NCBI GenBank assembly: GCA_025408425.1
Contig: JANXYX010000037.1
Coordinates: 1 to 64,000 of the forward strand
Source: Granulicella sp.
GTDB lineage: Bacteria > Acidobacteriota > Terriglobia > Terriglobales > Acidobacteriaceae
DNA: 64,000 nt
Direction: 5' to 3'
Part shown: positions 1 through 64,000 of the stretch, piece by piece
Position numbering within the stretch: the first letter of the stretch is position 1
Layout of the letters: each line of letters begins with the position of its first letter
Program-made: the position numbers and the translations under genes
Notes under the pieces: model-generated
Told to the model about the DNA's origin: nothing
The model's database searches: none
The model's input: the letters and a program-made list of their open reading frames with translations, nothing else

Positions 1-330
1 GGAGAAGCAGGCGGCGTGGTGATGGAAGGTCGTGACATTGGCACGGCGGTCTTTCCCGACGCGGAGGTAAAGATCTTCCTGGATGCCTCTCCCGAGGTTC
101 GTGGGAGCAGGCGTTATCGCCAGGTTGCGTCCAACGAGCACGAAGCAGTCAAGGTTACGGAGAGTTCTCTGCTTGCGGAGATGAAGGCGCGTGACGAGCG
201 CGACCGAAACCGTGCGCAATCTCCGCTGAAGCCTGCAGAGGACGCCGTGATTTTGGACTCAACCGCGCTGTCTCTGGATGAGGTTTTGGCGAAGAGTGAA
301 GAGATTGTTCGGGCGCACATGACTGCCTGA
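1..330 (+). CDS. cmk: Cytidylate kinase, C-terminal part (5' end outside window)
   Basis: Phosphorylates CMP and dCMP with ATP in the cytoplasm, feeding CTP and dCTP synthesis. The reading frame is open from base 1 (GEAGGVVMEGRDIGT), so the start and the P-loop lie upstream of the window. The visible part carries the conserved VMEGRDIGT segment, the VFPDAEVKIFLDAS strand and the arginine-rich lid region around RDERDRNR, followed by the typical tail in which an Asp-Ser-Thr strand precedes the last helix. It ends at TGA 328-330. The next gene is about 180 bases away and AT-rich, so no operon partner is visible downstream. Confidence 0.93.
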   Translation, partial: GEAGGVVMEGRDIGTAVFPDAEVKIFLDASPEVRGSRRYRQVASNEHEAVKVTESSLLAEMKARDERDRNRAQSPLKPAEDAVILDSTALSLDEVLAKSEEIVRAHMTA

Positions 331-510
331 CGCTGCACCAGTGTTTGGGCAATTGAATAAGACCCGCAGTTTTCCACAAATAATTAGCGAAAGATGCTAA
401 CCTTTACGCATCTGTTTGAAACAGATTGGTATTCTACAAAGTCTTATTTGTTGAATGCTGAATCTGTTGCTAGCGGCAAAACTAAATAAAGTAATAAGGA
501 AATAACCAAA

Positions 511-711
511 ATGGAACAGGGAACAGTGAAGTGGTTCAACGATGCCAAAGGGTTTGGCTTCATCAGCCGTCAGAACGGCGAAGATGTATTCGTACATTAT
601 TCGGCGATCAATTCAAACGGTTTCAAGAGCCTTCAAGAGGGCCAGGCTGTGCAATTCAACGTGGTAAAGGGACCCAAGGGTTGGCAGGCGTCTGACGTTC
701 AGCCTCTCTAA
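511..711 (+). CDS. Cold-shock protein, CspA family
   Basis: A 66-residue single cold-shock domain that binds single-stranded RNA or DNA and acts as an RNA chaperone. Both nucleic-acid-binding motifs are present: RNP1-like KGFGFI near residue 13 and RNP2-like VFVHYSAI near residue 27. The length is normal for the family. The start is well set by AAGGA at 496-500, ten bases before the ATG. The roughly 180-base AT-rich stretch upstream is long enough to hold the structured leader usual for csp genes, though I did not identify a known element in it. A hairpin follows at 745-777. Confidence 0.95.
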
Positions 712-744
712 GTTTTATCTGCGTCACACAGCACCACAAGTTTT

Positions 745-777
745 GCGAGAGGGATGGCTTAGGCTATCCCTCTGCGC
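745..777 (+). terminator. Hairpin after the cold-shock gene
   Basis: The arms AGAGGGAT (748-755) and ATCCCTCT (766-773) pair perfectly and extend inward through a G-U and two G-C pairs to a TTAG loop. The T-run after it is weak, so this may be a 3' stabilising hairpin rather than a strong intrinsic terminator. Confidence 0.55.
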
Positions 778-864
778 ATTTAAGTGACGTCTGCCGCCAG
801 GCACGCTCGTACTTGTGCGAGTTCTGAGTTCGGGTTATTCGATCTGAGTTTGCATCTTTAGGAT

Positions 865-1863
865 TTATGGAAGAGCAGCTGCCGGTGTTGCTGTGGCGCC
901 AGGCTCCCTTACGGGACTGACCCCCGGCAAAATTGTAGAAGTAGCTTTGAATTTCCGATAATCCGAATAGGTAACCTGGACTTTCCCGTCAAAGTTGAAA
1001 AACAGCAGGGCGCGCGCCGCTCCCTGGCCGCTGACTCGTGCCGGAAGCCACACTTCGTTGTTTACCTTATTCAACTCAAGCGCAAAACTGGTGTTCTTGC
1101 GGATGTTTATCAGTAGTCCAGCACCTATTTTGAACGCATTGAGAAAGTGTCCCTCGATCCTACTCAGCACTCTGTCCTGCTCATCGGCCCATACCGTTCC
1201 CACCAGATCGCGAATCACTTCTTCCGACCGATTCCGTGTCTTCGCCTTTGGGTCACCGGCATAGTCCACTGCAATCGTGTCTCGGCCATTTAGTCTTACT
1301 CTTCGCGGATTGGTAAAGTGTCCTAGTTCCAGGAATCGAGAAACTGTAATCTCTTCGTTACCGCGCGGATCTGTGTCTTTTCCAGCGGCATCGCCCTTCT
1401 CTTTCTTCGAATGGGCTTTCGCGGCTTCCTTGTCGATTCGCTCGCTCTCTTTCTGCTGCTCCTCGGCACTCAAGTCTTTACCGTCCTTCTTGACAAGTCG
1501 TCGCACCGGCACTCCGCTCAACCAGAAGTCGTCAAATTCCTTAGTCGTGGTTTTCTTTACCGCGCCTCGCCCATCGACTTCCTGCGCCATCTCAACTGAG
1601 TGATAGAGGTAATTTTTCTGCATTGCCTCTGCTGCCCTCTGATGGCGCTCTACGTCTTGCATCAGCGTCGGTATCTCAGGGAGGGGAACTCTATCGTCAA
1701 CGGGTGGTGTCGCCTCATTTTCCAATGGAGCGGACATCTTGAGGTTGCTCGAAGACTCCTTTAGCACTGAAGCACCATTTGTCTGCTCGAAGCTGGTGAT
1801 GGGCAACAGCACGAAAGCCATAACAAGCGGCGCTACTGCAGTACCGTGTAGGCCAAGTCTCAT
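865..1863 (-). CDS. Exported protein of unknown function
   Basis: A 332-residue protein I do not recognise by family. The N-terminus has a hydrophobic stretch of about 15 residues (TAVAPLVMAFVLLP), consistent with a signal peptide or anchor. A charged Lys/Glu-rich region lies at about residues 120-165 (EEQQKESERIDKEAAKAHSK), probably helical. The second half has alternating hydrophobic strands, compatible with a LolA-like beta fold, but that is a guess. The C-terminus is rich in Pro and Ala. No Shine-Dalgarno is obvious before the ATG. It is transcribed away from sucA and shares no operon with its neighbours. Confidence 0.7.
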   Translation of the reverse strand: MRLGLHGTAVAPLVMAFVLLPITSFEQTNGASVLKESSSNLKMSAPLENEATPPVDDRVPLPEIPTLMQDVERHQRAAEAMQKNYLYHSVEMAQEVDGRGAVKKTTTKEFDDFWLSGVPVRRLVKKDGKDLSAEEQQKESERIDKEAAKAHSKKEKGDAAGKDTDPRGNEEITVSRFLELGHFTNPRRVRLNGRDTIAVDYAGDPKAKTRNRSEEVIRDLVGTVWADEQDRVLSRIEGHFLNAFKIGAGLLINIRKNTSFALELNKVNNEVWLPARVSGQGAARALLFFNFDGKVQVTYSDYRKFKATSTILPGVSPVREPGATATPAAALP

Positions 1864-2130
1864 GCAACTACTATAGTTGTCTGTTTATCGTACGAGCACA
1901 TAGGGTCATTTCGAGCTCATATTCGTTGACAAGCCAGGAGTTACGGCAGGGTGTATCAGCACGACGACGAGTTGCATACTGAAGTTGCATGGAAAAGTGG
2001 ATAGTTGCTGATTTGTAGACCGATTACCGTTCAACTTTTAAAAGTGACGTGCGGCAACCTCATCGAAAGGTCTAGCATAGGAGGTGCTGCGAGAAATTCA
2101 TCTCGCGAATTGATCTGAAGTGAGGATGGA

Positions 2131-4602
2131 ATGGCCCCCAAGGCAGCAATGTTAGTCCTGTCAACCCCAGTAGATAGCAAAGAACGCGAAACAATCTTCG
2201 ATATTTTTCGCCGGTGGGGATATCTGCAGGCCTCTCTGGATCCACTCGGACAGTATCTTCCTCCCGAGCCCTTTCCAACTCCTGTCCCTGAGGGAGAGAG
2301 TGCGGCGCAGGCCCGCCGCTTTTATTGCGGCACTATAGCCGCCGAGTTCATGCATATTGCCGATCCTGAGCGGCGGAATTGGTTGCAGGAGCAAATGGAG
2401 CAGGTTCCTGCCATTCCGAATCAGAAGCATATCCTTACCCAACTGATCCGCGCTGACATCTTTGAACAGGTCATCCAATCGCGCTACCTGGGCACGAAGC
2501 GCTTCTCTCTCGAAGGGCTCACTGTACTTATTCCCTTTCTCGATCGCATATTCGAAGTAAGTGCAACTTCAGGTGTTACAAAAGCGATTCTTGCAATGAG
2601 CCATCGCGGCCGCTTGAACGTTATGACGAACACTATCGGTCGCAGCGCCTCCGAAATTTTCACAAAGTTTGAAGATGTCGATCCGCGCAGCACTATGGGA
2701 GGCGGCGACGTGAAGTATCACGTGGGTGCGACTGGTGAGTATCATGCTCCTACGGGGGCGGTGATCGCGCTGCATTTGGCGTCGAATCCCAGTCACCTTG
2801 AGGCCGTGGATCCTGTGGCATTGGGTCGTGCGCGTTCCAAGCAGGAGCGTCTTGGCGAGGAAGGGAAGGATGCGGTTCTACCGCTGATCATCCATGGTGA
2901 TGCTGCCTTTGCTGGCCAGGGGATTCTTGCGGAGACGTTGAACATGGCCACGCTTGACGGCTACAACGTTGGCGGAACTATCCACGTTATCGTCAATAAC
3001 CTGCTTGGGTTTACTGCGTTGCCGGAAGAGTCGAACTCTTCACGGTTCTCCACTGACATTGCGAAGCGTTTGCCGATTCCTATCTTCCACGTCAATGCTG
3101 AAGATCCCGATGCGGTGATCCGGATTGCTGGTATCGCAGCTGAATACAGGCGCCGATTCCACTCGGACATTGTTGTGGATCTGGTTGGATATCGACGTCA
3201 TGGGCATAGCGAAGTAGATGATCCAACGGTGACTCAGCCTCGCCGCTACGCGATCATCAAGGAACGCTTGCCGCTTTATCAGCTGTATGCGAAACAGATT
3301 GGTGTTGATCCTGCTGCTGAGGTTCAGGCGATACAGAGCGAGTTTCTTGAAGATCAGAAAGTTGCGACACAAGCAGATCAGAAGCCTCATTTGGCGCAGT
3401 TGCCGGAGTATTGGGGTGCTTACAAGGGTGGTGCCTTGTTGCCTGAGGATGATGTTGCCACTGGGTTGGGCGCGGAGAAGGTTGCGTCGCTGGTCCGGGC
3501 TACGACCTCGTATCCATCGGGATTTCATATTCATCCGAAGGTGAAGAGGTTGTTTGAGCAGCGTGACGAGATGGGTGCTGGGTTGCGTCCGTTCGACTAC
3601 GGGATGGCGGAGTTGGTGGCTTACGCGTCGTTGCTGGAGGCTGGAATTCCGGTGCGGTTGAGTGGGCAGGACTCCCAGCGTGGGACGTTCAACCAGCGGC
3701 ACTCGGTGATCGTGGATATTGAGACAGAGGTGAAGTACATTCCGCTGGCTCATGTGGGCGAGGCGCGGTTCGAGGTCTACAACTCTCTGCTATCCGAGGC
3801 AGCGGTTCTGGGCTTCGAGTATGGCTACTCGCGGGATTATCCGGAGGCGCTGGTGCTGTGGGAGGCTCAGTTTGGTGACTTTGCCAACGGTGCCCAGATC
3901 ATCATCGACCAGTTCATTACGGCGAGCGAGGCGAAGTGGGGTCTGCTCTCCGGATTGGTGATGCTGCTGCCGCATGGGTATGAGGGGCAAGGGCCGGAGC
4001 ACTCGAGCGCCCGGATTGAAAGGTTCCTTCAACTTGCTGCGCACGACAACATTCAGATTTGCCAGCCCTCGACTGCAGCACAGCACTTCCATCTGCTGCG
4101 TCGTCAGGCTCTGCGACCGTGGCGCAAGCCGTTGGTGGTGTTTACCCCCAAGAGCATGTTGCGGCATCCCGATGCGTCGTCGACGCTGGCGGACTTTGCG
4201 GTCGAGCGGTTCCAAAACGTTTTGCCTGACCACGAGGTGACGAGTCCTCGTCGGCTGCTGGTTTGCAGCGGCAAGATTGGGCACAATCTGCGGGTGGAAC
4301 GGGCGAGGCGGCAGGACATGGGCGTCGGCATCATCTTTGTCGAGCAGCTTTATCCGTGGCCTGAGGATGAGTTGCAGGCTGCGCTGGATGAGCATCCGGA
4401 TGCCCAGGAGATTGTCTGGGTACAGGAAGAGCCGGCGAACATGGGTGCTTTCTTCTACGTGATGCCAGAGTTGCGACGGATGGCCGGGGACCGGGCAGTA
4501 CTGAGCGTGAAGCGTAGCGCAAGTGCGAGTCCTGCGACCGGTTCGGCGAAGGCGCATGAGATGGAAGAGAGAACTCTGATCGATCTGGCATTTGGCGTTT
4601 AG
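2131..4602 (+). CDS. sucA: 2-oxoglutarate dehydrogenase E1 component, short form
   Basis: Thiamine-diphosphate-dependent decarboxylase of the 2-oxoglutarate dehydrogenase complex in the TCA cycle. The E1 active-site His residues are kept in KYHVG and NPSHLE. The ThDP/Mg motif GDAAFAGQG...NNLLGFT and the RRHGHSE.DDP segment are present, as is the C-terminal HEMEERTLIDLAFGV. At 823 residues it is roughly 100 shorter than E. coli SucA: it starts at the equivalent of the LDPLG region and lacks the N-terminal segment that helps bind E2. AAGTGAGG (2118-2125) precedes the ATG at 2131. No sucB or lpd lies nearby. Confidence 0.9.
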   Translation: MAPKAAMLVLSTPVDSKERETIFDIFRRWGYLQASLDPLGQYLPPEPFPTPVPEGESAAQARRFYCGTIAAEFMHIADPERRNWLQEQMEQVPAIPNQKHILTQLIRADIFEQVIQSRYLGTKRFSLEGLTVLIPFLDRIFEVSATSGVTKAILAMSHRGRLNVMTNTIGRSASEIFTKFEDVDPRSTMGGGDVKYHVGATGEYHAPTGAVIALHLASNPSHLEAVDPVALGRARSKQERLGEEGKDAVLPLIIHGDAAFAGQGILAETLNMATLDGYNVGGTIHVIVNNLLGFTALPEESNSSRFSTDIAKRLPIPIFHVNAEDPDAVIRIAGIAAEYRRRFHSDIVVDLVGYRRHGHSEVDDPTVTQPRRYAIIKERLPLYQLYAKQIGVDPAAEVQAIQSEFLEDQKVATQADQKPHLAQLPEYWGAYKGGALLPEDDVATGLGAEKVASLVRATTSYPSGFHIHPKVKRLFEQRDEMGAGLRPFDYGMAELVAYASLLEAGIPVRLSGQDSQRGTFNQRHSVIVDIETEVKYIPLAHVGEARFEVYNSLLSEAAVLGFEYGYSRDYPEALVLWEAQFGDFANGAQIIIDQFITASEAKWGLLSGLVMLLPHGYEGQGPEHSSARIERFLQLAAHDNIQICQPSTAAQHFHLLRRQALRPWRKPLVVFTPKSMLRHPDASSTLADFAVERFQNVLPDHEVTSPRRLLVCSGKIGHNLRVERARRQDMGVGIIFVEQLYPWPEDELQAALDEHPDAQEIVWVQEEPANMGAFFYVMPELRRMAGDRAVLSVKRSASASPATGSAKAHEMEERTLIDLAFGV

Positions 4603-4630
4603 AAGGGTGCGGTATAGGTTCCTGCTTTCT

Positions 4631-4648
4631 CAGGGGGGTACCCCCCTG
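4631..4648. repeat. Perfect GC-only-arm palindrome
   Basis: CAGGGGGGTACCCCCCTG reads the same on both strands and is followed at once by a second G-run and C-run (GGGGGTATCCCC). It lies 28 bases after the sucA stop. It could pair as a cruciform or RNA hairpin. No T-run follows, so a terminator role is doubtful. Confidence 0.6.
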
Positions 4649-4780
4649 GGGGTATCCCCTTGGCTAAGTTGCTTGTTTGCAGTGACATGCTAAAAGTGGT
4701 GTCGCTAAACCGTTCTATCTATTGAAGTTATTGGTAAATATTAGATTCCATGTGGGTTATGGGTGGATTTGGTTGAGTTA

Positions 4781-4820
4781 AAGGAAAAGCTCCGGCGTTG
4801 GCCGGAGCTTTTTCCTTTTT
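4781..4820. terminator. Intrinsic terminator
   Basis: AAAAGCTCCGGC and GCCGGAGCTTTT form a strong stem with a GTTG loop, followed by TCCTTTTT on the plus strand. It lies between convergent genes (sucA, MFS) and can work in either direction. The stem core AGCTCCGGC/GCCGGAGCT recurs in the terminator at 55222-55252. Confidence 0.85.
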
Positions 4821-4966
4821 ATTGTCTGTTTTAATTGTAGCGGATCAGGTGGAACTCTCAGTCAATTATATGTTGTTGATTTGGCGTGGGTTAGGTGGTT
4901 AAGGGGCTTGACATGCGATTTTGCTGGGGAAAGTGGGAACTGAGCATTTGTGGTTGGGAGAGGAGA

Positions 4967-5035
4967 GCGGTCGGGCTTTGTCCGATGCCCACCTTCGCCG
5001 CGATAAGACTGCGGCGAAGATGGGGCACCCGGGGG
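4967..5035 (+). repeat. Dispersed hairpin repeat R1, copy 1
   Basis: Shows the R1 pattern: GCGGTCG with a small hairpin (TCGG 4971-4974 / CCGA 4982-4985), then GATGCCCAC, a variable stem CTTCGCCGC (4993-5001) / GCGGCGAAG (5011-5019), then ATGGGGCACCCG. The stem is kept although its sequence differs from other copies, and an unpaired C faces an unpaired A between the constant and variable stem parts. Confidence 0.75.
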
Positions 5036-5087
5036 TTCTGAGGAGGCGCATGGGGAGTGGGCGAATGTTTTGGGATGGCGGACGGAG

Positions 5088-6785
5088 TCAGGCGGGGGGT
5101 GGGGTGGGGTTGGTGATTTCTTTGGCGTAGATCTGGTAGGTGACGCGGGGTGGGGTATCGTCCTGGTGGAGTTGGTAGACGTGGTCCTGGATCTGGCGGT
5201 CGGCTGTGGTGACACGTTCTCGGGAGCGGAGGTAGTCGAGCCATGACTCCATGAGGAAGGTTTCGTTGAGCTGCTCGGGGTGGATGGCGTCGCGGTAGAT
5301 GCCCCAGCGGAAGGCTCCGTCTCGAAGCCTGACGCCGCGGAGGTGGTGTATGGCACGGGTGAAGGCGGCGTAGTTTTCCGTGGGGATGCGGTACTCGATA
5401 GAGACTCTGACGGGGCCTGCGTGGAGCGGGTCGTCGCTGGTGTGGGAGCCATCGGTGGCGAAGGGAGCGGGCTGAGGTGCGGGTCGCTTCCACTGATAGG
5501 GAGTGTGGTCGGGGATGGGGCCCTGGAGGATTTTGAAGCGGTAGACGAAGGGGAGGGTGATGAGGAGGCCTGCTGCGGAGGTGACGAGAGACTTCGTGGT
5601 GGAGGAGTGTTCTGCGATGAAGCCCCAGAGGACTGATCCGAGGGCCATGCCGCCCTGAAAGATCATGAGGTAGGTGCCGAGAGCTCTGGCCTGGACCCAG
5701 GCGGGGACGGAGAGTTGGACGGAGGTGTTGAGGGTGGACATCGTGCTGGTCCAGGACGCTCCGGCGAGGATGAGCGTGGGGATGATGATGTAGGGACTGC
5801 GAAGGAAGGCAACGATGAGGAGCGTGACAACGTTGTAGAGGGTTGCGGTGGCGATGAGTTTGTCTGCGGAGAAGCGATGGCGGATGCGCGGGAGTTGGGT
5901 GGCAGCGATGACTGCTCCAATGCCGAGGGAGCCGTTGAGGATGCCATAACCGAGTGCTCCCTGATGGAGGTCGCGGGCAGCGACGACGGCGAGTAGCGCC
6001 CAGACGGCCGAGACGAAGAAGGGGAAGGTAAAGGCTCGGATGAGAGAGGACTGGAGATCCGGAGCGTAACGGACGTAGCGGAGGCCCGAACGGATGGAGC
6101 CTACGATGCGCTCGGATGGGAGAGCTGATTTGAAGAGTGGGGTGCGCTTCCAGTTGACGAGGACCCAGATAACAGCGGCGAAGGAGAGGGAGTTGAGCAG
6201 GAAGACGTAGCCAGTGCCGGTGGCGGTGCGCTTGAATGTGGCGACCATGAGTCCGCCGAGCGCGGGACCGACGGCACGGGCAAGGTTGTTGCTCGCGGAG
6301 TTGAGGGAGACGGAGTCGGCGATGAGTTCGCGGGGGACTAGTTCGGGGATGATGGCTTGCCATGCCGGGTTGTTCATGGCGGAGCCGATGTTGAGGAGGA
6401 AGGTGAAGGAGAGGAGGGTCAAGGGAGAGACATGGCCGAGGAAGGTGAGGACGGCGAGGATGGCGACGCTGGCAAGCATCCATGCCTGCCAGAAGATAAG
6501 GAGCTTGCGGCGGTCGAAGGTATCGGCAGTGGCTCCGGCGAGGAGTCCGAGGAGAAGGACGGGCAGGCTGGCTGCTGTCTGCATGAGCGCAATGAGAAGA
6601 GGCGAGGTGGTAAGCGAGGTCATCAGCCAGGTGCCGGCGGTGTCCTGCATCCAAGTGCCGACAGAGGAGACGGTGGAGGCGATCCAGCGGTCTCGGAAAC
6701 GGGGAATACGTAGAGGTTCGAACCCTCCGCGGACCGATGGGGGTAAGGTGTTGTTGGTCGCGGTATCGGGGGATTCGAGAGGCAT
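5088..6785 (-). CDS. MFS exporter with C-terminal soluble domain (MFS_3 / EntS-like)
   Basis: A 565-residue inner-membrane protein. Residues about 25-415 hold the usual 10-12 hydrophobic helices of the major facilitator superfamily, with the loop GLLAGATADTFDRRK between helices 2 and 3 matching the MFS motif A (G..aD..gRR). Residues about 455-550 are soluble and resemble the dimeric alpha/beta-barrel (antibiotic-biosynthesis-monooxygenase-like) tail of the PF05977 transmembrane secretion effector family, which also includes enterobactin exporter EntS. The substrate is unknown and no siderophore or antibiotic genes are nearby. It stands alone, convergent with sucA. Confidence 0.85.
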   Translation of the reverse strand: MPLESPDTATNNTLPPSVRGGFEPLRIPRFRDRWIASTVSSVGTWMQDTAGTWLMTSLTTSPLLIALMQTAASLPVLLLGLLAGATADTFDRRKLLIFWQAWMLASVAILAVLTFLGHVSPLTLLSFTFLLNIGSAMNNPAWQAIIPELVPRELIADSVSLNSASNNLARAVGPALGGLMVATFKRTATGTGYVFLLNSLSFAAVIWVLVNWKRTPLFKSALPSERIVGSIRSGLRYVRYAPDLQSSLIRAFTFPFFVSAVWALLAVVAARDLHQGALGYGILNGSLGIGAVIAATQLPRIRHRFSADKLIATATLYNVVTLLIVAFLRSPYIIIPTLILAGASWTSTMSTLNTSVQLSVPAWVQARALGTYLMIFQGGMALGSVLWGFIAEHSSTTKSLVTSAAGLLITLPFVYRFKILQGPIPDHTPYQWKRPAPQPAPFATDGSHTSDDPLHAGPVRVSIEYRIPTENYAAFTRAIHHLRGVRLRDGAFRWGIYRDAIHPEQLNETFLMESWLDYLRSRERVTTADRQIQDHVYQLHQDDTPPRVTYQIYAKEITNPTPPPA

Positions 6786-7010
6786 GGGACAGAATTTAGT
6801 TTATGGGAGAGTCAGTTCGCCAGTATTGCGTTGAATTGACGGTGAGCAAGCTTGGGGCGATAGCGAGGGTGTTGCAACTAAGTGCTGTCCAATATGACTT
6901 TGGTTGCTATAGATATTTAATTAAGAGGCTGGGGGATGGAAGTGGTCTAAGGGTTTTATGGTGACTTGGTGGTTAGGCCTTAGAAGAATGTGAAAAAGAT
7001 ATGTCGAGAA

Positions 7011-7029
7011 GAGATAAAAGTTTTCCCTC
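7011..7029. promoter_or_regulatory. Imperfect dyad upstream of the sigma-54 promoter
   Basis: GAGATAAAAG followed by TTTTCCCTC forms an imperfect dyad of half-sites resembling the GAGAAAAC half of the better inverted repeat at 7047-7063. The spacing (about 85-100 bases before the predicted start) suits an upstream activator site. Assignment is inferred. Confidence 0.35.
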
Positions 7030-7046
7030 TATGCAAAGATCCGACA

Positions 7047-7063
7047 GTTTTCTGAGAGAAAAC
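7047..7063. promoter_or_regulatory. Perfect inverted repeat, candidate activator site
   Basis: GTTTTCTGAGAGAAAAC: seven-base arms with a three-base spacer, centred about 59 bases upstream of the start site predicted from the sigma-54 promoter. It could bind a sigma-54-dependent response regulator; which one cannot be told from the window. Confidence 0.45.
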
Positions 7064-7087
7064 GAGGAATTTTTGGGGAAATCAGTT

Positions 7088-7103
7088 TGGCACAGGGATT
7101 GCT
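7088..7103 (+). promoter_or_regulatory. Sigma-54 (RpoN) promoter
   Basis: TGGCACAGGGATTGCT matches the sigma-54 consensus TGGCAC-N5-TTGCW, with the -24 GG at 7089-7090 and the -12 GC at 7101-7102 separated by exactly ten bases. The predicted start is near 7114, leaving a leader of about 38 bases before the ribosome site AAGGGG (7140-7145) and ATG 7152. Confidence 0.8.
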
Positions 7104-7151
7104 AATAGTCTAAACGTACAACCAAAATTGTAGTTGCCCAAGGGGAATCAA

Positions 7152-7901
7152 ATGCGTCGTAGACCGTTACTCCTTTTATTGATCGTCCTTTTAGCCGCCA
7201 CCTCAGCCACCGGCGTGAGCGCGTCGACCGATTGCGAGCGATGGATTACGGCCTACAAGACAGAGCTGGCGCACAATCGCGCGGTGAAGAAGATGCAAGC
7301 GGCGCATGCGAGGGTTCGGCGATACGCAAAGCGTAAGTTGGCAAACTACGTTCCGAAGCCAGCACAACCGAAGCTGGTGCGAGTCCATTCCGTTCGACCG
7401 CGGTACACGCGGCAACAGATGCTGGATCGCTTCAACCTGCTGTGCGGCGACCTGCCTGGGACAGGGAAGGTGGCAGACAAGCTGCTGCAGGGAACGATGA
7501 CTCCGGTAGAGTTTGCTTCGGACCGGGGGCCCTATGTTCCGGAAGAACTGGCTAGTGCCGACATCCCGGGACTGCTTTCACCCGTTGACGGGCCAAGCAC
7601 TGGGCCAACAGGAACGAATCAGCCGAGTACACCGCCGTTCTTTGGGATTGTGCCTCCGATCTTTGGTGGAGGCGGGGGTGGTGGAGATAATGGCGGCGGT
7701 GGTGGCGGGACAGGTGGTACTGGCGGGACTACGCCGACTACTCCTACGCCTCCGACGAGTCCGTTGCCTCCAACTACACCGCCGGATGTGCCACCGACTG
7801 GTGTGCCGGTGAGCCCGGTGCCAGAGCCCGGCAGTATCGTTCTGGTGCTGACTGGTGTTGTGGGTACGGCAGGTGCCATTCGACGCAGGCTGAAGGCTTA
7901 G
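7152..7901 (+). CDS. PEP-CTERM sorted surface protein
   Basis: A 249-residue secreted protein. It has an N-terminal signal peptide (MRRRPLLLLLIVLLAATSATG), a basic region of about 120 residues, a Gly-rich tract (about 172-192), a Pro/Thr-rich linker (about 195-220), and a C-terminal VPEPGS motif followed by a hydrophobic segment and the basic end RRRLKA. This tripartite end is the PEP-CTERM signal cut by exosortase (EpsH/Xrt), usually in exopolysaccharide-producing bacteria. No exosortase is in the window. ATG 7152 is preferred over an in-frame TTG at 7134 because AAGGGG sits 7-12 bases before it. A sigma-54 promoter lies upstream. Confidence 0.88.
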   Translation: MRRRPLLLLLIVLLAATSATGVSASTDCERWITAYKTELAHNRAVKKMQAAHARVRRYAKRKLANYVPKPAQPKLVRVHSVRPRYTRQQMLDRFNLLCGDLPGTGKVADKLLQGTMTPVEFASDRGPYVPEELASADIPGLLSPVDGPSTGPTGTNQPSTPPFFGIVPPIFGGGGGGGDNGGGGGGTGGTGGTTPTTPTPPTSPLPPTTPPDVPPTGVPVSPVPEPGSIVLVLTGVVGTAGAIRRRLKA

Positions 7902-7952
7902 CGCAGGCAATACGAGATGAAATGTTAAGGCTGCTTTTAGTCAGCTGACGGT

Positions 7953-8594
7953 CTAGGGGCTTACCCTAGGCCGATCATTTTTGGGGTAGGGCTGGAAGAC
8001 GCTTCGAAGCGGACGCTGAATTACGCGGAGCAGAGCACGGGCTGCTAGAACAGTGGCGAGTAGAAGCATTGCCGCGACTACAGCTGCGGTGTAAGGGTGA
8101 TGAGTGGCGAACCAGGTGAGAGCGACGGCGACGACGTCTTCTATTGTGCTGAAGGTGATGTTGGATATGGGCTCCGGGCTGGGTGTGACTGCGGCTCGGA
8201 CTGCGGTTTTTGAACTGTGGGCGGCGAACGCGACGGCTGCACCGATGGCGGTGGCGATGAGTTGCATCTGTGGCGAGAGTTGCGCGCTGGCGTGATAGGC
8301 GACGAGAGCAGCGATGGGGACTCGAACGAAGGTGTGGAGGAGGTTCCAGACCATGTCGATGGCTGGAATCTTGTCGGCGACAAACTCGAGTGCGAACATG
8401 ATGGCGCAGACGATGATCACCCAGGTGTGGCCGAGGGAGTCCAGCCCAGAGGGGAGAGTTACGACGTGGAAGCGGGCCAGGAGGCCGAGGGTGAGTACGG
8501 TGGCATAGATGTTGAGGCCAGCGGCGAAGCTGGAGGCAATGACAAGCGCGGTGATACTCGCTGCCGAGAAGATCATGTGTGGAGGATGGTACAT
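7953..8594 (-). CDS. DUF4126 family membrane protein
   Basis: A 213-residue inner-membrane protein with about five hydrophobic helices; recognisable DUF4126 features are SSFAAGLNIYATVLTLGLLARF near the N-terminus and the loop KIPAIDMVWNLLHTFVRVP in the middle. Function is unknown. The open frame extends to 8678, but the extra 28 residues run into the hairpin and T-run at 8661-8706, so I place the start at ATG 8594 (MYHPPH), with 8576 also possible. The last codons overlap a CTAGGG/CCCTAG hairpin (7953-7969) that may serve the convergent PEP-CTERM gene. Confidence 0.78.
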   Translation of the reverse strand: MYHPPHMIFSAASITALVIASSFAAGLNIYATVLTLGLLARFHVVTLPSGLDSLGHTWVIIVCAIMFALEFVADKIPAIDMVWNLLHTFVRVPIAALVAYHASAQLSPQMQLIATAIGAAVAFAAHSSKTAVRAAVTPSPEPISNITFSTIEDVVAVALTWFATHHPYTAAVVAAMLLLATVLAARALLRVIQRPLRSVFQPYPKNDRPRVSP

Positions 8595-8660
8595 GGGTGG
8601 CACCCCGCTGTCTGTCCGACAGATTACATGCGGGGTATAAGTTTGGTGGGAATATTCTGG

Positions 8661-8706
8661 CTTAAAAAGGAAACCCACGCAGCGCGGTGGGGGCTGATGC
8701 GTGGGT
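8661..8706 (-). terminator. Terminator-like hairpin upstream of the DUF4126 gene
   Basis: ACCCACGCA (8673-8681) pairs perfectly with TGCGTGGGT (8698-8706). Read on the minus strand the stem is followed by TTTCCTTTTT. It could end pckG transcription, or act as a leader attenuator for the DUF4126 gene together with two hairpins just before it. Confidence 0.6.
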
Positions 8707-8720
8707 ATTCCGGTAAAGCA

Positions 8721-8778
8721 ACGAAGTGGGTGGACTTCGTTATGACTGACTCAACCCGAAGGGAGTCTTGCCACTCCC
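8721..8778 (-). other. Two stem-loops in the pckG-DUF4126 spacer
   Basis: ACGAAGT (8721-8727) pairs with ACTTCGT (8734-8740), and GGGAGT (8761-8766) pairs with ACTCCC (8773-8778), each with a six-base loop. With the terminator-like hairpin at 8673-8706 this makes three perfect stems in about 105 bases, which suggests a structured RNA leader on the minus strand. It matches no riboswitch class I know. Confidence 0.45.
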
Positions 8779-8873
8779 TAAAGATAAATCGAAATTGGCT
8801 GGGAGTCAAGGGTTGAAATGAGTTGGCGGAAGAAGCTCCGGATTTGGGACGAGGTGGCTGGAAGATTCAGAAA

Positions 8874-8901
8874 CGGAAGGGCTTCGACACCAGCCCTTCC
8901 G
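8874..8901 (-). terminator. Hairpin after pckG
   Basis: CGGAAGGGCT (8874-8883) and AGCCCTTCCG (8892-8901) form a perfect 10-bp stem with an eight-base loop, 36 bases beyond the pckG stop on the minus strand. Only TTTCT follows, so it is a weak terminator or a 3' stability hairpin. Confidence 0.6.
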
Positions 8902-8936
8902 GTGGCACGCGAGAGGTTGGATGAAGCGTGATTCTG

Positions 8937-10772
8937 TTACAAGCGGCAGATGAGGAGCTCTCTTTCGTAGATCATCTCGGGAGGGAGGTGGTCGTGGAGG
9001 GCGAGGAAGAGTTCTTCGTGGTCCATGACCTCGCGCTTCCATTGGTTTCGGTCGACGGCCTGGAGGGTGTCGAAGGTGGACTCGGAGAAGTCGAGGCCGC
9101 TCCAGTTGATGTCGTTGAAGTGTGGGGTCCAGCCAATGGGGGTCTCCTTGCCCTGGGCGCGGCCGCGGACGCGATCGACGATCCACTTGAGGACGCGCAT
9201 GTTTTCGGAGTATCCGGGCCAGAGGAATTTGCCCTGCTCATCCTTGCGAAACCAGTTGACGTGGAAGACGCGGGGCGTGACGGAGAGGGTGCGCTGCATC
9301 TTGATCCAGTGCCGGAAGTAGTCACCCATGTGGTAGCCGCAGAAGGGGAGCATGGCCATGGGATCGCGGCGGACCTTGCCGAGCGCGCCGCCGGCCGCTG
9401 CGGTGGTCTCTGAGCCCATGGTGGCGCCGACGTAGACGCCTGCGGACCAGTTGAAGGCCTGATAGACGAGCGGCATGGTGGTGGGGCGGCGTCCTCCGAA
9501 GATGAAGGCAGAGATGGGAACGCCGTTGGGGTTCTCCCAATCGGGATCGATGGTAGGGCACTGGCTGGCGGGAGCGGTGAAACGGCCGTTGGGATGAGCG
9601 GCTGGCTGTCCGGTCTGCTTGCCGATCTCCGGGGTCCAGCGATTTCCACGCCAGTCGAGGCACTCGGCGGGAGGAGTGTCGGTCATGCCTTCCCACCAGA
9701 CTCCGCCTTCCGGCGTGAGTGCGACATTGGTGAAGATGGTGTTTTTGGCGAGGGTGGCCATGGCGTTGGGGTTGGTTTTGGCGGAGGTGCCAGGAGCGAC
9801 GCCGAAGAAACCAGCCTCGGGATTGATGGCGCGTAGCTGGCCGGTGGCGTCTGGCTTGATCCAGGCGATGTCGTCGCCGATGGTCCAGACTTTCCAGCCG
9901 TCGAAGCCCTGGGGCGGGATGAGCATGGCGAAGTTGGTTTTGCCGCAGGCGGAGGGGAAGGCTGCTGCGACGTAGGTCTTCTCAGAGTTGCCATACGTGT
10001 CGGCTGGCGATTCGACGCCGAGGATTAGCATGTGCTCGGCCATCCAACCCTCGTCGCGGGCGATGTTTGAGGCGATGCGCAGGGCGAAGCACTTCTTGCC
10101 GAGCAGGGCGTTGCCGCCGTAGCCGGAGCCGTAGCTCCAGATCTCGCGGGTCTCGGGGAAGTGGACGATGTACTTCTGGTCGTTGCAGGGCCAGGGGACG
10201 TCCTGTTCTCCTGGGGCGAGAGGAGCTCCGACCGAGTGGAGGCAGGGGACGACGCGCTTCTCGCTCTTGTCGATCTCGGCGAAGACCGGCAGGCCGATGC
10301 GGGCCATGATGCGCATGTTGACGACGGCGTAGGCCGAGTCGGTGAGCTGCACGCCAATCTGCGACATGGGCGAGCCGACCGGGCCCATGGAGTAGGGCAG
10401 GACATACATGGTGCGGCCGCGCATCGAGCCCTTGAAGATCTGCTTCAGCTTCTTGCGCATGACGAAGGGATCTTCCCAGTTGTTGGTGGGGCCGGCGTTG
10501 TCCTTGGAGAGCGAGCAGATGAAGGTGCGGTCTTCCACGCGTGCGACGTCATTGGGCGAGGAACGGGCGTAGAAGCAGCCGGGCCACAGCTTCTCGTTGA
10601 GCGGAAAGAACGTGCCTGCCTCCACCAGTAAGTCGCACAGGCGCTCGTACTCCGCCTGGGAGCCGTCGATCCAGTGGATGTTGTCGGGCTGGCAGAGGTC
10701 TGCCATCTTTTCTACCCAGCGGATGAGGTGTTTGTTGGTGGTGGGCGGTGGAGCGGCGGGCACAGTCTTCAT
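8937..10772 (-). CDS. pckG: Phosphoenolpyruvate carboxykinase, GTP-dependent
   Basis: Converts oxaloacetate plus GTP to phosphoenolpyruvate, CO2 and GDP, the entry to gluconeogenesis, in the cytoplasm. At 611 residues it has the length of the GTP family, and it carries the family P-loop PSACGKTN, the metal-binding [12 protein letters not shown] and the FGGRRP region, which distinguish it from the ATP form. The open frame extends to 10838, but ATG 10772 (MKTVPAAPP) has AAGGGGAAG just upstream, so I use it. Monocistronic, followed by a hairpin at 8874-8901. Confidence 0.95.
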
Positions 10773-10824
10773 TAATGGCTTCCCCTTGGGGGATAATGTT
10801 TCGCCACTGCGTGGGGGCGTGTCA

Positions 10825-11085
10825 ATGGTTAATCGCACAGGCGTGCGGTTATCGAACGTGAAGGATTTGACGAAACTTCTGGATGGGATGACGCAGGAGG
10901 AGGCTGACGGGTTCGATGCGGAGACTCATCCGGATGCCAAGGCGGAGAACGCGGCTCCGAAGCTGGACCGGACGCACTTGAATGCGAAGGGGCAGGCGGT
11001 GTTTGGGCGGATGGTGGCGGACCAGTTGGTTCGGGTGCAGGTGGAGCTGGGTCCGGACGTGGTTGGAGAGGCTGTGCGGAAGTGA
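10825..11085 (+). pseudogene. Remnant of a GDSL / rhamnogalacturonan acetylesterase-like gene
   Basis: An 86-codon frame whose end (LDRTHLNAKGQAVFGRMVADQ) matches the catalytic C-terminal block of GDSL/SGNH esterases of the rhamnogalacturonan acetylesterase type, where Asp-x-x-His completes the active site (here DRTH). The N-terminal GDS block and most of the enzyme are missing: upstream the frame runs into pckG. There is no ribosome site before ATG 10825. The best reading is a truncated, dead gene whose 5' part was lost next to pckG. Confidence 0.55.
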
Positions 11086-11239
11086 TGTTCTTGCATAAAG
11101 TTAGCGGCAAAGTGGCTGATGTCACAGCGAAAGATCGGGGATTGGAGTAATCTCTCGACTAACAAGATTGTTGGGCCGGGTCCAGCGGTTCAGTTACGAC
11201 TTGGTTCAGCAGTGCAGTGACCCCAAGGAGAAACTAACG

Positions 11240-11611
11240 ATGATGATTCAGATCAATAGTGACAAGCACGTTGACGTAAATGCTCATCTTGCGAACTATA
11301 TCGAGACACATATCACTCATTCTCTGAGCAGATTTGGCCACCAGCTAATACGAGTGAAGGTTCACTTGAGCGATGTGGACGGCCAGAAGGGTTGCGCGAC
11401 GGATAAGCGCTGCCTTATGGAGGCTCGGCCTGCGGGGCACCCGCCGATGTCAGTGAGTTGTGGAGCTGCGGACATGGAGGCAGCGGTGACCGTTGCGGCG
11501 GGTAAGATGAAGCGATTACTGGAAAACTCGTTTGGGCGGATGGCTGACCGGCGAGCGGGGGACAGCGTGCGATATCCGATGGATGGGGCCTTTGAGGGGC
11601 TGGAAGGGTAG
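11240..11611 (+). CDS. Ribosome hibernation/modulation protein, HPF/RaiA family, short form
   Basis: A 123-residue cytoplasmic protein of the sigma-54-modulation/S30EA family, which binds the 30S subunit and inactivates or protects ribosomes in stress. The N-terminus IQINSDKHVDVNAHLANYIETHI and the middle strand VKVHLSDVDG fit the beta-alpha fold. It lacks the long-form dimerisation domain. The region KGCATDKRCLMEARPAGHPP is unusual and carries two Cys. Start set at ATG 11240 because AAGGAG (11225-11230) lies nine bases before it, although the frame is open further upstream. Confidence 0.75.
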   Translation: MMIQINSDKHVDVNAHLANYIETHITHSLSRFGHQLIRVKVHLSDVDGQKGCATDKRCLMEARPAGHPPMSVSCGAADMEAAVTVAAGKMKRLLENSFGRMADRRAGDSVRYPMDGAFEGLEG

Positions 11612-11690
11612 TCGCTGGAGTTTGTGCGGTGATGACGGGGCCGGGTGGCCCCGTCACCGTTTAATCAAGTTAATCAAGAAAGTGGGGCGG

Positions 11691-12320
11691 TTATGCGGGT
11701 TGGAATTGGGAGCGAATCGATTCGATATGGGGCTGCAGGAAGGACTGGCGATCAATCTTGCCGTAGGTAAGGGCTGAAGCGCCGCCTGCGTTGAGGAAGC
11801 TGATGTCGGTGACACCGAGGAAGCCGAAGACGGTCCGGAGATAGGGCTCTACGAAGTTGTAGGAGGCCATAGTGGTACCTGCATCGTAGACACCGCCAGA
11901 GGCGACGAAGACGTGAGCTGTTTTGTGCTGAAGCAGGCCGACGGGAGCGCCGGTGGCATAGGAGAAGGTTTTGTTGACGCGGGCTACCTGATCGATCCAG
12001 AGCTTGAGGACGGAGGGGACTCCAAAGTTGTGCATGGGGACGCCTAGTACGAACTCGTCGGCGGCGAAGAGCTCTGCGATGAGGGTGTCGGAGAGGGCGA
12101 TGCGGTTGTTCTGGGCTGCGGTGCGCGCCTCTTCGGGGGTGTAGACGGCACCTATCCAGGCGGCATCTATGGGGGCCAGGTTGCTTGCGTTGAGGTCGCG
12201 GGTGATGACTTTGCCGTTGGGGTTGGCGGCCTTCCAGTTCTGTACGAACTCGCTGGTGAGGTGACGGGATATAGAAGCTTCTCCGAGAGGGCTGGAGTCG
12301 ATGTGGAGTAGGGTGGACAT
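11691..12320 (-). CDS. azoR: FMN-dependent NADH:quinone oxidoreductase / azoreductase
   Basis: A 209-residue flavodoxin-fold enzyme that reduces quinones and azo compounds by two electrons using NADH and FMN. Family marks include the FMN phosphate-binding start HIDSSPLGEASISRHL, the PMHNFGVPSVLKLWIDQV segment and the VASGGVYD loop. AAAGGAG precedes the start. It is divergent from a TetR-family gene with dyad sites between them, the usual layout when the regulator controls the reductase in response to a quinone or electrophile. Confidence 0.93.
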   Translation of the reverse strand: MSTLLHIDSSPLGEASISRHLTSEFVQNWKAANPNGKVITRDLNASNLAPIDAAWIGAVYTPEEARTAAQNNRIALSDTLIAELFAADEFVLGVPMHNFGVPSVLKLWIDQVARVNKTFSYATGAPVGLLQHKTAHVFVASGGVYDAGTTMASYNFVEPYLRTVFGFLGVTDISFLNAGGASALTYGKIDRQSFLQPHIESIRSQFQPA

Positions 12321-12336
12321 TTTGAATCTCCTTTAC

Positions 12337-12349
12337 GACAATTGATGTC
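12337..12349. promoter_or_regulatory. Operator-like dyad 1 (azoR-tetR)
   Basis: GACA-N5-TGTC, 17 bases upstream of the azoR start. It shares its half-sites with the better dyad at 12354-12365. Binding by the adjacent TetR protein is inferred from position. Confidence 0.5.
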
Positions 12350-12353
12350 TAAA

Positions 12354-12365
12354 CGACAGTTGTCG
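12354..12365. promoter_or_regulatory. Operator-like dyad 2 (azoR-tetR)
   Basis: CGACA-GT-TGTCG, perfect five-base arms. A related degenerate site (CGACATGTGTTGT) follows at 12379-12391. Three half-site pairs in 55 bases between the divergent genes suggest cooperative TetR binding that covers both promoters. Confidence 0.6.
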
Positions 12366-12440
12366 ATTCAAGAAAATACGACATGTGTTGTTTTATGGAT
12401 TGCTGTGGAGGTAGAGTGGGGAGGTTATCTCTAGGATTCT

Positions 12441-13022
12441 ATGGCGGATATTGTGCAGGAGACTGTTGATCCACGGATTCGGCGAACGCGGCTGCTGTTG
12501 CAGCATGCGTTGGAGAAGCTGTTGGAGACGAAGGAGTTCGAGAAGATCTCGGTGCAGGATATTGCCGATGCGGCGACGTTGAACCGGGCGACTTTTTATG
12601 ACCACTATGCGGACAAGTTTGCGTTGCTGGAGTGCATGGTGGGGACGCGGTTCCAGGAGTTGCTGGATAAGCGTGGGGTTAAGTTTGATGGGGGGTGCTC
12701 GTCGGCGTTGAGGGCGATTGTGCTGGGAGTGTGCGACTTTCTTGCCGGAGTTCGGGGGCTGGCGTGCGAGCGGCAACGGCAGATGGAGCCGCATATGGAG
12801 TCGGCGGTGATTGCGGTGGTGCGCCGGATGATTCTGGAGGGGCTACAGCGTCATCCGCTGGCGAATGGGGTGTCGGCTGAGATGATGGCGACTACTTTGA
12901 GCTGGGCGATTTTTGGAGCGGCGAAGGAGTGGGTGCGGACGCCGGGGCGGTGTGGTTCTGAGGAGATTGCAGAGATTGTGCTGGGATTGGTGGGGCCGAT
13001 GTTTGGGGTGGGGCAGGGCTAG
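12441..13022 (+). CDS. TetR family transcriptional regulator
   Basis: A 193-residue repressor-type protein. Residues about 13-60 hold the TetR helix-turn-helix: LQHALEKLLETKEFEKISVQDIADAA with recognition helix NRATFYDHYADKFALL. The C-terminal helices form the ligand pocket and dimer face; ligand unknown. Its place back to back with azoR and the CGACA/TGTCG dyads between them suggest that it represses azoR and itself. It ends just before an R1 repeat copy at 13052-13097. Confidence 0.92.
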   Translation: MADIVQETVDPRIRRTRLLLQHALEKLLETKEFEKISVQDIADAATLNRATFYDHYADKFALLECMVGTRFQELLDKRGVKFDGGCSSALRAIVLGVCDFLAGVRGLACERQRQMEPHMESAVIAVVRRMILEGLQRHPLANGVSAEMMATTLSWAIFGAAKEWVRTPGRCGSEEIAEIVLGLVGPMFGVGQG

Positions 13023-13051
13023 AGGATCCGCTGGCGGCGGAGGGGAGTAAC

Positions 13052-13097
13052 CCCACGATAACTTCGCCTATCGGCTCGTTGATCATGGGGCACCCGG
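13052..13097 (+). repeat. Dispersed hairpin repeat R1, copy 2
   Basis: ACCCCA-C-GAT ... ATC-A-TGGGGCACCCGGG: the constant CCCCA/TGGGG stem, the unpaired C facing A, and a short variable stem GAT/ATC. It sits between the TetR stop and the pgm stop, where it could also serve as a transcript end. Confidence 0.6.
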
Positions 13098-13108
13098 GTT
13101 TTGGTGGT

Positions 13109-14758
13109 TCAGGCGATGGCGGCGGTGACTAGTTGTTGGGCTTCGGTTTGGATTTGTTTCAGGTGGTCGGGGCCGCGGAAGGATTCGGCGTAGATTTTGT
13201 AGACGTCTTCGGTGCCGGAGGGGCGGGCGGCGAACCAGCCGTTTTCGGTGGTGACCTTGAGGCCGCCGATGCTGGCGTGGTTGCCAGGGGCTTCGGTGAG
13301 GATGGCGGTGATGGGTTCGCCGGCGAGTTGTTTGGCGGTGACCTGCGAGGGGGAGAGTTTGGCGAGCTTGGCCTTCTGGTCCTTGGTGGCTGCGGCGTCG
13401 ATGCGCTGGTAGGTGGGGCTGCCGTATTTGGCGGTGAGGTCGGCGTAGAGCTGGCCGGGGTCTTTGCCGGTGCGGGCGGTCATCTCGGCGGCGAGGAGGC
13501 CGGGGATAAGGCCGTCTTTGTCGGTGGTCCAGACGGAGCCGTTGCGGCGGAGGAATGTGGCACCGGCGGACTCTTCGCCGACGAAGCCGAGGGTGCCGTC
13601 GATGAGACCGTCTACGAACCACTTGAAGCCTACGGGGACCTCCATCATGGGGCGGTTGAGGCCTTTGGCTACGCGGTCGATGATGCTGGAGGAGACGAGG
13701 GTTTTGCCGATGCCGACGCTGGCGGACCAGGCGGGGCGGTGGGTGAAGAGGTACTGGATGCAGACGGCGAGGTAGTGATTGGGATTGAGGAGGCCGGTGG
13801 AGCGGGTGACGATGCCGTGGCGGTCGTGGTCGGTGTCGGCGGCCCAGGCGACGTCGAATTTGTCCTTGTTGGCGATCATGGAGGCCATGGCGTAGGGGCT
13901 GGAGCAGTCCATGCGGACTTTGCCGTCCCAGTCGCAGGTCATGAAGCGGAAGGTGGCGTCGACGTTGGGGTTGAGGATCTGGAAGGGGAGGTTGTATTTT
14001 TCGGCGATGCGTGGCCAGTAGTAGACACCGGCTCCGCCGAGAGGATCGACGGCGAGCTTGAGGGTGGTTCCAGCGAGGACGTCGAAGTCGATGACGTTGG
14101 CGAGGTCGTTGACGTATGCGGTGATGTAGTCGTGCCGATGGGTGGTGGAGGCGTGGAGGGCCTTGGTGTAGGGGATGATGCGTTTGATGGAGGCGGGGCC
14201 TTCGGCGATGAGGTCGTTGGCGCGGTTTTCGATCCACTTGGTGGCGGTGGTGTCTGCTGGGCCACCGTTGGGTGGGTTGTATTTGAAGCCGCCGTCTTCA
14301 GGAGGATTGTGGGAAGGAGTGATGACGATGCCGTCGGCTAGATGGGAGGTGCGGCCCGCGTTGTAAGTGAGGATGGCGTGGGAGAGGGCAGGCGTAGGGG
14401 TGTAGGCGAGTTGGTCATCGATGAAGGTATCGATGTTGTTGGCGGCGAGGACTTCGAGTGCGGTGGCGAAGGCGGGCTCGGAGAGGGCGTGGGTGTCCTG
14501 AGCGAGGAAGAGAGGGCCGCTGATGCCCTGGCCTTTGCGGTAGTCGCAGATGGCCTGGGTGATGGCGGCGATGTGGACCTCGTTGAAGGAGGTATGGAAG
14601 GCGCTGCCGCGATGTCCGGAGGTTCCGAAAGAGACGCGCTGGGCGGGAATGGCTGCGTCGGGACGGAGGGTGTAATAGGCAGTGATGAGGCGGGGAAGAT
14701 TGACGAGGGAGGCGGGGGACGGGAGTTGTCCGGGGGTGTTGGGGGACTGAGTGCTCAT
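13109..14758 (-). CDS. pgm: Phosphoglucomutase (alpha-D-glucose-phosphate-specific)
   Basis: Interconverts glucose 1-phosphate and glucose 6-phosphate, linking glycolysis to glycogen, trehalose and UDP-glucose synthesis. At 549 residues it is full length. The phosphoserine loop is TPSHNPPEDGGFKYN, the metal-binding loop is DTDHDRHG, the sugar-binding loop GEESAGA and the phosphate-binding end RPSGTEDVYKIY. AAGGA lies about ten bases upstream of the start. It stands alone on the minus strand. Confidence 0.95.
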   Translation of the reverse strand: MSTQSPNTPGQLPSPASLVNLPRLITAYYTLRPDAAIPAQRVSFGTSGHRGSAFHTSFNEVHIAAITQAICDYRKGQGISGPLFLAQDTHALSEPAFATALEVLAANNIDTFIDDQLAYTPTPALSHAILTYNAGRTSHLADGIVITPSHNPPEDGGFKYNPPNGGPADTTATKWIENRANDLIAEGPASIKRIIPYTKALHASTTHRHDYITAYVNDLANVIDFDVLAGTTLKLAVDPLGGAGVYYWPRIAEKYNLPFQILNPNVDATFRFMTCDWDGKVRMDCSSPYAMASMIANKDKFDVAWAADTDHDRHGIVTRSTGLLNPNHYLAVCIQYLFTHRPAWSASVGIGKTLVSSSIIDRVAKGLNRPMMEVPVGFKWFVDGLIDGTLGFVGEESAGATFLRRNGSVWTTDKDGLIPGLLAAEMTARTGKDPGQLYADLTAKYGSPTYQRIDAAATKDQKAKLAKLSPSQVTAKQLAGEPITAILTEAPGNHASIGGLKVTTENGWFAARPSGTEDVYKIYAESFRGPDHLKQIQTEAQQLVTAAIA

Positions 14759-15060
14759 GGTCGGGTGTCCTTGGCGGAAATGATTTCGACATCTGCACTA
14801 TATGGGATGCGGGCGGTGGAGGGAATGGCTCAATAGGGGTGGGGACAGCAGAGGATGAGTGGCTGTACGAAAAAGCTTGTGTTGGGAGGGGTTTTAGCCT
14901 AAAACGGAGGGGCTCCCAGTTTCCTGTTCCTGAATGAACGCATGGCCAACGCATGGCCAGCGCGACGTGCATCGCTGAGTATTGATCGTTGAAAAGAGGG
15001 CGGGCCTTCGCTTGTGTATGTGCACAGCGAGGGCACTGTCTCTCTTATGAAGAGGAATGG
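14759..15060. other. Spacer between divergent pgm and collagen-like gene
   Basis: No gene. It must hold both promoters. The only repeat seen is a tandem ACGCATGGCCA pair at about 14938-14959. An open frame of the collagen gene extends back to 14989, but its first 24 codons lack signal-peptide character. Confidence 0.5.
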
Positions 15061-18000
15061 ATGGGTCTGGTACGCAGGGTCTGGCCGCTGTGTGTGGGGC
15101 TAGTTGCGATGGTGGGGTTCGGTGTCCCAGCGATGGCGCTGCAGGCGACGCTGGTGGCAGATGCGCATGTGAACAGTGCGCTGCCGGCGGTGAATAGCGG
15201 GACAATCTCGAATCTCTATGTGGGTGCCGGATATTCGTCACTGGTGCAGTTTGATCTGAGTTTGCTGCCGGCGGGGACGACGGCGGCCCAGGTTTCGCGT
15301 GCAGTCCTGCGGGTGTATTGCAACCGGGTGGATACGGCTGGACTGGTGAGTGTGCAGCCAGTAAGCGGTGCGTGGGGAGAGTACAGCGTGACGTATGGAA
15401 CGCTGCCGGCTCTGGCGAGTGCGGTACAGGTGTTTCAGGTGGGTCAGGCGGGTGCCTACTTTGCCGTGGATGTGACGTTGCTGGTGCAGGGATGGGTGAG
15501 TGCTCCCACGACGAACAATGGATTGGCGCTGACTGCGGGGACGGCGGCGGTGCAGTTCGACAGCAAGGAGAATGACCTGACGGGGCATGCAGCGGAGTTG
15601 GATATTACGCTGACTTCGCAAGGGCCGATTGGGTTGACTGGTGCTCCTGGCGTGGCCGGGCCTGCGGGTGCAGCAGGTGCCATCGGTGCTACTGGGGCGA
15701 TGGGACCGTCCGGGCCTGCGGGGAGTTCGGTGGGGGGCGCGACGGGGAGCTACCAGGGGAGCTACCGGTTGGCTACGAGCTATGGGCTGGGCGACGTGGT
15801 GGAGTATCAGGGGTCGAGTTATGTTTCGCTGGGCGTTGGGAATTCAGGGAATGTTCCAGGTTCGAGTGCGGGATATTGGGGTTTGTTGGCGCAGGGCGGG
15901 ACCGGGCCGACCGGGCCTATGGGCGCCACCGGAGCTGCCGGAGTGGCTGGACCGGCGGGGCCTGTGGGCGCGGCGGGGCCTGCTGGGGTTGCCGGGCCAT
16001 CAGGCAGCCAGGGTTCGCCAGGGTTGGTGTATCAGGGGGCCTATGCATCTTCGACTAACTATGGTTTGGGGGATGTCGTGGTGTGGCAGGGGAGCAGCTA
16101 CAGCTCGTTAGTGGCGGCGAATGCGGGAAATACGCCGAGTCTTAGTCCGGGACAGTGGGGAGTGCTTACGTCGATTGGGCCTGTGGGCGCTACGGGCGCT
16201 GCTGGAGCGACTGGAGGGATGGGGCCTCAGGGTTTGCCCGGGCTTGTTGGGCCGAATGGGCCGCAGGGGCCACAAGGGTCGCAGGGGATTGCTGGGCAGG
16301 CTGGAGCCCAGGGACTGACTGGCGCGACAGGTGCGATGGGGCAGAGCGGGCCGATGGGGCCTCAGGGTGTTCCGGGGCCGGTGGGGATAACGTATCGGGG
16401 GTCGTATTTGTCTTCGACGAACTATGCGCTGGCGGACGGAGTGTCGTATGGCGGGGCAAGCTATGTTTCTCTGGTGGCGGGGAATCAGGGTAATGCTCCG
16501 GATGTGAGCCCGGCGGAGTGGTCGCTGTTTGCGGCTGCGGGTGGGGCTGGTGCCACTGGGCCAGCGGGGGCTACAGGAGCCCAGGGAGCAGCTGGGATGC
16601 AGGGTGTACAGGGTGTTGTGGGGGCGACGGGGCCGATGGGCGCTACGGGGCCTCAGGGGCCTGCGGTGGCGAACTACACGGGGAACTATTCGTCAGCGAC
16701 GAACTATGGGTTCCATGATGCGGTGAGCTACGGAGGCTCGACCTATGTTTCATTGGTTACGGGCAATGTGGGGAACACTCCGGATGTAAGTGGGGCTGAG
16801 TGGGCGGTGCTGGCGGCGCAGGGGCCTGCAGGACCGACGGGGGCGATTGGAGCACGGGGGCCGGCTGGTTCTGCGGGTGTTGCAGGTGTTGCCGGGGCGA
16901 TGGGGCCGCAAGGGCCCCCGGTGAGCTTTGTGGGGGGATGGCTGATTGGGAGCACGTACGGTGTGGGAGACGCTGTGAGCTATGGGGGCTCGAGCTACAT
17001 TGCGTTGGTGGGGAACGTGGGGAGGCAGCCTGATGTGAGCCCGGTGTATTGGGCGGTGTTGGCGGCGTCTGGGGCGGTGGGACCGACGGGAGCGACAGGG
17101 CCGACGGGATTGCAGGGGCCGAGTGGGTTTGCTGGGCCACAAGGGGTGCAAGGGCCTGCAGGACCTGCAGGGGGTGCCGGTGCGATGGGGTTGACTGGTG
17201 CAGCCGGGGTCGCGGGGCCGGTTGGGCCGATGGGTAGTGCGGGAGCGATGGGGCCTGCGGGGCTGGTGTATCGGGGAGCGTATTCGGCTGGAGTGAACTA
17301 TGGGCTGAATGATGCGGTGACGTTCCAGGGTGCAAGCTATATTTCGATGGCGGCAAGCAACGTGGGGAATGCTCCTGATGTGAGTGCGGGATATTGGAGC
17401 GTATTGGCGGCACAAGGGGCGGTGGGAGCAACGGGATTGACGGGTGCTACTGGTTCAGTTGGGCCGCAGGGGGCTATGGGCTCGGCTGGTGCTGTGGGGG
17501 CTGCAGGTCCTGTGGGAGTAGCGGGGATGAGTTATCGCGGGACGTGGGTTGCGGGTACTGGTTATGCGGTGAACGATGCGGTGCTTTTTGGCGGGACAAC
17601 GTATATTGCGACGGCTAGCAGTTCGGGGTTGCGTCCGGATTTGTATTCGGGAGCCTGGGGGGTGCTGGCGGCGCAAGGTGGTGCGGGAGCTACAGGCCCG
17701 GCCGGGGCAGCAGCCAGCGTGAGTGTCGGGACCGTGACGACGGGAGTGGCGGGAAGCGCGGCCACAGTGACGAACAGCGGGACGGGGAGTGCGGCGGTGT
17801 TGAACTTTACGATTCCGCAGGGCGCGGCGGGAACGAATGGCGGTGGTGGTGGGGCAGGTACGGCTTCTTTTCTGTCGATGTATCACGCGGTGTCGTTCAA
17901 TTTCAATTTCTATTCGGTGAACAATCCGAACTCGAGTGCGAGTGAAGGGGCTGCGGTGGTGACGTGGGTTCCGGCGGCTTGTACGGCGACGACGCTGACG

Positions 18001-18216
18001 GTTTTCTCGCAGCAATCGAATGCGATCACGGTGACTCTTCGTCAGGGGGCTCTAGGGAGCATGACGGACACGGTTCTGGCGTGTGTGGCTTCGAGCGGCG
18101 GGAGTTGTACGGTGACGGGGAGCGTTGCGGTGGCAGGGGGGAGCTTTCTGGATTTGAGCGTGAGCGGGGCGAGTGGCACGGCGGCTGGGGTGTGGACTGC
18201 AGTTGGGTGTAGCTGA
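15061..18216 (+). CDS. Large secreted collagen-like protein with seven carbohydrate-binding-like modules
   Basis: A 1051-residue protein. Signal peptide at 1-27 (VGLVAMVGFGVPAMA). Residues about 28-185 form a DNRLRE-type domain (ATLVADAHVNS...AVLRVYCN...GWV). From about 188 onward, runs of Gly-X-Y triplets (GPAGAAGAIGATGAMGPSGP type) alternate with seven modules of about 50 residues starting Y.G.Y....Y...D.V.Y.G..Y and ending W..LAA.G, like the ChiA/CBM5-12 fold. The last 150 residues are Gly/Ser/Thr-rich beta with three Cys and end in Cys-Ser, perhaps a trimer-nucleating head. ATG 15061 has AAGAGGA upstream. Likely a surface fibre or adhesin. Confidence 0.88.
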   Translation: MGLVRRVWPLCVGLVAMVGFGVPAMALQATLVADAHVNSALPAVNSGTISNLYVGAGYSSLVQFDLSLLPAGTTAAQVSRAVLRVYCNRVDTAGLVSVQPVSGAWGEYSVTYGTLPALASAVQVFQVGQAGAYFAVDVTLLVQGWVSAPTTNNGLALTAGTAAVQFDSKENDLTGHAAELDITLTSQGPIGLTGAPGVAGPAGAAGAIGATGAMGPSGPAGSSVGGATGSYQGSYRLATSYGLGDVVEYQGSSYVSLGVGNSGNVPGSSAGYWGLLAQGGTGPTGPMGATGAAGVAGPAGPVGAAGPAGVAGPSGSQGSPGLVYQGAYASSTNYGLGDVVVWQGSSYSSLVAANAGNTPSLSPGQWGVLTSIGPVGATGAAGATGGMGPQGLPGLVGPNGPQGPQGSQGIAGQAGAQGLTGATGAMGQSGPMGPQGVPGPVGITYRGSYLSSTNYALADGVSYGGASYVSLVAGNQGNAPDVSPAEWSLFAAAGGAGATGPAGATGAQGAAGMQGVQGVVGATGPMGATGPQGPAVANYTGNYSSATNYGFHDAVSYGGSTYVSLVTGNVGNTPDVSGAEWAVLAAQGPAGPTGAIGARGPAGSAGVAGVAGAMGPQGPPVSFVGGWLIGSTYGVGDAVSYGGSSYIALVGNVGRQPDVSPVYWAVLAASGAVGPTGATGPTGLQGPSGFAGPQGVQGPAGPAGGAGAMGLTGAAGVAGPVGPMGSAGAMGPAGLVYRGAYSAGVNYGLNDAVTFQGASYISMAASNVGNAPDVSAGYWSVLAAQGAVGATGLTGATGSVGPQGAMGSAGAVGAAGPVGVAGMSYRGTWVAGTGYAVNDAVLFGGTTYIATASSSGLRPDLYSGAWGVLAAQGGAGATGPAGAAASVSVGTVTTGVAGSAATVTNSGTGSAAVLNFTIPQGAAGTNGGGGGAGTASFLSMYHAVSFNFNFYSVNNPNSSASEGAAVVTWVPAACTATTLTVFSQQSNAITVTLRQGALGSMTDTVLACVASSGGSCTVTGSVAVAGGSFLDLSVSGASGTAAGVWTAVGCS
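15622..17710 (+). repeat. Coding repeat region: collagen blocks alternating with seven modules
   Basis: The seven modules begin near 15749, 16030, 16393, 16675, 16927, 17269 and 17533. Each is preceded and followed by Gly-X-Y blocks of roughly 25-55 residues. The DNA is GC-rich and internally repetitive (GGGGC(C/G)T-type units), so unequal crossing-over could change the module number. Confidence 0.8.
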
Positions 18217-18313
18217 ACTTTGTTGATTGGGACCGCGAGAGAGCCAAGGGCGCCCGTGAAAGGTTATGCTGGTGTGCGATTGGCATGACCAATTTGGAGC
18301 GAGGAACTCTCGA

Positions 18314-20233
18314 ATGATGATGCGATGGGGCGTTGGGCTGGTGGCGGTAGTGTTGGGCGCTGGACAGGTGGCGGCGGGTCAGGATCCAGTGGTGGTGAAG
18401 ATAGCGGATTCGGCTATGAAGGAGTTTCCGCAGGGAGTGGTGGCGACGGATAACCGTCCGGGAGCCTGGGGGTATACGGAAGGGGTGCTGCTGGATGGGA
18501 TGGCGGCGCAGTGGCATGCGACTGCGGACGGGGCGGAGTTTAAGTACATCAAGGAGTCGGTTGATCGATATGTAACGGAAGATGGAATAATCAAGGGATA
18601 CGGCGCTGACCTGCATAGCCTGGATGAGGTGGAGATGGGGCGGTCGGTCGTGCTGTTGTACCGGGTGACGCAGGAGGGGAAGTACTACAAGGCGGCGAAG
18701 TTCATTCATGAGCAGTTGGCGCTGCAGCCGCGTACTGCGAGTGGCGGGTACTGGCATAAGAAGATCTACCCGAACCAGATGTGGCTTGATAGTGCGTTTA
18801 TGGCGGAGCCTTTTAGGGCAGAGTATGCGGCCACGTTTCATGAACAGGGGGACTGGGACGATATTGCGAAGCAGTTGTTGCTGATGGATGTAAAGATGCG
18901 CGATGTGAAGACTGGCCTGATGCTGCATGGGTGGGACGAGTCGATGCAGATGCCGTGGGCTGACAAGTCCACTGGCTTGTCGCCGGAGGTGTGGTCGCGT
19001 GCGATGGGTTGGTATGCGATGGCGCTGGTGGATGTTTTGGACTGGATGCCCGTGGATCACCCGGAGCGGAAGGAACTGATCAGCGTTTTGAATAAGACGG
19101 CGGCGGCGATTGTGCGCTACCAGGACGCGGGGACGGGGCTTTGGTGGGAGGTGATGGACAAGGGAGGGAAGGCCGGGAACTTTACTGAGTCATCGGCGAG
19201 TTGCATGTTTGTGTATGCGCTGGCGAAGGGCGTGCGGATGGGGTATCTGCCGAAAGGGGATGAGGGCAATGCGCGGCGGGGGTGGGATGGGATAGTGAAG
19301 ACGTTCGTGAAGACGGAGCCGGATGGGATGGAGACGCTGACCGGAACGATTAAAGGTGCGGGGCTGGGTGGGACGCCGTATCGATCAGGGACGTATGAGT
19401 ACTACGTTGGCGAGAAAGTGATTTCAAACGACGGGAAGGGAATTGGAGCGTTCCTTATGGCGGGGAGCGAGATGGAGCAGGCTGCGACAGCAACGCTGGG
19501 ACTGGGCAAGACGGTTGTAGTGGATGCGTGGTTCAACTCGCAGACGCGGAAGAATGCTGCGGGACAGACAGAGCTCTTTCACTACAAGTGGGATGACGAT
19601 TCGAATAGCGGATTCGCGTTCTTTGGTCGGGCGTTCCAGCGGTATGGGGCGAGGCTGGATGAGGAGCAGTCTGCTCCTACGGCAGCGGACCTGAAGCGAG
19701 CAAAGGTTTATGTGATGGCTTCGCCGGATATTCCGATCAAGAATCCCGCGCCGCACTCTATGGACACGAAGAGCGGAGATGAGATTGAGGCCTGGGTGAA
19801 GGCGGGTGGAGTGCTGTTGCTGATGGAGAATGATGGGCCGAATGCAGAGTTTGAAAACTTCAATACGCTAAGCGAGCGATTTGGGATTCACTTCAATCCG
19901 GTGCTGCGGAACCATGTAGTGGAGAATGATTTTCCTGCAGGGACGGTGATCATTCCTGCAGGAACGGGAGTGTTTCAACACCCACACCAGGCTTACATGA
20001 AGGACACTTGCACGATTACGGTGTCGGGGCCAGCGAAGGCCGTGCTGATGGCAACGACCGAGCCGAAGAGCGATGTGATGATGGCTGTGGCTAAGGTGGG
20101 GAAGGGAACGGTGTATGCGGTGGTGGATCCTTGGTTCTACAACGAGTACACGGATCGGCGGAATAACCTGCCGGTGGAGTTCGACACGTTTGCTGCCGCG
20201 ATCGATCTGGCCGGGTGGGCGATACGGCAGTGA
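18314..20233 (+). CDS. GH105 unsaturated rhamnogalacturonyl hydrolase with C-terminal GATase-like domain
   Basis: A 639-residue secreted enzyme (signal VGLVAVVLGAGQVAAG). Residues about 20-385 form the (alpha/alpha)6 barrel of GH88/GH105, with the acidic motifs MWLDSAFMAEPF and HGWDES and the aromatic WSRAMGWYAMAL. Such enzymes remove the unsaturated uronic acid left by rhamnogalacturonan lyases. Residues about 450-639 look like a DUF4350 / glutamine-amidotransferase-like Rossmann domain (KVYVMASPDI..., EIEAWVKAGGVLLLMEND, KVGKGTVYAVVDPWFYNEY), a fusion also known in other GH105 proteins. Start at ATG 18314 (MMM) with GAGG upstream; the frame is open to 18266. Confidence 0.87.
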   Translation: MMMRWGVGLVAVVLGAGQVAAGQDPVVVKIADSAMKEFPQGVVATDNRPGAWGYTEGVLLDGMAAQWHATADGAEFKYIKESVDRYVTEDGIIKGYGADLHSLDEVEMGRSVVLLYRVTQEGKYYKAAKFIHEQLALQPRTASGGYWHKKIYPNQMWLDSAFMAEPFRAEYAATFHEQGDWDDIAKQLLLMDVKMRDVKTGLMLHGWDESMQMPWADKSTGLSPEVWSRAMGWYAMALVDVLDWMPVDHPERKELISVLNKTAAAIVRYQDAGTGLWWEVMDKGGKAGNFTESSASCMFVYALAKGVRMGYLPKGDEGNARRGWDGIVKTFVKTEPDGMETLTGTIKGAGLGGTPYRSGTYEYYVGEKVISNDGKGIGAFLMAGSEMEQAATATLGLGKTVVVDAWFNSQTRKNAAGQTELFHYKWDDDSNSGFAFFGRAFQRYGARLDEEQSAPTAADLKRAKVYVMASPDIPIKNPAPHSMDTKSGDEIEAWVKAGGVLLLMENDGPNAEFENFNTLSERFGIHFNPVLRNHVVENDFPAGTVIIPAGTGVFQHPHQAYMKDTCTITVSGPAKAVLMATTEPKSDVMMAVAKVGKGTVYAVVDPWFYNEYTDRRNNLPVEFDTFAAAIDLAGWAIRQ

Positions 20234-20240
20234 TGGGTTG

Positions 20241-20564
20241 CTAGTTTTTAGGAAAGATGGCCTGGCGTAGCTCCTGTGTGAGGGGCACGAGCAGGTGGGG
20301 TTGCGAGACGGGCGGAGTGCGGTAGAGGACTTCGAGCTGCATGGCGATTTCGGTGCCGCGCTGGTAGCCGTACATACCTAGAGATCCGGCGAACTTGTGC
20401 GAGATTGCGACAGCCTGCTCGCGATCTGCTTCGGAGAGGGTGACGTTGGCAGCGGAGGCCGCGATTCGGTCGAGGGTGTCCAGACGCTCTTTGAGTGTGG
20501 GGAGGTGGCGCTGCCAGAGTTCGGCGATGAGGGCGTTTGTTTCGGCTGCGGCTTGAGGAGTCAT
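20241..20564 (-). CDS. Stand-alone Hpt (histidine phosphotransfer) protein
   Basis: A 107-residue helical protein. The phosphoacceptor is His56 in AISHKFAGSLGMYG, which fits the Hpt pattern H-K-x-x-G-s-x-x-x-x-G. It would carry phosphate between receiver domains. It is the last of three minus-strand genes (HK-REC-REC at 21186-22895, REC at 20754-21128, this Hpt), which together can form a full phosphorelay. The 190-base gap to the receiver gene holds nothing I recognise. It converges with the GH105 gene, seven bases apart. Confidence 0.82.
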   Translation of the reverse strand: MTPQAAAETNALIAELWQRHLPTLKERLDTLDRIAASAANVTLSEADREQAVAISHKFAGSLGMYGYQRGTEIAMQLEVLYRTPPVSQPHLLVPLTQELRQAIFPKN

Positions 20565-20753
20565 AGTGTGCTGGGCGGCTTCCTTCAGGTAGCGAGTTTC
20601 GCTTCTAGGGGGAAGTGTAACGCCGATAGCGGCTTGCTCCGCAGGTTTGCGATTACAACTTTTGAGTGGGTGGGAATGTGGGTACGTGGTGCTCAGCGTG
20701 CCTGATGTGGGTAAGGAACGGCAGAGGCTGAGCCAGGGGCAGGAGTTGTGGAG

Positions 20754-21128
20754 CTAGTCTTTCCAGCCGAGGGCGTCTGCGATCTGCTGAGAGAGGGTTA
20801 GTGGGTCGAAGGGCTTGAAGAGGACTCCTGCGACGCCCAGATTGGCGAAGCGACGCTGATCGACTCCCTGAACCTTGGCGGTGAGGAGGAGGACAGGGAT
20901 GTTGCAGATGTCGGGGTTCTTCTGCATGAGTCCGAAGGTGGTCGGGCCATCGACTTCGGGCATCATGACGTCCATGACGATGGCGTCTGGCTGCTCTGCT
21001 GCGGCGATGGTCATGCCTTCTGTTCCGGAGCTTGCGGTGAGGATATGCCAGCCGGCGATGGCTTCGAGAGAGAGAGCTGCAACCTCGCGGATGTCGTCTT
21101 CGTCGTCGATGATAAGAATTCGTCGCAT
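20754..21128 (-). CDS. Single-domain response regulator (REC only)
   Basis: A 124-residue receiver domain with no output domain. Acid pocket DDEDD near residue 8, phosphoacceptor Asp53 in VMDVMMPEVDG, switch Thr in LLLTAK and Lys in FKPFDP. Such proteins act by protein contact or as relay intermediates. It follows the hybrid kinase by 57 bases and precedes the Hpt gene, so it probably passes phosphate within this cluster. Confidence 0.9.
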   Translation of the reverse strand: MRRILIIDDEDDIREVAALSLEAIAGWHILTASSGTEGMTIAAAEQPDAIVMDVMMPEVDGPTTFGLMQKNPDICNIPVLLLTAKVQGVDQRRFANLGVAGVLFKPFDPLTLSQQIADALGWKD

Positions 21129-21185
21129 GAGCGAAGTAATTCTCTCATGCGACGGGGTCTAGCGGAGTTGACTTAAGAGAGTCGT

Positions 21186-22895
21186 TCAGGCGCCAGTGGT
21201 TGCAGCGGCTAGTTCCCCGAGCCTGTTTGAGCGCAGGCGCTGGACCATGGAGACGACGAGTTCTTCGACTTCCTGGGGCTGAACCTTGGCTTTGGTCAGG
21301 AATTCGGTGGGGCCGAGGCGAAGTTTTGCCATGTCCTGCTCCGAGATTTCGCGTCCTGAGTAGACGACGAGCGGCAGGGTCTGGAGGGCGGGTTGCTGGC
21401 GCAGCCACTCGACGAGCGAGAATCCGTCACCGTCTGGCAGGGTTAGATCGAGGATGAGGAGATCTGGCCGGCGGGTGATGCACTGGCGGATGGCCTGCTG
21501 ACGGGAGGAAGCGTGCTCAATGTAGACGGCTGCGTCCTGGAAGCTGGCGATGACGACTGCTGCCAGGTCGTCGTCGTCTTCGACGAGCAGGACGTGGGCC
21601 GGACCTTCTCCTGCATGGAGCACGCGACCGAGTTCGGCGAAGAGGAGGCTCTCGTTGAAGGGCTTCTGGACCCATCCCTGGGCGTCGCCGGTGAGTTGGG
21701 GCCGAAGAGTGGAGGAGAGCACACTGAGAATGACTACGGGAATGTGGGCTGTGACGGGGTTGTTGCGGAGGCGCTGGAGGGTCTCCCAGCCGCTGAGTCC
21801 GGGCATATAGAGGTCGAGGAGAATGGCTTCGACGCGATTTTCTGCTGCGAGGATGAGAGCTTGATCACCGGAGGATGCCTCGATGACGGTGTATCCCTGG
21901 CGCGTGAGGTGATGATTGACGATGGTGCGGATGCCCTCATCGTCGTCACAGACGAGGATGGCACCTTCAGCGCGGACGGGTTCGGGGAGCGCTGCTAGAG
22001 GAGCGTCGGAGGCACGGACCGTTCGAGGAAGCATGACGTATAGAGTGGTACCGGGACCGAGATTGCGCTGCGCCCAGATGGAACCGGAGTGCTGCTGAAC
22101 GATGCTTCGGCAGATGGCGAGACCTAGTCCGGTGCCGCCTTTCTGGCGAGCGTCAGAGGGCTCGACCTGTTGGAAGCGATCGAAGATGGTGTCTAGTTGC
22201 TCGGTGGGGATGCCGCGGCCTTCGTCGGAGACCTTGAACATGATGGAGTCCGAGGTGGCTTCAGTATGGACACGCACGGTGGAAGTGGTGGGGGAGAACT
22301 TGATTGCGTTGGAGAGGAGGTTGGTGAGGACCTGGAGGATGCGGTCTGCATCGCCGTCGAAGAAGAGGGAGTCTGCGGTGACGGCTTGAGCTGGAGTGAG
22401 AGGCGCGAGTTCGAGGTGTACGGTAGCAGCGTCGGCCATGCTGGTCATGGTCTCGATGGCCTGCTGGGCTAGATCGCGGAGGGAGCAGCGACGAACTTGA
22501 AGAGGGGCGCGTCCGGACTCCATGCGCTCGAGGTCGAGGATGTCATTGATGAGGCGGATGAGGCGGTCCGTGTTGGTGACGGCAATGCGCAGCAGGTTCT
22601 GGGCCTTGGCGTCGACGTCTCCGATGACGCCTGAGGAGAGCAGACCGAGTGCGCCGCGGATGCTGGTGAGGGGAGTTCGGAGCTCGTGCGAGACGGTGGA
22701 GATGAACTCATCCTTGAGGTTGTCGAGCTCGGAGCGGTGGCTGAGCTGGATCTTGTCCTGATGCTGTTCTTCGCGGGCGTTGGTGAGCTGTGAGGCGAGC
22801 TCACGGATAGTCCGCTGAGCACGAATGAAGGCGAACAAGAGGACGCCGCAAGTGCCGAGCAAAGAGAGGTAGCAAAGGATCGGAAGAATGTGCAT
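21186..22895 (-). CDS. Sensor histidine kinase with two C-terminal receiver domains
   Basis: A 569-residue membrane-anchored kinase. Residues 1-25 form one transmembrane helix, then a coiled coil (about 28-60), the HisKA box with His70 (STVSHELRTPL), and the HATPase domain with N196 (NLLSNAIKF), DEGRGIP and GGTGLGLA. Receiver 1 (about 312-425) has Asp361, receiver 2 (about 433-555) has Asp483. There is no PAS, GAF or periplasmic sensor domain, so the signal is probably sensed through the membrane or by a partner. The downstream REC and Hpt genes complete a relay. Confidence 0.92.
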   Translation of the reverse strand: MHILPILCYLSLLGTCGVLLFAFIRAQRTIRELASQLTNAREEQHQDKIQLSHRSELDNLKDEFISTVSHELRTPLTSIRGALGLLSSGVIGDVDAKAQNLLRIAVTNTDRLIRLINDILDLERMESGRAPLQVRRCSLRDLAQQAIETMTSMADAATVHLELAPLTPAQAVTADSLFFDGDADRILQVLTNLLSNAIKFSPTTSTVRVHTEATSDSIMFKVSDEGRGIPTEQLDTIFDRFQQVEPSDARQKGGTGLGLAICRSIVQQHSGSIWAQRNLGPGTTLYVMLPRTVRASDAPLAALPEPVRAEGAILVCDDDEGIRTIVNHHLTRQGYTVIEASSGDQALILAAENRVEAILLDLYMPGLSGWETLQRLRNNPVTAHIPVVILSVLSSTLRPQLTGDAQGWVQKPFNESLLFAELGRVLHAGEGPAHVLLVEDDDDLAAVVIASFQDAAVYIEHASSRQQAIRQCITRRPDLLILDLTLPDGDGFSLVEWLRQQPALQTLPLVVYSGREISEQDMAKLRLGPTEFLTKAKVQPQEVEELVVSMVQRLRSNRLGELAAATTGA

Positions 22896-23258
22896 TAGGT
22901 GGCTTGACCCGTTGGGTAACTATATTTTATACGCCGATGGTAACCAAATAGTGGTGACTTTATGAAAGTTGTCACCGATGTTGCAATAGACCGAATAGTG
23001 CGTAGGCCCGGATTTATTCCTGTGACGACGGGGTGAGACCAGGTTTAATGCGTCCGTTTGAAGCACGAGCGCGACACAGCAATGTAAAGATAGCGATGTT
23101 TAAGCTCGGCCTTGAGGATGACAGATATAAAGATTGAGCGGCAATAACACGTATGTGGGTTATCAGTGATGACAATAGGTGCGGGTGGATGGCAGACGCA
23201 ATAAAGGCCGCCTCGATGGGAGGACGGCCTTTATTTTGTTGCTTATAGGGTTACAAGA
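22896..23258. other. Spacer upstream of the hybrid kinase
   Basis: No gene in 363 bases. It has an AT-rich stretch next to the kinase start (about 22918-22970), a dyad GGTGAC (22953-22958) / GTCACC (22971-22976) with a 12-base spacer that could be an operator, and the terminator at 23200-23236. Confidence 0.5.
23200..23236 (-). terminator. Bidirectional intrinsic terminator after the DHS-like gene
   Basis: AATAAAGGCCG pairs with CGGCCTTTATT, and CCTC with GAGG inside, around a GATG loop. T-runs lie on both sides, so it works on either strand; it sits just beyond the stop of the gene at 23259-24332. Confidence 0.85.
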
Positions 23259-24332
23259 CTAGGCGCTGACGGTTTCGGCTACCTGCTCGAGAACTTTGGT
23301 CCAGTGCTTGCCAGTGCGGGCGGCGTGGGCCTGTTTATGGAAGGCGTAGCCGGTGATGAGGGGAAGGGCGAGAGTGGCTTCGGAGAAGACCATCTGCTCG
23401 TAGGTGAGATCGACCTTGCCCCAGGAGCTGGCTTCCTTCAGGGTGGAACCGGAGAGGGCGCCGTCGCGGGCGTCGGCTACGGTGATCTGAATGGCGTACT
23501 TGTGCATGGAGGCTTCTACGCCAAGGATGTCGGCGGCTACGACGATGTCCTGGGCGAAGTTCTTGGGAACGCCGCCACCGATCATAAGGAGGCCGGTGGT
23601 GGGGTTGGCGATCTTGAGCTGGGTGATCTCGTAGAAGTCCTTGGCGGAGTCGATGGAGACCATGGGCTTGCCCTGGCGTGCGTGCTGGTGGGCGACGAAG
23701 CCGAAGCCTGCGGAGCAGTCAGAGAATGCGGGGCAGAAGATGGGAACGTTCTTTTCGTAGGCGGCGAGAATGATGGAGTCGCGACCGCCGGCCTGGGGGG
23801 TCTTGCCGTTGGCGACGAGGTAGGCGCCCATCTCGCGGATGAACTCGCGGGAGGAGTGGGGGCGTGTGGGGAGCGAGTTGGTGATCTGGTGGGTGGCTTC
23901 GTCGCAGATGCGGAGCTCTTCTTCGTCGATGAAGGTGTCGTAGATGCGGTCGATCATGAGTTCTCGGAGGTCGGCGTCGCCTGCTCCGTACTTGTACTCG
24001 TCACCGGCGATGTAGTGGTTGAAGCCGAGGGCCTCGAAGAAGTCCTGATCGACGATGTTGGCACCGGTGGAGACGATGGCGTCGACCATGTTGTTGCGGA
24101 CGAGGTCGACGAAGATCTTCTGGAGGCCGGCGGAGATGAGGGATCCGGCGAGGCAGAGGATGACTCCGCATTCGGTGTCGCGGAGCATCATGTCGTAGAT
24201 GCTGGCGGCGCGGGCGGTGTCACGCGCGGAGTAGGCCATGTGGGACATGGCATCGACCAGAGGGACGACGTTGTGCTGGGTGATGTCGAGGTGTTGGATA
24301 GGGCGGGCTAGAAGTTCTTTTTTGGTAGGCAT
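23259..24332 (-). CDS. Deoxyhypusine-synthase-family enzyme (bacterial DHS-like)
   Basis: A 357-residue NAD-dependent enzyme of the deoxyhypusine synthase fold. The catalytic lysine that carries the aminobutyl intermediate in eukaryotic DHS (SWGK) is kept as EASSWGKV, Lys306; GGGVPKNF corresponds to the GGGV.KH NAD region, and STGANIVDQDFFEALG to the spermidine/NAD site. Bacteria lack eIF5A, and characterised relatives include homospermidine synthases, so aminobutyl transfer to a polyamine is the likely reaction, but this is inferred. AGGGATG precedes the start. No polyamine genes adjoin it. Confidence 0.85.
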   Translation of the reverse strand: MPTKKELLARPIQHLDITQHNVVPLVDAMSHMAYSARDTARAASIYDMMLRDTECGVILCLAGSLISAGLQKIFVDLVRNNMVDAIVSTGANIVDQDFFEALGFNHYIAGDEYKYGAGDADLRELMIDRIYDTFIDEEELRICDEATHQITNSLPTRPHSSREFIREMGAYLVANGKTPQAGGRDSIILAAYEKNVPIFCPAFSDCSAGFGFVAHQHARQGKPMVSIDSAKDFYEITQLKIANPTTGLLMIGGGVPKNFAQDIVVAADILGVEASMHKYAIQITVADARDGALSGSTLKEASSWGKVDLTYEQMVFSEATLALPLITGYAFHKQAHAARTGKHWTKVLEQVAETVSA

Positions 24333-24510
24333 GTCATCCCTATTTTATAGCGGGTGTGCTTGATTGACACGGGGTTATGTGAATTTTGGAGAGTGGGGCA
24401 GCGGTACGACGGGTTTGTGCCCGGCCATTTACGCCCAGATGTTCTAGCGAAGACTTAGTCTCCGCTTATCTTGCCGGGACGCTTTCGACAGCCGCGCCAA
24501 AAGGTACAGG

Positions 24511-24541
24511 CCCCAGAATCGAGATATGGGGCACCCGCATT
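24511..24541 (+). repeat. Dispersed hairpin repeat R1, copy 3 (short)
   Basis: GGCCCCAGAATCGAGAT then ATGGGGCACCCG. The loop AGAATCGA matches that of the copies at 62 kb, and the outer stem GCCCCA/TGGGGC is kept. CATTTGTGG follows, as after other copies. Confidence 0.6.
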
Positions 24542-24566
24542 TGTGGAGTGGCGACGGAGAGCAAAC

Positions 24567-24598
24567 GCAGATTCCTCCGCTGCGCTGGGAATGACAAA
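24567..24598 (-). repeat. Dispersed hairpin repeat R2, degenerate copy
   Basis: ATTCC-TCCGCTGCGCT-GGGAAT-GACA: the same design as R2 elsewhere (ATCCT-TCGCTGCGCTC-AGGAT-GACA), with both stem arms changed so that pairing is preserved. Confidence 0.55.
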
Positions 24599-24643
24599 GA
24601 AAAAGGGTGGACAACGGCAGGAGCGCTGTGTGGAGGGTTTACC

Positions 24644-24686
24644 TTCCCACCCTTCCCGTTGAGGCTGCGAAGGATGGGGACCCGGG
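24644..24686 (+). repeat. Dispersed hairpin repeat R1, copy 4
   Basis: CCCA-C-CCTTC ... GAAGG-A-TGGGG ACCCGGG: again a constant outer stem, a C facing A, and a variable inner stem (CCTTC/GAAGG). One C of the usual GGGGCACCC is missing. TTTTGTGGCTGG follows. Confidence 0.6.
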
Positions 24687-24775
24687 CTTTTGTGGCTGGT
24701 GGGGAGTTGGGCAGGGCAAAAGCGGTTGGAGGTGTGGGTAGAAAGGTTTGGGCGGTTGTGGCGAGTTAGGCTCTC

Positions 24776-24820
24776 TCGGGGTCCTTCGCTGCGCTCAGGA
24801 TGACAGCAAGAGCAAACAAC
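24776..24820 (-). repeat. Dispersed hairpin repeat R2, copy a
   Basis: GGTCCTTCGCTGCGCTCAGG followed by ATGACAGCAAGAGC. The stem TCCT/AGGA encloses TCGCTGCGCTC. It lies only 16 bases before the pncB start, so it is probably within or next to the pncB leader. Confidence 0.8.
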
Positions 24821-24836
24821 GGCGACAATTGGCTGC

Positions 24837-26153
24837 ATGAATGTGAACTTTGCGGAGCGGGCGCACAACCATAACTGGAAGCTGGACCCGATTGTGCGGT
24901 CGCTGCTGGATACGGATTTTTATAAGCTGTTGATGCTGCAGTTTATTTGGAAGAACTTTCCGACGGTGTGGGTGACGAGCGAGGTGGTGAACCGAACGGT
25001 TCGGGTTCGGCTGGCAGAGCGGATTGACGCGGCGGCGCTGCGTGAGCAGATGGAGCATGTGCGGGGGTTGCGGTTTCGACGGAGTGAGATGGTGTGGCTG
25101 GCGGGCAATACGTTCTATGGGGTGCGGACGATCTTTGAGCCGGCGTTTCTGGAGTGGCTGGAGCATGATTTCAAGCTGAGTGAGTATGAGGTTACGGAGC
25201 AGGATGGGCAGTTGATTCTGCGGTTCAGCGGGCTGTGGACCGAGGTGACGATGTGGGAGGTGTATGCGCTGGCGATGGTGAGCGAGTTGAAGACGCGGTG
25301 GGCGTTGAGTCATCTGGGTGAGTTGGAACTGGATGTGTTGTATGCGCGAGCGAAGACCAGGTTGTGGGACAAGATTGAGAAGCTGCGTGAGGTTCCCGGG
25401 CTGAATGTTTCAGACTTTGGGACGCGGCGGCGACATAGCTTCTTGTGGCAGGAGTACTGCGTACAGGCGATGCGGGTGAGTCTGAATCAGAATGGTGCGA
25501 CGCGGTTTGCAGGGACTTCGAATACAGCGCTGGCGTACAAGCATGATCTGGAGGCAATTGGGACGAATGCTCATGAGTTGCCTATGGCGATGGCGGCGAT
25601 GGCGGAGAACGATCAGGAACTGAAGGCTTCGCAGTATAAGGTGCTGGAGTTGTGGCAACAGAGTTATGGTGGGGCGTTGCTGGTGATGCTGCCGGATACT
25701 TTTGGGACTACGCAGTTTCTGGAGGGCGCTCCGGATTGGGTGGCGGACTGGACGGGGCAGCGGGTGGACAGCAAGGATACGGTGGTGGCAGGGGATGAAT
25801 ATATTGCGTGGCTGATGAAGCGGGGACGGGATCCGAGGAAGAAGAGGCTGATTGCTTCGGATGGGCTGGATGTGGGGGATATTGTGCGGCTGCATGAGTA
25901 CTTCCATGGGCGGATACGGTTTAGCGCGGGGTGGGGGACGCTGCTGACGAATGATTTTCGCGGGTGCCATCCGAGAGGAGAGGACACGTTCGAGCCAATC
26001 AGTCTGGTGTGCAAGCTGATGACGGTGAATGGCCGACCGGCGGTGAAGTTGAGCGATAACGTGCGGAAGTCTACGGGGCCCGCAGATGAAGTGGAGCGTT
26101 ATCGGCGGGTGTTCGGGAGTGTGGCGGTGGATGGAGCGGTGGTGGTGGTTTAG
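24837..26153 (+). CDS. pncB: Nicotinate phosphoribosyltransferase
   Basis: Joins nicotinate and PRPP (using ATP) to nicotinate mononucleotide, the first step of the Preiss-Handler NAD salvage pathway. At 438 residues it has the length of the E. coli-type PncB. The N-terminal LLDTDFYKLLMLQF and the segments GTRRRHSFLWQEY, FAGTSNTALAYKHDLEAIGTNAHE and SDGLDVGDIVRLHEYF are hallmarks; the His in GTNAHE corresponds to the phosphorylated histidine. No clear Shine-Dalgarno. A repeat R2 copy lies just upstream. Followed at 21 bases by the nuclease gene, possibly co-transcribed. Confidence 0.94.
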   Translation: MNVNFAERAHNHNWKLDPIVRSLLDTDFYKLLMLQFIWKNFPTVWVTSEVVNRTVRVRLAERIDAAALREQMEHVRGLRFRRSEMVWLAGNTFYGVRTIFEPAFLEWLEHDFKLSEYEVTEQDGQLILRFSGLWTEVTMWEVYALAMVSELKTRWALSHLGELELDVLYARAKTRLWDKIEKLREVPGLNVSDFGTRRRHSFLWQEYCVQAMRVSLNQNGATRFAGTSNTALAYKHDLEAIGTNAHELPMAMAAMAENDQELKASQYKVLELWQQSYGGALLVMLPDTFGTTQFLEGAPDWVADWTGQRVDSKDTVVAGDEYIAWLMKRGRDPRKKRLIASDGLDVGDIVRLHEYFHGRIRFSAGWGTLLTNDFRGCHPRGEDTFEPISLVCKLMTVNGRPAVKLSDNVRKSTGPADEVERYRRVFGSVAVDGAVVVV

Positions 26154-26174
26154 GTTGCTGGTTATACTCTTCGC

Positions 26175-27104
26175 ATGACGAAGATGTTTGGGCTGTTTCG
26201 GGCGGTTGTGGCGGTGGCGCTTGTGCCTGTGATGACGGTTCAGCAGAGCTTTGCGTGGGGTAATGATGGGCATAAGATTATTAATCGGCTTGCGGGGGTG
26301 GGGTTGCCGGTGGCTGTGCCGGAGTTTCTGCGGTCTGCTGCGGGGTTGAATGCGCTGGAGTATTACGGGCCGGAACCGGATCGGTGGCGTAATGCGACGG
26401 AGCCGGAGTTAAATGCGGCGCAGGCTCCGGAGCACTTTATAAATCTGGAGGAGGCGGATCTATTGGGAGAGCTACCGCGGCGGCGGTATGACTATGTGCG
26501 GGCGCTGGCGTATGCGCAGAAGTCGCATCTGGATATGGCACTGACTCCAGAGAAGGTGGGGATGCAGCCGTACGAGACGGTGGAGTTATGGGAGCGGCTG
26601 AAGGCTGCGATGCGGGAGTATCGGGGGCTGCAGGCGAAGGGCGAGGATACGAAGCCGGTGGAGTGCGAGATTACTTTTCTGGCGGGATGGCTGGGGCACT
26701 ATGTGGCGGATGGGTCGATGCCGCTGCATACGTCGATTCAGTACAACGGATGGATGGGACCGAATCCGAATGGATATACGACGGAGCACCGGATTCACTC
26801 GCAGTTTGAGAGCACGTTTGTGACAGCGCATGTGAAGGCGGGGGATGTGGCTCCGCTGATGGGATCGAAGCCGGTGGTGATGGGAGATGTGTTTGTGGAG
26901 TATATGGCTTATCTACGGCACTCGAATACGCTTGTGGAGAAGACGTATCAGTTGGAGAAGGCAGGTGGGTTTGGGGGGGCGGGGACGGCTGAGGGGAAGG
27001 CGTTTGTGGATGAGCGCCTGGCGGCTGGAGCTACGGAGTTACGAGACATGATCTATACAGCTTGGGTGAGGTCGGCTGATCCGGTACCGGCGTACCGGCC
27101 TTGA
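26175..27104 (+). CDS. Secreted S1/P1-type zinc nuclease
   Basis: A 309-residue exported protein of the S1/P1 nuclease (zinc-dependent phospholipase C fold) family, cleaving single-stranded nucleic acids or removing 3'-phosphates. Signal peptide 1-27 (VVAVALVPVMTVQQSFA) is cut to leave Trp28 as the first residue, as required because that N-terminus binds zinc in this family; WGNDGHKIINRLA follows. Other zinc ligands are visible in PEHFINLEEAD and AGWLGHYVADGSMPLH. It may supply nucleosides from external DNA or RNA to the salvage genes at 30-35 kb. Confidence 0.88.
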   Translation: MTKMFGLFRAVVAVALVPVMTVQQSFAWGNDGHKIINRLAGVGLPVAVPEFLRSAAGLNALEYYGPEPDRWRNATEPELNAAQAPEHFINLEEADLLGELPRRRYDYVRALAYAQKSHLDMALTPEKVGMQPYETVELWERLKAAMREYRGLQAKGEDTKPVECEITFLAGWLGHYVADGSMPLHTSIQYNGWMGPNPNGYTTEHRIHSQFESTFVTAHVKAGDVAPLMGSKPVVMGDVFVEYMAYLRHSNTLVEKTYQLEKAGGFGGAGTAEGKAFVDERLAAGATELRDMIYTAWVRSADPVPAYRP

Positions 27105-27119
27105 GATTGGGCTGGAGAA

Positions 27120-27638
27120 TCAGGCTTCGGGGATGAGGGGATATTGGTGGTGCTGGACTCGACTGAGAAGGCGGGCAAGAAGTGGAGTGAGCATCAGAGC
27201 GATGATGGGGATGAGGACGACGGCGAGGATAGCCCAGAGGATGAGGGCATGACTCTCCCATAACCAGAGCTGGTGCGCGAGGGCGAAGGGCGTGGAGCGC
27301 GCGGCGTGGAAGAGCTCGTGGGGAGAGAGCGGCATGGGTGGGGTGTGGAAGACTCGACTGCCCAGGCGGATGAACGGGATGACGAGGATGATCTGCAAGG
27401 GATAGGCGAGGTGATTCGTAATCTGCGACGCGACGATGTTGAGGCGGAAGACGAATGCGAGCGCTAGGCAGAGGATGGTTGTGGAGCCGATGAGAGGGTT
27501 GATGCCGATGAGTATGCCGGCGGCGAGGCTCCAGGCGAGCTTTTGAGGGGAGGCTCCGCGTCGCAGGAGAGCAAGGACGGGGAGCGCGATGCGGCGATAG
27601 GCCCAGCCGTGCTGCGGGAGTGTTTGAGTCCGTGTCAC
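27120..27638 (-). CDS. DUF2062 membrane protein
   Basis: A 172-residue inner-membrane protein of the DUF2062 family, function unknown. Key family features are the segment SPQKLAWSLAAGILIGINPLIG near residue 30, the NHLAYPLQIILVIPFIRLG helix and a third hydrophobic segment before the C-terminus. Relatives are often found with glycosyl- or acyltransferases. Here it lies back to back with the plsC-olsB-plsC cluster and end to end with the nuclease gene. Confidence 0.85.
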   Translation of the reverse strand: MTRTQTLPQHGWAYRRIALPVLALLRRGASPQKLAWSLAAGILIGINPLIGSTTILCLALAFVFRLNIVASQITNHLAYPLQIILVIPFIRLGSRVFHTPPMPLSPHELFHAARSTPFALAHQLWLWESHALILWAILAVVLIPIIALMLTPLLARLLSRVQHHQYPLIPEA

Positions 27639-27692
27639 TCTCTAGAGGATAGACTGCGAGGATAGTCTGCGGTTGGCAAGTGATGAAGTTGA

Positions 27693-28499
27693 ATGGTGCG
27701 GAGGTTGGGATACGTGAGTTCTTTGCGGTTTTTTCTGCGGTCGGTGGGACGGAGCATTCAGTTGGTGGGGGTGTTTCTGGTGGCAGGGGCTGAATTGGCG
27801 ATGACACGTCCTGCGACGCGGCAGGCGCGTGCGGATTGGCTGCATCGGTTCTGTGCGCGAGCTGTGAAGAAGCTGGGTGTTGAGATTACTGTGATTGGAG
27901 AGTTCCCGGCGCGGGGAGCGGTGATTTCAAACCATCTGAGCTACGTGGATGTTGCAGTATTTGCGGCGCTGCGCCCTTGCGTGTTTGTGTCGAAGTTGGA
28001 GATTAAGGACTGGCCGGTAGTGGGGTGGATGACGACGATGTCTGGAACGGTGTACGTGGAACGGGGGCATGGTGGGTCGGCGGTGCGGGCCAGAGGCAGG
28101 ATGCAGGCAGCGATGGATGAGGGGCTGCCGGTGGTGTTCTTTCCCGAGGGGACTACGACGAATGGAAAGACTATGTTGAAGTTCCGTTCCGGACTGCTGG
28201 GGCAAGTGACGGATGTGGGTGCACCTGTAACGGCTGCCTATTTGCAGTACTCGCTGGGTGAAGGGAATGAGGCTGGAGTGAGTGTGGAAGATGATGTTTG
28301 CTATTGGGGGGAGCAACCGATGTGGCCGCATGTATTTCGTTTTCTGGGGCTCAGAAACGTGCGGGCGGAGGTACGGTTTGCTGAGAGGCCGATAGAGTTT
28401 TCGAGTGACTTGTTGCACCGGAAACATGCGGCGGTGGAGGCCAGGCTGGCGGTGATGGAGTTGGCGGCTGGGCAGTTGGCGGAGGAAGTGCACCATTAA
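27693..28499 (+). CDS. 1-acyl-sn-glycerol-3-phosphate acyltransferase-like protein (PlsC family)
   Basis: A 268-residue membrane-associated acyltransferase. Catalytic block I appears as NHLSYVD (H-x4-D) and block III as FFPEGTTTNG. A hydrophobic N-terminal helix (SIQLVGVFLVAG) anchors it. It transfers an acyl chain to a lyso-lipid. With the OlsB-like gene 100 bases downstream and a second PlsC-like gene after it, one of the two probably acts as OlsA on lyso-ornithine lipid. The ATG at 27693 has no ribosome site; a GTG at 27714 has GGAGG about nine bases before it and may be the real start. Confidence 0.88.
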   Translation: MVRRLGYVSSLRFFLRSVGRSIQLVGVFLVAGAELAMTRPATRQARADWLHRFCARAVKKLGVEITVIGEFPARGAVISNHLSYVDVAVFAALRPCVFVSKLEIKDWPVVGWMTTMSGTVYVERGHGGSAVRARGRMQAAMDEGLPVVFFPEGTTTNGKTMLKFRSGLLGQVTDVGAPVTAAYLQYSLGEGNEAGVSVEDDVCYWGEQPMWPHVFRFLGLRNVRAEVRFAERPIEFSSDLLHRKHAAVEARLAVMELAAGQLAEEVHH

Positions 28500-28599
28500 C
28501 TGATTCAACTAATCTTCATCGTACGTACAACTGGTATTAGAGAAGAGACGGCAGAGTGAGAGACGCAACCTCAGATATTGAACGGCATGAGGAGAGTCG

Positions 28600-29424
28600 A
28601 TGCTCGCTGCAATTGAGTCGCAGTCACTTGTACTGGTACCCGACGTCAATGTTTATTGTGAGTTGCCGAATCGGCTGCCTTCAAAGAAAGATATCCGGCT
28701 TGAGGCAGGCCTTTACGTCGCACGACTTGCAGTAACGGAGGCAGAGCGACTGGCAGCTTATCGGCTGCGGTTTCTGGTCTTCAACCTGGAGATGAACGAG
28801 GGGTTGGAGTCGTCGTATGCGGATGGTTACGATACGGACCGCTTCGACGATGTTTGCGACCACCTGATTGTGGAAGATGCGTCGACGGGCAAGATTGTCG
28901 GGACGTACCGGATCCAGATGGGAGACGTGGCAGAGCGGCATTTTGGCTACTACAGCGAGCAGGAGTTCTGCTTTGCACCGTATGAGGCGATGCGCAGCCA
29001 GATTGTAGAACTGGGTCGCGCTTGCATCCATCGGGAGCATCGTTCACAGGAGGTGCTGCACCTGCTGTGGCGTGGGATTGCGCGATATGCTCTGGTGAAT
29101 GGCGGGCGTTACATGATGGGCTGCTGTTCGCTGACTTCACAGAATCCGGAGATGGGACATGCGGTGTACCGCTCATTGAAGAGTTCCATGGTGGAGGCGG
29201 AGTTGGAGACGCAGCCTACTGCACCGTTCCGGATGCCGGCGGTGGTTGGGATGATTGAGGACATGCGTGCGCCAAAACTGCTGCGAGCGTACCTGACGAT
29301 TGGGGCGAAGGTATGCGGTGAGCCGGCGATTGATCGGGAGTTCAAGACGATCGTTTTTTTGACGATTCTCGATCTGCAGACGCTGCATCCACGGATGGCG
29401 ACACGGTTTCTTGAGGGGTGCTGA
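28600..29424 (+). CDS. olsB: OlsB-like N-acyltransferase (ornithine lipid synthesis)
   Basis: A 274-residue GNAT-fold enzyme of the Acetyltransf_5 family to which OlsB (L-ornithine N-alpha-acyltransferase) belongs. It joins a 3-hydroxyacyl group from ACP to ornithine, giving lyso-ornithine lipid. Visible marks are YRLRFLVFNLEMNEGLESS, DRFDDVCDHLIVED, VGTYRIQ and the VELGRACIHREHR strand-loop. GGAG lies before ATG 28600. Its stop codon lies inside the next gene (14-base overlap). The flanking PlsC-type genes strongly support the lipid role; ornithine as substrate is inferred. Confidence 0.82.
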   Translation: MLAAIESQSLVLVPDVNVYCELPNRLPSKKDIRLEAGLYVARLAVTEAERLAAYRLRFLVFNLEMNEGLESSYADGYDTDRFDDVCDHLIVEDASTGKIVGTYRIQMGDVAERHFGYYSEQEFCFAPYEAMRSQIVELGRACIHREHRSQEVLHLLWRGIARYALVNGGRYMMGCCSLTSQNPEMGHAVYRSLKSSMVEAELETQPTAPFRMPAVVGMIEDMRAPKLLRAYLTIGAKVCGEPAIDREFKTIVFLTILDLQTLHPRMATRFLEGC

Positions 29425-30301
29425 GCTGACGGCAGGACGTGCGCTGCGAGCGGTGTGGAGGGGGTTGCTGCTGCTGGCGTTGCTGGCGGCGGCTACGGTG
29501 GATGGACGCCTGCGAAGGCCTACTGTGGGCAGGGAAGGCGCGATCTGGATTCATGGGTGGTGCCGACGTATTGTGCGGTGGATGGGAGTTGGCCTGAGGG
29601 TCGAGGGCGCGCTGCCGAGGGGTGGCGTAGTAGTGTGTAACCATTTAAGTTACCTTGATATTTTAATGTTCAGTGCGATAACGCCGTTTGTGATGGTGGC
29701 GAAGACTGAGGTGCGTCGCTGGCCTCTATTGGGATGGCTGACGGCGCAGGCGGGGACTGTCTATGTAGAGCGGGGCGGTGGGCCTGCTACGTATCCGGGG
29801 GTGAATGCTGCTATGGCGGAGGCCTACCGGAGGGGATTGCCAGTGCTGTTCTTTCCGGAGGGAACTACTACGGATGGGCTGTATCCGGAAGGTGGGGTGA
29901 TGCCGTTTCGTCGGGGGCTGTTTCACTCGGTGCTCAAGGATGAGGTTCCGCTGAGTGTTGCGGCGCTGCGGTACTCCCTGGACGAGGGTAATGGTACGGC
30001 GACAGTTGCGAATGACGTTTGCTGGTGGGGGGATACGTTGTTCGCGCCGCATATATTTGCGTTTCTTGGATTACGGGGTGTACGGGCGGTGGTGCGGTTT
30101 GGAGCCGAGATTGCAACTCGGGACGATCGGTGGGTCTTGTCTGAGGGGGCGCGGGCGGCGGTGTCTGCGATGTATCGGGAACTAGCCGGAGAGGGGAGTG
30201 TATTGCCTGAGCCTGAGCATCCTGCGATGCATTGGATAAGGGAGCGCCGGGGGGAGGCTGTGGTGTCCAGGGCTATCAGGAGGTTGCGATTTGTGGAATG
30301 A
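29411..30301 (+). CDS. Second PlsC-family acyltransferase, OlsA candidate
   Basis: A 296-residue membrane acyltransferase with NHLSYLD (H-x4-D), FFPEGTTTDG and a hydrophobic N-terminal stretch (LLLLALLAAATV). It overlaps olsB by 14 bases, so the two are translationally coupled, and it is the better candidate for OlsA, which adds the second acyl chain to lyso-ornithine lipid. It is about 35-40% similar by eye to the PlsC-like protein at 27693, suggesting duplication. Its end overlaps the convergent punA by 26 bases. Confidence 0.85.
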   Translation: MRGAELTAGRALRAVWRGLLLLALLAAATVDGRLRRPTVGREGAIWIHGWCRRIVRWMGVGLRVEGALPRGGVVVCNHLSYLDILMFSAITPFVMVAKTEVRRWPLLGWLTAQAGTVYVERGGGPATYPGVNAAMAEAYRRGLPVLFFPEGTTTDGLYPEGGVMPFRRGLFHSVLKDEVPLSVAALRYSLDEGNGTATVANDVCWWGDTLFAPHIFAFLGLRGVRAVVRFGAEIATRDDRWVLSEGARAAVSAMYRELAGEGSVLPEPEHPAMHWIRERRGEAVVSRAIRRLRFVE

Positions 30302-31124
30302 GGGCGGTAAGGAGTGTGGTGAACTGGCGTTCGACGCGGCGGCCAATCTCGATGACATCCTCGTGGTGGATGATTTCGTTGGTGACTCCGGCGGCCATGT
30401 TGGTGACGAGAGAGAGGCCCAGGACTTCGATGCCCATGTGGCGGGCGACGATGACCTCGTGGACGGTGGACATACCGACCAGGTCGGCTCCGAGGGTGCG
30501 GAAGGCACGGATCTCGGCAGGGGTTTCGAAGCTGGGGCCGAGGACGGCGAGGTAGACGCCTTCCGTGAGTGTGAAACCTTGTCTGGCGGCTTCGTCGATA
30601 GCGAGGGTGCGTAGCGCGGGGGAGTAGGCGGTGGACATGTCGAAGAAGCGCTCACCTGTGCTGGGTTTGATGGCGAAGCGTGGTTCGTTGGGACCCAGGG
30701 CGGCGTTTGAGCCGGTGAGGTTGATGTGGTCGGAGATGGCGACGAGGGAGCCTTGGGGGATGTTGGGGCGGATGCCGCCGGCGGCGTTAGTGACGATGAG
30801 GGTGGTGCAGCCAAGGAGGCCAAGAACGCGGGTGGGGAAGGTGACGGCAGAGAGAGGGTAGCCCTCGTAGGCGTGGACTCGGCCTTGCATGACGGCTACG
30901 GGGACTCCGGCGATGTGGCCGAGGACGAGTTGGCCGGAGTGGCCGACGACGGTGGACTGGGGGAAGTGGGGAATATCGGAGTAAGGAATGGTGGTTGGTT
31001 CCGAGACCTGGGAGGCGAAGTTGCCGAGGCCAGAGCCGAGGATGATGCCGAGGCGAGGGGTGGGGGGAGTCTTGCTGCGGATGAAGTTGGCTGCGGATTG
31101 TGCTTTGGCGTAGAGATCGGTCAT
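30276..31124 (-). CDS. punA: Purine nucleoside phosphorylase (trimeric, class I)
   Basis: Splits inosine and guanosine (and deoxy forms) with phosphate to the base and (deoxy)ribose 1-phosphate. At 282 residues it fits the trimeric family. Motifs: phosphate loop GSGLG, GHSG, the purine site VTNAAGG, the family motif GPSFETPAEIRAFRTLGADLVGMST, and NMAAG. It lies 15 bases after nupC on the same strand, so uptake and cleavage are coupled. The last 26 bases overlap the tail of the convergent PlsC gene. Confidence 0.94.
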   Translation of the reverse strand: MTDLYAKAQSAANFIRSKTPPTPRLGIILGSGLGNFASQVSEPTTIPYSDIPHFPQSTVVGHSGQLVLGHIAGVPVAVMQGRVHAYEGYPLSAVTFPTRVLGLLGCTTLIVTNAAGGIRPNIPQGSLVAISDHINLTGSNAALGPNEPRFAIKPSTGERFFDMSTAYSPALRTLAIDEAARQGFTLTEGVYLAVLGPSFETPAEIRAFRTLGADLVGMSTVHEVIVARHMGIEVLGLSLVTNMAAGVTNEIIHHEDVIEIGRRVERQFTTLLTALIPQIATS

Positions 31125-31139
31125 GTTTGTCTTTTGAGG

Positions 31140-32378
31140 TTACTTGAGAAGCATGGAGACGATGCTGGCGGACATGAGGTTGGCCATGGTTCCGGCGAGC
31201 ATGGCGCGGAGGCCGAGGCGTGCGAGGTCGTTGCGGCGGTTGGGAACGAGGGCGCCGATGCCGCCGATCTGCATGCCGATGCTGCTGAGATTTGCGAATC
31301 CGCAGAGGGCGAAGGTGGCGATAGAGAAGGTGCGGGGGGCGAGCATCTTTTTTTGCAGGCCTAGTTGGGTGTAAGCGACGAACTCGTTGAGGACGGCGCG
31401 GGTGCCGAGGAGGTTTCCAATGGCGGGTGCCTCGTTCCAGGGGATGCCGATGAGCCAGGCGATGGGTGCTCCGAAGAAGCCGAGGACGGCGTTGAGGGAG
31501 TGGGGGAAGCGGATGTGACCGTGGGCCCAGGTGAAGTTGGAGATGCCGAGCATGGTGGCGTTGAGGAGGCCGACGAGAGCGAGGAAACTGATGAGCATGA
31601 TGGCGACGTTGAAGGCGAGCTGGCCTCCGTCGTAGGTGCCGCGGGCGATGGCGGCGATGAAGTTGTCGTTTTTGTGTTCTTCGTTGGGGGGCATGACGAC
31701 TGTGCCGGCGGTAGCGGGAACTTCGGTTTCGGGCACGAGCATCTTGGCTACGAGGATTGTGCCGGGGGCGGTCATGATGACGGCGGAGAGGAGGTCCTGG
31801 GCATTGATGCCGAAGCTGATGTAGGCGGCCATGATGCCGCCTGAGACGTGGGCCATGCCGGAGGTCATGATGGTCATGAGTTCGGAGTTGGTGGCTCCTG
31901 CGAGGAATGGCCGGATGGTGAGGGGGGCTTCGGTCTGTCCCATGAAGATGCTGGCGGCGACGTTGGTGGACTCGGCACCGCTAGTGCCCATGGTGCGCTG
32001 CATGATCCATGCGACGACTCGGATGACCTGTTGCATGAAGCCGATGTGGTAGAAGATGGCGAAGAAAGCAGAGATAAAGATGATGGTGGGGAGGACGGCG
32101 AAGGCAAAGATGGCGAGGGGGTTGCCGGGGGTGCCGAGTGGGCCGAAGACCATGGAGGAGCCCTCGACGGAGTGGCCGAGGAGTGCGGTGACGGCCTGAC
32201 TGGCGGTGTGGAGGATGGTCTGGCCGTAGGTCCACTTGATGACGAGGACTGCGAAGACGATCTGGAGGCCGAGACCCCAGGCTACGGTGCGCCACTTGAT
32301 GGCGCGGCGGTTGGTGGAGAGCGCGTAGGCGAGACAGAGGAAGGTTATGAGTCCGAGAAGTCCTGTGAATCGGGCCAA
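31140..32378 (-). CDS. nupC: Concentrative nucleoside transporter (CNT/NupC family)
   Basis: A 412-residue inner-membrane symporter, importing nucleosides with H+ or Na+. It has about eight to ten hydrophobic helices; recognisable CNT signatures are GQTEAPLTIRPFL, ELMTIMTSGMAHVSGGIMAAY and the C-terminal FVAYTQLG followed by TFALCGFANLSSIGMQIGG. It heads a two-gene unit with punA, 15 bases downstream. Confidence 0.94.
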   Translation of the reverse strand: MARFTGLLGLITFLCLAYALSTNRRAIKWRTVAWGLGLQIVFAVLVIKWTYGQTILHTASQAVTALLGHSVEGSSMVFGPLGTPGNPLAIFAFAVLPTIIFISAFFAIFYHIGFMQQVIRVVAWIMQRTMGTSGAESTNVAASIFMGQTEAPLTIRPFLAGATNSELMTIMTSGMAHVSGGIMAAYISFGINAQDLLSAVIMTAPGTILVAKMLVPETEVPATAGTVVMPPNEEHKNDNFIAAIARGTYDGGQLAFNVAIMLISFLALVGLLNATMLGISNFTWAHGHIRFPHSLNAVLGFFGAPIAWLIGIPWNEAPAIGNLLGTRAVLNEFVAYTQLGLQKKMLAPRTFSIATFALCGFANLSSIGMQIGGIGALVPNRRNDLARLGLRAMLAGTMANLMSASIVSMLLK

Positions 32379-32488
32379 TGCGTGGTCTCCAGCCGAGGAT
32401 ATTTTTGGGTGTTATGGGGAGTGTACTGGAGAGTGGGGACGGGGGATAGAGAAAGACCGCGTGGATGCGGGTTTGAGGGCGCGTGGTA

Positions 32489-32923
32489 CTAAGCGGAGAG
32501 CTGGACGAGCTGCTTGAGGGCGGGCATGGTGGCGAGATCCGCAAGAGTGAACTTGTCCATGTGGACGAAGAACGCGTTGTAGCCCTCATCCAAGGCATGT
32601 TTGAGCAGGCAGTCGAAGCGCAAGGGACAGGGCTGGGTGAAGCAATCGATTACGGATTTTCCGGGTTCGGTGATACGTAGAACTTCTCCGATGCCGATTG
32701 ACTCGGGAGAGCGGGCGAGGCGCAGTCCACCGCCCTTTCCCTTGGTGGTGACGATCAAGCCGTGCTGGGCGAGTTGATAGACGACCTTGACCATGTGGGT
32801 ATAGGGGACTTGGAAGAGCGTAGACGTAGCGCGAGCCGTGACGGTTGCATCCAGAGGATGGTCACGGCTCGCGAGGTACAGCAAGAGACGCAGACTGATG
32901 TCGGAAAAGCGTGTGAGTTGCAT
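32489..32923 (-). CDS. nsrR: NsrR-like Rrf2 family nitric-oxide-sensing repressor
   Basis: A 144-residue iron-sulfur regulator. The N-terminal winged helix (LTRFSDISLRLLLYLA, TLFQVPYTHMVKVVYQL) binds DNA. Cys94, Cys99 and Cys105 (C-x4-C-x5-C) match the cluster ligands of NsrR, as does GYNAFF after them. NO destroys the cluster and relieves repression. It follows the globin gene by 68 bases on the same strand, and a 23-bp palindrome like NsrR sites lies before that gene, so the pair is probably autoregulated. Confidence 0.9.
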   Translation of the reverse strand: MQLTRFSDISLRLLLYLASRDHPLDATVTARATSTLFQVPYTHMVKVVYQLAQHGLIVTTKGKGGGLRLARSPESIGIGEVLRITEPGKSVIDCFTQPCPLRFDCLLKHALDEGYNAFFVHMDKFTLADLATMPALKQLVQLSA

Positions 32924-32991
32924 AGTTGAAGGAAGATGCCCTTGGGCTATTATCCAGCCTTTTGCGATCTTCGAGCTAAAGCTAAAAGGGG

Positions 32992-33441
32992 CTAGACGGC
33001 TGCAGGCTCCAGTTGTTCGGCGTAGATGGCCTTTTCGCGGCCGATGAGGATGTCTGCCAACTGGCCGTAGGCAGCGGCCCAGGCGTCGAGGATCTCGGGG
33101 GTAGCGGCTTCTCCGAGGACGGTTTTGATGGCGCCGAGCAGATGTTTGCCGACGATAGGGTACTGCTCGGGGAGGACATTTACGTCGACGTGACGGTAGG
33201 CGATCTTGTCGACGCCTGCGGTGAGTTGGTCGAGCCGGTCGATGTTGGCGGCGTAGGCGAGAATGGCGCCGGCGAGTCGGCGGGACTGTGAGCCATCTTT
33301 CTGGGCTTCGGGGTCGAACTGGGCTTTGAGCTCGGGGTGTTCGGTGAGCATCTGCTCATAGAAGACCCTTGTGATTTCCAGGCCATGTTTCTGCAGGACG
33401 GGGACGGTGGCTTTAACGATTTGCATTTGATTCGTTAGCAT
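32992..33441 (-). CDS. Single-domain globin (flavohaemoglobin-type haem domain)
   Basis: A 149-residue haem protein related to the globin domain of Hmp and Vitreoscilla haemoglobin, lacking the FAD/NAD reductase domain. Family marks are the N-terminal VKATVPVLQKHGLEITRVFYEQML (CD-corner Phe), the proximal-His region AYRHVDVNVLPEQYPIVGKHLLGAI, and DAWAAAYGQLADILI. It probably detoxifies NO to nitrate with a separate reductase. nsrR follows it. GAGGT lies upstream of the start, and the palindrome at 33459-33481 would control it. Confidence 0.9.
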   Translation of the reverse strand: MLTNQMQIVKATVPVLQKHGLEITRVFYEQMLTEHPELKAQFDPEAQKDGSQSRRLAGAILAYAANIDRLDQLTAGVDKIAYRHVDVNVLPEQYPIVGKHLLGAIKTVLGEAATPEILDAWAAAYGQLADILIGREKAIYAEQLEPAAV

Positions 33442-33458
33442 GAATACCTCATGCCTTG

Positions 33459-33481
33459 AATATACATTTCAAATACATATT
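33459..33481. promoter_or_regulatory. NsrR-type operator upstream of the globin gene
   Basis: AATATACATTT-C-AAATACATATT: two 11-base arms with one central base, nine of eleven positions complementary. The 11-1-11 layout and the CATTT/AAATR core match known NsrR boxes. It begins 18 bases before the globin start. Confidence 0.7.
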
Positions 33482-33539
33482 ATGTTGTGGATTTCTGCTG
33501 GGATGAGAAAACTGCTGTCTGAGTGTCGCGGGCTTGGAG

Positions 33540-34925
33540 CTAGTTTGCGGTGATGACTTCGCGAATGAGGGATTGGACGGTGGGTGGGTTTGGGGTGATT
33601 TTGAGGGTGTAGCGGAGCATTTCGTAGGGTTCTGCGAGAAGGGACTCGTCTTCGGCAAAGAGGGTAATGAGGGGTTGGTGGGGCTCTACTTTATCGCCTA
33701 GTTTGAGGTGCACCTCAATGCCGGCGTGGGCACTGACGGGGTCTCCGGGTTTGGCGCGGCCGGCTCCGAGGCGCTGGACAGCCCAGCCTACTTCGGTGCA
33801 ATCCATAGAGCTGAGGTAGCCGGCGGTTTCGGCCTTGAGGGTGCGGGTGGCGGTGGGTTTGTGGAATGTGGCGGGGTTGGCTTCGCCGGCGAAGAGGGTG
33901 ATGTCGCCGCCCTGGGCTTGCACGATTTTGAGGAAGGCTTGGAAGGCTTTGCCGGAGAGGAGGATCTCGTTGGCGAGGGCTGCGCCTGCTTCGGGAGAGT
34001 CGGCGTGGCCGGCGAGGTGGAGCATCCAGCCAGAGAGGATATTGGTGAGGGCGATGAGGTCGGCGGACATGGGGTGGCGATGCTGCTTCATGATGTCGAC
34101 GCACTCCCACACTTCGACCCAGTTGCCGGAGAAGCGGCCAAGGGGTTGGTCCATGCTGGTGAGGAGCGCGACGGTGCGGGTGCCGGCGAGGGTGCCGGTC
34201 TGGACCATGAGGCTGGCGAGGTGTTTGGAGTCTTCGTAAACCTTCATGAAGGCTCCGCTGCCGGTTTTGACGTCGAGGACGAGGGCGTTGAGGGACTCTG
34301 CGAGCTTCTTACTCATGATGCTTGCGGTGATGAGGTTGGGAGACTCGATGGTGCCGATGTGGTCGCGGAGCGCGTAGAGAATGCGGTCGGCGGGGACCAG
34401 GGTTGGGGTCTGGCCGATGAGGGAGGCGCCGCAGGATTTGAGGGTGTCGAAAAACTGCTGGAGGGAGAGTTGGGTGTTGAAGCCGGGGATGGTTTCGAGC
34501 TTGTCTAAAGTCCCTCCCGTGTGTCCCAGGCTGCGACCCGAGATCATGGGGACGCAGATGCCTGGGATGCCTGCGGGAGTGGGAGCGGCCAGGCCAGCGG
34601 CGGCGAGGATGGGAGCGATGAGAAGGGAGGTTTTGTCGCCGACGCCGCCGGTTGAGTGCTTGTCGATGGTGAAGGTGTGGAGTGGAGTGGCGTCGAAGAC
34701 CTCTCCGGAGAAGCGCATGGCGGTGGTGAGGGCGGCGAGTTCTTGCGGGGTGAGGCCGCGGAGGAAGATGGCCATGAGGAGCGCGGAGGTCTGGCTGTCG
34801 GTGATGGAGTGATCAACGACGCTGCGGATGAAGTGCTGGATTTCGGCGTCGGAGAGGGTAAGGCCGTCGCGCTTGTGGCGGATGATGTCGATGATGTGGA
34901 GGGGAGCCTGGGGTAGCTGGGTCAT
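33540..34925 (-). CDS. deoA: Pyrimidine-nucleoside / thymidine phosphorylase
   Basis: A 461-residue enzyme that splits thymidine, deoxyuridine and perhaps uridine with phosphate. The family signature is complete: DKHSTGGVGD (phosphate loop), SGRSLGHTGGTLDKLE, KTGSGAFMK and the C-terminal barrel-sandwich domain (SAHAGIEVHLKLGDKVE). The open frame extends 93 codons further, but that part is basic, low-complexity shadow of cdd; ATG 34925 (MTQLPQAPLH) starts two bases after the cdd stop, so the two are translationally coupled. Confidence 0.94.
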   Translation of the reverse strand: MTQLPQAPLHIIDIIRHKRDGLTLSDAEIQHFIRSVVDHSITDSQTSALLMAIFLRGLTPQELAALTTAMRFSGEVFDATPLHTFTIDKHSTGGVGDKTSLLIAPILAAAGLAAPTPAGIPGICVPMISGRSLGHTGGTLDKLETIPGFNTQLSLQQFFDTLKSCGASLIGQTPTLVPADRILYALRDHIGTIESPNLITASIMSKKLAESLNALVLDVKTGSGAFMKVYEDSKHLASLMVQTGTLAGTRTVALLTSMDQPLGRFSGNWVEVWECVDIMKQHRHPMSADLIALTNILSGWMLHLAGHADSPEAGAALANEILLSGKAFQAFLKIVQAQGGDITLFAGEANPATFHKPTATRTLKAETAGYLSSMDCTEVGWAVQRLGAGRAKPGDPVSAHAGIEVHLKLGDKVEPHQPLITLFAEDESLLAEPYEMLRYTLKITPNPPTVQSLIREVITAN

Positions 34926-34927
34926 AG

Positions 34928-35377
34928 TCAGTTCTTCAAGAAGAAGGCCGCGGGCAAAAGGTTGGTGATGGTTGCTTCGGAGGTGGTGCCGTCGTCGGAG
35001 GGAAAGAAGATGCGGGTGTCGTGGGTACTGAACTCGAAGATGGTTTGGCGGCAGGCCCCGCAGGGCTGGCAGGCTAAGTTGTTGAGATTGGTGACAACGA
35101 TGGCGCGGATGCGGATAGTGGGGCCGTGAAGGCTGACGGCAGCGGCGATGGCGGACTGCTCGGCGCAGGTGGTGAGGCGGAAGGATGCGTTCTCTACATT
35201 GCATCCGGTGACGATGACGTCCGTGTCCGATTCGTTAGCGCTGGCAAGCAGCAGCGCGGCGCCGACGCGGAAGTGACTATAGGGTGCGTAGGCGTTGTGG
35301 GCTACAGCGAGGGCGCGCTTCTGCAACTCCGCGAGTTGTGCCGGGCTTAGGTCATGGGGAGGGTTATTGGTGGGCAT
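34928..35377 (-). CDS. cdd: Cytidine deaminase
   Basis: Hydrolyses cytidine and deoxycytidine to uridine and deoxyuridine plus ammonia, which deoA (immediately downstream) then cleaves. At 149 residues it is the small tetrameric form. Zinc ligands Cys71, Cys106 and Cys109 and the catalytic Glu73 are seen in TTCAEQ and PCGACRQ; the nucleoside-binding region is GCNVENASF. It is the first gene of a minus-strand run of nucleoside and NO-response genes, and is divergent from cheA with 82 bases between them. Confidence 0.95.
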   Translation of the reverse strand: MPTNNPPHDLSPAQLAELQKRALAVAHNAYAPYSHFRVGAALLLASANESDTDVIVTGCNVENASFRLTTCAEQSAIAAAVSLHGPTIRIRAIVVTNLNNLACQPCGACRQTIFEFSTHDTRIFFPSDDGTTSEATITNLLPAAFFLKN

Positions 35378-35459
35378 GATTTGTGAGGCTATCGGGTGTC
35401 TGACGTGAAGGCAAGAGGGAGAAGCTAATGCAGCGACAGGTTCGCCCGATAAGGGATGT

Positions 35460-37586
35460 GTGGACGAGCTGACTAAGGAATTTATCGCAGAGAGCCAGGA
35501 GGGACTGGACCGGATGGAACGGTGCCTGACTGATCTGGAGCAGCGGCCTGGCGACGGTGAACTGGTGGGAGAGATCTTCCGCGCGGTTCATACGATCAAG
35601 GGGGCGACGGGATTTCTGGGATTCAATCGACTGGAGAAGCTGGCGCATGCGGGAGAGAATCTGCTGGGCGCGCTGCGAGATGGCCGGGTGATGGTGACGG
35701 AGTCCCTGATAAATGGACTGCTGGAACTGATGGATGGACTGCGCAGGATTCTGACGCTGATTGAGAGTACGGGTGGTGAAGGGACGCGGGCGAGCGATGA
35801 CGACAGCAGACTGATCGGATTGCTGGTTGCTCTTAACGAGGCGGGAGTATCTGAGGCTTTGCAAGCTGCTGCCAGTGCTTCGCCAGGAGTGGAACATGTA
35901 GCGGCTGCGATGTCATCTGTGCCTGAATCAGGCGCAAATGATAAGACGCTGCGTATCGATGTTGAGGTTTTGAACCGGATGATGAATCTGGTGGGCGACC
36001 TGGTTTTGACGCGAAATCAGATATTGCGAACCGATACGGTTGCGAGCAACTTTCCGGAGCTGGCGCGGAGGCTGGATGGGATTACGGCCGATCTGCGGGA
36101 GACGGTGATGCAGGCCCGCATGCAGCCTGTGGGGCACCTGTTCAAGAAGTTTCCGCGGATGGTGCGAGACCTGGCTAAGACGTGTGGGCGTGAAGTACGC
36201 CTGGAGTTTACCGGGCAGAATACTGGGCTGGACAAGAGTTTGCTGGAGGCGATCAAGGACCCGCTGACGCATGCGGTGAGGAACGCTGTGGATCACGGGA
36301 TTGAAGCGCCGGTCGACCGCGTGCTGGCGGGTAAGGCGACGGAAGGATGTGTGCGGCTGAAGGCATTCCACCAGAGTGGATCGGTGGTGATTGAGATTGC
36401 CGATGACGGCGCTGGGATCGCGATGGAGAGAGTGAAGGCGAAGGCGGTGGAGCGCCAGTTGGTGACGGTCGAGCAGGCTGCGACGATGACCGAGCGGGAG
36501 GCGCTGCAACTGATTTTTTTGCCAGGGTTCTCGACGGCGGCGGCGGTGACGCATGTGTCGGGCCGTGGGGTTGGAATGGACGTGGTGCGCGCCAACGTCG
36601 AGAAAGTTGGAGGGAGCGTTGAGATCGAGTCTCGCGTGGGATGCGGTACGACGCTGCGACTGAGGGTTCCTCTGACGCTGGCGATTGTTCCGGCGCTGGT
36701 GGTGCGGAGTGGGGGACAGAGCTTCGCGCTACCGCAGAATGCGCTGATGGAACTGGTGTACATTCCCGCGCGGGAGATGGGGACGGCAGTTGAGCGGATT
36801 GGAAGTGCGCAGTTCTATCGATTGCGGGAGAGCTTGTTGCCGATGGTGTGGCTGGACAAACTGATGGGATTTGCGCCAGGAGTTACGGCCGAGAGAGAGG
36901 GACTCTACGTGGCGGTGTTGGAGGCGGAAGGGCGGCGGTACGGTCTGGTGGTAGAGGAGTTGTTGGCGCCGGAGGAGATTGTGGTCAAGCCGCTCTCTGC
37001 GACGCTGCGGGAGATTGGATTGTTCTCTGGCGCTACGGTGCTAGGTAATGGAACCCTGGCGATGATTCTGGATGTAGCCGTGGCAGCGGAGCGGGCAGGC
37101 GTGAAGGCCAGCGAGATTGCTGTTGTGGATGCAGTAGTTGAGAGACATGAGGCAGGCGTCATGGGAGAAGCATCGTTCCTGATCTTCGAGGACCGGCTGG
37201 GCGAGCGAAGTGCGCTGCCCTTGAATGCGGTGGTACGGATCGAAAGCGTACCGCTGGCGCAGATTGAATATGCGAGCGGGCGGCGGCTACTGCAGTATCG
37301 CGGGGAGACGCTTCCGCTAAGAGACGAAGGTGGGGTAATCGAGGAGCTTAGGGCTGCAGATGAAGTGGGTGGTGCAGCCGTGGCGACGATCTTGATCTGT
37401 GCTGGAGGTGCGGATGGGATGCATACGACGGGCCGGGTGGTGAGACGGGTTCTGGATGTGTCAGCGGGTAGATTGCTGGACGATACGATGGCGTCCGAGG
37501 GTGCGCGATTGGCGCTGGTGGGCGAAAGGTTGACGACGGTGTCCTACGAAGTTGATGGCGGGGTTGTGTGGGGAGAGGTGGCGTGA
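35460..37586 (+). CDS. cheA: Chemotaxis histidine kinase CheA with two CheW-like domains
   Basis: A 708-residue cytoplasmic kinase. Domains: P1 Hpt (1-105, phosphorylated His44 in AVHTIKGATGFLG); no recognisable P2 CheY-binding domain; P3 dimerisation (from about 160, TLRIDVEVLNRMMNLVGDLV); P4 ATPase (about 220-410, HAVRNAVDHGIE, DDGAGI, GRGVGMDVV); P5 CheW-like (about 415-550), then a second, more diverged CheW-like domain (about 575-700, SFLIFEDRLGERSALPLNAV). Start is GTG 35460, close behind AAGGGA. Its stop overlaps the cheW start (TGATG). It heads cheA-W-Y-B-R. Confidence 0.93.
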   Translation: MDELTKEFIAESQEGLDRMERCLTDLEQRPGDGELVGEIFRAVHTIKGATGFLGFNRLEKLAHAGENLLGALRDGRVMVTESLINGLLELMDGLRRILTLIESTGGEGTRASDDDSRLIGLLVALNEAGVSEALQAAASASPGVEHVAAAMSSVPESGANDKTLRIDVEVLNRMMNLVGDLVLTRNQILRTDTVASNFPELARRLDGITADLRETVMQARMQPVGHLFKKFPRMVRDLAKTCGREVRLEFTGQNTGLDKSLLEAIKDPLTHAVRNAVDHGIEAPVDRVLAGKATEGCVRLKAFHQSGSVVIEIADDGAGIAMERVKAKAVERQLVTVEQAATMTEREALQLIFLPGFSTAAAVTHVSGRGVGMDVVRANVEKVGGSVEIESRVGCGTTLRLRVPLTLAIVPALVVRSGGQSFALPQNALMELVYIPAREMGTAVERIGSAQFYRLRESLLPMVWLDKLMGFAPGVTAEREGLYVAVLEAEGRRYGLVVEELLAPEEIVVKPLSATLREIGLFSGATVLGNGTLAMILDVAVAAERAGVKASEIAVVDAVVERHEAGVMGEASFLIFEDRLGERSALPLNAVVRIESVPLAQIEYASGRRLLQYRGETLPLRDEGGVIEELRAADEVGGAAVATILICAGGADGMHTTGRVVRRVLDVSAGRLLDDTMASEGARLALVGERLTTVSYEVDGGVVWGEVA

Positions 37587-38086
37587 TGTCGCTGGCCGGA
37601 ATCGCACAGGAGAGCGCAGATGAGATGGACTCGTTGTGTTCGTTTCAGACGGGGGATGAGTGGTTTGGTATCGACACAAGAAAGATTCGAGAGGTATTGG
37701 GAGAGCTTGAGGTGCAACGCGTTCCAATGGCACCGGCGTTTATTGCAGGAGTGATTCCGAACCGCGGAGATGTGCTGACGACGCTGAACTTCAGGGCGTT
37801 GCTTGGGCTGCCGGAACGTGAGGGACAGCACCCGGTACTGGTGCTGGAGGATGAGGAGCAAGGCGAGCGATTTGGGCTGATGGTAGACGCCGTGGGCGGC
37901 GTGGTGACGGTGAGAGGACGCATGCTTGAGCAGAACCCGAGCACGTTGGCGTACCGTGGCAAGGCCCTATTTGATGGTGTGTACAAGATGCCAATGGGTC
38001 TATTGATCCGTATTGAGCCAAGTAAGTTGCGACCTATGCGGTTGGCTGAGATCGGGCTGCTTCGATCGAGCAGTAGAGGGGAGTAG
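37586..38086 (+). CDS. cheW: Chemotaxis adaptor CheW
   Basis: A 166-residue adaptor that couples chemoreceptors to CheA at the membrane. The fold is shown by LCSFQTGDEWFGIDTRKIREVLG at the start, the central PAFIAGVIPNRGDVLTTLNFRALLG motif and GLMVDAVGGVV. ATG 37586 overlaps the cheA stop by one base, with GGAGAGG upstream, so translation is coupled. An in-frame extension back to 37568 is unlikely. It is two bases before cheY. Confidence 0.93.
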   Translation: MSLAGIAQESADEMDSLCSFQTGDEWFGIDTRKIREVLGELEVQRVPMAPAFIAGVIPNRGDVLTTLNFRALLGLPEREGQHPVLVLEDEEQGERFGLMVDAVGGVVTVRGRMLEQNPSTLAYRGKALFDGVYKMPMGLLIRIEPSKLRPMRLAEIGLLRSSSRGE

Positions 38087-38088
38087 AG

Positions 38089-38463
38089 ATGCGAGTACTG
38101 ATTGTGGATGACTCAAGTTTTATACGGGAGTATGTCCGGCTGCTGCTGCAGCCGATGGGTGTGGTGTGCGAAGAGGCCGGGAATGGACGGGATGCGCTGC
38201 GTATCGTGAGCACGGAGGCCGGGTTCGACTTGATGCTCCTGGATCTGAATATGCCGGTGATGAACGGGCTGGAGTGCGTGAAAGAGCTGCGGGAGGCCAG
38301 GCTAAGTCCTGCGACGAAAGTGATGATGGTGACGACGGAGGCGGACAACTACTTTATCTGCAAGGCACTGGAATATGGAGCAGACGAGTTTCTGATGAAG
38401 CCGTTTACGCCGGAGAGCCTGCGAGAAAAGATGTGCATGCTGGGGTTTACGGTTGCGGCTTGA
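38089..38463 (+). CDS. cheY: Chemotaxis response regulator CheY
   Basis: A 124-residue receiver-only protein: acid pocket DDS at 7-9, phosphoacceptor Asp52 in LLDLNMPVMNG, Thr in MVTTEAD, Lys in LMKPFTPE. Phosphorylated by CheA, it would bind the flagellar motor or another output. No flagellar or pilus genes are in the window, so the output is unknown. It lies between cheW and cheB in the same operon. Confidence 0.92.
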   Translation: MRVLIVDDSSFIREYVRLLLQPMGVVCEEAGNGRDALRIVSTEAGFDLMLLDLNMPVMNGLECVKELREARLSPATKVMMVTTEADNYFICKALEYGADEFLMKPFTPESLREKMCMLGFTVAA

Positions 38464-38488
38464 GAGCAACATGAAAGGAACAGCCAGT

Positions 38489-39739
38489 ATGGCTTTAGTA
38501 TGCCAGCGTCGATTGCGGATTTTAGTGGCGGATGATTCCGCGGTGATGCGTGGGATTATGCGCACGCTGTTTCTGACTCATGCGGAGAATGTCCGCAGCG
38601 AACTGCCGGCCATGGAGCTGTGTGGTTTGGCGCGAGATGGCGTGGAGTGCCTGGAGGCAGTGCGGGAGTTGCAGCCGGATGTGTTGTTGCTGGACCTCGA
38701 AATGCCGAGAATGCATGGGTTGGATGTGCTGGACCGATTGAGGCACGAGAGTCCGCAGCTGCCAGTGATTATGTGCAGCGCCTATACAGAGCATGGCGCA
38801 AGATCGACGCTGCGTGCACTGGCGCGCGGGGCCTCCGACTATGTGACGAAACCAAGCGAGCAGAGCGACTTTGGCACGTCACTGAAGACGCTGTCTGAGC
38901 AGCTATTGCCGAAGGTAGCGGCGCTGGCGAATGGGAGGCAGGGCGCGGCGAAACGAGTTGCTGCGGCTCCTGAACTGGACAAGTTAAAGATCGATGAGAG
39001 TGTCAGGATGCGTGTGGGATCGGAATGTGGACCCGGACGAACACGGATTGAAGTGATTGTGATTGGAGTCTCGACGGGTGGGCCATCTGCGCTGGAACTG
39101 CTGCTGCCGAGACTTCCCGCTGATCTGCCAGTGCCGGTACTGATTGTGCAGCACATGCCGAAGCTATTTACGGGGGCGTTGGCGGAGCGGCTCGACCAGA
39201 GTTGCTCCTTGCGGGTGAAAGAGGCGTATGAGGGAGCGGTGCTGGGGCCTGGCACAGTTTGGCTGGCGCCGGGCGACACGCACATGGAGGTGGGGCAGGG
39301 AGCGGCAGATATGGTTTCTGCTGGGATGGTTCAGGTTCGACTGCATCGAGACGCACCGGTGAATTATTGCAGGCCGTCGGTGGACCAACTCTTTCATTCT
39401 GCGGTGAGAGTCTATGGCCCGGGGACGCTAGCGCTGGTGATGACGGGGATGGGGGCAGATGGGTTGGCAGGTGCACGGGCGGTGCATGAGGCGGGTGGTG
39501 TGGTGTTGACACAGGATGAAGACAGTTCTGTGGTTTGGGGGATGCCGGGGCGGGTAACGCAGGCGGGTATTGCCCATGCGATGCTGCCGTTGTTGTCGCT
39601 GGCGGATGAGTTGACGGCGCGGGTACGAGTGGGGCGCATCGGCCACCGGATGCCGGAGTCGTGGTCGAGCCTAAACGTCCATCAGAGGGCGGGAGTTAAT
39701 GGACTGAAAAGATCGGGGGGTGCAGATGGCTTGCTCTGA
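38489..39739 (+). CDS. cheB: Chemotaxis protein-glutamate methylesterase CheB
   Basis: A 416-residue two-domain protein. Residues 5-125 are a receiver with Asp69 (LLLDLEMPRMHG); residues about 190-370 form the methylesterase, with the catalytic Ser in GVSTGGPSALE, His in VQHMP and Asp in MTGMGADG. It removes methyl groups from receptors for adaptation. ATG 38489 is chosen because AAAGGA lies nine bases before it; earlier in-frame starts (38471, TTG 38453) lack a ribosome site and would overlap cheY. Its end overlaps cheR by 14 bases. Confidence 0.92.
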   Translation: MALVCQRRLRILVADDSAVMRGIMRTLFLTHAENVRSELPAMELCGLARDGVECLEAVRELQPDVLLLDLEMPRMHGLDVLDRLRHESPQLPVIMCSAYTEHGARSTLRALARGASDYVTKPSEQSDFGTSLKTLSEQLLPKVAALANGRQGAAKRVAAAPELDKLKIDESVRMRVGSECGPGRTRIEVIVIGVSTGGPSALELLLPRLPADLPVPVLIVQHMPKLFTGALAERLDQSCSLRVKEAYEGAVLGPGTVWLAPGDTHMEVGQGAADMVSAGMVQVRLHRDAPVNYCRPSVDQLFHSAVRVYGPGTLALVMTGMGADGLAGARAVHEAGGVVLTQDEDSSVVWGMPGRVTQAGIAHAMLPLLSLADELTARVRVGRIGHRMPESWSSLNVHQRAGVNGLKRSGGADGLL

Positions 39740-40553
39740 GACGGATTATGGATACCTGCGTGAGCTTGTGATGCGGCAATCGTCGAACCTGATTGATCCG
39801 TCGCGCAACACGTTGTTCGATGCACGACTTGCGCCGATGGTACGTCAGGCAGGGGCATCAAATCTGAAGGACTTAGTGAGTCTTCTGAAGGACGACAAGC
39901 AGCCGCAACTCCATCGTGCGGTGGCCGAGGCGATGATGATCAATGAGACGAGTTTCTTTCGGGACAAGCCATCCTTTGAAATTTTGCGAGAGACAATACT
40001 TCCGCAACTGATTGCTCGTCGTGTGGAGGAGCGGAGGTTGAGGATATGGAGTGCGGCGAGTTCGACCGGGCAGGAGGCATACAGCCTGGCGATGCTGATT
40101 TGCGAGCATTTTCCGGAGCTTGCGCAGTGGGATGTGAAGATCATTGGAACTGATCTATCGAGACCTGTGATTGAGTCGGCGAAGGCCGCCCGTTATCGCA
40201 GAATGGAGGTTAACCGAGGACTTCCAGCGCGGATGCTGGTGAAGTATTTTGTTCGTGACGGCGAGGAGTGGGAGGTGATCCTGCAGGTGCGCAGGATGTG
40301 TGAGTTCCAGCATGCCAATTTGTGCGCTCCTCTGCCGAAGCTGCCATTGTTCGATTTGGTGCTGTTGCGGAACGTGCTGTTGTATTTTGGATGTTCAGAC
40401 CGGAGCCGGGTGTTTAGCGAGGTGCATCGGCAGATGGAGCCGGAGGGGTACCTGATGTTGGGGAATGCAGAGCAGGCGGAGGATTCGACAACTCTGTTTG
40501 AAGTGGAGTTTGCTTCGGGAAGTTATGTTTACCGGCCTGCAAATGGGTCGTAA
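39726..40553 (+). CDS. cheR: Chemotaxis protein methyltransferase CheR
   Basis: A 275-residue SAM-dependent enzyme that methylates receptor glutamates, opposing CheB. Marks: N-terminal helical domain (YLRELVMRQSSNLIDPSRN), AMMINETSFFRD, the SAM-binding IWSAASSTGQEAYSLAML, IIGTDLSRPVIESAK, and FDLVLLRNVLLYF. It starts at ATG 39726 inside the cheB 3' end behind a run of Gs that may act as ribosome site. It closes the chemosensory operon; no receptor gene is included. Confidence 0.92.
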   Translation: MACSETDYGYLRELVMRQSSNLIDPSRNTLFDARLAPMVRQAGASNLKDLVSLLKDDKQPQLHRAVAEAMMINETSFFRDKPSFEILRETILPQLIARRVEERRLRIWSAASSTGQEAYSLAMLICEHFPELAQWDVKIIGTDLSRPVIESAKAARYRRMEVNRGLPARMLVKYFVRDGEEWEVILQVRRMCEFQHANLCAPLPKLPLFDLVLLRNVLLYFGCSDRSRVFSEVHRQMEPEGYLMLGNAEQAEDSTTLFEVEFASGSYVYRPANGS

Positions 40554-40638
40554 GTGGTTGATGTAGCGAATGACGAGACGTGGGTGGATGTATCAAAATT
40601 CACGGTGGCAGGTATGCTGCTGAGAGTACGTGCGAACT

Positions 40639-43600
40639 ATGCCCCGGACGCAATTGACGACTCTATCGAACCCGAAGAAAAAGACGAAGAAGATTGCGGA
40701 AGAAGTGCGGCCTCTGGAGGTTGAGAGGGAACGGTCCAAGGCTTCGCTCGAGCTGTTTCATCCGATCACAGCGAAGTGGTTCAGGGAAGTGTTTGACGGG
40801 CCAACGGCTCCGCAGGTGGAGGGGTGGCCGGCAATTGCACGGGGCGAGTCGACGCTGATTCTGGCACCGACGGGCACGGGCAAGACGCTAACGGCGTTTT
40901 TGTGGTGTCTCGACAAATTGATGATGCGGACGCCTGCGGATGCGGTGCGCGGGTGCCGTGTGGTTTATTTGTCGCCGCTTAAGGCGCTGGCGGTGGACGT
41001 GGAGCGGAATCTGCGGTCTCCGTTGGCAGGAATTGCGAATATGGCGCAGCGGCAAGGCGTCGATGTCCGGATGCCGGAGATCAGTGTGCGGACTGGGGAT
41101 ACTTCGCCGAAGGAGCGGGCGCGGTTTGCGCGGCATCCTGGGGACATTCTGATTACGACGCCGGAGTCTCTGTATCTGCTGCTGACGAGTGAGGCGGGGG
41201 AGAGGTTGCGGTCGGTCGAGACGGTGATCGTGGACGAGATTCATGCGCTGGTGCCTAGCAAGCGTGGAGCGCATCTGGCGCTGTCTCTAGAACGGCTGGA
41301 GGCGCTGGCGGGGCGGCGGATTCAGCGGATTGGATTGTCGGCTACGCAGCGGCCGCTGGAGGAGGTGGCACGGTTTCTGGGTGGAGCGGAGGCAGTGGGG
41401 GAGAAAAACGTAGCTAAAACTGTTACATATATGGCGCGGGCGGACGAGGTGGATGCGGAGATTGATAGCATCCTGACGGAGGTGGCTGGGGAGGAGTCGC
41501 TACAGGTCGAGACCGATGCTCCGCGGTATCGGCCGGTGACGGTGGTGAATGCGGGGGCGAAGAAGGTACTGGAGCTGAGGGTAGAGGTTCCGGTGGAGGA
41601 CATGGCGCGGCTGGGTGCGATTGACGAGCAGACGAGCGGGCCGGCGAGCCAAGGGCCGAAGCGGACTTCGATCTGGCAGAGTATTCATCCAAGGTTGCTG
41701 GAGATTATCCGCGAGCGGACTTCGACGCTGATATTTGTAAATGCTCGGCGTGTGGCGGAGCGGCTGGCGGGTGCGTTGAATGAACTGGCCGGTGAACCGA
41801 TTGCGAGGGCGCACCATGGTTCGCTGGCAGCCACGCAGCGGACGGAGATTGAAGAGCTGCTGAAGGCAGGGAAGATCAAGGCATTGGTGGCGACGAGTTC
41901 ACTGGAGTTGGGGATCGATATGGTGGCGATCGATCTGGTGATTCAGATTGAAGCTCCGCCAAGCGTAGCGAGTGGAATGCAGCGGATCGGGCGGGCGGGG
42001 CACCAGGTGGGAGCGCCTTCGTGCGGGATTATTTTTCCGAAGTATCGGGCGGATCTGATTGCGTGTGCAGCGGTGACGCGGGCGATGCACGAGGGTCATG
42101 TGGAGTCGACACGGTTTCTGCGGAATCCGCTGGACGTGCTGGCTCAGCAGGTGGTGGCGGTGATTGCGCATCCGCCGCTGAGTGTCGCGGATGCGGAGTT
42201 GAGGCGGAAGCATGCGACGGATGAAGAGGGGAGTCCGGGGATTTCGTACGAGGCATTGTTTGGGCTGGTGCGAGGGGCAGCGCCGTTTGCGGGGTTGGGG
42301 CGAGGGATGTTTGATGGGGTGCTGGATATGCTGGCGGGGCGGTATCCGTCGGACGAGTTTGCGGAGTTGCGACCTAGGATTACGTGGGACCGCACGAAGA
42401 ACTGGATTACGCCGCGGCAGGGGGTGAAGCGGATTGCGATTCTGAATGGCGGGACGATTCCTGATCGCGGGCTGTATGGGGTTTTTCTGGCGGGGTTGCA
42501 CAACAAGCCGGTGCGGGTGGGTGAGTTGGATGAAGAGATGGTGTTTGAGAGCCGGACGGGAGACACCTTTATTCTGGGGGCCTCGACGTGGCGGATTGAT
42601 GAGATTACACATGACCGGGTGCTGGTGACGCCGGCTCCGGGTGAGGCGGGGAAGATGCCGTTCTGGCATGGGGACCAGGCGGGGAGGCCGCTGGAGTTTG
42701 GGCGGCGGATTGGTGCGCTGGTGCGGGAGTTGCGCGAAGTGCCGCGGAATGTGGCAGTTACGCGGCTGGTGTTAGAGCATGACCTCCAGGAAGGGGCGGC
42801 GGAGAATTTGTTGCGGTATCTGGCGGACCAGGAGCTGGCTACGGTGGTGGTTCCGGATGACCGGAATGTTGTAATTGAACGGGTTAGGGATGAGTTGGGA
42901 GATTGGCGGGTGTGTGTGTTGACGCCGTTTGGGAGCAGGATTCATGCTCCGTGGGCGATGGCGATTACGGCAAAACTGCGTGCAAATCGTGGACACGATG
43001 TGGAGACTATGTGGTCAGAAGATGGCTTTGTGCTGCGTTTTCCAGAGACTGATGAACCGCCTGATGTGGAAGCGCTGATGCTGGAGCCGGAGGAGGCGGC
43101 GGAGTTGGTACTGCAGCAGTTGGGGGCGACGGCGCTGTTCGCGGCGAAGTTTCGAGAGAGTGCTTCGCGGGCTTTGTTGCTGCCGAGGAGGAGGGCGGAT
43201 GGGAGGACTCCGCTGTGGCAGCAGAGGAAGCGGGCGTATGACTTGTTGAGTGTGGCGAGCCGGTATGCGAGCTTTCCGATTTTGCTGGAGGCCTATCGCG
43301 AGTGTTTGCGGGATGTGTTCGATATGCCGGCGCTGATGGAGACTTTGCGTGCGATTGGGAACAAAAGTTTGCAGGTGCATACGGTGGATTCGCGGACGCC
43401 GAGTCCATTTGCGAGCGCACTGCTGTTCAGCTATGTGGCGAACTATATCTACGACGGGGATGCACCGCTGGCGGAGAGACGGGCGCAGGCGTTGTCGATC
43501 GATCAGGACCAGTTGCGGGAGTTGATGGGGGATGCGGATCTTCGCGAGCTGCTGGATATCAATGCGATCGAGGAGACGGAGGAGCAACTGCAGTGCGTGG

Positions 43601-45474
43601 TTGATCCGTACAAGGCGCGGACGATGGATGGTGTGCACGATCTGCTGCTGCGGCTGGGGGATTTGACTCGGGCAGATTTGTTGCGGCGATGTGTAACGGA
43701 AGTGGTTGCAGAGAGTGTTGTGAAGTTGATGCGTGCTCGGCGGGTGCTGGAGGTGCAGGTTGCGGGGGAGAAGCGGCTGATTGCGGTGGAGGATGCGGCG
43801 CGGTACCGAGATGCGCTGGGGGTTTCGTTGCCGCCGGGGTTGCCGGGGGCGTTTCTGGAGGATTCTCCGGAGGCGATGGTGGATCTGGTGAGGCGGTTTG
43901 CACGGACGAATGGACCATTTACTACGAACGATGTGGCGGCGCGGTTTGGTTTGCCTGCGGTAGGTGTGGAGGCGGTGTTGCAGCGGCTGGTGCAGGCGGG
44001 CCGGGTGGTGGAGGGTGGCTTCCGACCGGGTGGTATTCATCGCGAGTGGTGCGATGTGGAGGTGCTACGGGCGATTCGGAGAAAGTCACTGGCACGGTTA
44101 CGTAAAGAAGTTGAGCCAGTGGAGCAGCGGGTGCTGGCGAGACTGTTGACGCGGTGGCAGGGAGTGGTGCAGCCGCGGCGAGGGTTGGATGCTCTGTTGG
44201 ATGTGATTGAGAATCTGCAGGGCGCTCCACTGGCGGCTTCTGTGCTGGAGACGGAGATTTTGCCGGCGCGGGTGGTGGGGTATAAGAGTTCGGATCTGGA
44301 TATGTTGATTGCGGCGGGTGAGGTGGTTTGGGTGGGTTTCGATGCGATTGGGGAGCGGGATGGGCGGGTGGGGCTCTATCTGGCGGAGAAGCTGCCGGTG
44401 CTGTGGCAGGTGCAGGGGCCGGGACCTCGGGTGACGCTGGCGGAGAGGGAAGAGGCGAAGAGTGCGGCGGTTACGAAGGAGGATGAGATTGTTGCTTATC
44501 TGAAGGGGCGGGGGGCTTCGTTCTTTCAGGATTTGCATGATGGGATTGGTGGGGGTTATCCGGGGGAGACGCTGGATGCGCTGTGGGGCCTGGTGTGGAA
44601 GGGGATGGTGACGAATGATGGTATGGCGGCGCTGCGGGCTTATTGTGAGCGCCCGGCGGTGACATCACGGGGGAAGAAGGTGCATCGGCAGGGGCCCGGT
44701 TTCCGGTCGCGACGGACTACTCCACCTACGGGGCAAGGGAGGTGGGGATTGAATGCGGCGGTGTTTGCGAAGGGTGGGCCTGCGACTGCGTGGAGCGTTG
44801 CGATGGCGACGCAGTTGTTGACTCGGTATGGTGTGGTGTTTCGGGAGACGGCACATGCGGAGGGGTTGGTGGGTGGTTTCAGCGCGGTGTATGACGTGTT
44901 GAAGGCGATGGAGGAGAGTGGGAAGGTTCGGCGGGGGTACTTTGCAGCGGATCTGGGGGCGACGCAGTTTGCGATGCCGGCCGCGGTGGATTTGTTGCGG
45001 TCGTTGCGAGTGGAGAGGGAGGGCGAGAGGGGGGAGATGGTGATGCTGGCGGCGACTGATCCGGCGAATCCTTATGGGTCGCTGCTGCGGTGGCCGACGG
45101 GTGGGGATGCTGCTTCGTCGCTGACGCGGAGTGTTGGGGCGCGGGTGGTTTTGTGCGATGGGGCGCTGGTAGCTTATGTGCGACGAGGGAATCCGAATGT
45201 GCAGGTGTTTCTGCCGGAGGAGGAGCCCGGACGGGGGCAGGTGGCGAAGGCGCTGGCTGAATTTTTTGTGGCGCGGGTGCAGGGGGATCGGGAGGGGGAT
45301 GATGCTGCGGGGCGGGCGGGGATGTTGATCGCTACGGTGAATGGGGTGGGGGTGGCGGAGAGTGTGATGGCGAGGGTGCTGCTGGACGCTGGGTTTGTGG
45401 CTGGGGCTATGGGGTTTAATGTGCGGCGGGGATTGCCTCATTTACCGGGGCATGGGGTGAGGCCGCATGACTGA
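40639..45474 (+). CDS. lhr: Large DEAD/DEAH ATP-dependent helicase, Lhr
   Basis: A roughly 1611-residue superfamily 2 helicase of the long Lhr type, involved in DNA repair (and in RNA metabolism in some hosts). Walker A is APTGTGKT, motif II DEIH, motif III LSATQ, motif V TSSLELGID and motif VI QRIGRAGHQ, all within about 500 residues, followed by the winged-helix/Lhr-core region and the long C-terminal domain (to about 1600) of bacterial Lhr. ATG 40639 is used; a GTG three codons earlier is possible and neither has a clear ribosome site. It stands alone. Confidence 0.93.
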   Translation: MPRTQLTTLSNPKKKTKKIAEEVRPLEVERERSKASLELFHPITAKWFREVFDGPTAPQVEGWPAIARGESTLILAPTGTGKTLTAFLWCLDKLMMRTPADAVRGCRVVYLSPLKALAVDVERNLRSPLAGIANMAQRQGVDVRMPEISVRTGDTSPKERARFARHPGDILITTPESLYLLLTSEAGERLRSVETVIVDEIHALVPSKRGAHLALSLERLEALAGRRIQRIGLSATQRPLEEVARFLGGAEAVGEKNVAKTVTYMARADEVDAEIDSILTEVAGEESLQVETDAPRYRPVTVVNAGAKKVLELRVEVPVEDMARLGAIDEQTSGPASQGPKRTSIWQSIHPRLLEIIRERTSTLIFVNARRVAERLAGALNELAGEPIARAHHGSLAATQRTEIEELLKAGKIKALVATSSLELGIDMVAIDLVIQIEAPPSVASGMQRIGRAGHQVGAPSCGIIFPKYRADLIACAAVTRAMHEGHVESTRFLRNPLDVLAQQVVAVIAHPPLSVADAELRRKHATDEEGSPGISYEALFGLVRGAAPFAGLGRGMFDGVLDMLAGRYPSDEFAELRPRITWDRTKNWITPRQGVKRIAILNGGTIPDRGLYGVFLAGLHNKPVRVGELDEEMVFESRTGDTFILGASTWRIDEITHDRVLVTPAPGEAGKMPFWHGDQAGRPLEFGRRIGALVRELREVPRNVAVTRLVLEHDLQEGAAENLLRYLADQELATVVVPDDRNVVIERVRDELGDWRVCVLTPFGSRIHAPWAMAITAKLRANRGHDVETMWSEDGFVLRFPETDEPPDVEALMLEPEEAAELVLQQLGATALFAAKFRESASRALLLPRRRADGRTPLWQQRKRAYDLLSVASRYASFPILLEAYRECLRDVFDMPALMETLRAIGNKSLQVHTVDSRTPSPFASALLFSYVANYIYDGDAPLAERRAQALSIDQDQLRELMGDADLRELLDINAIEETEEQLQCVVDPYKARTMDGVHDLLLRLGDLTRADLLRRCVTEVVAESVVKLMRARRVLEVQVAGEKRLIAVEDAARYRDALGVSLPPGLPGAFLEDSPEAMVDLVRRFARTNGPFTTNDVAARFGLPAVGVEAVLQRLVQAGRVVEGGFRPGGIHREWCDVEVLRAIRRKSLARLRKEVEPVEQRVLARLLTRWQGVVQPRRGLDALLDVIENLQGAPLAASVLETEILPARVVGYKSSDLDMLIAAGEVVWVGFDAIGERDGRVGLYLAEKLPVLWQVQGPGPRVTLAEREEAKSAAVTKEDEIVAYLKGRGASFFQDLHDGIGGGYPGETLDALWGLVWKGMVTNDGMAALRAYCERPAVTSRGKKVHRQGPGFRSRRTTPPTGQGRWGLNAAVFAKGGPATAWSVAMATQLLTRYGVVFRETAHAEGLVGGFSAVYDVLKAMEESGKVRRGYFAADLGATQFAMPAAVDLLRSLRVEREGERGEMVMLAATDPANPYGSLLRWPTGGDAASSLTRSVGARVVLCDGALVAYVRRGNPNVQVFLPEEEPGRGQVAKALAEFFVARVQGDREGDDAAGRAGMLIATVNGVGVAESVMARVLLDAGFVAGAMGFNVRRGLPHLPGHGVRPHD

Positions 45475-45701
45475 GCGAATGCCGAGAGCAAGCAACGACT
45501 GGTAGCGGTAGTTGTTTGCTAGTCTCGTTGTGGCGTAAATGAGGTGTTTGTTTGAAAGTTGAATGGTGAGACAGGGATAAGCCGACAGTTCAAGTGGTGC
45601 GGAGAGGATGGTTGCCTTTTCCGATCTAGGTAGAGGGTGGTTGGCGGACGTGGTTGAGGGTTTGGGTTGAAAGGTTTACGTTTTTGAGGTGAGTGAAGAT
45701 C

Positions 45702-45744
45702 CTCGGGGTCCTTCGCTGCGCTCAGGATGACAGCAAGAACAAAC
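45702..45744 (-). repeat. Dispersed hairpin repeat R2, copy b
   Basis: CGGGGTCCTTCGCTGCGCTC then AGGATGACAGCAAGAACAAA. It matches copies at 24.8 and 57.8 kb over more than 40 bases. Confidence 0.85.
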
Positions 45745-45787
45745 AGCGAAGGCAACAACAACAGCAAAGGCGAAGGCAACAATAACG

Positions 45788-45913
<126 letters not shown>

Positions 45914-45919
45914 GCAGCA

Positions 45920-45954
45920 GATCCTTCGCTGCGCTCAGGATGACAGCAAGAACT
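45920..45954 (-). repeat. Dispersed hairpin repeat R2, copy c
   Basis: GATCCTTCGCTGCGCTCAGG then ATGACAGCAAGAAC, in the same direction as copy b. The stem is ATCCT/AGGAT. It lies five bases beyond the stop of the PBP gene. Confidence 0.85.
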
Positions 45955-45958
45955 ATTG

Positions 45959-48511
45959 CTATTGGGGTGGCGGGTTGGACTGGGGTTGTTGGTTCTTGTC
46001 GTTGCCGCCGCCGAAGATCTTTTGGAAGATGTTTTTCTTCTTCTGGGGGGTGGCAGGGTTGGTGTCGGGGGCGTTGCCGTCGGGTGGGGTGTTGGGGGAT
46101 TGGGACTGCTGGGGGTTGGTGGGAGCGGAGTCGTTGTGGCCGCCGATGCCGAAGAGCTTCTGGATGAAGTTCTGCGGGGATTCGGTCATGTGGCTGCAGG
46201 TGTTCTGGGGGGCGGTGCCGTCGAGGAAGGCGGCGGTGAAGTTGCCGTCGGGGCAGGAGGAGTCGACGAGGAGGTTGGTGGCTTTGTCGATGCGGTAGTT
46301 TGAGACGCCCTCGGGTGGGGAGAAGGATTTGACGTCGGAGTACTGCGGGAGTTGGATGGCGCGGTTCATGAACTCGGCCCAGATGGGTGCGGAGGCGATG
46401 GCTCCGGAGAGTTTGACGTCGGTGTAGTCGTCGTTGCCGACCCAGACGATGCAGATGAGGTTGGAGGTGTATGCGGCGAACCATGCGTCGTGGGAGGTGC
46501 CGGTTTTACCGGCTGCGGGAGCCATGAATCCGCGCTGGCGGACGGCGTATCCGTAGCCGAAGTTCATGACACCTTCGAGGAGGGACTGGGTGAGGTAGGC
46601 GGCGCGGGGGTCCATGACCTGCTTGGCGTCGGGGGCGAAGTCGGAGACGATGTCTCCGTGGGTGTTGCGAACGGAGGCCAGGAGCCAGGGGGTGAGGTGA
46701 ACTCCGTTGTTGGCGAAGACGGTATAGGCGCCGGCCATGTCGAGCGGTGTGGCGTCGTATGCGCCGAGGGAGACGGAGGGGGTTCCGCGGGCTGAGGTGA
46801 CACCGGAGGCTCGTCCGAGGGCTGCTACGTTCTCGAATCCGACTTGCTGGCCGAGCGAGATGGTGGCGTTGTTGAGGGAGTGCGCGAGGGCGTAGATGGC
46901 GGTGACGTTGCCGTGGAACTCGTCCTTGTAGTTGCGGGGGGTGTAGGTCTGGCGGCCGTTGTCGAAGGTGAAGGTGGTGGCTTCGTCGTTGAGCTGGGTG
47001 AGGGCGGTGAAGACACCGCCGTCGCCGAGGGAGGTTCCGCTGAGCGAAGTGTTGTAGGCCGCGGCGTAGACAAAGGGCTTGAAGATGGAGCCGGTGGGGC
47101 GCTTGGCGACGGCGTGGTTGAGCTGGGAGATGCCGTAGTTGCGACCGCCAACGAGGGCGAGGACCTGTCCGGTGTGGGGGTTGAGGGCGACGAGCGAGAC
47201 CTGCGGGTAGGTGATGGGGCCGGAGCTCTTGCCGTGCTGCTTGCGGACGAGTTCGTCTACGTTGCGCATGCCTGCTTCGACGGCCTCAGAGGCGGCGCGC
47301 TGGAGTTCGGGGTCGAGCGAGGTGTAGATGCGGAGGCTGGCGCGGGCGGTGTCGGTGTCGCCGATGCGCTGGACGATCTGGTCGTGAACGAGATCGACGA
47401 AGTAGGGGGCCTCGCTGGCGTCGACGTTGGGCGGTGCGAGGCGCAGTGGTTCGGCTTTGGCACGGGAGGCTTCGGACTCGGTGATGGCCCCGGTCTGGAC
47501 CATGGAGTCGATGACGAGGTTGCGGCGCTCCATGGCGCGCTCGGGGTGCCGATAGGGGTTGAGGCGGTTGGGGGATTGGATGGTTCCGGCGAGGAGAGCG
47601 CACTCGGCGGTGTCGAGTTGACCGAGATTCTTGCCGAAGAACGCCTGGGCTGCTTCGCCGAAACCGTTGATGGCGTAGCTGCCGCGCTGACCGAGGTTGA
47701 TCTGGTTGGCGTACATCTCGAAGATCTGCTGTTTGTTGAAGTGGGACTCAAGCTGAAAGGTGATCATGATTTCTTTCAGCTTGCGGGTGAAGCGCTTCTC
47801 GGGGCTGAGGAAGAATCCTCGGGCGAGTTGCATGGTGAGGGTGGAGCCACCACACTCCTTGTGGTGGGAGATGACGTCTTCGACGGCGCACTTTGCGATG
47901 CGGAGGTAGTTGACGCCGCCGTGCTCGAAGAAGCTGCGGTCTTCGATGGCGGTGACGGCTTGAACCATTCTGGGCGGTATTTCGCTGTAGCTGACGAGGC
48001 GTCGCTTGGTGCGGTTCTTGTCCTCAGAGAGAGAGGTGATGAGTTGCGGCTCGAGGGAGTAGCCGCTGAGGGTGGCACCGTTTTCGGCAGTGATGCTCTG
48101 GACTTCGCCGCCGGCGGTGTTGATGGTGGCGCCATCGGTGGCGTGATAGCTCTGAGGGCCGGGCTTGACGAGGATGCTGTCGCCGTTGAGCTGGAAGGTT
48201 CCGAGTTCCGTGTTGGCGTTGTAGCCGGCCTGACGGAGATCGCGGGCGATGGATGCCGCGGTGAGTTTCTGGCCGGTCCGGACTTCCTTCGGGGCGGCGT
48301 AGATCTGCGAGACGCTGGCAAAGATGGGGCCGGAGGCGAGGCGGTCGTCGACGATGCGCTCGTAGCGGAAGTAGAAGAATCCGAAGATGGCAGTGCCGAG
48401 GAGAACACAGCCGAGGACGAAGATGACCGCGTAGCGAATGAGACGCGCTCCGAAGTCGGAGTGATTTGATCTGGCGCGAGTTGAGTTGCCGTACTTGAGT
48501 TTGACTGCCAA
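45959..48511 (-). CDS. Bifunctional penicillin-binding protein 1 (PBP1A/1B type)
   Basis: An 850-residue inner-membrane peptidoglycan synthase. Cytoplasmic start, one transmembrane helix (25-47), a UB2H-like region (about 60-160, [17 protein letters not shown]), the GT51 glycosyltransferase (about 170-350, catalytic Glu190 in [12 protein letters not shown]) and the transpeptidase (about 430-740) with SxxK at Ser475 (RPTGSIFKP), SLN at 545 and KTGT at 669. The tail after about 770 is rich in Pro, Asn and Gln. It follows proS by 21 bases on the same strand and probably shares its transcript. Confidence 0.94.
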
Positions 48512-48532
48512 GGTTTACCTAGCGCTATGAGT

Positions 48533-50416
48533 TTAGACGGTTAGGAGACTGAAATGGGAAGACTGAGCTGCTGATGCTTCAGCCAGAACGCTGGTGACCA
48601 AGGCTGAGAGATAGGCAGCGGCTTCGTTGATGGCGATGTCCTGATTGAGGTTTTGGAGGCGATCGACGAGTTCAACCTTGCCCTCGGCTACACCTCTTCC
48701 AATATTGATGCGATACGGGATGCCGACGAGGTCTGCGTCCTTGAATTTGACTCCAGCGCGCTCGTCACGGTCGTCGAGGAGGACGTCCAGACCAGCGGCT
48801 TCGAGGTCTGCTGCGACTTTTTCACCTGCCTGGAGGAGAGCGGCGTCACCGACGTTAGTTATGGTGACGACTACCTGGAAAGGCGCGATGGCCGGGTGCA
48901 GGGCGTAGGCGCTGCCTCCGTTGGCTGCGGCGGAGGTTTCGATGGCTGCGGTGAGGATGCGTTCGATACCGATGCCGTAGCTGCCCATGATGGGAGTGAC
49001 TTCCTTGCCGTCGCGGTTGAGGACGGAGGCGCCCATGCTGGAGGTGTACTTGCGGCCGAGTTTGAAGATGTGGCCGATCTCGACTGCCTTGCCGAGGCGC
49101 AGGGGAGAGCCGTCGATGGGGCAGGGTTCGCCTTCGTTGATGTTGCGGACGTCGGCGATGAGGGTGGGTGTTATGTCGCGGGCGGGGGTGACGTTGCGGA
49201 AGTGATAGTCGAGCTTGTTGGCCCCGGCGACGAGGTTGGTACGGCCCTGGAGACCAAGATCCATGATGACGATGGTCTTGAGGCCTTCGGTGGGATTGTT
49301 GCGGAAGATGCCTTTGATCTTGCTGAGTTCCTTGCCGGAGTTGAGGCCGTTGAGGGACCCGTTAGTCATGACTTCGGCTATGCCGATGGGGCCGAGGAAG
49401 CCGGCGGGGCCACCGATGTGAACCTCAAGCTCTTCGGGAGTCATTGGGCGGAGTTCCGTGGTGCCGGCGATAAAGTTGAGCTTGGCTTCGTTGACCTGGT
49501 GATCGCCGCGGAGGAAGGCGACGACAGGGCGGAGGGTTTCGGACGCAGTGGTGGAGCCCATGAATGCGACGCACTTGATGTCTTGTGAGGCCTGGATGCC
49601 GAAGAATTCAGTTACGTCGGCGATGGAGGCTTTGCCTGGTGTGTGGACGAGCTCGGGGGTGCCGTCGCCGGTGGGGGCGAGATCCTCTATGGGAGTGAGC
49701 TGGCTGGTGGCTTTTTCGAGGTTGGCGGCGTAGCTGCAGGTGGGGCAGGAGGCTATGAGGTCTTCACCGGCGTCGGTGTAGACCATGAACTCCTGCGAGG
49801 CGGAGCCGCCCATGGAGCCGGAGTCTGCTTCGACTGCGACGAACTGGAGTCCGCAGCGGGAGAAGATGCTGCGGTAGGCTGCGTCGTGCTTGCTGTAGGA
49901 GAGGTCGAGGCCGGCTTCGTCGATGTCGAAGGAGTAGGCGTCCTTCATGATGAACTGGCGGACGCGGAGGAGACCGGACTTGGGGCGGGGCTCGTCGCGG
50001 AACTTGGTCTGGATCTGGTACCAGATCTGGGGAAGTTGTTTGTAGCTGCGGAGTTCCTTGCGGGCGATGTCGGTCATGACCTCTTCGTGGGTCATGGCGA
50101 GGCAGAGTTCTGCGCCCTTGCGGTCCTTGAGGCGGAACATGTTGTCGCCCATGACGGACCAGCGTCCGCTGGCTTCCCATACTTCTTTGGGGTTGAGGGC
50201 GGGGAGGAGGAACTCCTGGCCGATGCGATCCATCTCTTCGCGGACGATGGCGACGATCTTGTTGACGGAACGATTGCCGAGGAAGAGATAGCTATAGATA
50301 CCGGCGCCAAGCTGGCGGACGTACCCTGCGCGAAGAAGGAGTTTGTGGCTGGCGACTTCGGCGTCTGCGGGTGCTTCACGGAGAGTGGGTATGAAAAGTT
50401 GTGACCAGCGGCGCAT
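48533..50416 (-). CDS. proS: Prolyl-tRNA synthetase, bacterial type
   Basis: Charges tRNA-Pro. It has class II motif 1 in the N-terminal block ([14 protein letters not shown]), motif 2 near [16 protein letters not shown] and motif 3 in SYGIGIERI, with the INS editing domain (about 225-390) between motifs 2 and 3, and the C-terminal anticodon-binding domain. ATG 50416 ([20 protein letters not shown]) matches where the family begins; the frame is open to 50461. Full length, 627 residues. Probably co-transcribed with the downstream PBP gene. Confidence 0.94.
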
Positions 50417-50527
50417 GAGCAAGAAGACACTTTCCGGCCCGCAGAGGATTGCGGCGGGCATTTGAGATGAGTAGTCATTCTAAACCGTGACGGGTCGGCG
50501 GGGTTGCGGAGGGCTGAGTACGACGAG

Positions 50528-50543
50528 GTGCCAATGGTGGCAC
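50528..50543. promoter_or_regulatory. Perfect dyad in the proS-crp intergenic region
   Basis: GTGCCA-ATGG-TGGCAC, six-base arms and a four-base spacer, between divergent genes. It has the form of an operator; the binding protein is unknown. Confidence 0.4.
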
Positions 50544-50566
50544 TCAGGCCGAGAAAATAGCCGCTA

Positions 50567-50582
50567 TGTCGCTCATGTGACA
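50567..50582. promoter_or_regulatory. Crp/Fnr-like dyad upstream of the Crp-family gene
   Basis: TGTCGCTCATGTGACA: TGTC...GACA outer arms and GTCGC/GTGAC half-sites around a four-base spacer, close to the FNR/CRP layout. It lies about 140 bases before the regulator start and may be an autoregulatory site. Confidence 0.4.
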
Positions 50583-50707
50583 GACTTTTCCTGCCAAAGG
50601 CGTAGAGTCGAATCAATCGCTGTACGTACATCAGGGTAGCTTGAGACTTTGCGGCCAGAAGGAAGACCTTGCCGCAAGGAAAAATTAAGGTGTGGGACAA
50701 ATTTTCT

Positions 50708-51448
50708 ATGATGCAAGATTCACTGTCTCGACCCAGGAACCTTATGCTAGCCCAGTTGCCAGACGCCGATTACGAGGCGTTGGCGCGGCATTTGGTGCCG
50801 GTGGATCTGCCGCTTGAAAAGGCGCTTTCTCAACCGAACCGGCCGATTGAATATATTTACTTTTTGAATAGCGGTTTGATCTCGACCGATGCGATCACGG
50901 TGAAGGGTGAGAGCGTCGAAGTGGGGCTGATCGGGCGTGAGGGTTTCTCTGGCTTGCCGGCATTGCTGAATCAGCCGCAGATGTCGCATGTCGTGATTAT
51001 GCAAGGGAATGGCGATGGTTTTCGGATTCGCGCTTCGATCGTGAGGGAGCTGTTCTTAAAGGGTGGGCTGTTTCAGCAGATGGTTCATGCCTTCGCCTAT
51101 CTCCAGTTGGTTCAGGTGTCGCAGTCTGTTTTATGTAACCGTATGCATCCGGTGGAGCATCGTCTGGCGAGATGGCTGTTGGCCTCAGCGGATCGGCAGG
51201 AGTCGGAGGCGATGAATCTGACACATGAGTTTCTGGCGCAGATGCTGGGGGTGCAGCGCTCGACTGTGACGGTGGCGGCTGGCGACTTACAGCGGCAGGA
51301 GATGATTGAGTACAGCCGAGGAAAGATTGAGATTCTGGATCGGCCTAAGCTGACTGCTTTGGCATGTGAGTGCTACGGGATTGTGCAGTCGTCCTATAGC
51401 CGGATTTTGGGACGCGGCCCGAACGATTCTATTCATTACGTCCTCTAG
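50708..51448 (+). CDS. Crp/Fnr family transcriptional regulator
   Basis: About 246 residues. The N-terminal cyclic-nucleotide-binding-type beta barrel is seen in PIEYIYFLNSGLISTDA and VEVGLIGREGFSGLPALL, the long dimer helix follows, and the winged helix-turn-helix is LTHEFLAQMLGVQRSTVTVAAGDLQ. There is no N-terminal Cys cluster, so it is not an FNR oxygen sensor; the effector is unknown. Start is uncertain: ATG 50708/50711, GTG 50690 (after AAGGA) and TTG 50669 (after AAGGAAG) are all in frame. Confidence 0.88.
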   Translation: MMQDSLSRPRNLMLAQLPDADYEALARHLVPVDLPLEKALSQPNRPIEYIYFLNSGLISTDAITVKGESVEVGLIGREGFSGLPALLNQPQMSHVVIMQGNGDGFRIRASIVRELFLKGGLFQQMVHAFAYLQLVQVSQSVLCNRMHPVEHRLARWLLASADRQESEAMNLTHEFLAQMLGVQRSTVTVAAGDLQRQEMIEYSRGKIEILDRPKLTALACECYGIVQSSYSRILGRGPNDSIHYVL

Positions 51449-51499
51449 AATCGTCGGAAAGCGCTAGGAGCTGCGTTGTATCTACGGGCCTGAGCGGGT

Positions 51500-52507
51500 T
51501 TAGGCGAGTTCGAGGGTCCAGAGGTCGTGGAGGTGGAGGACGCCCAGGACCTGGTGATCGCTGCCGGTAACTACTAGTGAGGTAATTTTCTTCTCTTCCA
51601 TGAGTGCGAGCGCGACTGTGGCGAAGGCGCTGGCGTGGATGGTGAGGGGATTGGGGTTCATGATTTCGCCTGCGGAGCGGTCGAGGGCGTGCTTGCCGTC
51701 ACGCTCGAGGAGTCGGCGGAGGTCGCCATCTGAGATTATGCCGCGGAGTTTTTCTCCGTCCATGACGGTGGTCATGCCGAGTTTCTTGCGCGACATCTCG
51801 TAGATAACCTGGGGCATGGGGGTGTTGGGGGAGACGCTGGGGAGGGCGTCTCCGGAGTGCATAAGGTCCTGGACTCTGGAGAGTCGTTTGCCGATGCGGC
51901 CGCCGGGGTGTAGGTCGGCGAAGTCCTCTGCTTTCCAGCCACGCTGCTGGCTTAGCTGGAGTGCGATGGCGTCACCCAAGGCGAGCATTACGGTGGTGGA
52001 GGCTGTGGGAGCGAGATTGAGCCTGCAGGCCTCGGCGGTGACGCTGACGTCGAGGAAGATATCGCTGGCCTCGGCGAGGGTGGAAGTGGAAGAGCTGCAG
52101 AGAACAATGAGGTTACAGGTGAGTCGTTTGAGAGTGGGGAGGAGGCGCAGGAGTTCTTCGGTTTCTCCGCTGTAGGAGAGGGCGAGGACGGTGTCTCCGG
52201 TGGCGAGCATGCCGAGGTCGCCGTGGAGGGCTTCGGCGGGGTGGAGGAAGTGTGCTGGGGTTCCGGTGGAGCGGAGGGTGGCGGCGATCTTGCTGGCGAT
52301 AATGCCGCTTTTTCCTATGCCAGTGATGATGATGGGGCGCGTCGAGGCGAGGAGGATTTCGATTGCGCGGGCGATAGGGGCCTGGAGAGTGGTGTCGAGG
52401 CGGTGGGCCAGCTCGTTGAGGGCAGCGGCTTCTATGCGGACGAAGTCGGCGGGAGAGGTGGCGGGCTGTGAGGTTGGGGCTTCGTTCGGCATAGAGGTTG
52501 GGGCCAT
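51500..52507 (-). CDS. kdsD: D-arabinose 5-phosphate isomerase
   Basis: Interconverts ribulose 5-phosphate and arabinose 5-phosphate, the first step to Kdo for lipopolysaccharide. The N-terminal SIS domain (about 35-200) has GIGKSGIIASKIAATLRSTG and SYSGETEE; two CBS domains fill about 215-335 (MTTVMDGEKLRGIISDGDLRR and a second ending in VLGVLHLHDLW). At 335 residues it is the usual KdsD/KpsF length. The extra N-terminal 15 residues suggest the true start could be MPNEAP. It stands alone and convergent with the Crp-family gene. Confidence 0.93.
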   Translation of the reverse strand: MAPTSMPNEAPTSQPATSPADFVRIEAAALNELAHRLDTTLQAPIARAIEILLASTRPIIITGIGKSGIIASKIAATLRSTGTPAHFLHPAEALHGDLGMLATGDTVLALSYSGETEELLRLLPTLKRLTCNLIVLCSSSTSTLAEASDIFLDVSVTAEACRLNLAPTASTTVMLALGDAIALQLSQQRGWKAEDFADLHPGGRIGKRLSRVQDLMHSGDALPSVSPNTPMPQVIYEMSRKKLGMTTVMDGEKLRGIISDGDLRRLLERDGKHALDRSAGEIMNPNPLTIHASAFATVALALMEEKKITSLVVTGSDHQVLGVLHLHDLWTLELA

Positions 52508-52723
52508 GTCGATGCTAGCAGAGGCATTGGGTGTGTCGCCGACTTGTTGGTTGCAGAGAGCTGTTTGTTGAAAGAGTGTAACTTCTGAGCTGTTTGGGCC
52601 GTCTTATCTGAGACTTCCTTGCAGGATAGCAATCGTTTGGATGGAGTTGGAAACCGCGCGTGATGTTTCGGATGGCGGTAAACTTAGGGTGCAGCAGGTG
52701 AGCAGTTGGTGCTTGCCGGAAGG

Positions 52724-53413
52724 ATGGAAGAATTGAAGCGAATGGCTCTGGTTGTGACGTTGATGGTGGTGGGGATCTCCCTGATGTTGTGGGCGGGGTG
52801 GCACAACCTGCGCGAGCGGAAGCTGGCGATGCAGAAGGCCGCAGAGAACCATGTTCAGTTGATCCCGGGCGGAACGGGTACGGACAAGGGTGGGCAGGCG
52901 AGCGAGTCGGAGGCCCCGAGCTTGAGGGGGAAGACTGCTCCGGCGTTTACGTTGGTGACGCTGGAAGGGAAGAAGGTTTCGCTGAGCGACTATAAAGGCC
53001 GGCCGGTGCTGGTGAACTTCTGGGCGACGTGGTGTGCGCCGTGCAAGCTGGAGATGCCGTGGTTTGAGCAGTTTCGTGCGCAGTATGCGGGGCAGGGGTT
53101 TGAGATTCTGGGGATTGCAGAGGATGACGCCGGCAAGGATGAGATTGCGAAGGTGGCAAAGAAGACCGGTGTGACGTATCCGGTGCTGCTGACCGATGGC
53201 AAAGTGGCTCCGGCGTATGGCGGTGTTGATGTGCTGCCAATGTCGTTCTATGTCGACAAGACTGGCCTGGTGGTTGAAGAGACGGCTGGGCTGGGGTCAA
53301 AGGACGAGATCGAAGCCAACATCAAGAAGACGATTGCCTCGAATGGCGTGGCAAGTGTTCGTAACGAAAAGTCTGGCGTGATGGTGATGGCTGGTACGGC
53401 TGGTGCTCGTTGA
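52724..53413 (+). CDS. Membrane-anchored thioredoxin-like protein (TlpA/ResA type)
   Basis: A 229-residue thiol-disulfide oxidoreductase facing the periplasm. An N-terminal helix (8-25, LVVTLMVVGISLMLWAG) anchors it; the redoxin domain begins near 68 with FTLVTLEGKKVSLSDYKGRPVLVNFWATWCAPC, active Cys104 and Cys107, and the cis-Pro loop is in VLPMSFYVD. It probably reduces disulfides in exported proteins or cytochrome c precursors. The downstream DsbD-N-like gene overlaps its stop, implying a shared electron relay. Start at ATG 52724; ATG 52742 is also possible. Confidence 0.9.
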   Translation: MEELKRMALVVTLMVVGISLMLWAGWHNLRERKLAMQKAAENHVQLIPGGTGTDKGGQASESEAPSLRGKTAPAFTLVTLEGKKVSLSDYKGRPVLVNFWATWCAPCKLEMPWFEQFRAQYAGQGFEILGIAEDDAGKDEIAKVAKKTGVTYPVLLTDGKVAPAYGGVDVLPMSFYVDKTGLVVEETAGLGSKDEIEANIKKTIASNGVASVRNEKSGVMVMAGTAGAR

Positions 53414-53901
53414 AGCGGCTGTTGCTGTTGATGGCGGGTGCGCTGGTGGGAACGGGGGTACTGGTGGCGCAGCAGCCGATGGGCTCGCTGGATGCGCCAG
53501 CGAAAGCTAAGGGCTATGTTGTGTATGCGGCGGAATCGCAGACGGTGCGGGCCGGCAAGGCAAGTGTGTTGGAGCTGCATTTTCAGGTGGTGGAGGGGTT
53601 CCATGTGAACTCGCACACGCCGAAGTCTGAGCTGTTGATACCGACACAATTGAAGCTGCAGCAGGCCGATGGAGTGAAGGCCGGGGCGGAAGTGTATCCG
53701 GCGGGAACGCAGTATAGCTTCAGCTTTGATCCGAAAGAGAAGCTGGATGTGTACTCGGGTGGGTTTACGGTGAAGGTGCCGGTGGTGGCGACGGCGGGTG
53801 AGCATATGCTGAACGGGTCGTTGCACTACCAGGCTTGCGATCATGCGGCGTGTTATCCGCCGAAGACACTTGGGGTACAGGTGGTTTTTGTGGCGAAGTA
53901 G
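53410..53901 (+). CDS. Exported DsbD N-terminal-domain-like protein
   Basis: A 163-residue protein with a signal peptide (LLLLMAGALVGTGVLVA) and a single immunoglobulin-like domain related to the periplasmic alpha domain of DsbD. The redox pair is Cys143/Cys148 in YQACDHAACYPP, matching the C-x4-C-Y-P-P motif of DsbD-alpha. It lacks the membrane and thioredoxin parts of DsbD. The start is TTG 53410, overlapping the TGA of the thioredoxin gene (TTGA); a later ATG would cut the signal peptide. It probably passes electrons with its TlpA-like neighbour. Confidence 0.84.
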   Translation: MKRLLLLMAGALVGTGVLVAQQPMGSLDAPAKAKGYVVYAAESQTVRAGKASVLELHFQVVEGFHVNSHTPKSELLIPTQLKLQQADGVKAGAEVYPAGTQYSFSFDPKEKLDVYSGGFTVKVPVVATAGEHMLNGSLHYQACDHAACYPPKTLGVQVVFVAK

Positions 53902-54012
53902 AGGGGTGGCGAGTTTTGTTCGTGAAGGCTGAGTTGCACGGGCATTGATTCGGCACAGGCCATCGAGTGATTGAATAAGGTTAGAAGAGAGACGGGAGCA
54001 AAAAGTAAGAGC

Positions 54013-55194
54013 ATGGAAGAGTTTAGAAGGCTGACACGGCTGCCGGCATATGTGTTCAACATAACGAGTGAGTTGAAGGCTGCGGCACGCAAGCGTGGCG
54101 AGGACATTATCGACTTTGGGATGGGTAATCCCGATGGCGCTACGCCGAAGCATATCGTCGACAAATTGATTGAAGCGGCGCAGCGGACTGCGACGCACCG
54201 CTATTCGCTGTCGCGGGGAATACCGAGACTGCGGAAGGCTATTTGTAACTGGTATAAGAGCAGATATAACGTTGATCTCGATCCGGAGACTGAAGCGATC
54301 GTGACGATCGGGTCAAAAGAAGGGATCGCGCATCTGTGCCTGGCGATGCTGGATGATGAAGATACGGTGGCAGTGCCGAACCCAAGCTATCCGATCCATA
54401 TCTTCGGGCCGGTGATTGCGGGATCGAAGATTCAGAGCATTGCGATTGATGGGACGGATGAGGCTGCGCTGCTGACGCGGCTGGAGTATGAGTTGCCGAG
54501 GATGCAGCCGCGTCCGAAGATATTGATTCTGAATTTTCCGGCGAACCCTACGGCGCAGTGTGTGGAGCTATCGTTCTTTGAGCGCGTAGTGGCGATGTGC
54601 AAAGAGTTGGGGATCTATATCGTTCATGATCTGGCGTATGCGGATATTGTGTTCGATGGGTACCGCGCGCCGAGTGTGCTGGAGGTTCCGGGCGCGAAGG
54701 ACATTGCGGTGGAGTTCTTTACGCTCTCGAAGAGCTACAACATGCCGGGCTGGCGGGTGGGCTTCATGGTGGGGAATCCCAAGCTGGTTGCGGCGTTGGC
54801 ACGGATCAAGAGCTACTTCGACTATGGAACTTTTACTCCGATTCAGGTGGCTTCGATTGCTGCGCTGGAAGGTCCGCAGGATTGTGTGACGGAGATTGTG
54901 GCGAACTATAAGTCGCGGCGAGATGTGCTGGTGCCGGGGCTGAACAAGCTGGGCTGGCCGGTGGATATGCCGAAGGCGACTATGTTTGCGTGGGCAAGGA
55001 TTCCGGAGCAGTACCGAGATTTGGGGTCGATTGGGTTCTCAAAGAAGCTGCTGGCTGAGGCGAAGGTTGCAGTGAGCCCGGGCGTCGGCTTTGGCGAGCA
55101 CGGAGATGGTCATGTGCGGTTCTCGCTGATTGAGAATGAAGAGCGGACCCGGCAGGCGCTGCGGGGAATCAAGCAGATGTTCAAGGCGCGATAG
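54013..55194 (+). CDS. alaC: Alanine transaminase, AlaC-type aminotransferase
   Basis: A PLP enzyme that makes alanine from pyruvate and glutamate. At 393 residues it is full length. Marks: MGNPDGATP and [15 protein letters not shown] near the N-terminus, NFPANPTAQ, the Asp in [13 protein letters not shown], the Schiff-base Lys in [15 protein letters not shown], and the carboxylate-binding Arg in VRFSLI near the end; the pattern fits the AlaC/YfdZ group. The frame is open to 53971, but ATG 54013 ([13 protein letters not shown]) fits family starts. A strong terminator follows at 55222. Confidence 0.92.
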
Positions 55195-55221
55195 CTCTCG
55201 ATTTTATTGGTTGGTGAATAG

Positions 55222-55252
55222 AAAAAGCTCCGGCTGCGGCCGGAGCTTTTCT
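55222..55252. terminator. Intrinsic terminator between alaC and the rhamnosidase gene
   Basis: AAAAAGCTCCGGC and GCCGGAGCTTTT form a long stem around a short loop, with A-run and T-run on the two sides, so it serves both convergent genes. The stem core is the same as at 4781-4820. Confidence 0.88.
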
Positions 55253-55277
55253 GTCTCTCTCAATCGAGGCGGATGGG

Positions 55278-57641
55278 TTACCAGTTGAGTGTTATGGACT
55301 GTTCTCCTGCATGCAGGGGGAGGGTTTTGTTGTGCCAGCTTAGTTCGCCGGGCAAGCCGTCTGGCAAGGTGATAACTGCAATCCAGCCGTTGTTCTGACG
55401 GGTGTAGTGGACTTCGACGAGTCCCCTGGGTGTGGGCATGGTCGCGGTTGCGTGTTGGAGATCGCCGAGATGAGGAGTGATTCGCACGGTCTTGAATCCC
55501 GGGGAGGCTGGAGCGATGCCGGCGACGAGAGTGAGCAGATCGAAGGTGGGGTGGGCGCTCCATGCGTGAGAGTCGGAGCGGGTGGGTTCGGGCGTTTCGG
55601 CCCAAGTGGAGAGGCCTAGTTGGAGCATTTTGCGCCAAGGGTCGAGTTGTGCGATGTAGTCGTTTCCGAGGCCGGCGTGGACCATGGCGCGGGCGAGGTA
55701 GAAGCGGAAGTAGTAGCTGGCGGGGGCGATGGTTGGGGCTGAGGCTGAGGGGTTGAGGATGCTGGTCATGACGGCGTGCTGTTTGTCGTGGGGGATGACA
55801 TCGAGCAGGACGGCGAGGGAGTTGGCTTGCTGGCTGAAGGTCTTTTTGGTGGGCGTGTCGGCGAGCAGGCCGGTGTGTTCGTCCCAGTTGAGGCGAAGAA
55901 GGGCGGCTGAGGCTCGGGCGGATTGCTCGCGATAGCGGGTGGCGCGGTCTTTTTCGCCGAGGCGGTCTTCGAGTTCGGCGGCGTTCTGGAGGGCTTCGAT
56001 GAATTGGAGGGTGATCGCTGAGGAGCCGCCATCGGCTTCTTGGGGTGGGACACCATCTTTGTAGAGGCTGGGGCTCCAGTCGACGAAGGGCCACCACTCG
56101 ATGTGGTTGAGGAGGCCGTCGGGGCGCTGGCGTGCGGTGAACCAATCGAGAGTTCCGCGGGTGCTGGGCAGGAGGGACTGGACGAAGGCGGGATCGTCGC
56201 GGTAGATGGAGAAGTCATGGAGCATGCCGACCCAGAGGAGCGAGAAGGGTGGGATGACTTGCGTAAGGTTGGAGGGGTAGCGGCTTTGGGTGAGGCCGTC
56301 GGTGAGGAGCGAGTCTCGGTAGGCGAGCATGGCCTGGCGACCGAGGCGGTCGTCGCCGGTGATGCCGTAGGAGATGAGGGCCTGGATGCGGGTGTCGCCG
56401 ACGTACTGGAGCTGCTCCCAGTATGGGGTGTCCATGTAGGTTTCGTGGGAGCAGAGTTGGGCAGTGCGCCAGCCTACATCCCAGATGCGGGAGAGTTCGG
56501 GATCGTTGCTTTCGAAGTGGGCTACCTGGGAGAACGGGTAGGCGGTGTAGAAGGCGGTGAGGCTGGAGATGGTCAGTGGGGTGTCGGTGGTGGTGACGTC
56601 GAGCTGGAGGTAGCGCCAGGTGCGCCACCAGAGAGTGCGGTAGGTGCGGGAGTCGCCGTCGGCGGAGATGTGATCGCGGATGCCTTGGATGTGGCGGTCG
56701 GCGACTTCGTTGCGATTGCCTTTTTGACCTTTGGCGTCGTAGAGGGCTTCGGCGTAGGTGAGGTCGATGGAGGCGTCTTTGCCGCCGTTGACGTTGAGCG
56801 AAGGGTAGGCGGTGGTGAGGGTTTCGCGGTCGAGCAGGATGGTGACGTGAGAGTTGGCGGGGATGGTGAGGGGCTTTTCGAGCGAGGTGGCTCCGGCGGC
56901 GGGGAGTCCGGTGAGACGGACGACCTGGCCGGCGGAGATAGGCTTGTATTGCATCGGGGGCAGGGTATCTTTTTCAAGCATCCAGTGGGTGGGGCTGTCT
57001 TGTGCGCCGGTGGGTGCGGCCTGGCCGAGGGGGTGGGCTTGTGACCAGTGGCCTGAGGTGGTGGCGGTGTCCCAGGCCCAATTGATTTTATGGCCGTCCA
57101 TGACTTCTGCCGGGCCTGCGGCGTAGTAGCCTTTCGGACGATTTCGATCGAGGGTGCGGCCTGTTTCGTGGCTGACTTGCCACGTGCCTCCGGTGTTGAT
57201 GGAGGAGTTCTGCGGGTCTTCGGCGGCGAGGAGGAAGGCGGTCTGTGAGCTCATCTGGGAGACGGCTGCGGAGGAGCCGAAGTTCCAGACGATGGCTGCG
57301 ATGTTGTTGTCGCCGGAGTGGAGGTAGGGGGCGATGTCGAAGGTCTCGTAGCGCCAGTGGTGGACGTCGCCGAGAGCGGGGCCTGCGCCGACGCGCTGGC
57401 CGTTGACGTGGAGTTCGAAACGGGTGTCGGCGCTGACGTTGACGACGAGTTGCGCGGGTACTGCTGGGAGCGAGAGGGATTTGCGGAAGTAGACAACGTC
57501 GTAGTCGCGGGCTGGGCCGTCGGGCGCGGCGATCCACTGGGCGGGCCACTTTTGGGGTGTGGCGGCTGGGAGGATATTGGTGCTGGCGAGGAGGAAGGCA
57601 GTGATGAGGGAGAGATAGATTTTTTTAGAGGTGATGCTCAT
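55278..57641 (-). CDS. Secreted alpha-L-rhamnosidase, GH78
   Basis: A 787-residue exported enzyme (signal LSLITAFLLASTNILPA) releasing rhamnose from glycosides or rhamnogalacturonan. N-terminal beta domains (WPAQWIAAP, FELHVNGQRVGAGPALGDVHHWRYETFD) lead to the (alpha/alpha)6 barrel from about 400: YMDTPYWEQLQYVGDTR, WWPFVDWSP, and the C-terminal LLTLVAGIAPASPGFKTVRITPHLG. The acidic residues in DTPYWEQLQYVGD correspond to the GH78 catalytic region. It is transcribed alone, convergent with alaC. Rhamnose release fits the GH105 enzyme at 18 kb. Confidence 0.92.
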   Translation of the reverse strand: MSITSKKIYLSLITAFLLASTNILPAATPQKWPAQWIAAPDGPARDYDVVYFRKSLSLPAVPAQLVVNVSADTRFELHVNGQRVGAGPALGDVHHWRYETFDIAPYLHSGDNNIAAIVWNFGSSAAVSQMSSQTAFLLAAEDPQNSSINTGGTWQVSHETGRTLDRNRPKGYYAAGPAEVMDGHKINWAWDTATTSGHWSQAHPLGQAAPTGAQDSPTHWMLEKDTLPPMQYKPISAGQVVRLTGLPAAGATSLEKPLTIPANSHVTILLDRETLTTAYPSLNVNGGKDASIDLTYAEALYDAKGQKGNRNEVADRHIQGIRDHISADGDSRTYRTLWWRTWRYLQLDVTTTDTPLTISSLTAFYTAYPFSQVAHFESNDPELSRIWDVGWRTAQLCSHETYMDTPYWEQLQYVGDTRIQALISYGITGDDRLGRQAMLAYRDSLLTDGLTQSRYPSNLTQVIPPFSLLWVGMLHDFSIYRDDPAFVQSLLPSTRGTLDWFTARQRPDGLLNHIEWWPFVDWSPSLYKDGVPPQEADGGSSAITLQFIEALQNAAELEDRLGEKDRATRYREQSARASAALLRLNWDEHTGLLADTPTKKTFSQQANSLAVLLDVIPHDKQHAVMTSILNPSASAPTIAPASYYFRFYLARAMVHAGLGNDYIAQLDPWRKMLQLGLSTWAETPEPTRSDSHAWSAHPTFDLLTLVAGIAPASPGFKTVRITPHLGDLQHATATMPTPRGLVEVHYTRQNNGWIAVITLPDGLPGELSWHNKTLPLHAGEQSITLNW

Positions 57642-57736
57642 ATTTGTGTGCGCTCCGGCTATCCATCATAGATGGATTTAGCGGTGACGGATGGGTCGCG
57701 ATATTGCGGGGTTTTGTTTTGGATTTTTGAGATGGT

Positions 57737-57776
57737 ATGGATCGGGTGCCCCACGTCCGAGAGTGGGCACCCATAA
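57737..57776 (-). repeat. Dispersed hairpin repeat R1, copy 5 (reversed)
   Basis: On the minus strand: GGGTGCCCAC-TCTCGGAC-GTGGGGCACCCGAT. The outer stem is kept with its one-base bulge. Here the C facing A of other copies is a C-G pair and the inner stem is absent. Confidence 0.65.
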
Positions 57777-57819
57777 TCTGTTGGGAGAAATGGGTAGGCG
57801 GCTTTGAGATGCTAGAGGT

Positions 57820-57866
57820 TTCGGGGTCCTTCGCTGCGCTCAGGATGACGGCAGGAACAAGCAAAT
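57820..57866 (-). repeat. Dispersed hairpin repeat R2, copy d
   Basis: TCGGGGTCCTTCGCTGCGCT then CAGGATGACGGCAGGAACAA. Two changes (ACAGCAAG to ACGGCAGG) compared with copy b. Confidence 0.82.
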
Positions 57867-57946
57867 GTAACGGCCAAGACGAAGGTAACCGCAGGACCTT
57901 CGACTTGGCCGTTGCGCAGGGCGCTTCGGGTGAAAAATTTGTGGTG

Positions 57947-59458
57947 CTACTTTCTTGCGTTGGCTAGTTTCTTTTGGGTTTCGAGGAAGCGGCGCATTCG
58001 GTCGAGGGAGCGGGCTTTGCCGAAGACTACGAGGCTTTCGAGGAGGGGTGGGGACATGGTGCTGCCGCTGAGAATGGCTCGGAGGAGCATGAAGTTTTCT
58101 TTGACGGACCAGGTGTGGGCTTCGCCTAGTTGCTTGAGGGCGGGTTCGAGGGCTTCGGTGGTCCAGTCTGTGGCTTCGAGGAGGGTGAGTTGCTCGGTGG
58201 CGAAGGCCAGGGTTTCTTCCAGGGTGCGCTTCTTGGGGAGGAAGACTTCCTGCGTGGGCATGACGTCGTCGCGGAAGAAGAAGCCGGTGAGTTCGCCGAA
58301 CTGGCCGAGGGTCTCGATGCGGGTCTGGATGAGGGTGGAGATGTCTCTGAGGTATTGGTCGGAGAGGATGGTGTCGCGTAGGGCGGTGAAGAAGGCCTCG
58401 GGGGAGAGGGCGCGGAGGTATTCGCTGTTGAGCCAGCGGAGCTTGGTGAGGTCGAAGACGGGGCCGCCGAGGCGGATGTTGGGGACCTCGAAGCGCTGGA
58501 TCATCTCGGCGAGGGAGAAGATTTCGGCCTCCTTTGCGCCGTTGACGATCTCGACTGGCGTCGGCGATGGCATGCCACCACCCATGAGGCCGAGGAAGTT
58601 GATGACGGCTTCGGGGAGGAATCCTGCCTGGCGGTAGTAGACGAGGGAGACGGGATTTTTGCGCTTGGAGATTTTGGACTTATCAATGTTGCGGAGGAGG
58701 GGCATATGCCAGAAGCGTGGTGCAGCCCAACCGAAGGCCTGGTAGAGGAGGACGTGCTTGGGGGTGGAGGAGATCCACTCCTCGGCGCGGATGACGTCGG
58801 TGATGTGCATGAGGTGGTCATCGACGACGTTGGCGAGGTGGTAGGTGGGGAATCCGTCGGACTTCATGAGGACTTGATCGTCGACGTTTGAGTGCTCGAA
58901 GGTGATGTCGCCACGGAGTTCGTCGCGGAAGGTGGTGGAGCCTTCGGTGGGAACGGCCATGCGAATGACGAAGGGCTTGTTGTCGCTGAGGTTTGCGGCG
59001 ACCTGCGCTTCCGAGAGGTTGCGGCAGCTGGCGGGGTAGCGTGGAGGAAGCTTGGCGGCCATCTGCTGCTTGCGTGCGGCTTCGAGCTCTTCGGCGGTGC
59101 AGAAGCAGCGATAGGCCGTGCCGTTGGCTAGTAGAAGGTCGGCGTGAGTGCGGTAGATTTCGGTGCGTTCAGACTGGCGGTAGGGGCCGTAGGGGCCACC
59201 GACGTCCGGGCCTTCGTCCCAGGAGAGGCCGAGCCAGCGGAGGGCGTCGAAGATCATCTGCTCGGAGGTGGCGACGAAGCGAGCGCGGTCAGTGTCCTCG
59301 ATGCGGAGGACGAACTGGCCGCCGTTCTGGCGGGCGTAGATGAAGTTGATGAGGCCGATGTAGGCTGTGCCGACGTGGGGGTCGCCGGTGGGGGAGGGGG
59401 CGATGCGGACGCGGATGGGGGCTGAGGCGGCGGGTGCTGGGATCGTTGAGCTATTCAT
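57947..59458 (-). CDS. gltX: Glutamyl-tRNA synthetase
   Basis: Charges tRNA-Glu (and possibly tRNA-Gln). At 503 residues it is full length. The class I HIGH motif appears as SPTGDPHVGTA and the KMSKS loop as DKSKISKRKN. The zinc-binding region has CFCTAEEL with a later Cys, and the C-terminal helical anticodon-binding domain follows. It lies 30 bases downstream of the GH130 gene on the same strand, an odd pairing of a housekeeping gene with a secreted hydrolase. AGGA-type ribosome site not obvious. Confidence 0.95.
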   Translation of the reverse strand: MNSSTIPAPAASAPIRVRIAPSPTGDPHVGTAYIGLINFIYARQNGGQFVLRIEDTDRARFVATSEQMIFDALRWLGLSWDEGPDVGGPYGPYRQSERTEIYRTHADLLLANGTAYRCFCTAEELEAARKQQMAAKLPPRYPASCRNLSEAQVAANLSDNKPFVIRMAVPTEGSTTFRDELRGDITFEHSNVDDQVLMKSDGFPTYHLANVVDDHLMHITDVIRAEEWISSTPKHVLLYQAFGWAAPRFWHMPLLRNIDKSKISKRKNPVSLVYYRQAGFLPEAVINFLGLMGGGMPSPTPVEIVNGAKEAEIFSLAEMIQRFEVPNIRLGGPVFDLTKLRWLNSEYLRALSPEAFFTALRDTILSDQYLRDISTLIQTRIETLGQFGELTGFFFRDDVMPTQEVFLPKKRTLEETLAFATEQLTLLEATDWTTEALEPALKQLGEAHTWSVKENFMLLRAILSGSTMSPPLLESLVVFGKARSLDRMRRFLETQKKLANARK

Positions 59459-59488
59459 TGGGTCGATTCAATGGTAGCAGTGTCAGGG

Positions 59489-60592
59489 CTAATGGGTGGT
59501 GACTACACCTACTGCTGAGTCGGCACAGCCGTAGTAGAGGAGCCAGTGGTGGTGGAAGCGGACGAGGCCTTCGGCGAACGTGGTTCCGGCGGCGTATTGG
59601 CCAGTTTTTTCGAAGGGCTGCTCGGGTTTGAGGGAGGGTAGGTCGTCGCGGGCGATGAGTTTTGTGGGGTCGTCTGGGGAGAAGAGGGCCTGTCCGGCGG
59701 CATAGGCGTTGGGACCGAGTGCGGGGTCGCCCTGGTCGGGGTCGTTCTTGCCGTTGTAGAGGACGACGATGCCGTTGGGGGAGAGGATGGGCGGTGGGCC
59801 TACTTCGGGGAATCCGCTATCAAAGTGGCCGGGGCGTTTGGTGAGGACTTCGATGGGGGCGCCGGTGGCGTCTTCGACCGGTGTCCAGTGGATGAGGTCG
59901 GGCGAGGTGGCGAGGTGGATGGCGCCTTCGCCCCAGTACATCCAGTATTTTCCTTTGATACGGGCGGCGACGAGTTTTTCCCCTATGAGTTGGGTGACGA
60001 TGCCTCCGGATTTGTATTGGAGCTGGTCGTATCTTCCGTTGGCGCTGCCGAGGAATGCGGGACCGAATTTGGTCCAGTGGAGGAGGTCTTTGGAGGTGGC
60101 TATGCCGATGGAGTAGGTGATGCGGTTCCACTGGGTGTAGGTGAGGACATAGGTGTGGTCTGGCGATTCGACGATGCGTGGATCTTCTACTCCGCCGGGC
60201 CACTCGCGGGATTTCTGGGCGTCGTCGGCGGGGAAGAAGACGGGCTCGGGGAGGCGAGTGAAGGTGGTGCCGTCGGTGGTGGAGGCCAGGCCGAGGCGGG
60301 AGGTGTGCATGCCGATCTGCATCTCGCCGGAGTCGTCCTCGGCGCGGTAGAGGACGAAGATTTTTCCGTGGCGGACGATGGCTGCGGGGTTGAAGGTGTG
60401 GAGGGATTCCCAATGAACGGGAGTGGGGCGCAGGGGGTCGTTGAAGAGGGAGGATTTATTGGGGGAGATGACGGGGGCTTGCGTTGGGCGGGTGAATGGC
60501 CCTAGTTGCCAGGTAGAGGTGGGGTTGGCTGCGCCCAGGAGAGCGACGAGGAGAAGTGGGCTGCCGACGGTGACGAGAATTCGCTGGAGCAT
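59489..60592 (-). CDS. Secreted GH130-type beta-mannoside hydrolase/phosphorylase
   Basis: A 367-residue five-bladed beta-propeller protein with a signal peptide (ILVTVGSPLLLVALLGAA). GH130 marks: HTFNPAAIVRHGKIFVLYRAEDDSG, GGVEDPRIVE, HFDSGFPEVGPPPIL, and the end HHHWLLYYGCADSAVGV. Cytoplasmic GH130 enzymes are phosphorylases; exported members tend to be hydrolases acting on mannosides, so hydrolysis is inferred. The frame is open from GTG 60631, but ATG 60592 starts directly at the signal peptide. It lies between GH172 and gltX. Confidence 0.85.
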   Translation of the reverse strand: MLQRILVTVGSPLLLVALLGAANPTSTWQLGPFTRPTQAPVISPNKSSLFNDPLRPTPVHWESLHTFNPAAIVRHGKIFVLYRAEDDSGEMQIGMHTSRLGLASTTDGTTFTRLPEPVFFPADDAQKSREWPGGVEDPRIVESPDHTYVLTYTQWNRITYSIGIATSKDLLHWTKFGPAFLGSANGRYDQLQYKSGGIVTQLIGEKLVAARIKGKYWMYWGEGAIHLATSPDLIHWTPVEDATGAPIEVLTKRPGHFDSGFPEVGPPPILSPNGIVVLYNGKNDPDQGDPALGPNAYAAGQALFSPDDPTKLIARDDLPSLKPEQPFEKTGQYAAGTTFAEGLVRFHHHWLLYYGCADSAVGVVTTH

Positions 60593-60670
60593 GGTGCAGC
60601 CAGTATGCGCTTGTTGCTGATGGCTATGCACTCGTAGCGCTGGTGCGTGCGGGCTAGTATGCGACGAGCG

Positions 60671-61822
60671 TCACCGGGGAGTGAGGCTCGTCGAGGGTTG
60701 GTTGATGCCGGTGTTGCCGGGGCCTCCTACGACTTGCAGGGTGGGGATACGGTCGTCGGCGGAGGGGAGGGGAGGGAAGGGCAGGTGGGGTTCTTCCTGG
60801 TACCAGTAGGCGACGGAGTAGAAGTTGTCGGAGCGGTGATTGGCGTGGCCGTGCTCGATGGAGGCTTTGATGGATTGGGTGAAGGGGATGGGGGAGTCGA
60901 GGTGGAAACGGTAGACGCTGGAGCGCTCGCCGGCTAGTTCGCGACCGACGATGGGTGCGCCGTAGAGTTGGTAGGAGAAGGAGTGGCCGAAGTCCCAGGC
61001 GCCGAGGAAGTAGTCTTCAGTGCCGGTGCCGGAGATGGTGGGTAGGGTGGCTCCGTCGATGGTGAACATGTCGTTGCCTTCGCCCCACCAGCCGTCCTGA
61101 TTCTGGAGGACGGACATGGTGACGCCGATGTACTGGCCGTGTCCTTTGGCTTCGAACCAGGTGTAGTTGTCTTTGCCGTCTGGGTTGCGTTTGTAATTTA
61201 CGTTGGGATCGCCGTTCTCGTACCACTCGGAAGTCCAGCCGTGGTTGGGCTGGGCCTGGCGGTACTGGGCGTGGAAGTAGATGGTGTGGGGCGGAAGGGG
61301 GTGGGACTCTTTGCGGTAGTCGATGTTGTAGTAGAGGGCATCGACGGAGTTCTTACCCTCATTTGTAACGGTGATGCGTACATGTTTCTGGTAGGGCATG
61401 GGGAAGAAGGAGTTCATGGCCTTGTTGCCGCCGACGGAGAGCATGGCGGACTCCCAGGTGTAGTAGGTGCCGAGGCCGAGACCGAAGAAGTCGCCGATGG
61501 GGGTTTCGACGCTGGGGGAGGTTTCGTTGTCCCAGTAGATGCGGAGGATGTTTCGCTTGAGGTGGTAGGGCTCGGGACTGGCGATGGTGAACCAGATGTG
61601 GGAGATCATGCCGGGGCCGTCGGTGTCGAGGATGGTGAGGGTGGTGCCGGGGGTGAGCTTGCGGTAGTCGGCGTTGGCTCCGGTGGACTCGCGGCTGGTG
61701 GCGCGGAGGAGGGTGTAGGTCTGTTGTTGGGTGATGTCGGGGAAGGAGGAGCCGGTTTGGGCGAGGGTGGCTGCGGCGGAGGCGAGGAGGGCGATGGCTA
61801 TGAGTGCTTTGGTGCTCGGCAT
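60671..61822 (-). CDS. Secreted DUF2961 / GH172 family protein
   Basis: A 383-residue exported protein (signal LIAIALLASAAATLAQ). Two jelly-roll-like halves: RESTGANADYRKLTPGTTLTILDTDGPGMISHIWFT and ISGTGTEDYFLGAWDF, whose Glu lies where GH172 enzymes (difructose anhydride- and arabinofuranan-degrading) have a catalytic acid. The substrate cannot be told. AAAGGAA lies nine bases before the start. It heads GH172-GH130-gltX on the minus strand, gaps of 78 and 30 bases. Confidence 0.87.
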   Translation of the reverse strand: MPSTKALIAIALLASAAATLAQTGSSFPDITQQQTYTLLRATSRESTGANADYRKLTPGTTLTILDTDGPGMISHIWFTIASPEPYHLKRNILRIYWDNETSPSVETPIGDFFGLGLGTYYTWESAMLSVGGNKAMNSFFPMPYQKHVRITVTNEGKNSVDALYYNIDYRKESHPLPPHTIYFHAQYRQAQPNHGWTSEWYENGDPNVNYKRNPDGKDNYTWFEAKGHGQYIGVTMSVLQNQDGWWGEGNDMFTIDGATLPTISGTGTEDYFLGAWDFGHSFSYQLYGAPIVGRELAGERSSVYRFHLDSPIPFTQSIKASIEHGHANHRSDNFYSVAYWYQEEPHLPFPPLPSADDRIPTLQVVGGPGNTGINQPSTSLTPR

Positions 61823-62123
61823 AGGTGACGTTCCTTTGGAATGCGGAATTATATGCCGATTATGGTGAGGCGATGGGGGCTGGGTTGGTGACTTGTATGG
61901 GTACCCCCTCCCCGTACTTAATGGTCTAAAGTATTCAAACGATGGGAGATGATGGTGGACTTGGGTGTGGGGTATGGGTGAGAGGGCGAGTGTGGGGTGT
62001 GCTTGGAGGGGGTGTTGCTGGCAAGTTTAGGGGGTGAGGGCGGTCGTCCTTCGGACGATGCCCACACATCAGAATCGATGTATGGGGCACCCGGCACTAT
62101 ACTGAGTTGACCGGAGGTGTTGG
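61823..62123. other. Spacer between GH172 and the toxin-antitoxin module
   Basis: No gene in 301 bases. It holds a GC-rich GGGTACCCCCTCCCC patch (about 61899-61914), similar in kind to the palindrome at 4631, and the first 56-bp R1 repeat (62040-62095). Confidence 0.6.
62040..62095 (+). repeat. 56-bp direct repeat (R1), left of the toxin-antitoxin genes
   Basis: Identical over 56 bases to 62762-62817. It has hairpin 1 (TCGTCC-TTC-GGACGA) and hairpin 2 (TGCCCA-C-ACATC / GATGT-A-TGGGGCA) and ends ACCCGGC. It lies 28 bases before the antitoxin start, so it may carry or abut that promoter. Confidence 0.9.
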
Positions 62124-62372
62124 ATGGCTAGTTCTGTGGCACTGAGCGAGGCGCAGGCGCATCTGGGGGAGTTGCTTGACCGGGCTGAGCATGGGGAAGA
62201 GATTGTGATTGAGCGCGAGGGCAGACCGGCGATGAAGCTGGTTCCGGTTGTTGTGGAGAAGCCGACGCCAGCGAGGCGAATTGGTGGGCAGAATCTGCTT
62301 GGGATTACCTATATTGCGCCGGATTTTGATGAACCGATGAGCGATGAAGAGTTGAAGGAATGGGGATACTGA
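62124..62372 (+). CDS. Antitoxin, Phd/YefM (VapB-type) family
   Basis: An 82-residue protein. The N-terminal DNA-binding half (SVALSEAQAHLGELLDRAEHGEEIVIEREGRPAMKLVP) is typical of Phd/YefM antitoxins, and the C-terminal tail (DFDEPMSDEELKEWGY) would fold around the toxin. It should neutralise the PIN toxin and repress its own operon. GGAGG (62113-62117) precedes the ATG. The toxin gene follows after three bases. Confidence 0.92.
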   Translation: MASSVALSEAQAHLGELLDRAEHGEEIVIEREGRPAMKLVPVVVEKPTPARRIGGQNLLGITYIAPDFDEPMSDEELKEWGY

Positions 62373-62375
62373 CGG

Positions 62376-62747
62376 GTGCAACTTTTGCTGGATTCGCACA
62401 TTCTCTTGTGGTGGGACAGCGATCTGAGCCGACTGTCGGGGGATCAACGTGAGGCGATCAGCGACCCGGGTAATACGGTATTTGTGAGCGCGGTGACGGG
62501 TTGGGAACTCGGCATCAAGCGGTCCACAGGTAAATTAGTTTTGACCGACTCGATCCGGGAGTTGGCGCGGCGGTTTGGGTTTCTTGAGCTTCCGGTCACG
62601 ATGGAGCATGGTGAGTTAGCGGCTTCGCTGCCACTGAACCATAAAGATCCGTTTGACCGGATGCTGGTGGCACAGGCGATGGCGGAGGGGTTGACGCTGG
62701 TGACTGTGGATGGGGCAATACGTGGGTATGGGGTGGCTTGTTTGTAA
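62376..62747 (+). CDS. vapC: PIN-domain toxin, VapC family
   Basis: A 123-residue ribonuclease that cuts tRNA or other RNA and stops growth when free of its antitoxin. The acidic PIN residues are visible: Asp6 (LLLDSHILLW), Glu44 (GWELGIK), Asp94 (KDPFDRMLVAQA) and Asp112 (TVDGAI). It starts with GTG 62376, three bases after the antitoxin stop. Both genes lie between perfect 56-bp direct repeats. Confidence 0.93.
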   Translation: MQLLLDSHILLWWDSDLSRLSGDQREAISDPGNTVFVSAVTGWELGIKRSTGKLVLTDSIRELARRFGFLELPVTMEHGELAASLPLNHKDPFDRMLVAQAMAEGLTLVTVDGAIRGYGVACL

Positions 62748-62761
62748 GGGTGGATGAGAGT

Positions 62762-62817
62762 GCGGTCGTCCTTCGGACGATGCCCACACATCAGAATCGA
62801 TGTATGGGGCACCCGGC
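62762..62817 (+). repeat. 56-bp direct repeat (R1), right of the toxin-antitoxin genes
   Basis: Second identical copy, between the toxin stop and the convergent DUF3800 stop (four bases away). Its two hairpins may also end both transcripts. Confidence 0.9.
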
Positions 62818-62821
62818 GGTG

Positions 62822-63628
62822 CTACTTTGGCGCGGCTTTCCGCCCAATATAGCGAAAAATATTTGTATTGCTGTGCTGAAGTCGGTGTTCGGCTAACCAT
62901 TCAAGATAGTTTTCTTTGGATTGGCCAGTTTGCTCTTTCAGCATAGGCATCTGGCGTTCTAAATCTTCGAACCAATCATTACCTATCGCCTCTATATGAA
63001 ATCGGCCGGTGTTGCGCAACGCCGTCCAAGACCTACGTACGGGCCGTGCTTTAGGACCAAAACGATTGTCGTAGGTCTTCATTACTTCACGGGCGAATAG
63101 GTCAGCGATTTGCAGGCGAGGTTGCTCCTTTGAGGATGCGAACGATAGGCCAGCAGGCACAACCGATTCCGGTACGGTTTTAAATATCTCATAGAGCAAT
63201 CTAGCGTTATGTTCGCTCTCGCTTCTCATGTCGAACGTGTATTTTGCAGTCTCTCCATTATTTGCGGCGCAATTATTCATTGCTTGCAATACTTCGACAA
63301 AGCATTTGTAGTAGACAATATTCGGTGCATCTGGAAACACTCGTCTCTGTGCACTCAGGTCTATAGCAAATCCCCATCCGCCTAATCCGCTATCCGCAAG
63401 CATGACCACAAGATCGCGATAGAGGTTCTTGTTTTCGAGGTGTGGTGTGTTCTTGTAGTTGCCGTGGTCGCTATCGCAATCGTTAGCGTGAAACGGAATT
63501 CCTTTTGTTCGAACCACCCACTTCGACTCGATCTTTTCCCAAAGGTCCTCAGTTCCGATTACTCCAGCCAAAGCGAATACGCGCTTTTCAGTTTCATCGG
63601 AGCTTTCATCACAAAAGACACTTAACAT
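62822..63628 (-). CDS. DUF3800 domain protein
   Basis: A 268-residue protein of unknown function with an RNase H-like start (MLSVFCDESSDE), the acidic-rich segment FHANDCDSDHGN, and a second acidic site in LQIADLFAREV, as in DUF3800 proteins, which are common in mobile and defence-related loci. The G+C content is visibly lower than that of its neighbours, and codon use is less GC-biased, which suggests recent transfer. It lies between the right 56-bp repeat and holA and is convergent with the toxin gene. Confidence 0.85.
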   Translation of the reverse strand: MLSVFCDESSDETEKRVFALAGVIGTEDLWEKIESKWVVRTKGIPFHANDCDSDHGNYKNTPHLENKNLYRDLVVMLADSGLGGWGFAIDLSAQRRVFPDAPNIVYYKCFVEVLQAMNNCAANNGETAKYTFDMRSESEHNARLLYEIFKTVPESVVPAGLSFASSKEQPRLQIADLFAREVMKTYDNRFGPKARPVRRSWTALRNTGRFHIEAIGNDWFEDLERQMPMLKEQTGQSKENYLEWLAEHRLQHSNTNIFRYIGRKAAPK

Positions 63629-63681
63629 GAAAAATCCAACTCGATTATCGAGGGCAGTTTGATGGAATTTATGAGTTGATA

Positions 63682-64000
63682 TTACAGTTCCATGGCGAAC
63701 TGGTGGGTGGGGTCTTGGTGGTGGGGTTTGGGTTCGGTGGAGAGGTCCAGGATTAGGCGTTCGAGGACGAGGAGTTTGTTGGCGGGGCTGGAGCGGAGTT
63801 CGAGGTCGGCGCGGGCTACGAGGCGGATGGCGCGGGTGAGTTCGCGGCGGGATTTGTAGCGGCGGGCTTGTTTGATGAGGTCGTCGGCGGCGAAGGGGGG
63901 CATGCGGAAGCCCTGCCAGAGGACGGCCCAGATGGCGCGGGAGTCGCGGACGTTCTTCTCGGAGATGATGAGCATCTGGCGGAAGGTGCGGGCGAGCATG
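63682..64000 (-). CDS. holA: DNA polymerase III delta subunit, C-terminal part (5' end outside window)
   Basis: The clamp-loader subunit that opens the beta sliding clamp. Only about 106 C-terminal residues are visible, corresponding to the helical collar domain: MLARTFRQMLIISE, PPFAADDLIKQARRY, ELTRAIRLVARADLELRSSPANKLLVLERLIL. The frame stays open to the window end, so the N-terminus lies beyond base 64000. The 53-base gap to the DUF3800 gene is AT-rich. Confidence 0.85.
   Translation of the reverse strand, partial: MLARTFRQMLIISEKNVRDSRAIWAVLWQGFRMPPFAADDLIKQARRYKSRRELTRAIRLVARADLELRSSPANKLLVLERLILDLSTEPKPHHQDPTHQFAMEL

Follow-up and report, generated by a model that had tools for sequence, protein, structure and literature searches.

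A Granulicella collagen-like protein interleaved with CBM5/12-like modules, a candidate secreted bead-on-rod fibre

The collagen-like gene and its genomic context

The window, that is, the whole stretch of 64,000 nucleotides of Granulicella sp. DNA that was analysed, carries a gene for a collagen-like protein whose layout is given in Table 1. Its seven modules, starting at aa 231, 324, 445, 539, 623, 737 and 825, alternate with Gly-X-Y blocks as the sequence-only reading had proposed, and Pfam searches together with domain mapping of the open reading frame (ORF) bore this out: Collagen matched the whole protein in 8 stretches (E 1.2e-37) and CBM_5_12 (PF02839) in 6, the latter scoring 55.7 bits over the protein as a whole (E 5.1e-15; cut-off 26.2). 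The DNRLRE-type head expected from that reading was recovered by NCBIfam DNRLRE_dom (NF033679; 79.1 bits against a curated cut-off of 34) and by CBM96 (PF24517) at aa 29-172 (E 1.1e-15; 58.3 against a cut-off of 26), and the C-terminal beta domain was likewise found to contain Cys residues. The Gly-X-Y region lies between non-collagen ends, as is characteristic of bacterial collagen-like proteins, and the N-terminus suggests that the protein is secreted. Besides, the conserved linker behind the last Gly-X-Y block matched PHROGs of unknown function and, weakly, minor tail proteins.

Table 1. Features of the collagen-like gene and its neighbours in the window (aa, amino acids)
Feature	Position	Strand	Remarks
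Whole gene, collagen-like protein	15061..18216	+	ATG at 15061, stop ends 18216; 1051 aa
Probable Sec signal peptide	15061..15141	+	Judged by eye from a basic start, a hydrophobic core and A-x-A; relatives' N-termini similar
N-terminal DNRLRE / CBM96 head	15145..15609	+	Pfam, NCBIfam
Gly-X-Y block 1, 12 triplets	15622..15729	+	Stretch before module 1 differs in length among species
Module 1 (CBM5/12 fold)	15751..15894	+	Alignment
Gly-X-Y block 2, 15 triplets	15895..16029	+	
Module 2	16030..16173	+	
Gly-X-Y block 3, 24 triplets	16177..16392	+	Linker 73 aa in 23/24 orthologues
Module 3	16393..16536	+	
Gly-X-Y block 4, 14 triplets	16540..16665	+	Linker 45 or 46 aa in 24/24
Module 4	16675..16818	+	
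Gly-X-Y block 5, 11 triplets	16822..16920	+	Linker 36 aa in 19/24
Module 5	16927..17067	+	
Gly-X-Y block 6, 22 triplets	17071..17268	+	
Module 6	17269..17412	+	Module chosen for modelling, pLDDT 97
Gly-X-Y block 7, 13 triplets	17416..17532	+	
Module 7	17533..17673	+	
Short Gly-X-Y block, 4 triplets	17677..17712	+	
Conserved VGTVTTG...LNFTIPQG linker, short Gly-rich end	17713..17856	+	PHROG matches
C-terminal beta domain, 4 Cys, predicted jelly roll	17857..18213	+	TNF/C1q-like top matches
GH88/GH105-family hydrolase, neighbour	18266..20233	+	PF07470
Phosphoglucomutase, divergent neighbour, marks orthologous site	13109..14758	-	Profile match, synteny

No other ORF with a Pfam collagen match was found in the host genome, and the modules occur in 54 of the 62 genomes of the genus, that of the host included. 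The claim that a GH105 hydrolase follows directly stood for the window itself, in which the adjoining protein matched PF07470 with E 3.8e-99 (a match that fits GH105 or GH88 alike), and failed as a rule: among loci hand-picked from the best matches listed, at most two per genome and not at random, a relative lay directly downstream at 15 of the 40 loci from the genus and at 4 of the 20 from other genera, which rules out GH105 as a fixed partner. The upstream phosphoglucomutase recurred at 31 of these genus loci and 9 of the others; neighbours hidden by a sequence end (upstream of L163 and L179, downstream of L162) were counted as not found. The window also holds a histidine kinase and a response regulator as neighbours.

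Module fold and the sugar-binding site

Modules 2 to 7 share 34-58% identity with module 1, and G3, Y11, D15, V17, G21, Y24, G33, P36 and W43 are invariant in all seven. Single modules fall under the Pfam curated cut-off (best 24.6 against 26.2 bits; module 6, 20.3) and only their sum passes it, and all of the 38 aligned modules, the seven of Granulicella included, hit PF02839 with an E of at most 0.1. Structure prediction of a module, a check proposed along with the sequence-only reading, recovered the CBM5/12 fold for module 6, with Z up to 8.8 against chitinase modules (chitinase C 8.8; 1ed7 5.2) in VIA-align lists that hold Foldseek's own matches only and in which, as the tool warns, Z under 8 may reflect a mere common arrangement. 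Residues 138-184 of 8kec, from a cyanophage fibre, matched as well as chitinase C did (Z 8.8 each), at an rmsd of 0.8 A and 33% identity. Assignment of the modules to the CBM5/12 fold is thus supported by the predicted structure.

In ChiA1, the surface residue Trp687 stacks on the sugar, while Trp656, Tyr662, Tyr670, Tyr675 and Trp696 are core aromatics (PMC3701571). Chitin-binding CBM5/12 domains share the fold and these five core aromatics with the modules described here (aromatic in 345/345, 351/351, 333/351 and 350/350 modules; W in 349/349), whereas Trp687 is missing in all seven Granulicella modules, the aligned residues being N, N, N, N, R, N and L in modules 1 to 7. Moreover, Trp occupied this column in none of 350 related bacterial modules and in one of 226 viral modules, the latter from the best 80 of 117 viral loci. 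CBM5 domains are described as having further surface aromatics, namely a neighbour of the Trp and a third aromatic (PMC8449059), and columns 33, 34 and 40 held no W, Y or F in 341 of 352 modules, gaps being scored as none; column 40 would correspond to Tyr296 of CjCBM5, judging by its distance to the core Trp. With Trp687 missing in all 350 bacterial modules, chitin or cellulose binding at the standard site was rejected, and the proposal that the modules bind these polymers in the known way found no support.

Glycans could nonetheless be bound by another route than Trp687. The idea of a multivalent polysaccharide-binding fibre, in which each module would bind glycan by a site without Trp and the trimer would offer many weak sites for avidity, is in our judgement rather doubtful. 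Besides the fold and its core aromatics, it can draw on the CBM96 head, on the sugar-binding CBM36 among the C-terminal fold matches, on the GH105 relatives that adjoin some of the loci, on the presence of up to 14 modules in a single ORF among relatives, on a possible new site formed by N31 and N34 (kept in 305/348 and 213/350 bacterial modules, respectively) and on the streptococcal-phage paper of PMC9437275 and PMC9692632, which names carbohydrate-binding modules along Tal fibres. It is opposed by the lack of aromatics at the Trp687 column and the three further columns, by the position of the A-1(L) cyanophage match in a joint, outside the cell-wall-binding domain as described in PMC10966104, and by the 25 of 40 genus loci beside which GH105 was not found, one of which (L162) is cut short.

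Collagen blocks and linker lengths across species

The Gly-X-Y blocks are proposed to wind into a triple helix, the stability of which is uncertain since Pro occurs in only 43 of 115 triplets and 1 of 230 X/Y positions is charged; in this near lack of charge they differ from the streptococcal Scl collagens described in PMC8968730. At the Gly positions of the three central blocks (3 to 5) parsimony counted 0, 0 and 2 changes among orthologues, against 222, 128 and 125 at their remaining positions, a pattern beyond chance, and the lowest pairwise X/Y identity in the linkers of blocks 3, 4 and 5 was 0.27, 0.27 and 0.25, where about 0.20 is expected by chance. For blocks of equal length only, dN/dS was 0.21/0.92 for modules and 0.28/1.18 for collagen in comparison with L128, and 0.23/1.06 and 0.30/1.32 in comparison with L136.

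The fixed spacing claimed for the fibre does not exist within the molecule, in which 11 to 24 triplets lie between modules, and it does exist in the sense that given blocks are near-constant in length across species. Single-frame syntenic orthologues numbered 36 (the window and 35 loci), of which we compared the 24 whose third module could be recognised (motif DG); the split-frame loci L125, L149, L151 and L160 and the end-cut L162 were excluded. Among the 24, the linker of block 3 measured 73 aa in 23, that of block 4 measured 45 or 46 in all and that of block 5 measured 36 in 19 (L132 and L133, whose block 3 linkers are identical, do not count as independent), while the stretch before module 1 ranged from 52 to 130. 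Raw lengths in the 12 orthologues left out (L139, L152, L154, L155, L157, L166, L170, L171, L172, L173, L174 and L175) included a 73 or 74 linker in 7, one of 100 in L139 and one of 102 in L157, with none of the 73/100 kind in L152, L154 and L155. On a tree for which the head part reaches a few Gly-X-Y triplets into block 1 in some proteins, parsimony required 1, 2 and 3 length changes in the central blocks 3 to 5 and 12 in the stretch before module 1.

Two readings of this constancy were weighed. A design like that of phage fibres, recast as a secreted bacterial fibre in which CBM5/12 modules without the binding Trp act as trimeric clasps and collagen blocks as rulers selected for length, their distances conserved into other genera and their sequence largely randomised, strikes us as unlikely. 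Somewhat better placed, though still short of an even chance, is the view that the lengths reflect shared ancestry and rarely tolerated indels in a plain collagen-like adhesin; this view is directed at the ruler claim and is compatible with the bead-on-rod fibre that we favour. The reading frame and the Gly-X-Y pattern survive only indels in multiples of 9 nt; length constancy may come from few tolerated indels, not from a ruler. In other blocks, length varies in steps of one triplet (42, 45, 48; 67, 70; 40, 43) or shifts where a module has been lost, and their contrast with the central blocks is therefore one of degree only. Additionally, the series 46, 73, 100 resembles duplication or loss of 27 residues: the 100-residue linkers of L147 contain the GAQGLTG motif twice, at a distance of 27 residues, which, read by eye, suggests duplication or unequal exchange and led us to discard a geometric period of 27 residues. 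Ancestry is less at ease with the 12 changes before module 1 against 1 in block 3 (two-sided binomial p 0.003 under equal rates), a difference that comes partly from gain or loss of the first modules. It also sits uneasily with five orthologues whose module series begins two modules ahead of the third, anchored one and which share the 36-residue linker: the stretch before their first module measures 59, 80, 71, 70 and 78, against a constant 73 for the block 3 linker.

Possible trimerisation, phage relatives and the proposed fibre

The C-terminal domain gave TNF/C1q-type folds in all of the first 15 rows of a Foldseek search of the PDB, with a best E of 2.0e-3 and none reaching 0.001. In the VIA lists, where values under 8 call for the caution noted above, these rows scored 7.6 or less, XepA 9.1, CBM36 7.4-7.6 and residues 470-581 of a phage 7-7-1 fibre 8.1; the trimeric long fibre of this phage is reported to carry a triple jelly roll at 473-587 (PMC12796354), and the matched chain is probably that fibre, judging from the residue numbers. 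The top rows of the viral library had an rmsd of 12-25 A or more, such that these matches rest on parts of the C-terminal model, and the whole-protein model reached a pLDDT of 62.7. Searching PDB sequences with a profile of the C-terminal domain returned nothing better than E 0.15, and a PHROG search with this domain alone gave no match. A homotrimer held by the C-terminal domain is plausible from these models, and phage collagen proteins have been proven to be trimers (PMC3368898).

It was also considered whether the gene encodes a phage tail fibre or is what remains of a prophage, given that the whole protein matched PHROG 5073, a tail fibre family, at E 5.8e-131 (4.4e-7 for one module alone) and that the order collagen-module-collagen-module was found in 13 of 83 module-bearing viral ORFs from the best 80 of 117 viral loci; when the complete protein was run through tblastn against named phages under low-complexity filtering, 3 records came back. 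The fibres of that family share modules and collagen blocks with our protein, but they lie on viral contigs, whereas the Granulicella gene belongs to the host, sits at a conserved host site and encodes a DNRLRE head behind an N-terminus of secretion type. Its phosphoglucomutase, hydrolase, histidine kinase and response regulator neighbours, called at Pfam/NCBIfam level, and its synteny speak against a prophage, and the reading is, in our view, extremely improbable.

Among phage systems, the Tal proteins of streptococcal and lactococcal phages are described as predicted trimers with collagen-like linkers and three-stranded domains of about 60 residues, repeated 10 times in BK5-T (PMC9437275, PMC9692632). 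By description, the extensions of TP-778L and BK5-T resemble the Granulicella protein in alternating small beta domains with collagen-like linkers, and since a similar plan has been predicted for them, ours is a variant and not a new kind. They differ in being phage adhesion devices with linkers of variable length, and their domain has been compared with a junction module and half of an FnIII domain rather than with CBM5/12. The trimeric short tail fibre gp33 of cyanophage A-1(L) (8kec) contributes the stretch that superposes on our module, which falls in its joint domain (111-215), separate from its cell-wall-binding domain and binding baseplate wedges (PMC10966104); the word "collagen" is absent from the main text of that paper. 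The E. coli prophage proteins EPclA and EPclB also pair collagen blocks with end domains that trimerise, and in EPclB a repeat separates two collagen domains, but these ends are coiled-coil and phage-fibre domains and the collagen domains vary in length (PMC3368898). Gly-X-Y regions with non-collagen ends are likewise found in the adhesins Lcl, Scl1/SclA and Scl2/SclB, although NCBIfam scores were far below the curated cut-offs (105.4, 86.6 and 103 bits against 500, 400 and 325 for Lcl, SclA and SclB); in contrast to them, the Granulicella protein shows no C-terminal LPXTG on inspection, is almost charge-free at X/Y and has interleaved modules. PclA of Streptococcus pneumoniae differs in its LPXTG motif and in having, as described, one counterpart domain only. 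No description of this bacterial architecture was found in a literature search that covered few subscription journals.

Altogether, we favour, at roughly even confidence, a bead-on-rod fibre that a soil bacterium would secrete, probably as a homotrimer, and in which the CBM5/12-derived modules are most likely structural. The predicted C-terminal jelly roll would hold three chains together, the Gly-X-Y blocks would form triple-helical rods of near-constant central length and the modules would gather into knots of three small domains separating the rods. Such knots would most likely serve as chain-register locks, joints or knobs, as modules of the same fold do in trimeric phage fibres; should they bind a ligand, the grip would not be through the classic Trp, and the DNRLRE head would be the likelier surface-binding end. 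The architecture, its conservation, the missing binding Trp and the near-constant lengths of the central blocks are observed, while secretion, the trimer, the triple helix, the modules' role as joints and an adhesive or extracellular matrix function of the fibre are proposed.

Overall, a CBM5/12 label within a fibre does not, on its own, imply chitin binding. If the rulers proved true, the protein would offer a collagen from nature that nearly lacks charge and has knots recurring between rods of defined length, which would allow testing how chains stay in register across interruptions and would provide a source of programmable fibre parts.

Module fold and the classic ligand contact

The structure predicted for a single module from an alignment with 37 others (pLDDT 97) was matched by VIA-align to chitinase C (1wvv; Z 8.8, rmsd 1.1 A), a cyanophage fibre (8kec; Z 8.8, rmsd 0.8 A) and ChiA1 (1ed7; Z 5.2). 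ChiA1 has five aromatic residues in its core and a surface residue, Trp687, with a major role in ligand binding (PMC3701571). The window and 60 related loci supplied 352 modules, in which the core columns were aromatic in 345/345, 351/351, 333/351, 350/350 and 349/349 cases, while the Trp687 column, placed by profile alignment, held tryptophan in 0/350 bacterial modules of the same set and asparagine in 213 of these 350; viral modules showed tryptophan in 1/226. The modules retain the CBM5/12 fold and have lost the classic ligand contact.

The stretch of the cyanophage fibre matching the module (residues 138-184 of 8kec) falls inside its joint domain (111-215), by which a trimeric fibre attaches to the baseplate wedges, the cell-wall-binding domain being separate (PMC10966104). 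Residues 75-118 of a phage 7-7-1 fibre gave a weaker VIA-align match (Z 5.7), which, if the matched chain is the long fibre, would sit in the segment (1-120) described as its baseplate anchor (PMC12796354). For Tal proteins of streptococcal and lactococcal phages, trimers are predicted in which collagen-like linkers alternate with three-stranded domains of about 60 residues, compared to a junction module and occurring 10 times in BK5-T (PMC9437275, PMC9692632). These parallels favour a joint role for the modules, without proof, and the Tal fibres carry true sugar-binding modules too.

Lengths and sequences of the collagen blocks

Linkers, the collagen stretches between neighbouring modules, were compared in 24 orthologues (the window, 21 loci of the genus and two of another genus, L164 and L165) anchored on the third module. 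The block 3 linker had 73 residues in 23/24 and 46 in one, the block 4 linker 45 or 46 in all 24, and the block 5 linker 36 in 19/24 and 100, 46 or 115 in the other five. At modal length, mean pairwise identity at X/Y positions was 0.60, 0.49 and 0.49 for blocks 3, 4 and 5, with minima of 0.27, 0.27 and 0.25 and a chance level of about 0.20 computed from the composition of the first of these linkers. Parsimony on a 24-taxon tree built from the head, the modules and the C-terminus assigned 1, 2 and 3 length changes to the three blocks; substitutions in them numbered 222, 128 and 125 at X/Y or flanking positions, and 0, 0 and 2 at glycine. The central block lengths are thus more constant than their sequences, which may reflect either a ruler or intolerance of indels. 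The stretch from head motif to first module (52 to 130 residues) required 12 length changes, a contrast inflated in part since the first module is not the same one in every protein; among five orthologues that share the starting module and the 36-residue linker, it measured 59, 80, 71, 70 and 78 residues, the block 3 linker being 73 in all five. The remaining blocks showed single-triplet drift or changed alongside module loss.

Module-bearing ORFs were broken across two overlapping frames in L125, L149, L151 and L160, possibly by frameshifts or assembly errors, and these loci were excluded from the length counts. Two orthologues had 14 and 11 modules (L147 in genome G020 and L166 in G243, respectively), apparently by repetition of a larger unit (module, linker of 73 or 100, module, linker of 46). 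Additionally, linker lengths modulo 3 were 1 in 140, 0 in 106 and 2 in just 6 cases (n=252; window and 60 loci).

Distribution and genomic neighbourhood

The N-terminus of the collagen-like protein resembles a signal peptide by inspection, and a search of the genome (4.23 Mb, 99.67% completeness) matched Pfam Collagen and CBM_5_12 each in this ORF only. The module profile was matched in 54/62 genomes of the genus (including the window's own), 48/200 of the family (8 of the same genus) and, at E 1e-6, 39/396 of the phylum (20 of the same genus). The 14 named loci from the genome-collection scan include Edaphobacter, Granulicella, Terriglobus and Acidobacteriaceae entries, one Acidobacteria gp6 entry and one titled Rhodanobacteraceae.

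Among the 60 fetched loci, a divergent phosphoglucomutase gene lies upstream in 31/40 genus and 9/20 other loci, and a GH88/GH105 relative follows on the same strand in 15/40 and 4/20; the collagen gene therefore resides at its site by inheritance, and the hydrolase next to it is optional. The window also holds a rhamnosidase-like protein, which together with the GH88/GH105 protein would fit a use of pectin from plant cell walls.

Features of the window
Feature	Position	Strand	Residues
Collagen-like protein	15061-18216	+	1051
GH88/GH105 protein	18266-20233	+	
Lhr-type helicase	40630-45474	+	1614
Alpha-L-rhamnosidase-like protein	55278-57641	-	

The C-terminal domain and relation to known systems

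The C-terminal stretch with its linker matched no Pfam family at E 1 or better in the window's copy, 19 relatives gave single stray Pfam matches only, and the domain by itself had no PHROG match. Its model was confident only in part (mean pLDDT 62.7; residues 81-150 in blocks at 73-89). The top 15 Foldseek PDB rows all belonged to the TNF and C1q families (best E 0.002), and VIA-align returned XepA (Z 9.1), a phage 7-7-1 fibre (8.1), a phage KP1 baseplate protein (8.0), 4-1BBL and APRIL (7.6), CBM36 (7.6), and the F-BclA tip domain and C1q (7.5). In the viral library, giant-virus and phage collagen proteins ranked first (best E 2.8e-6) with poor global rmsd. From these matches a trimerising cap can reasonably be inferred, the alternative being a sugar-binding cap. 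By published description, polar or charged residues abound in Scl collagens (PMC8968730), whereas the Gly-X-Y blocks here have one charged residue in 230 X/Y positions; this low charge, together with proline in 43/115 triplets, speaks against easy triple-helix stability.

The protein falls below the cut-offs of the Scl and Lcl equivalogs, and its modules are common to it and the phage tail fibres of PHROG 5073; collagen-module alternation of the same kind was found in 13/83 viral ORFs. Searches of an open-access library found no account of this bacterial protein, which falls short of proving that none exists. The protein would work like a collagen-type fibre and may be regarded as a variant bacterial collagen-like protein, its plan having been predicted earlier for phages.
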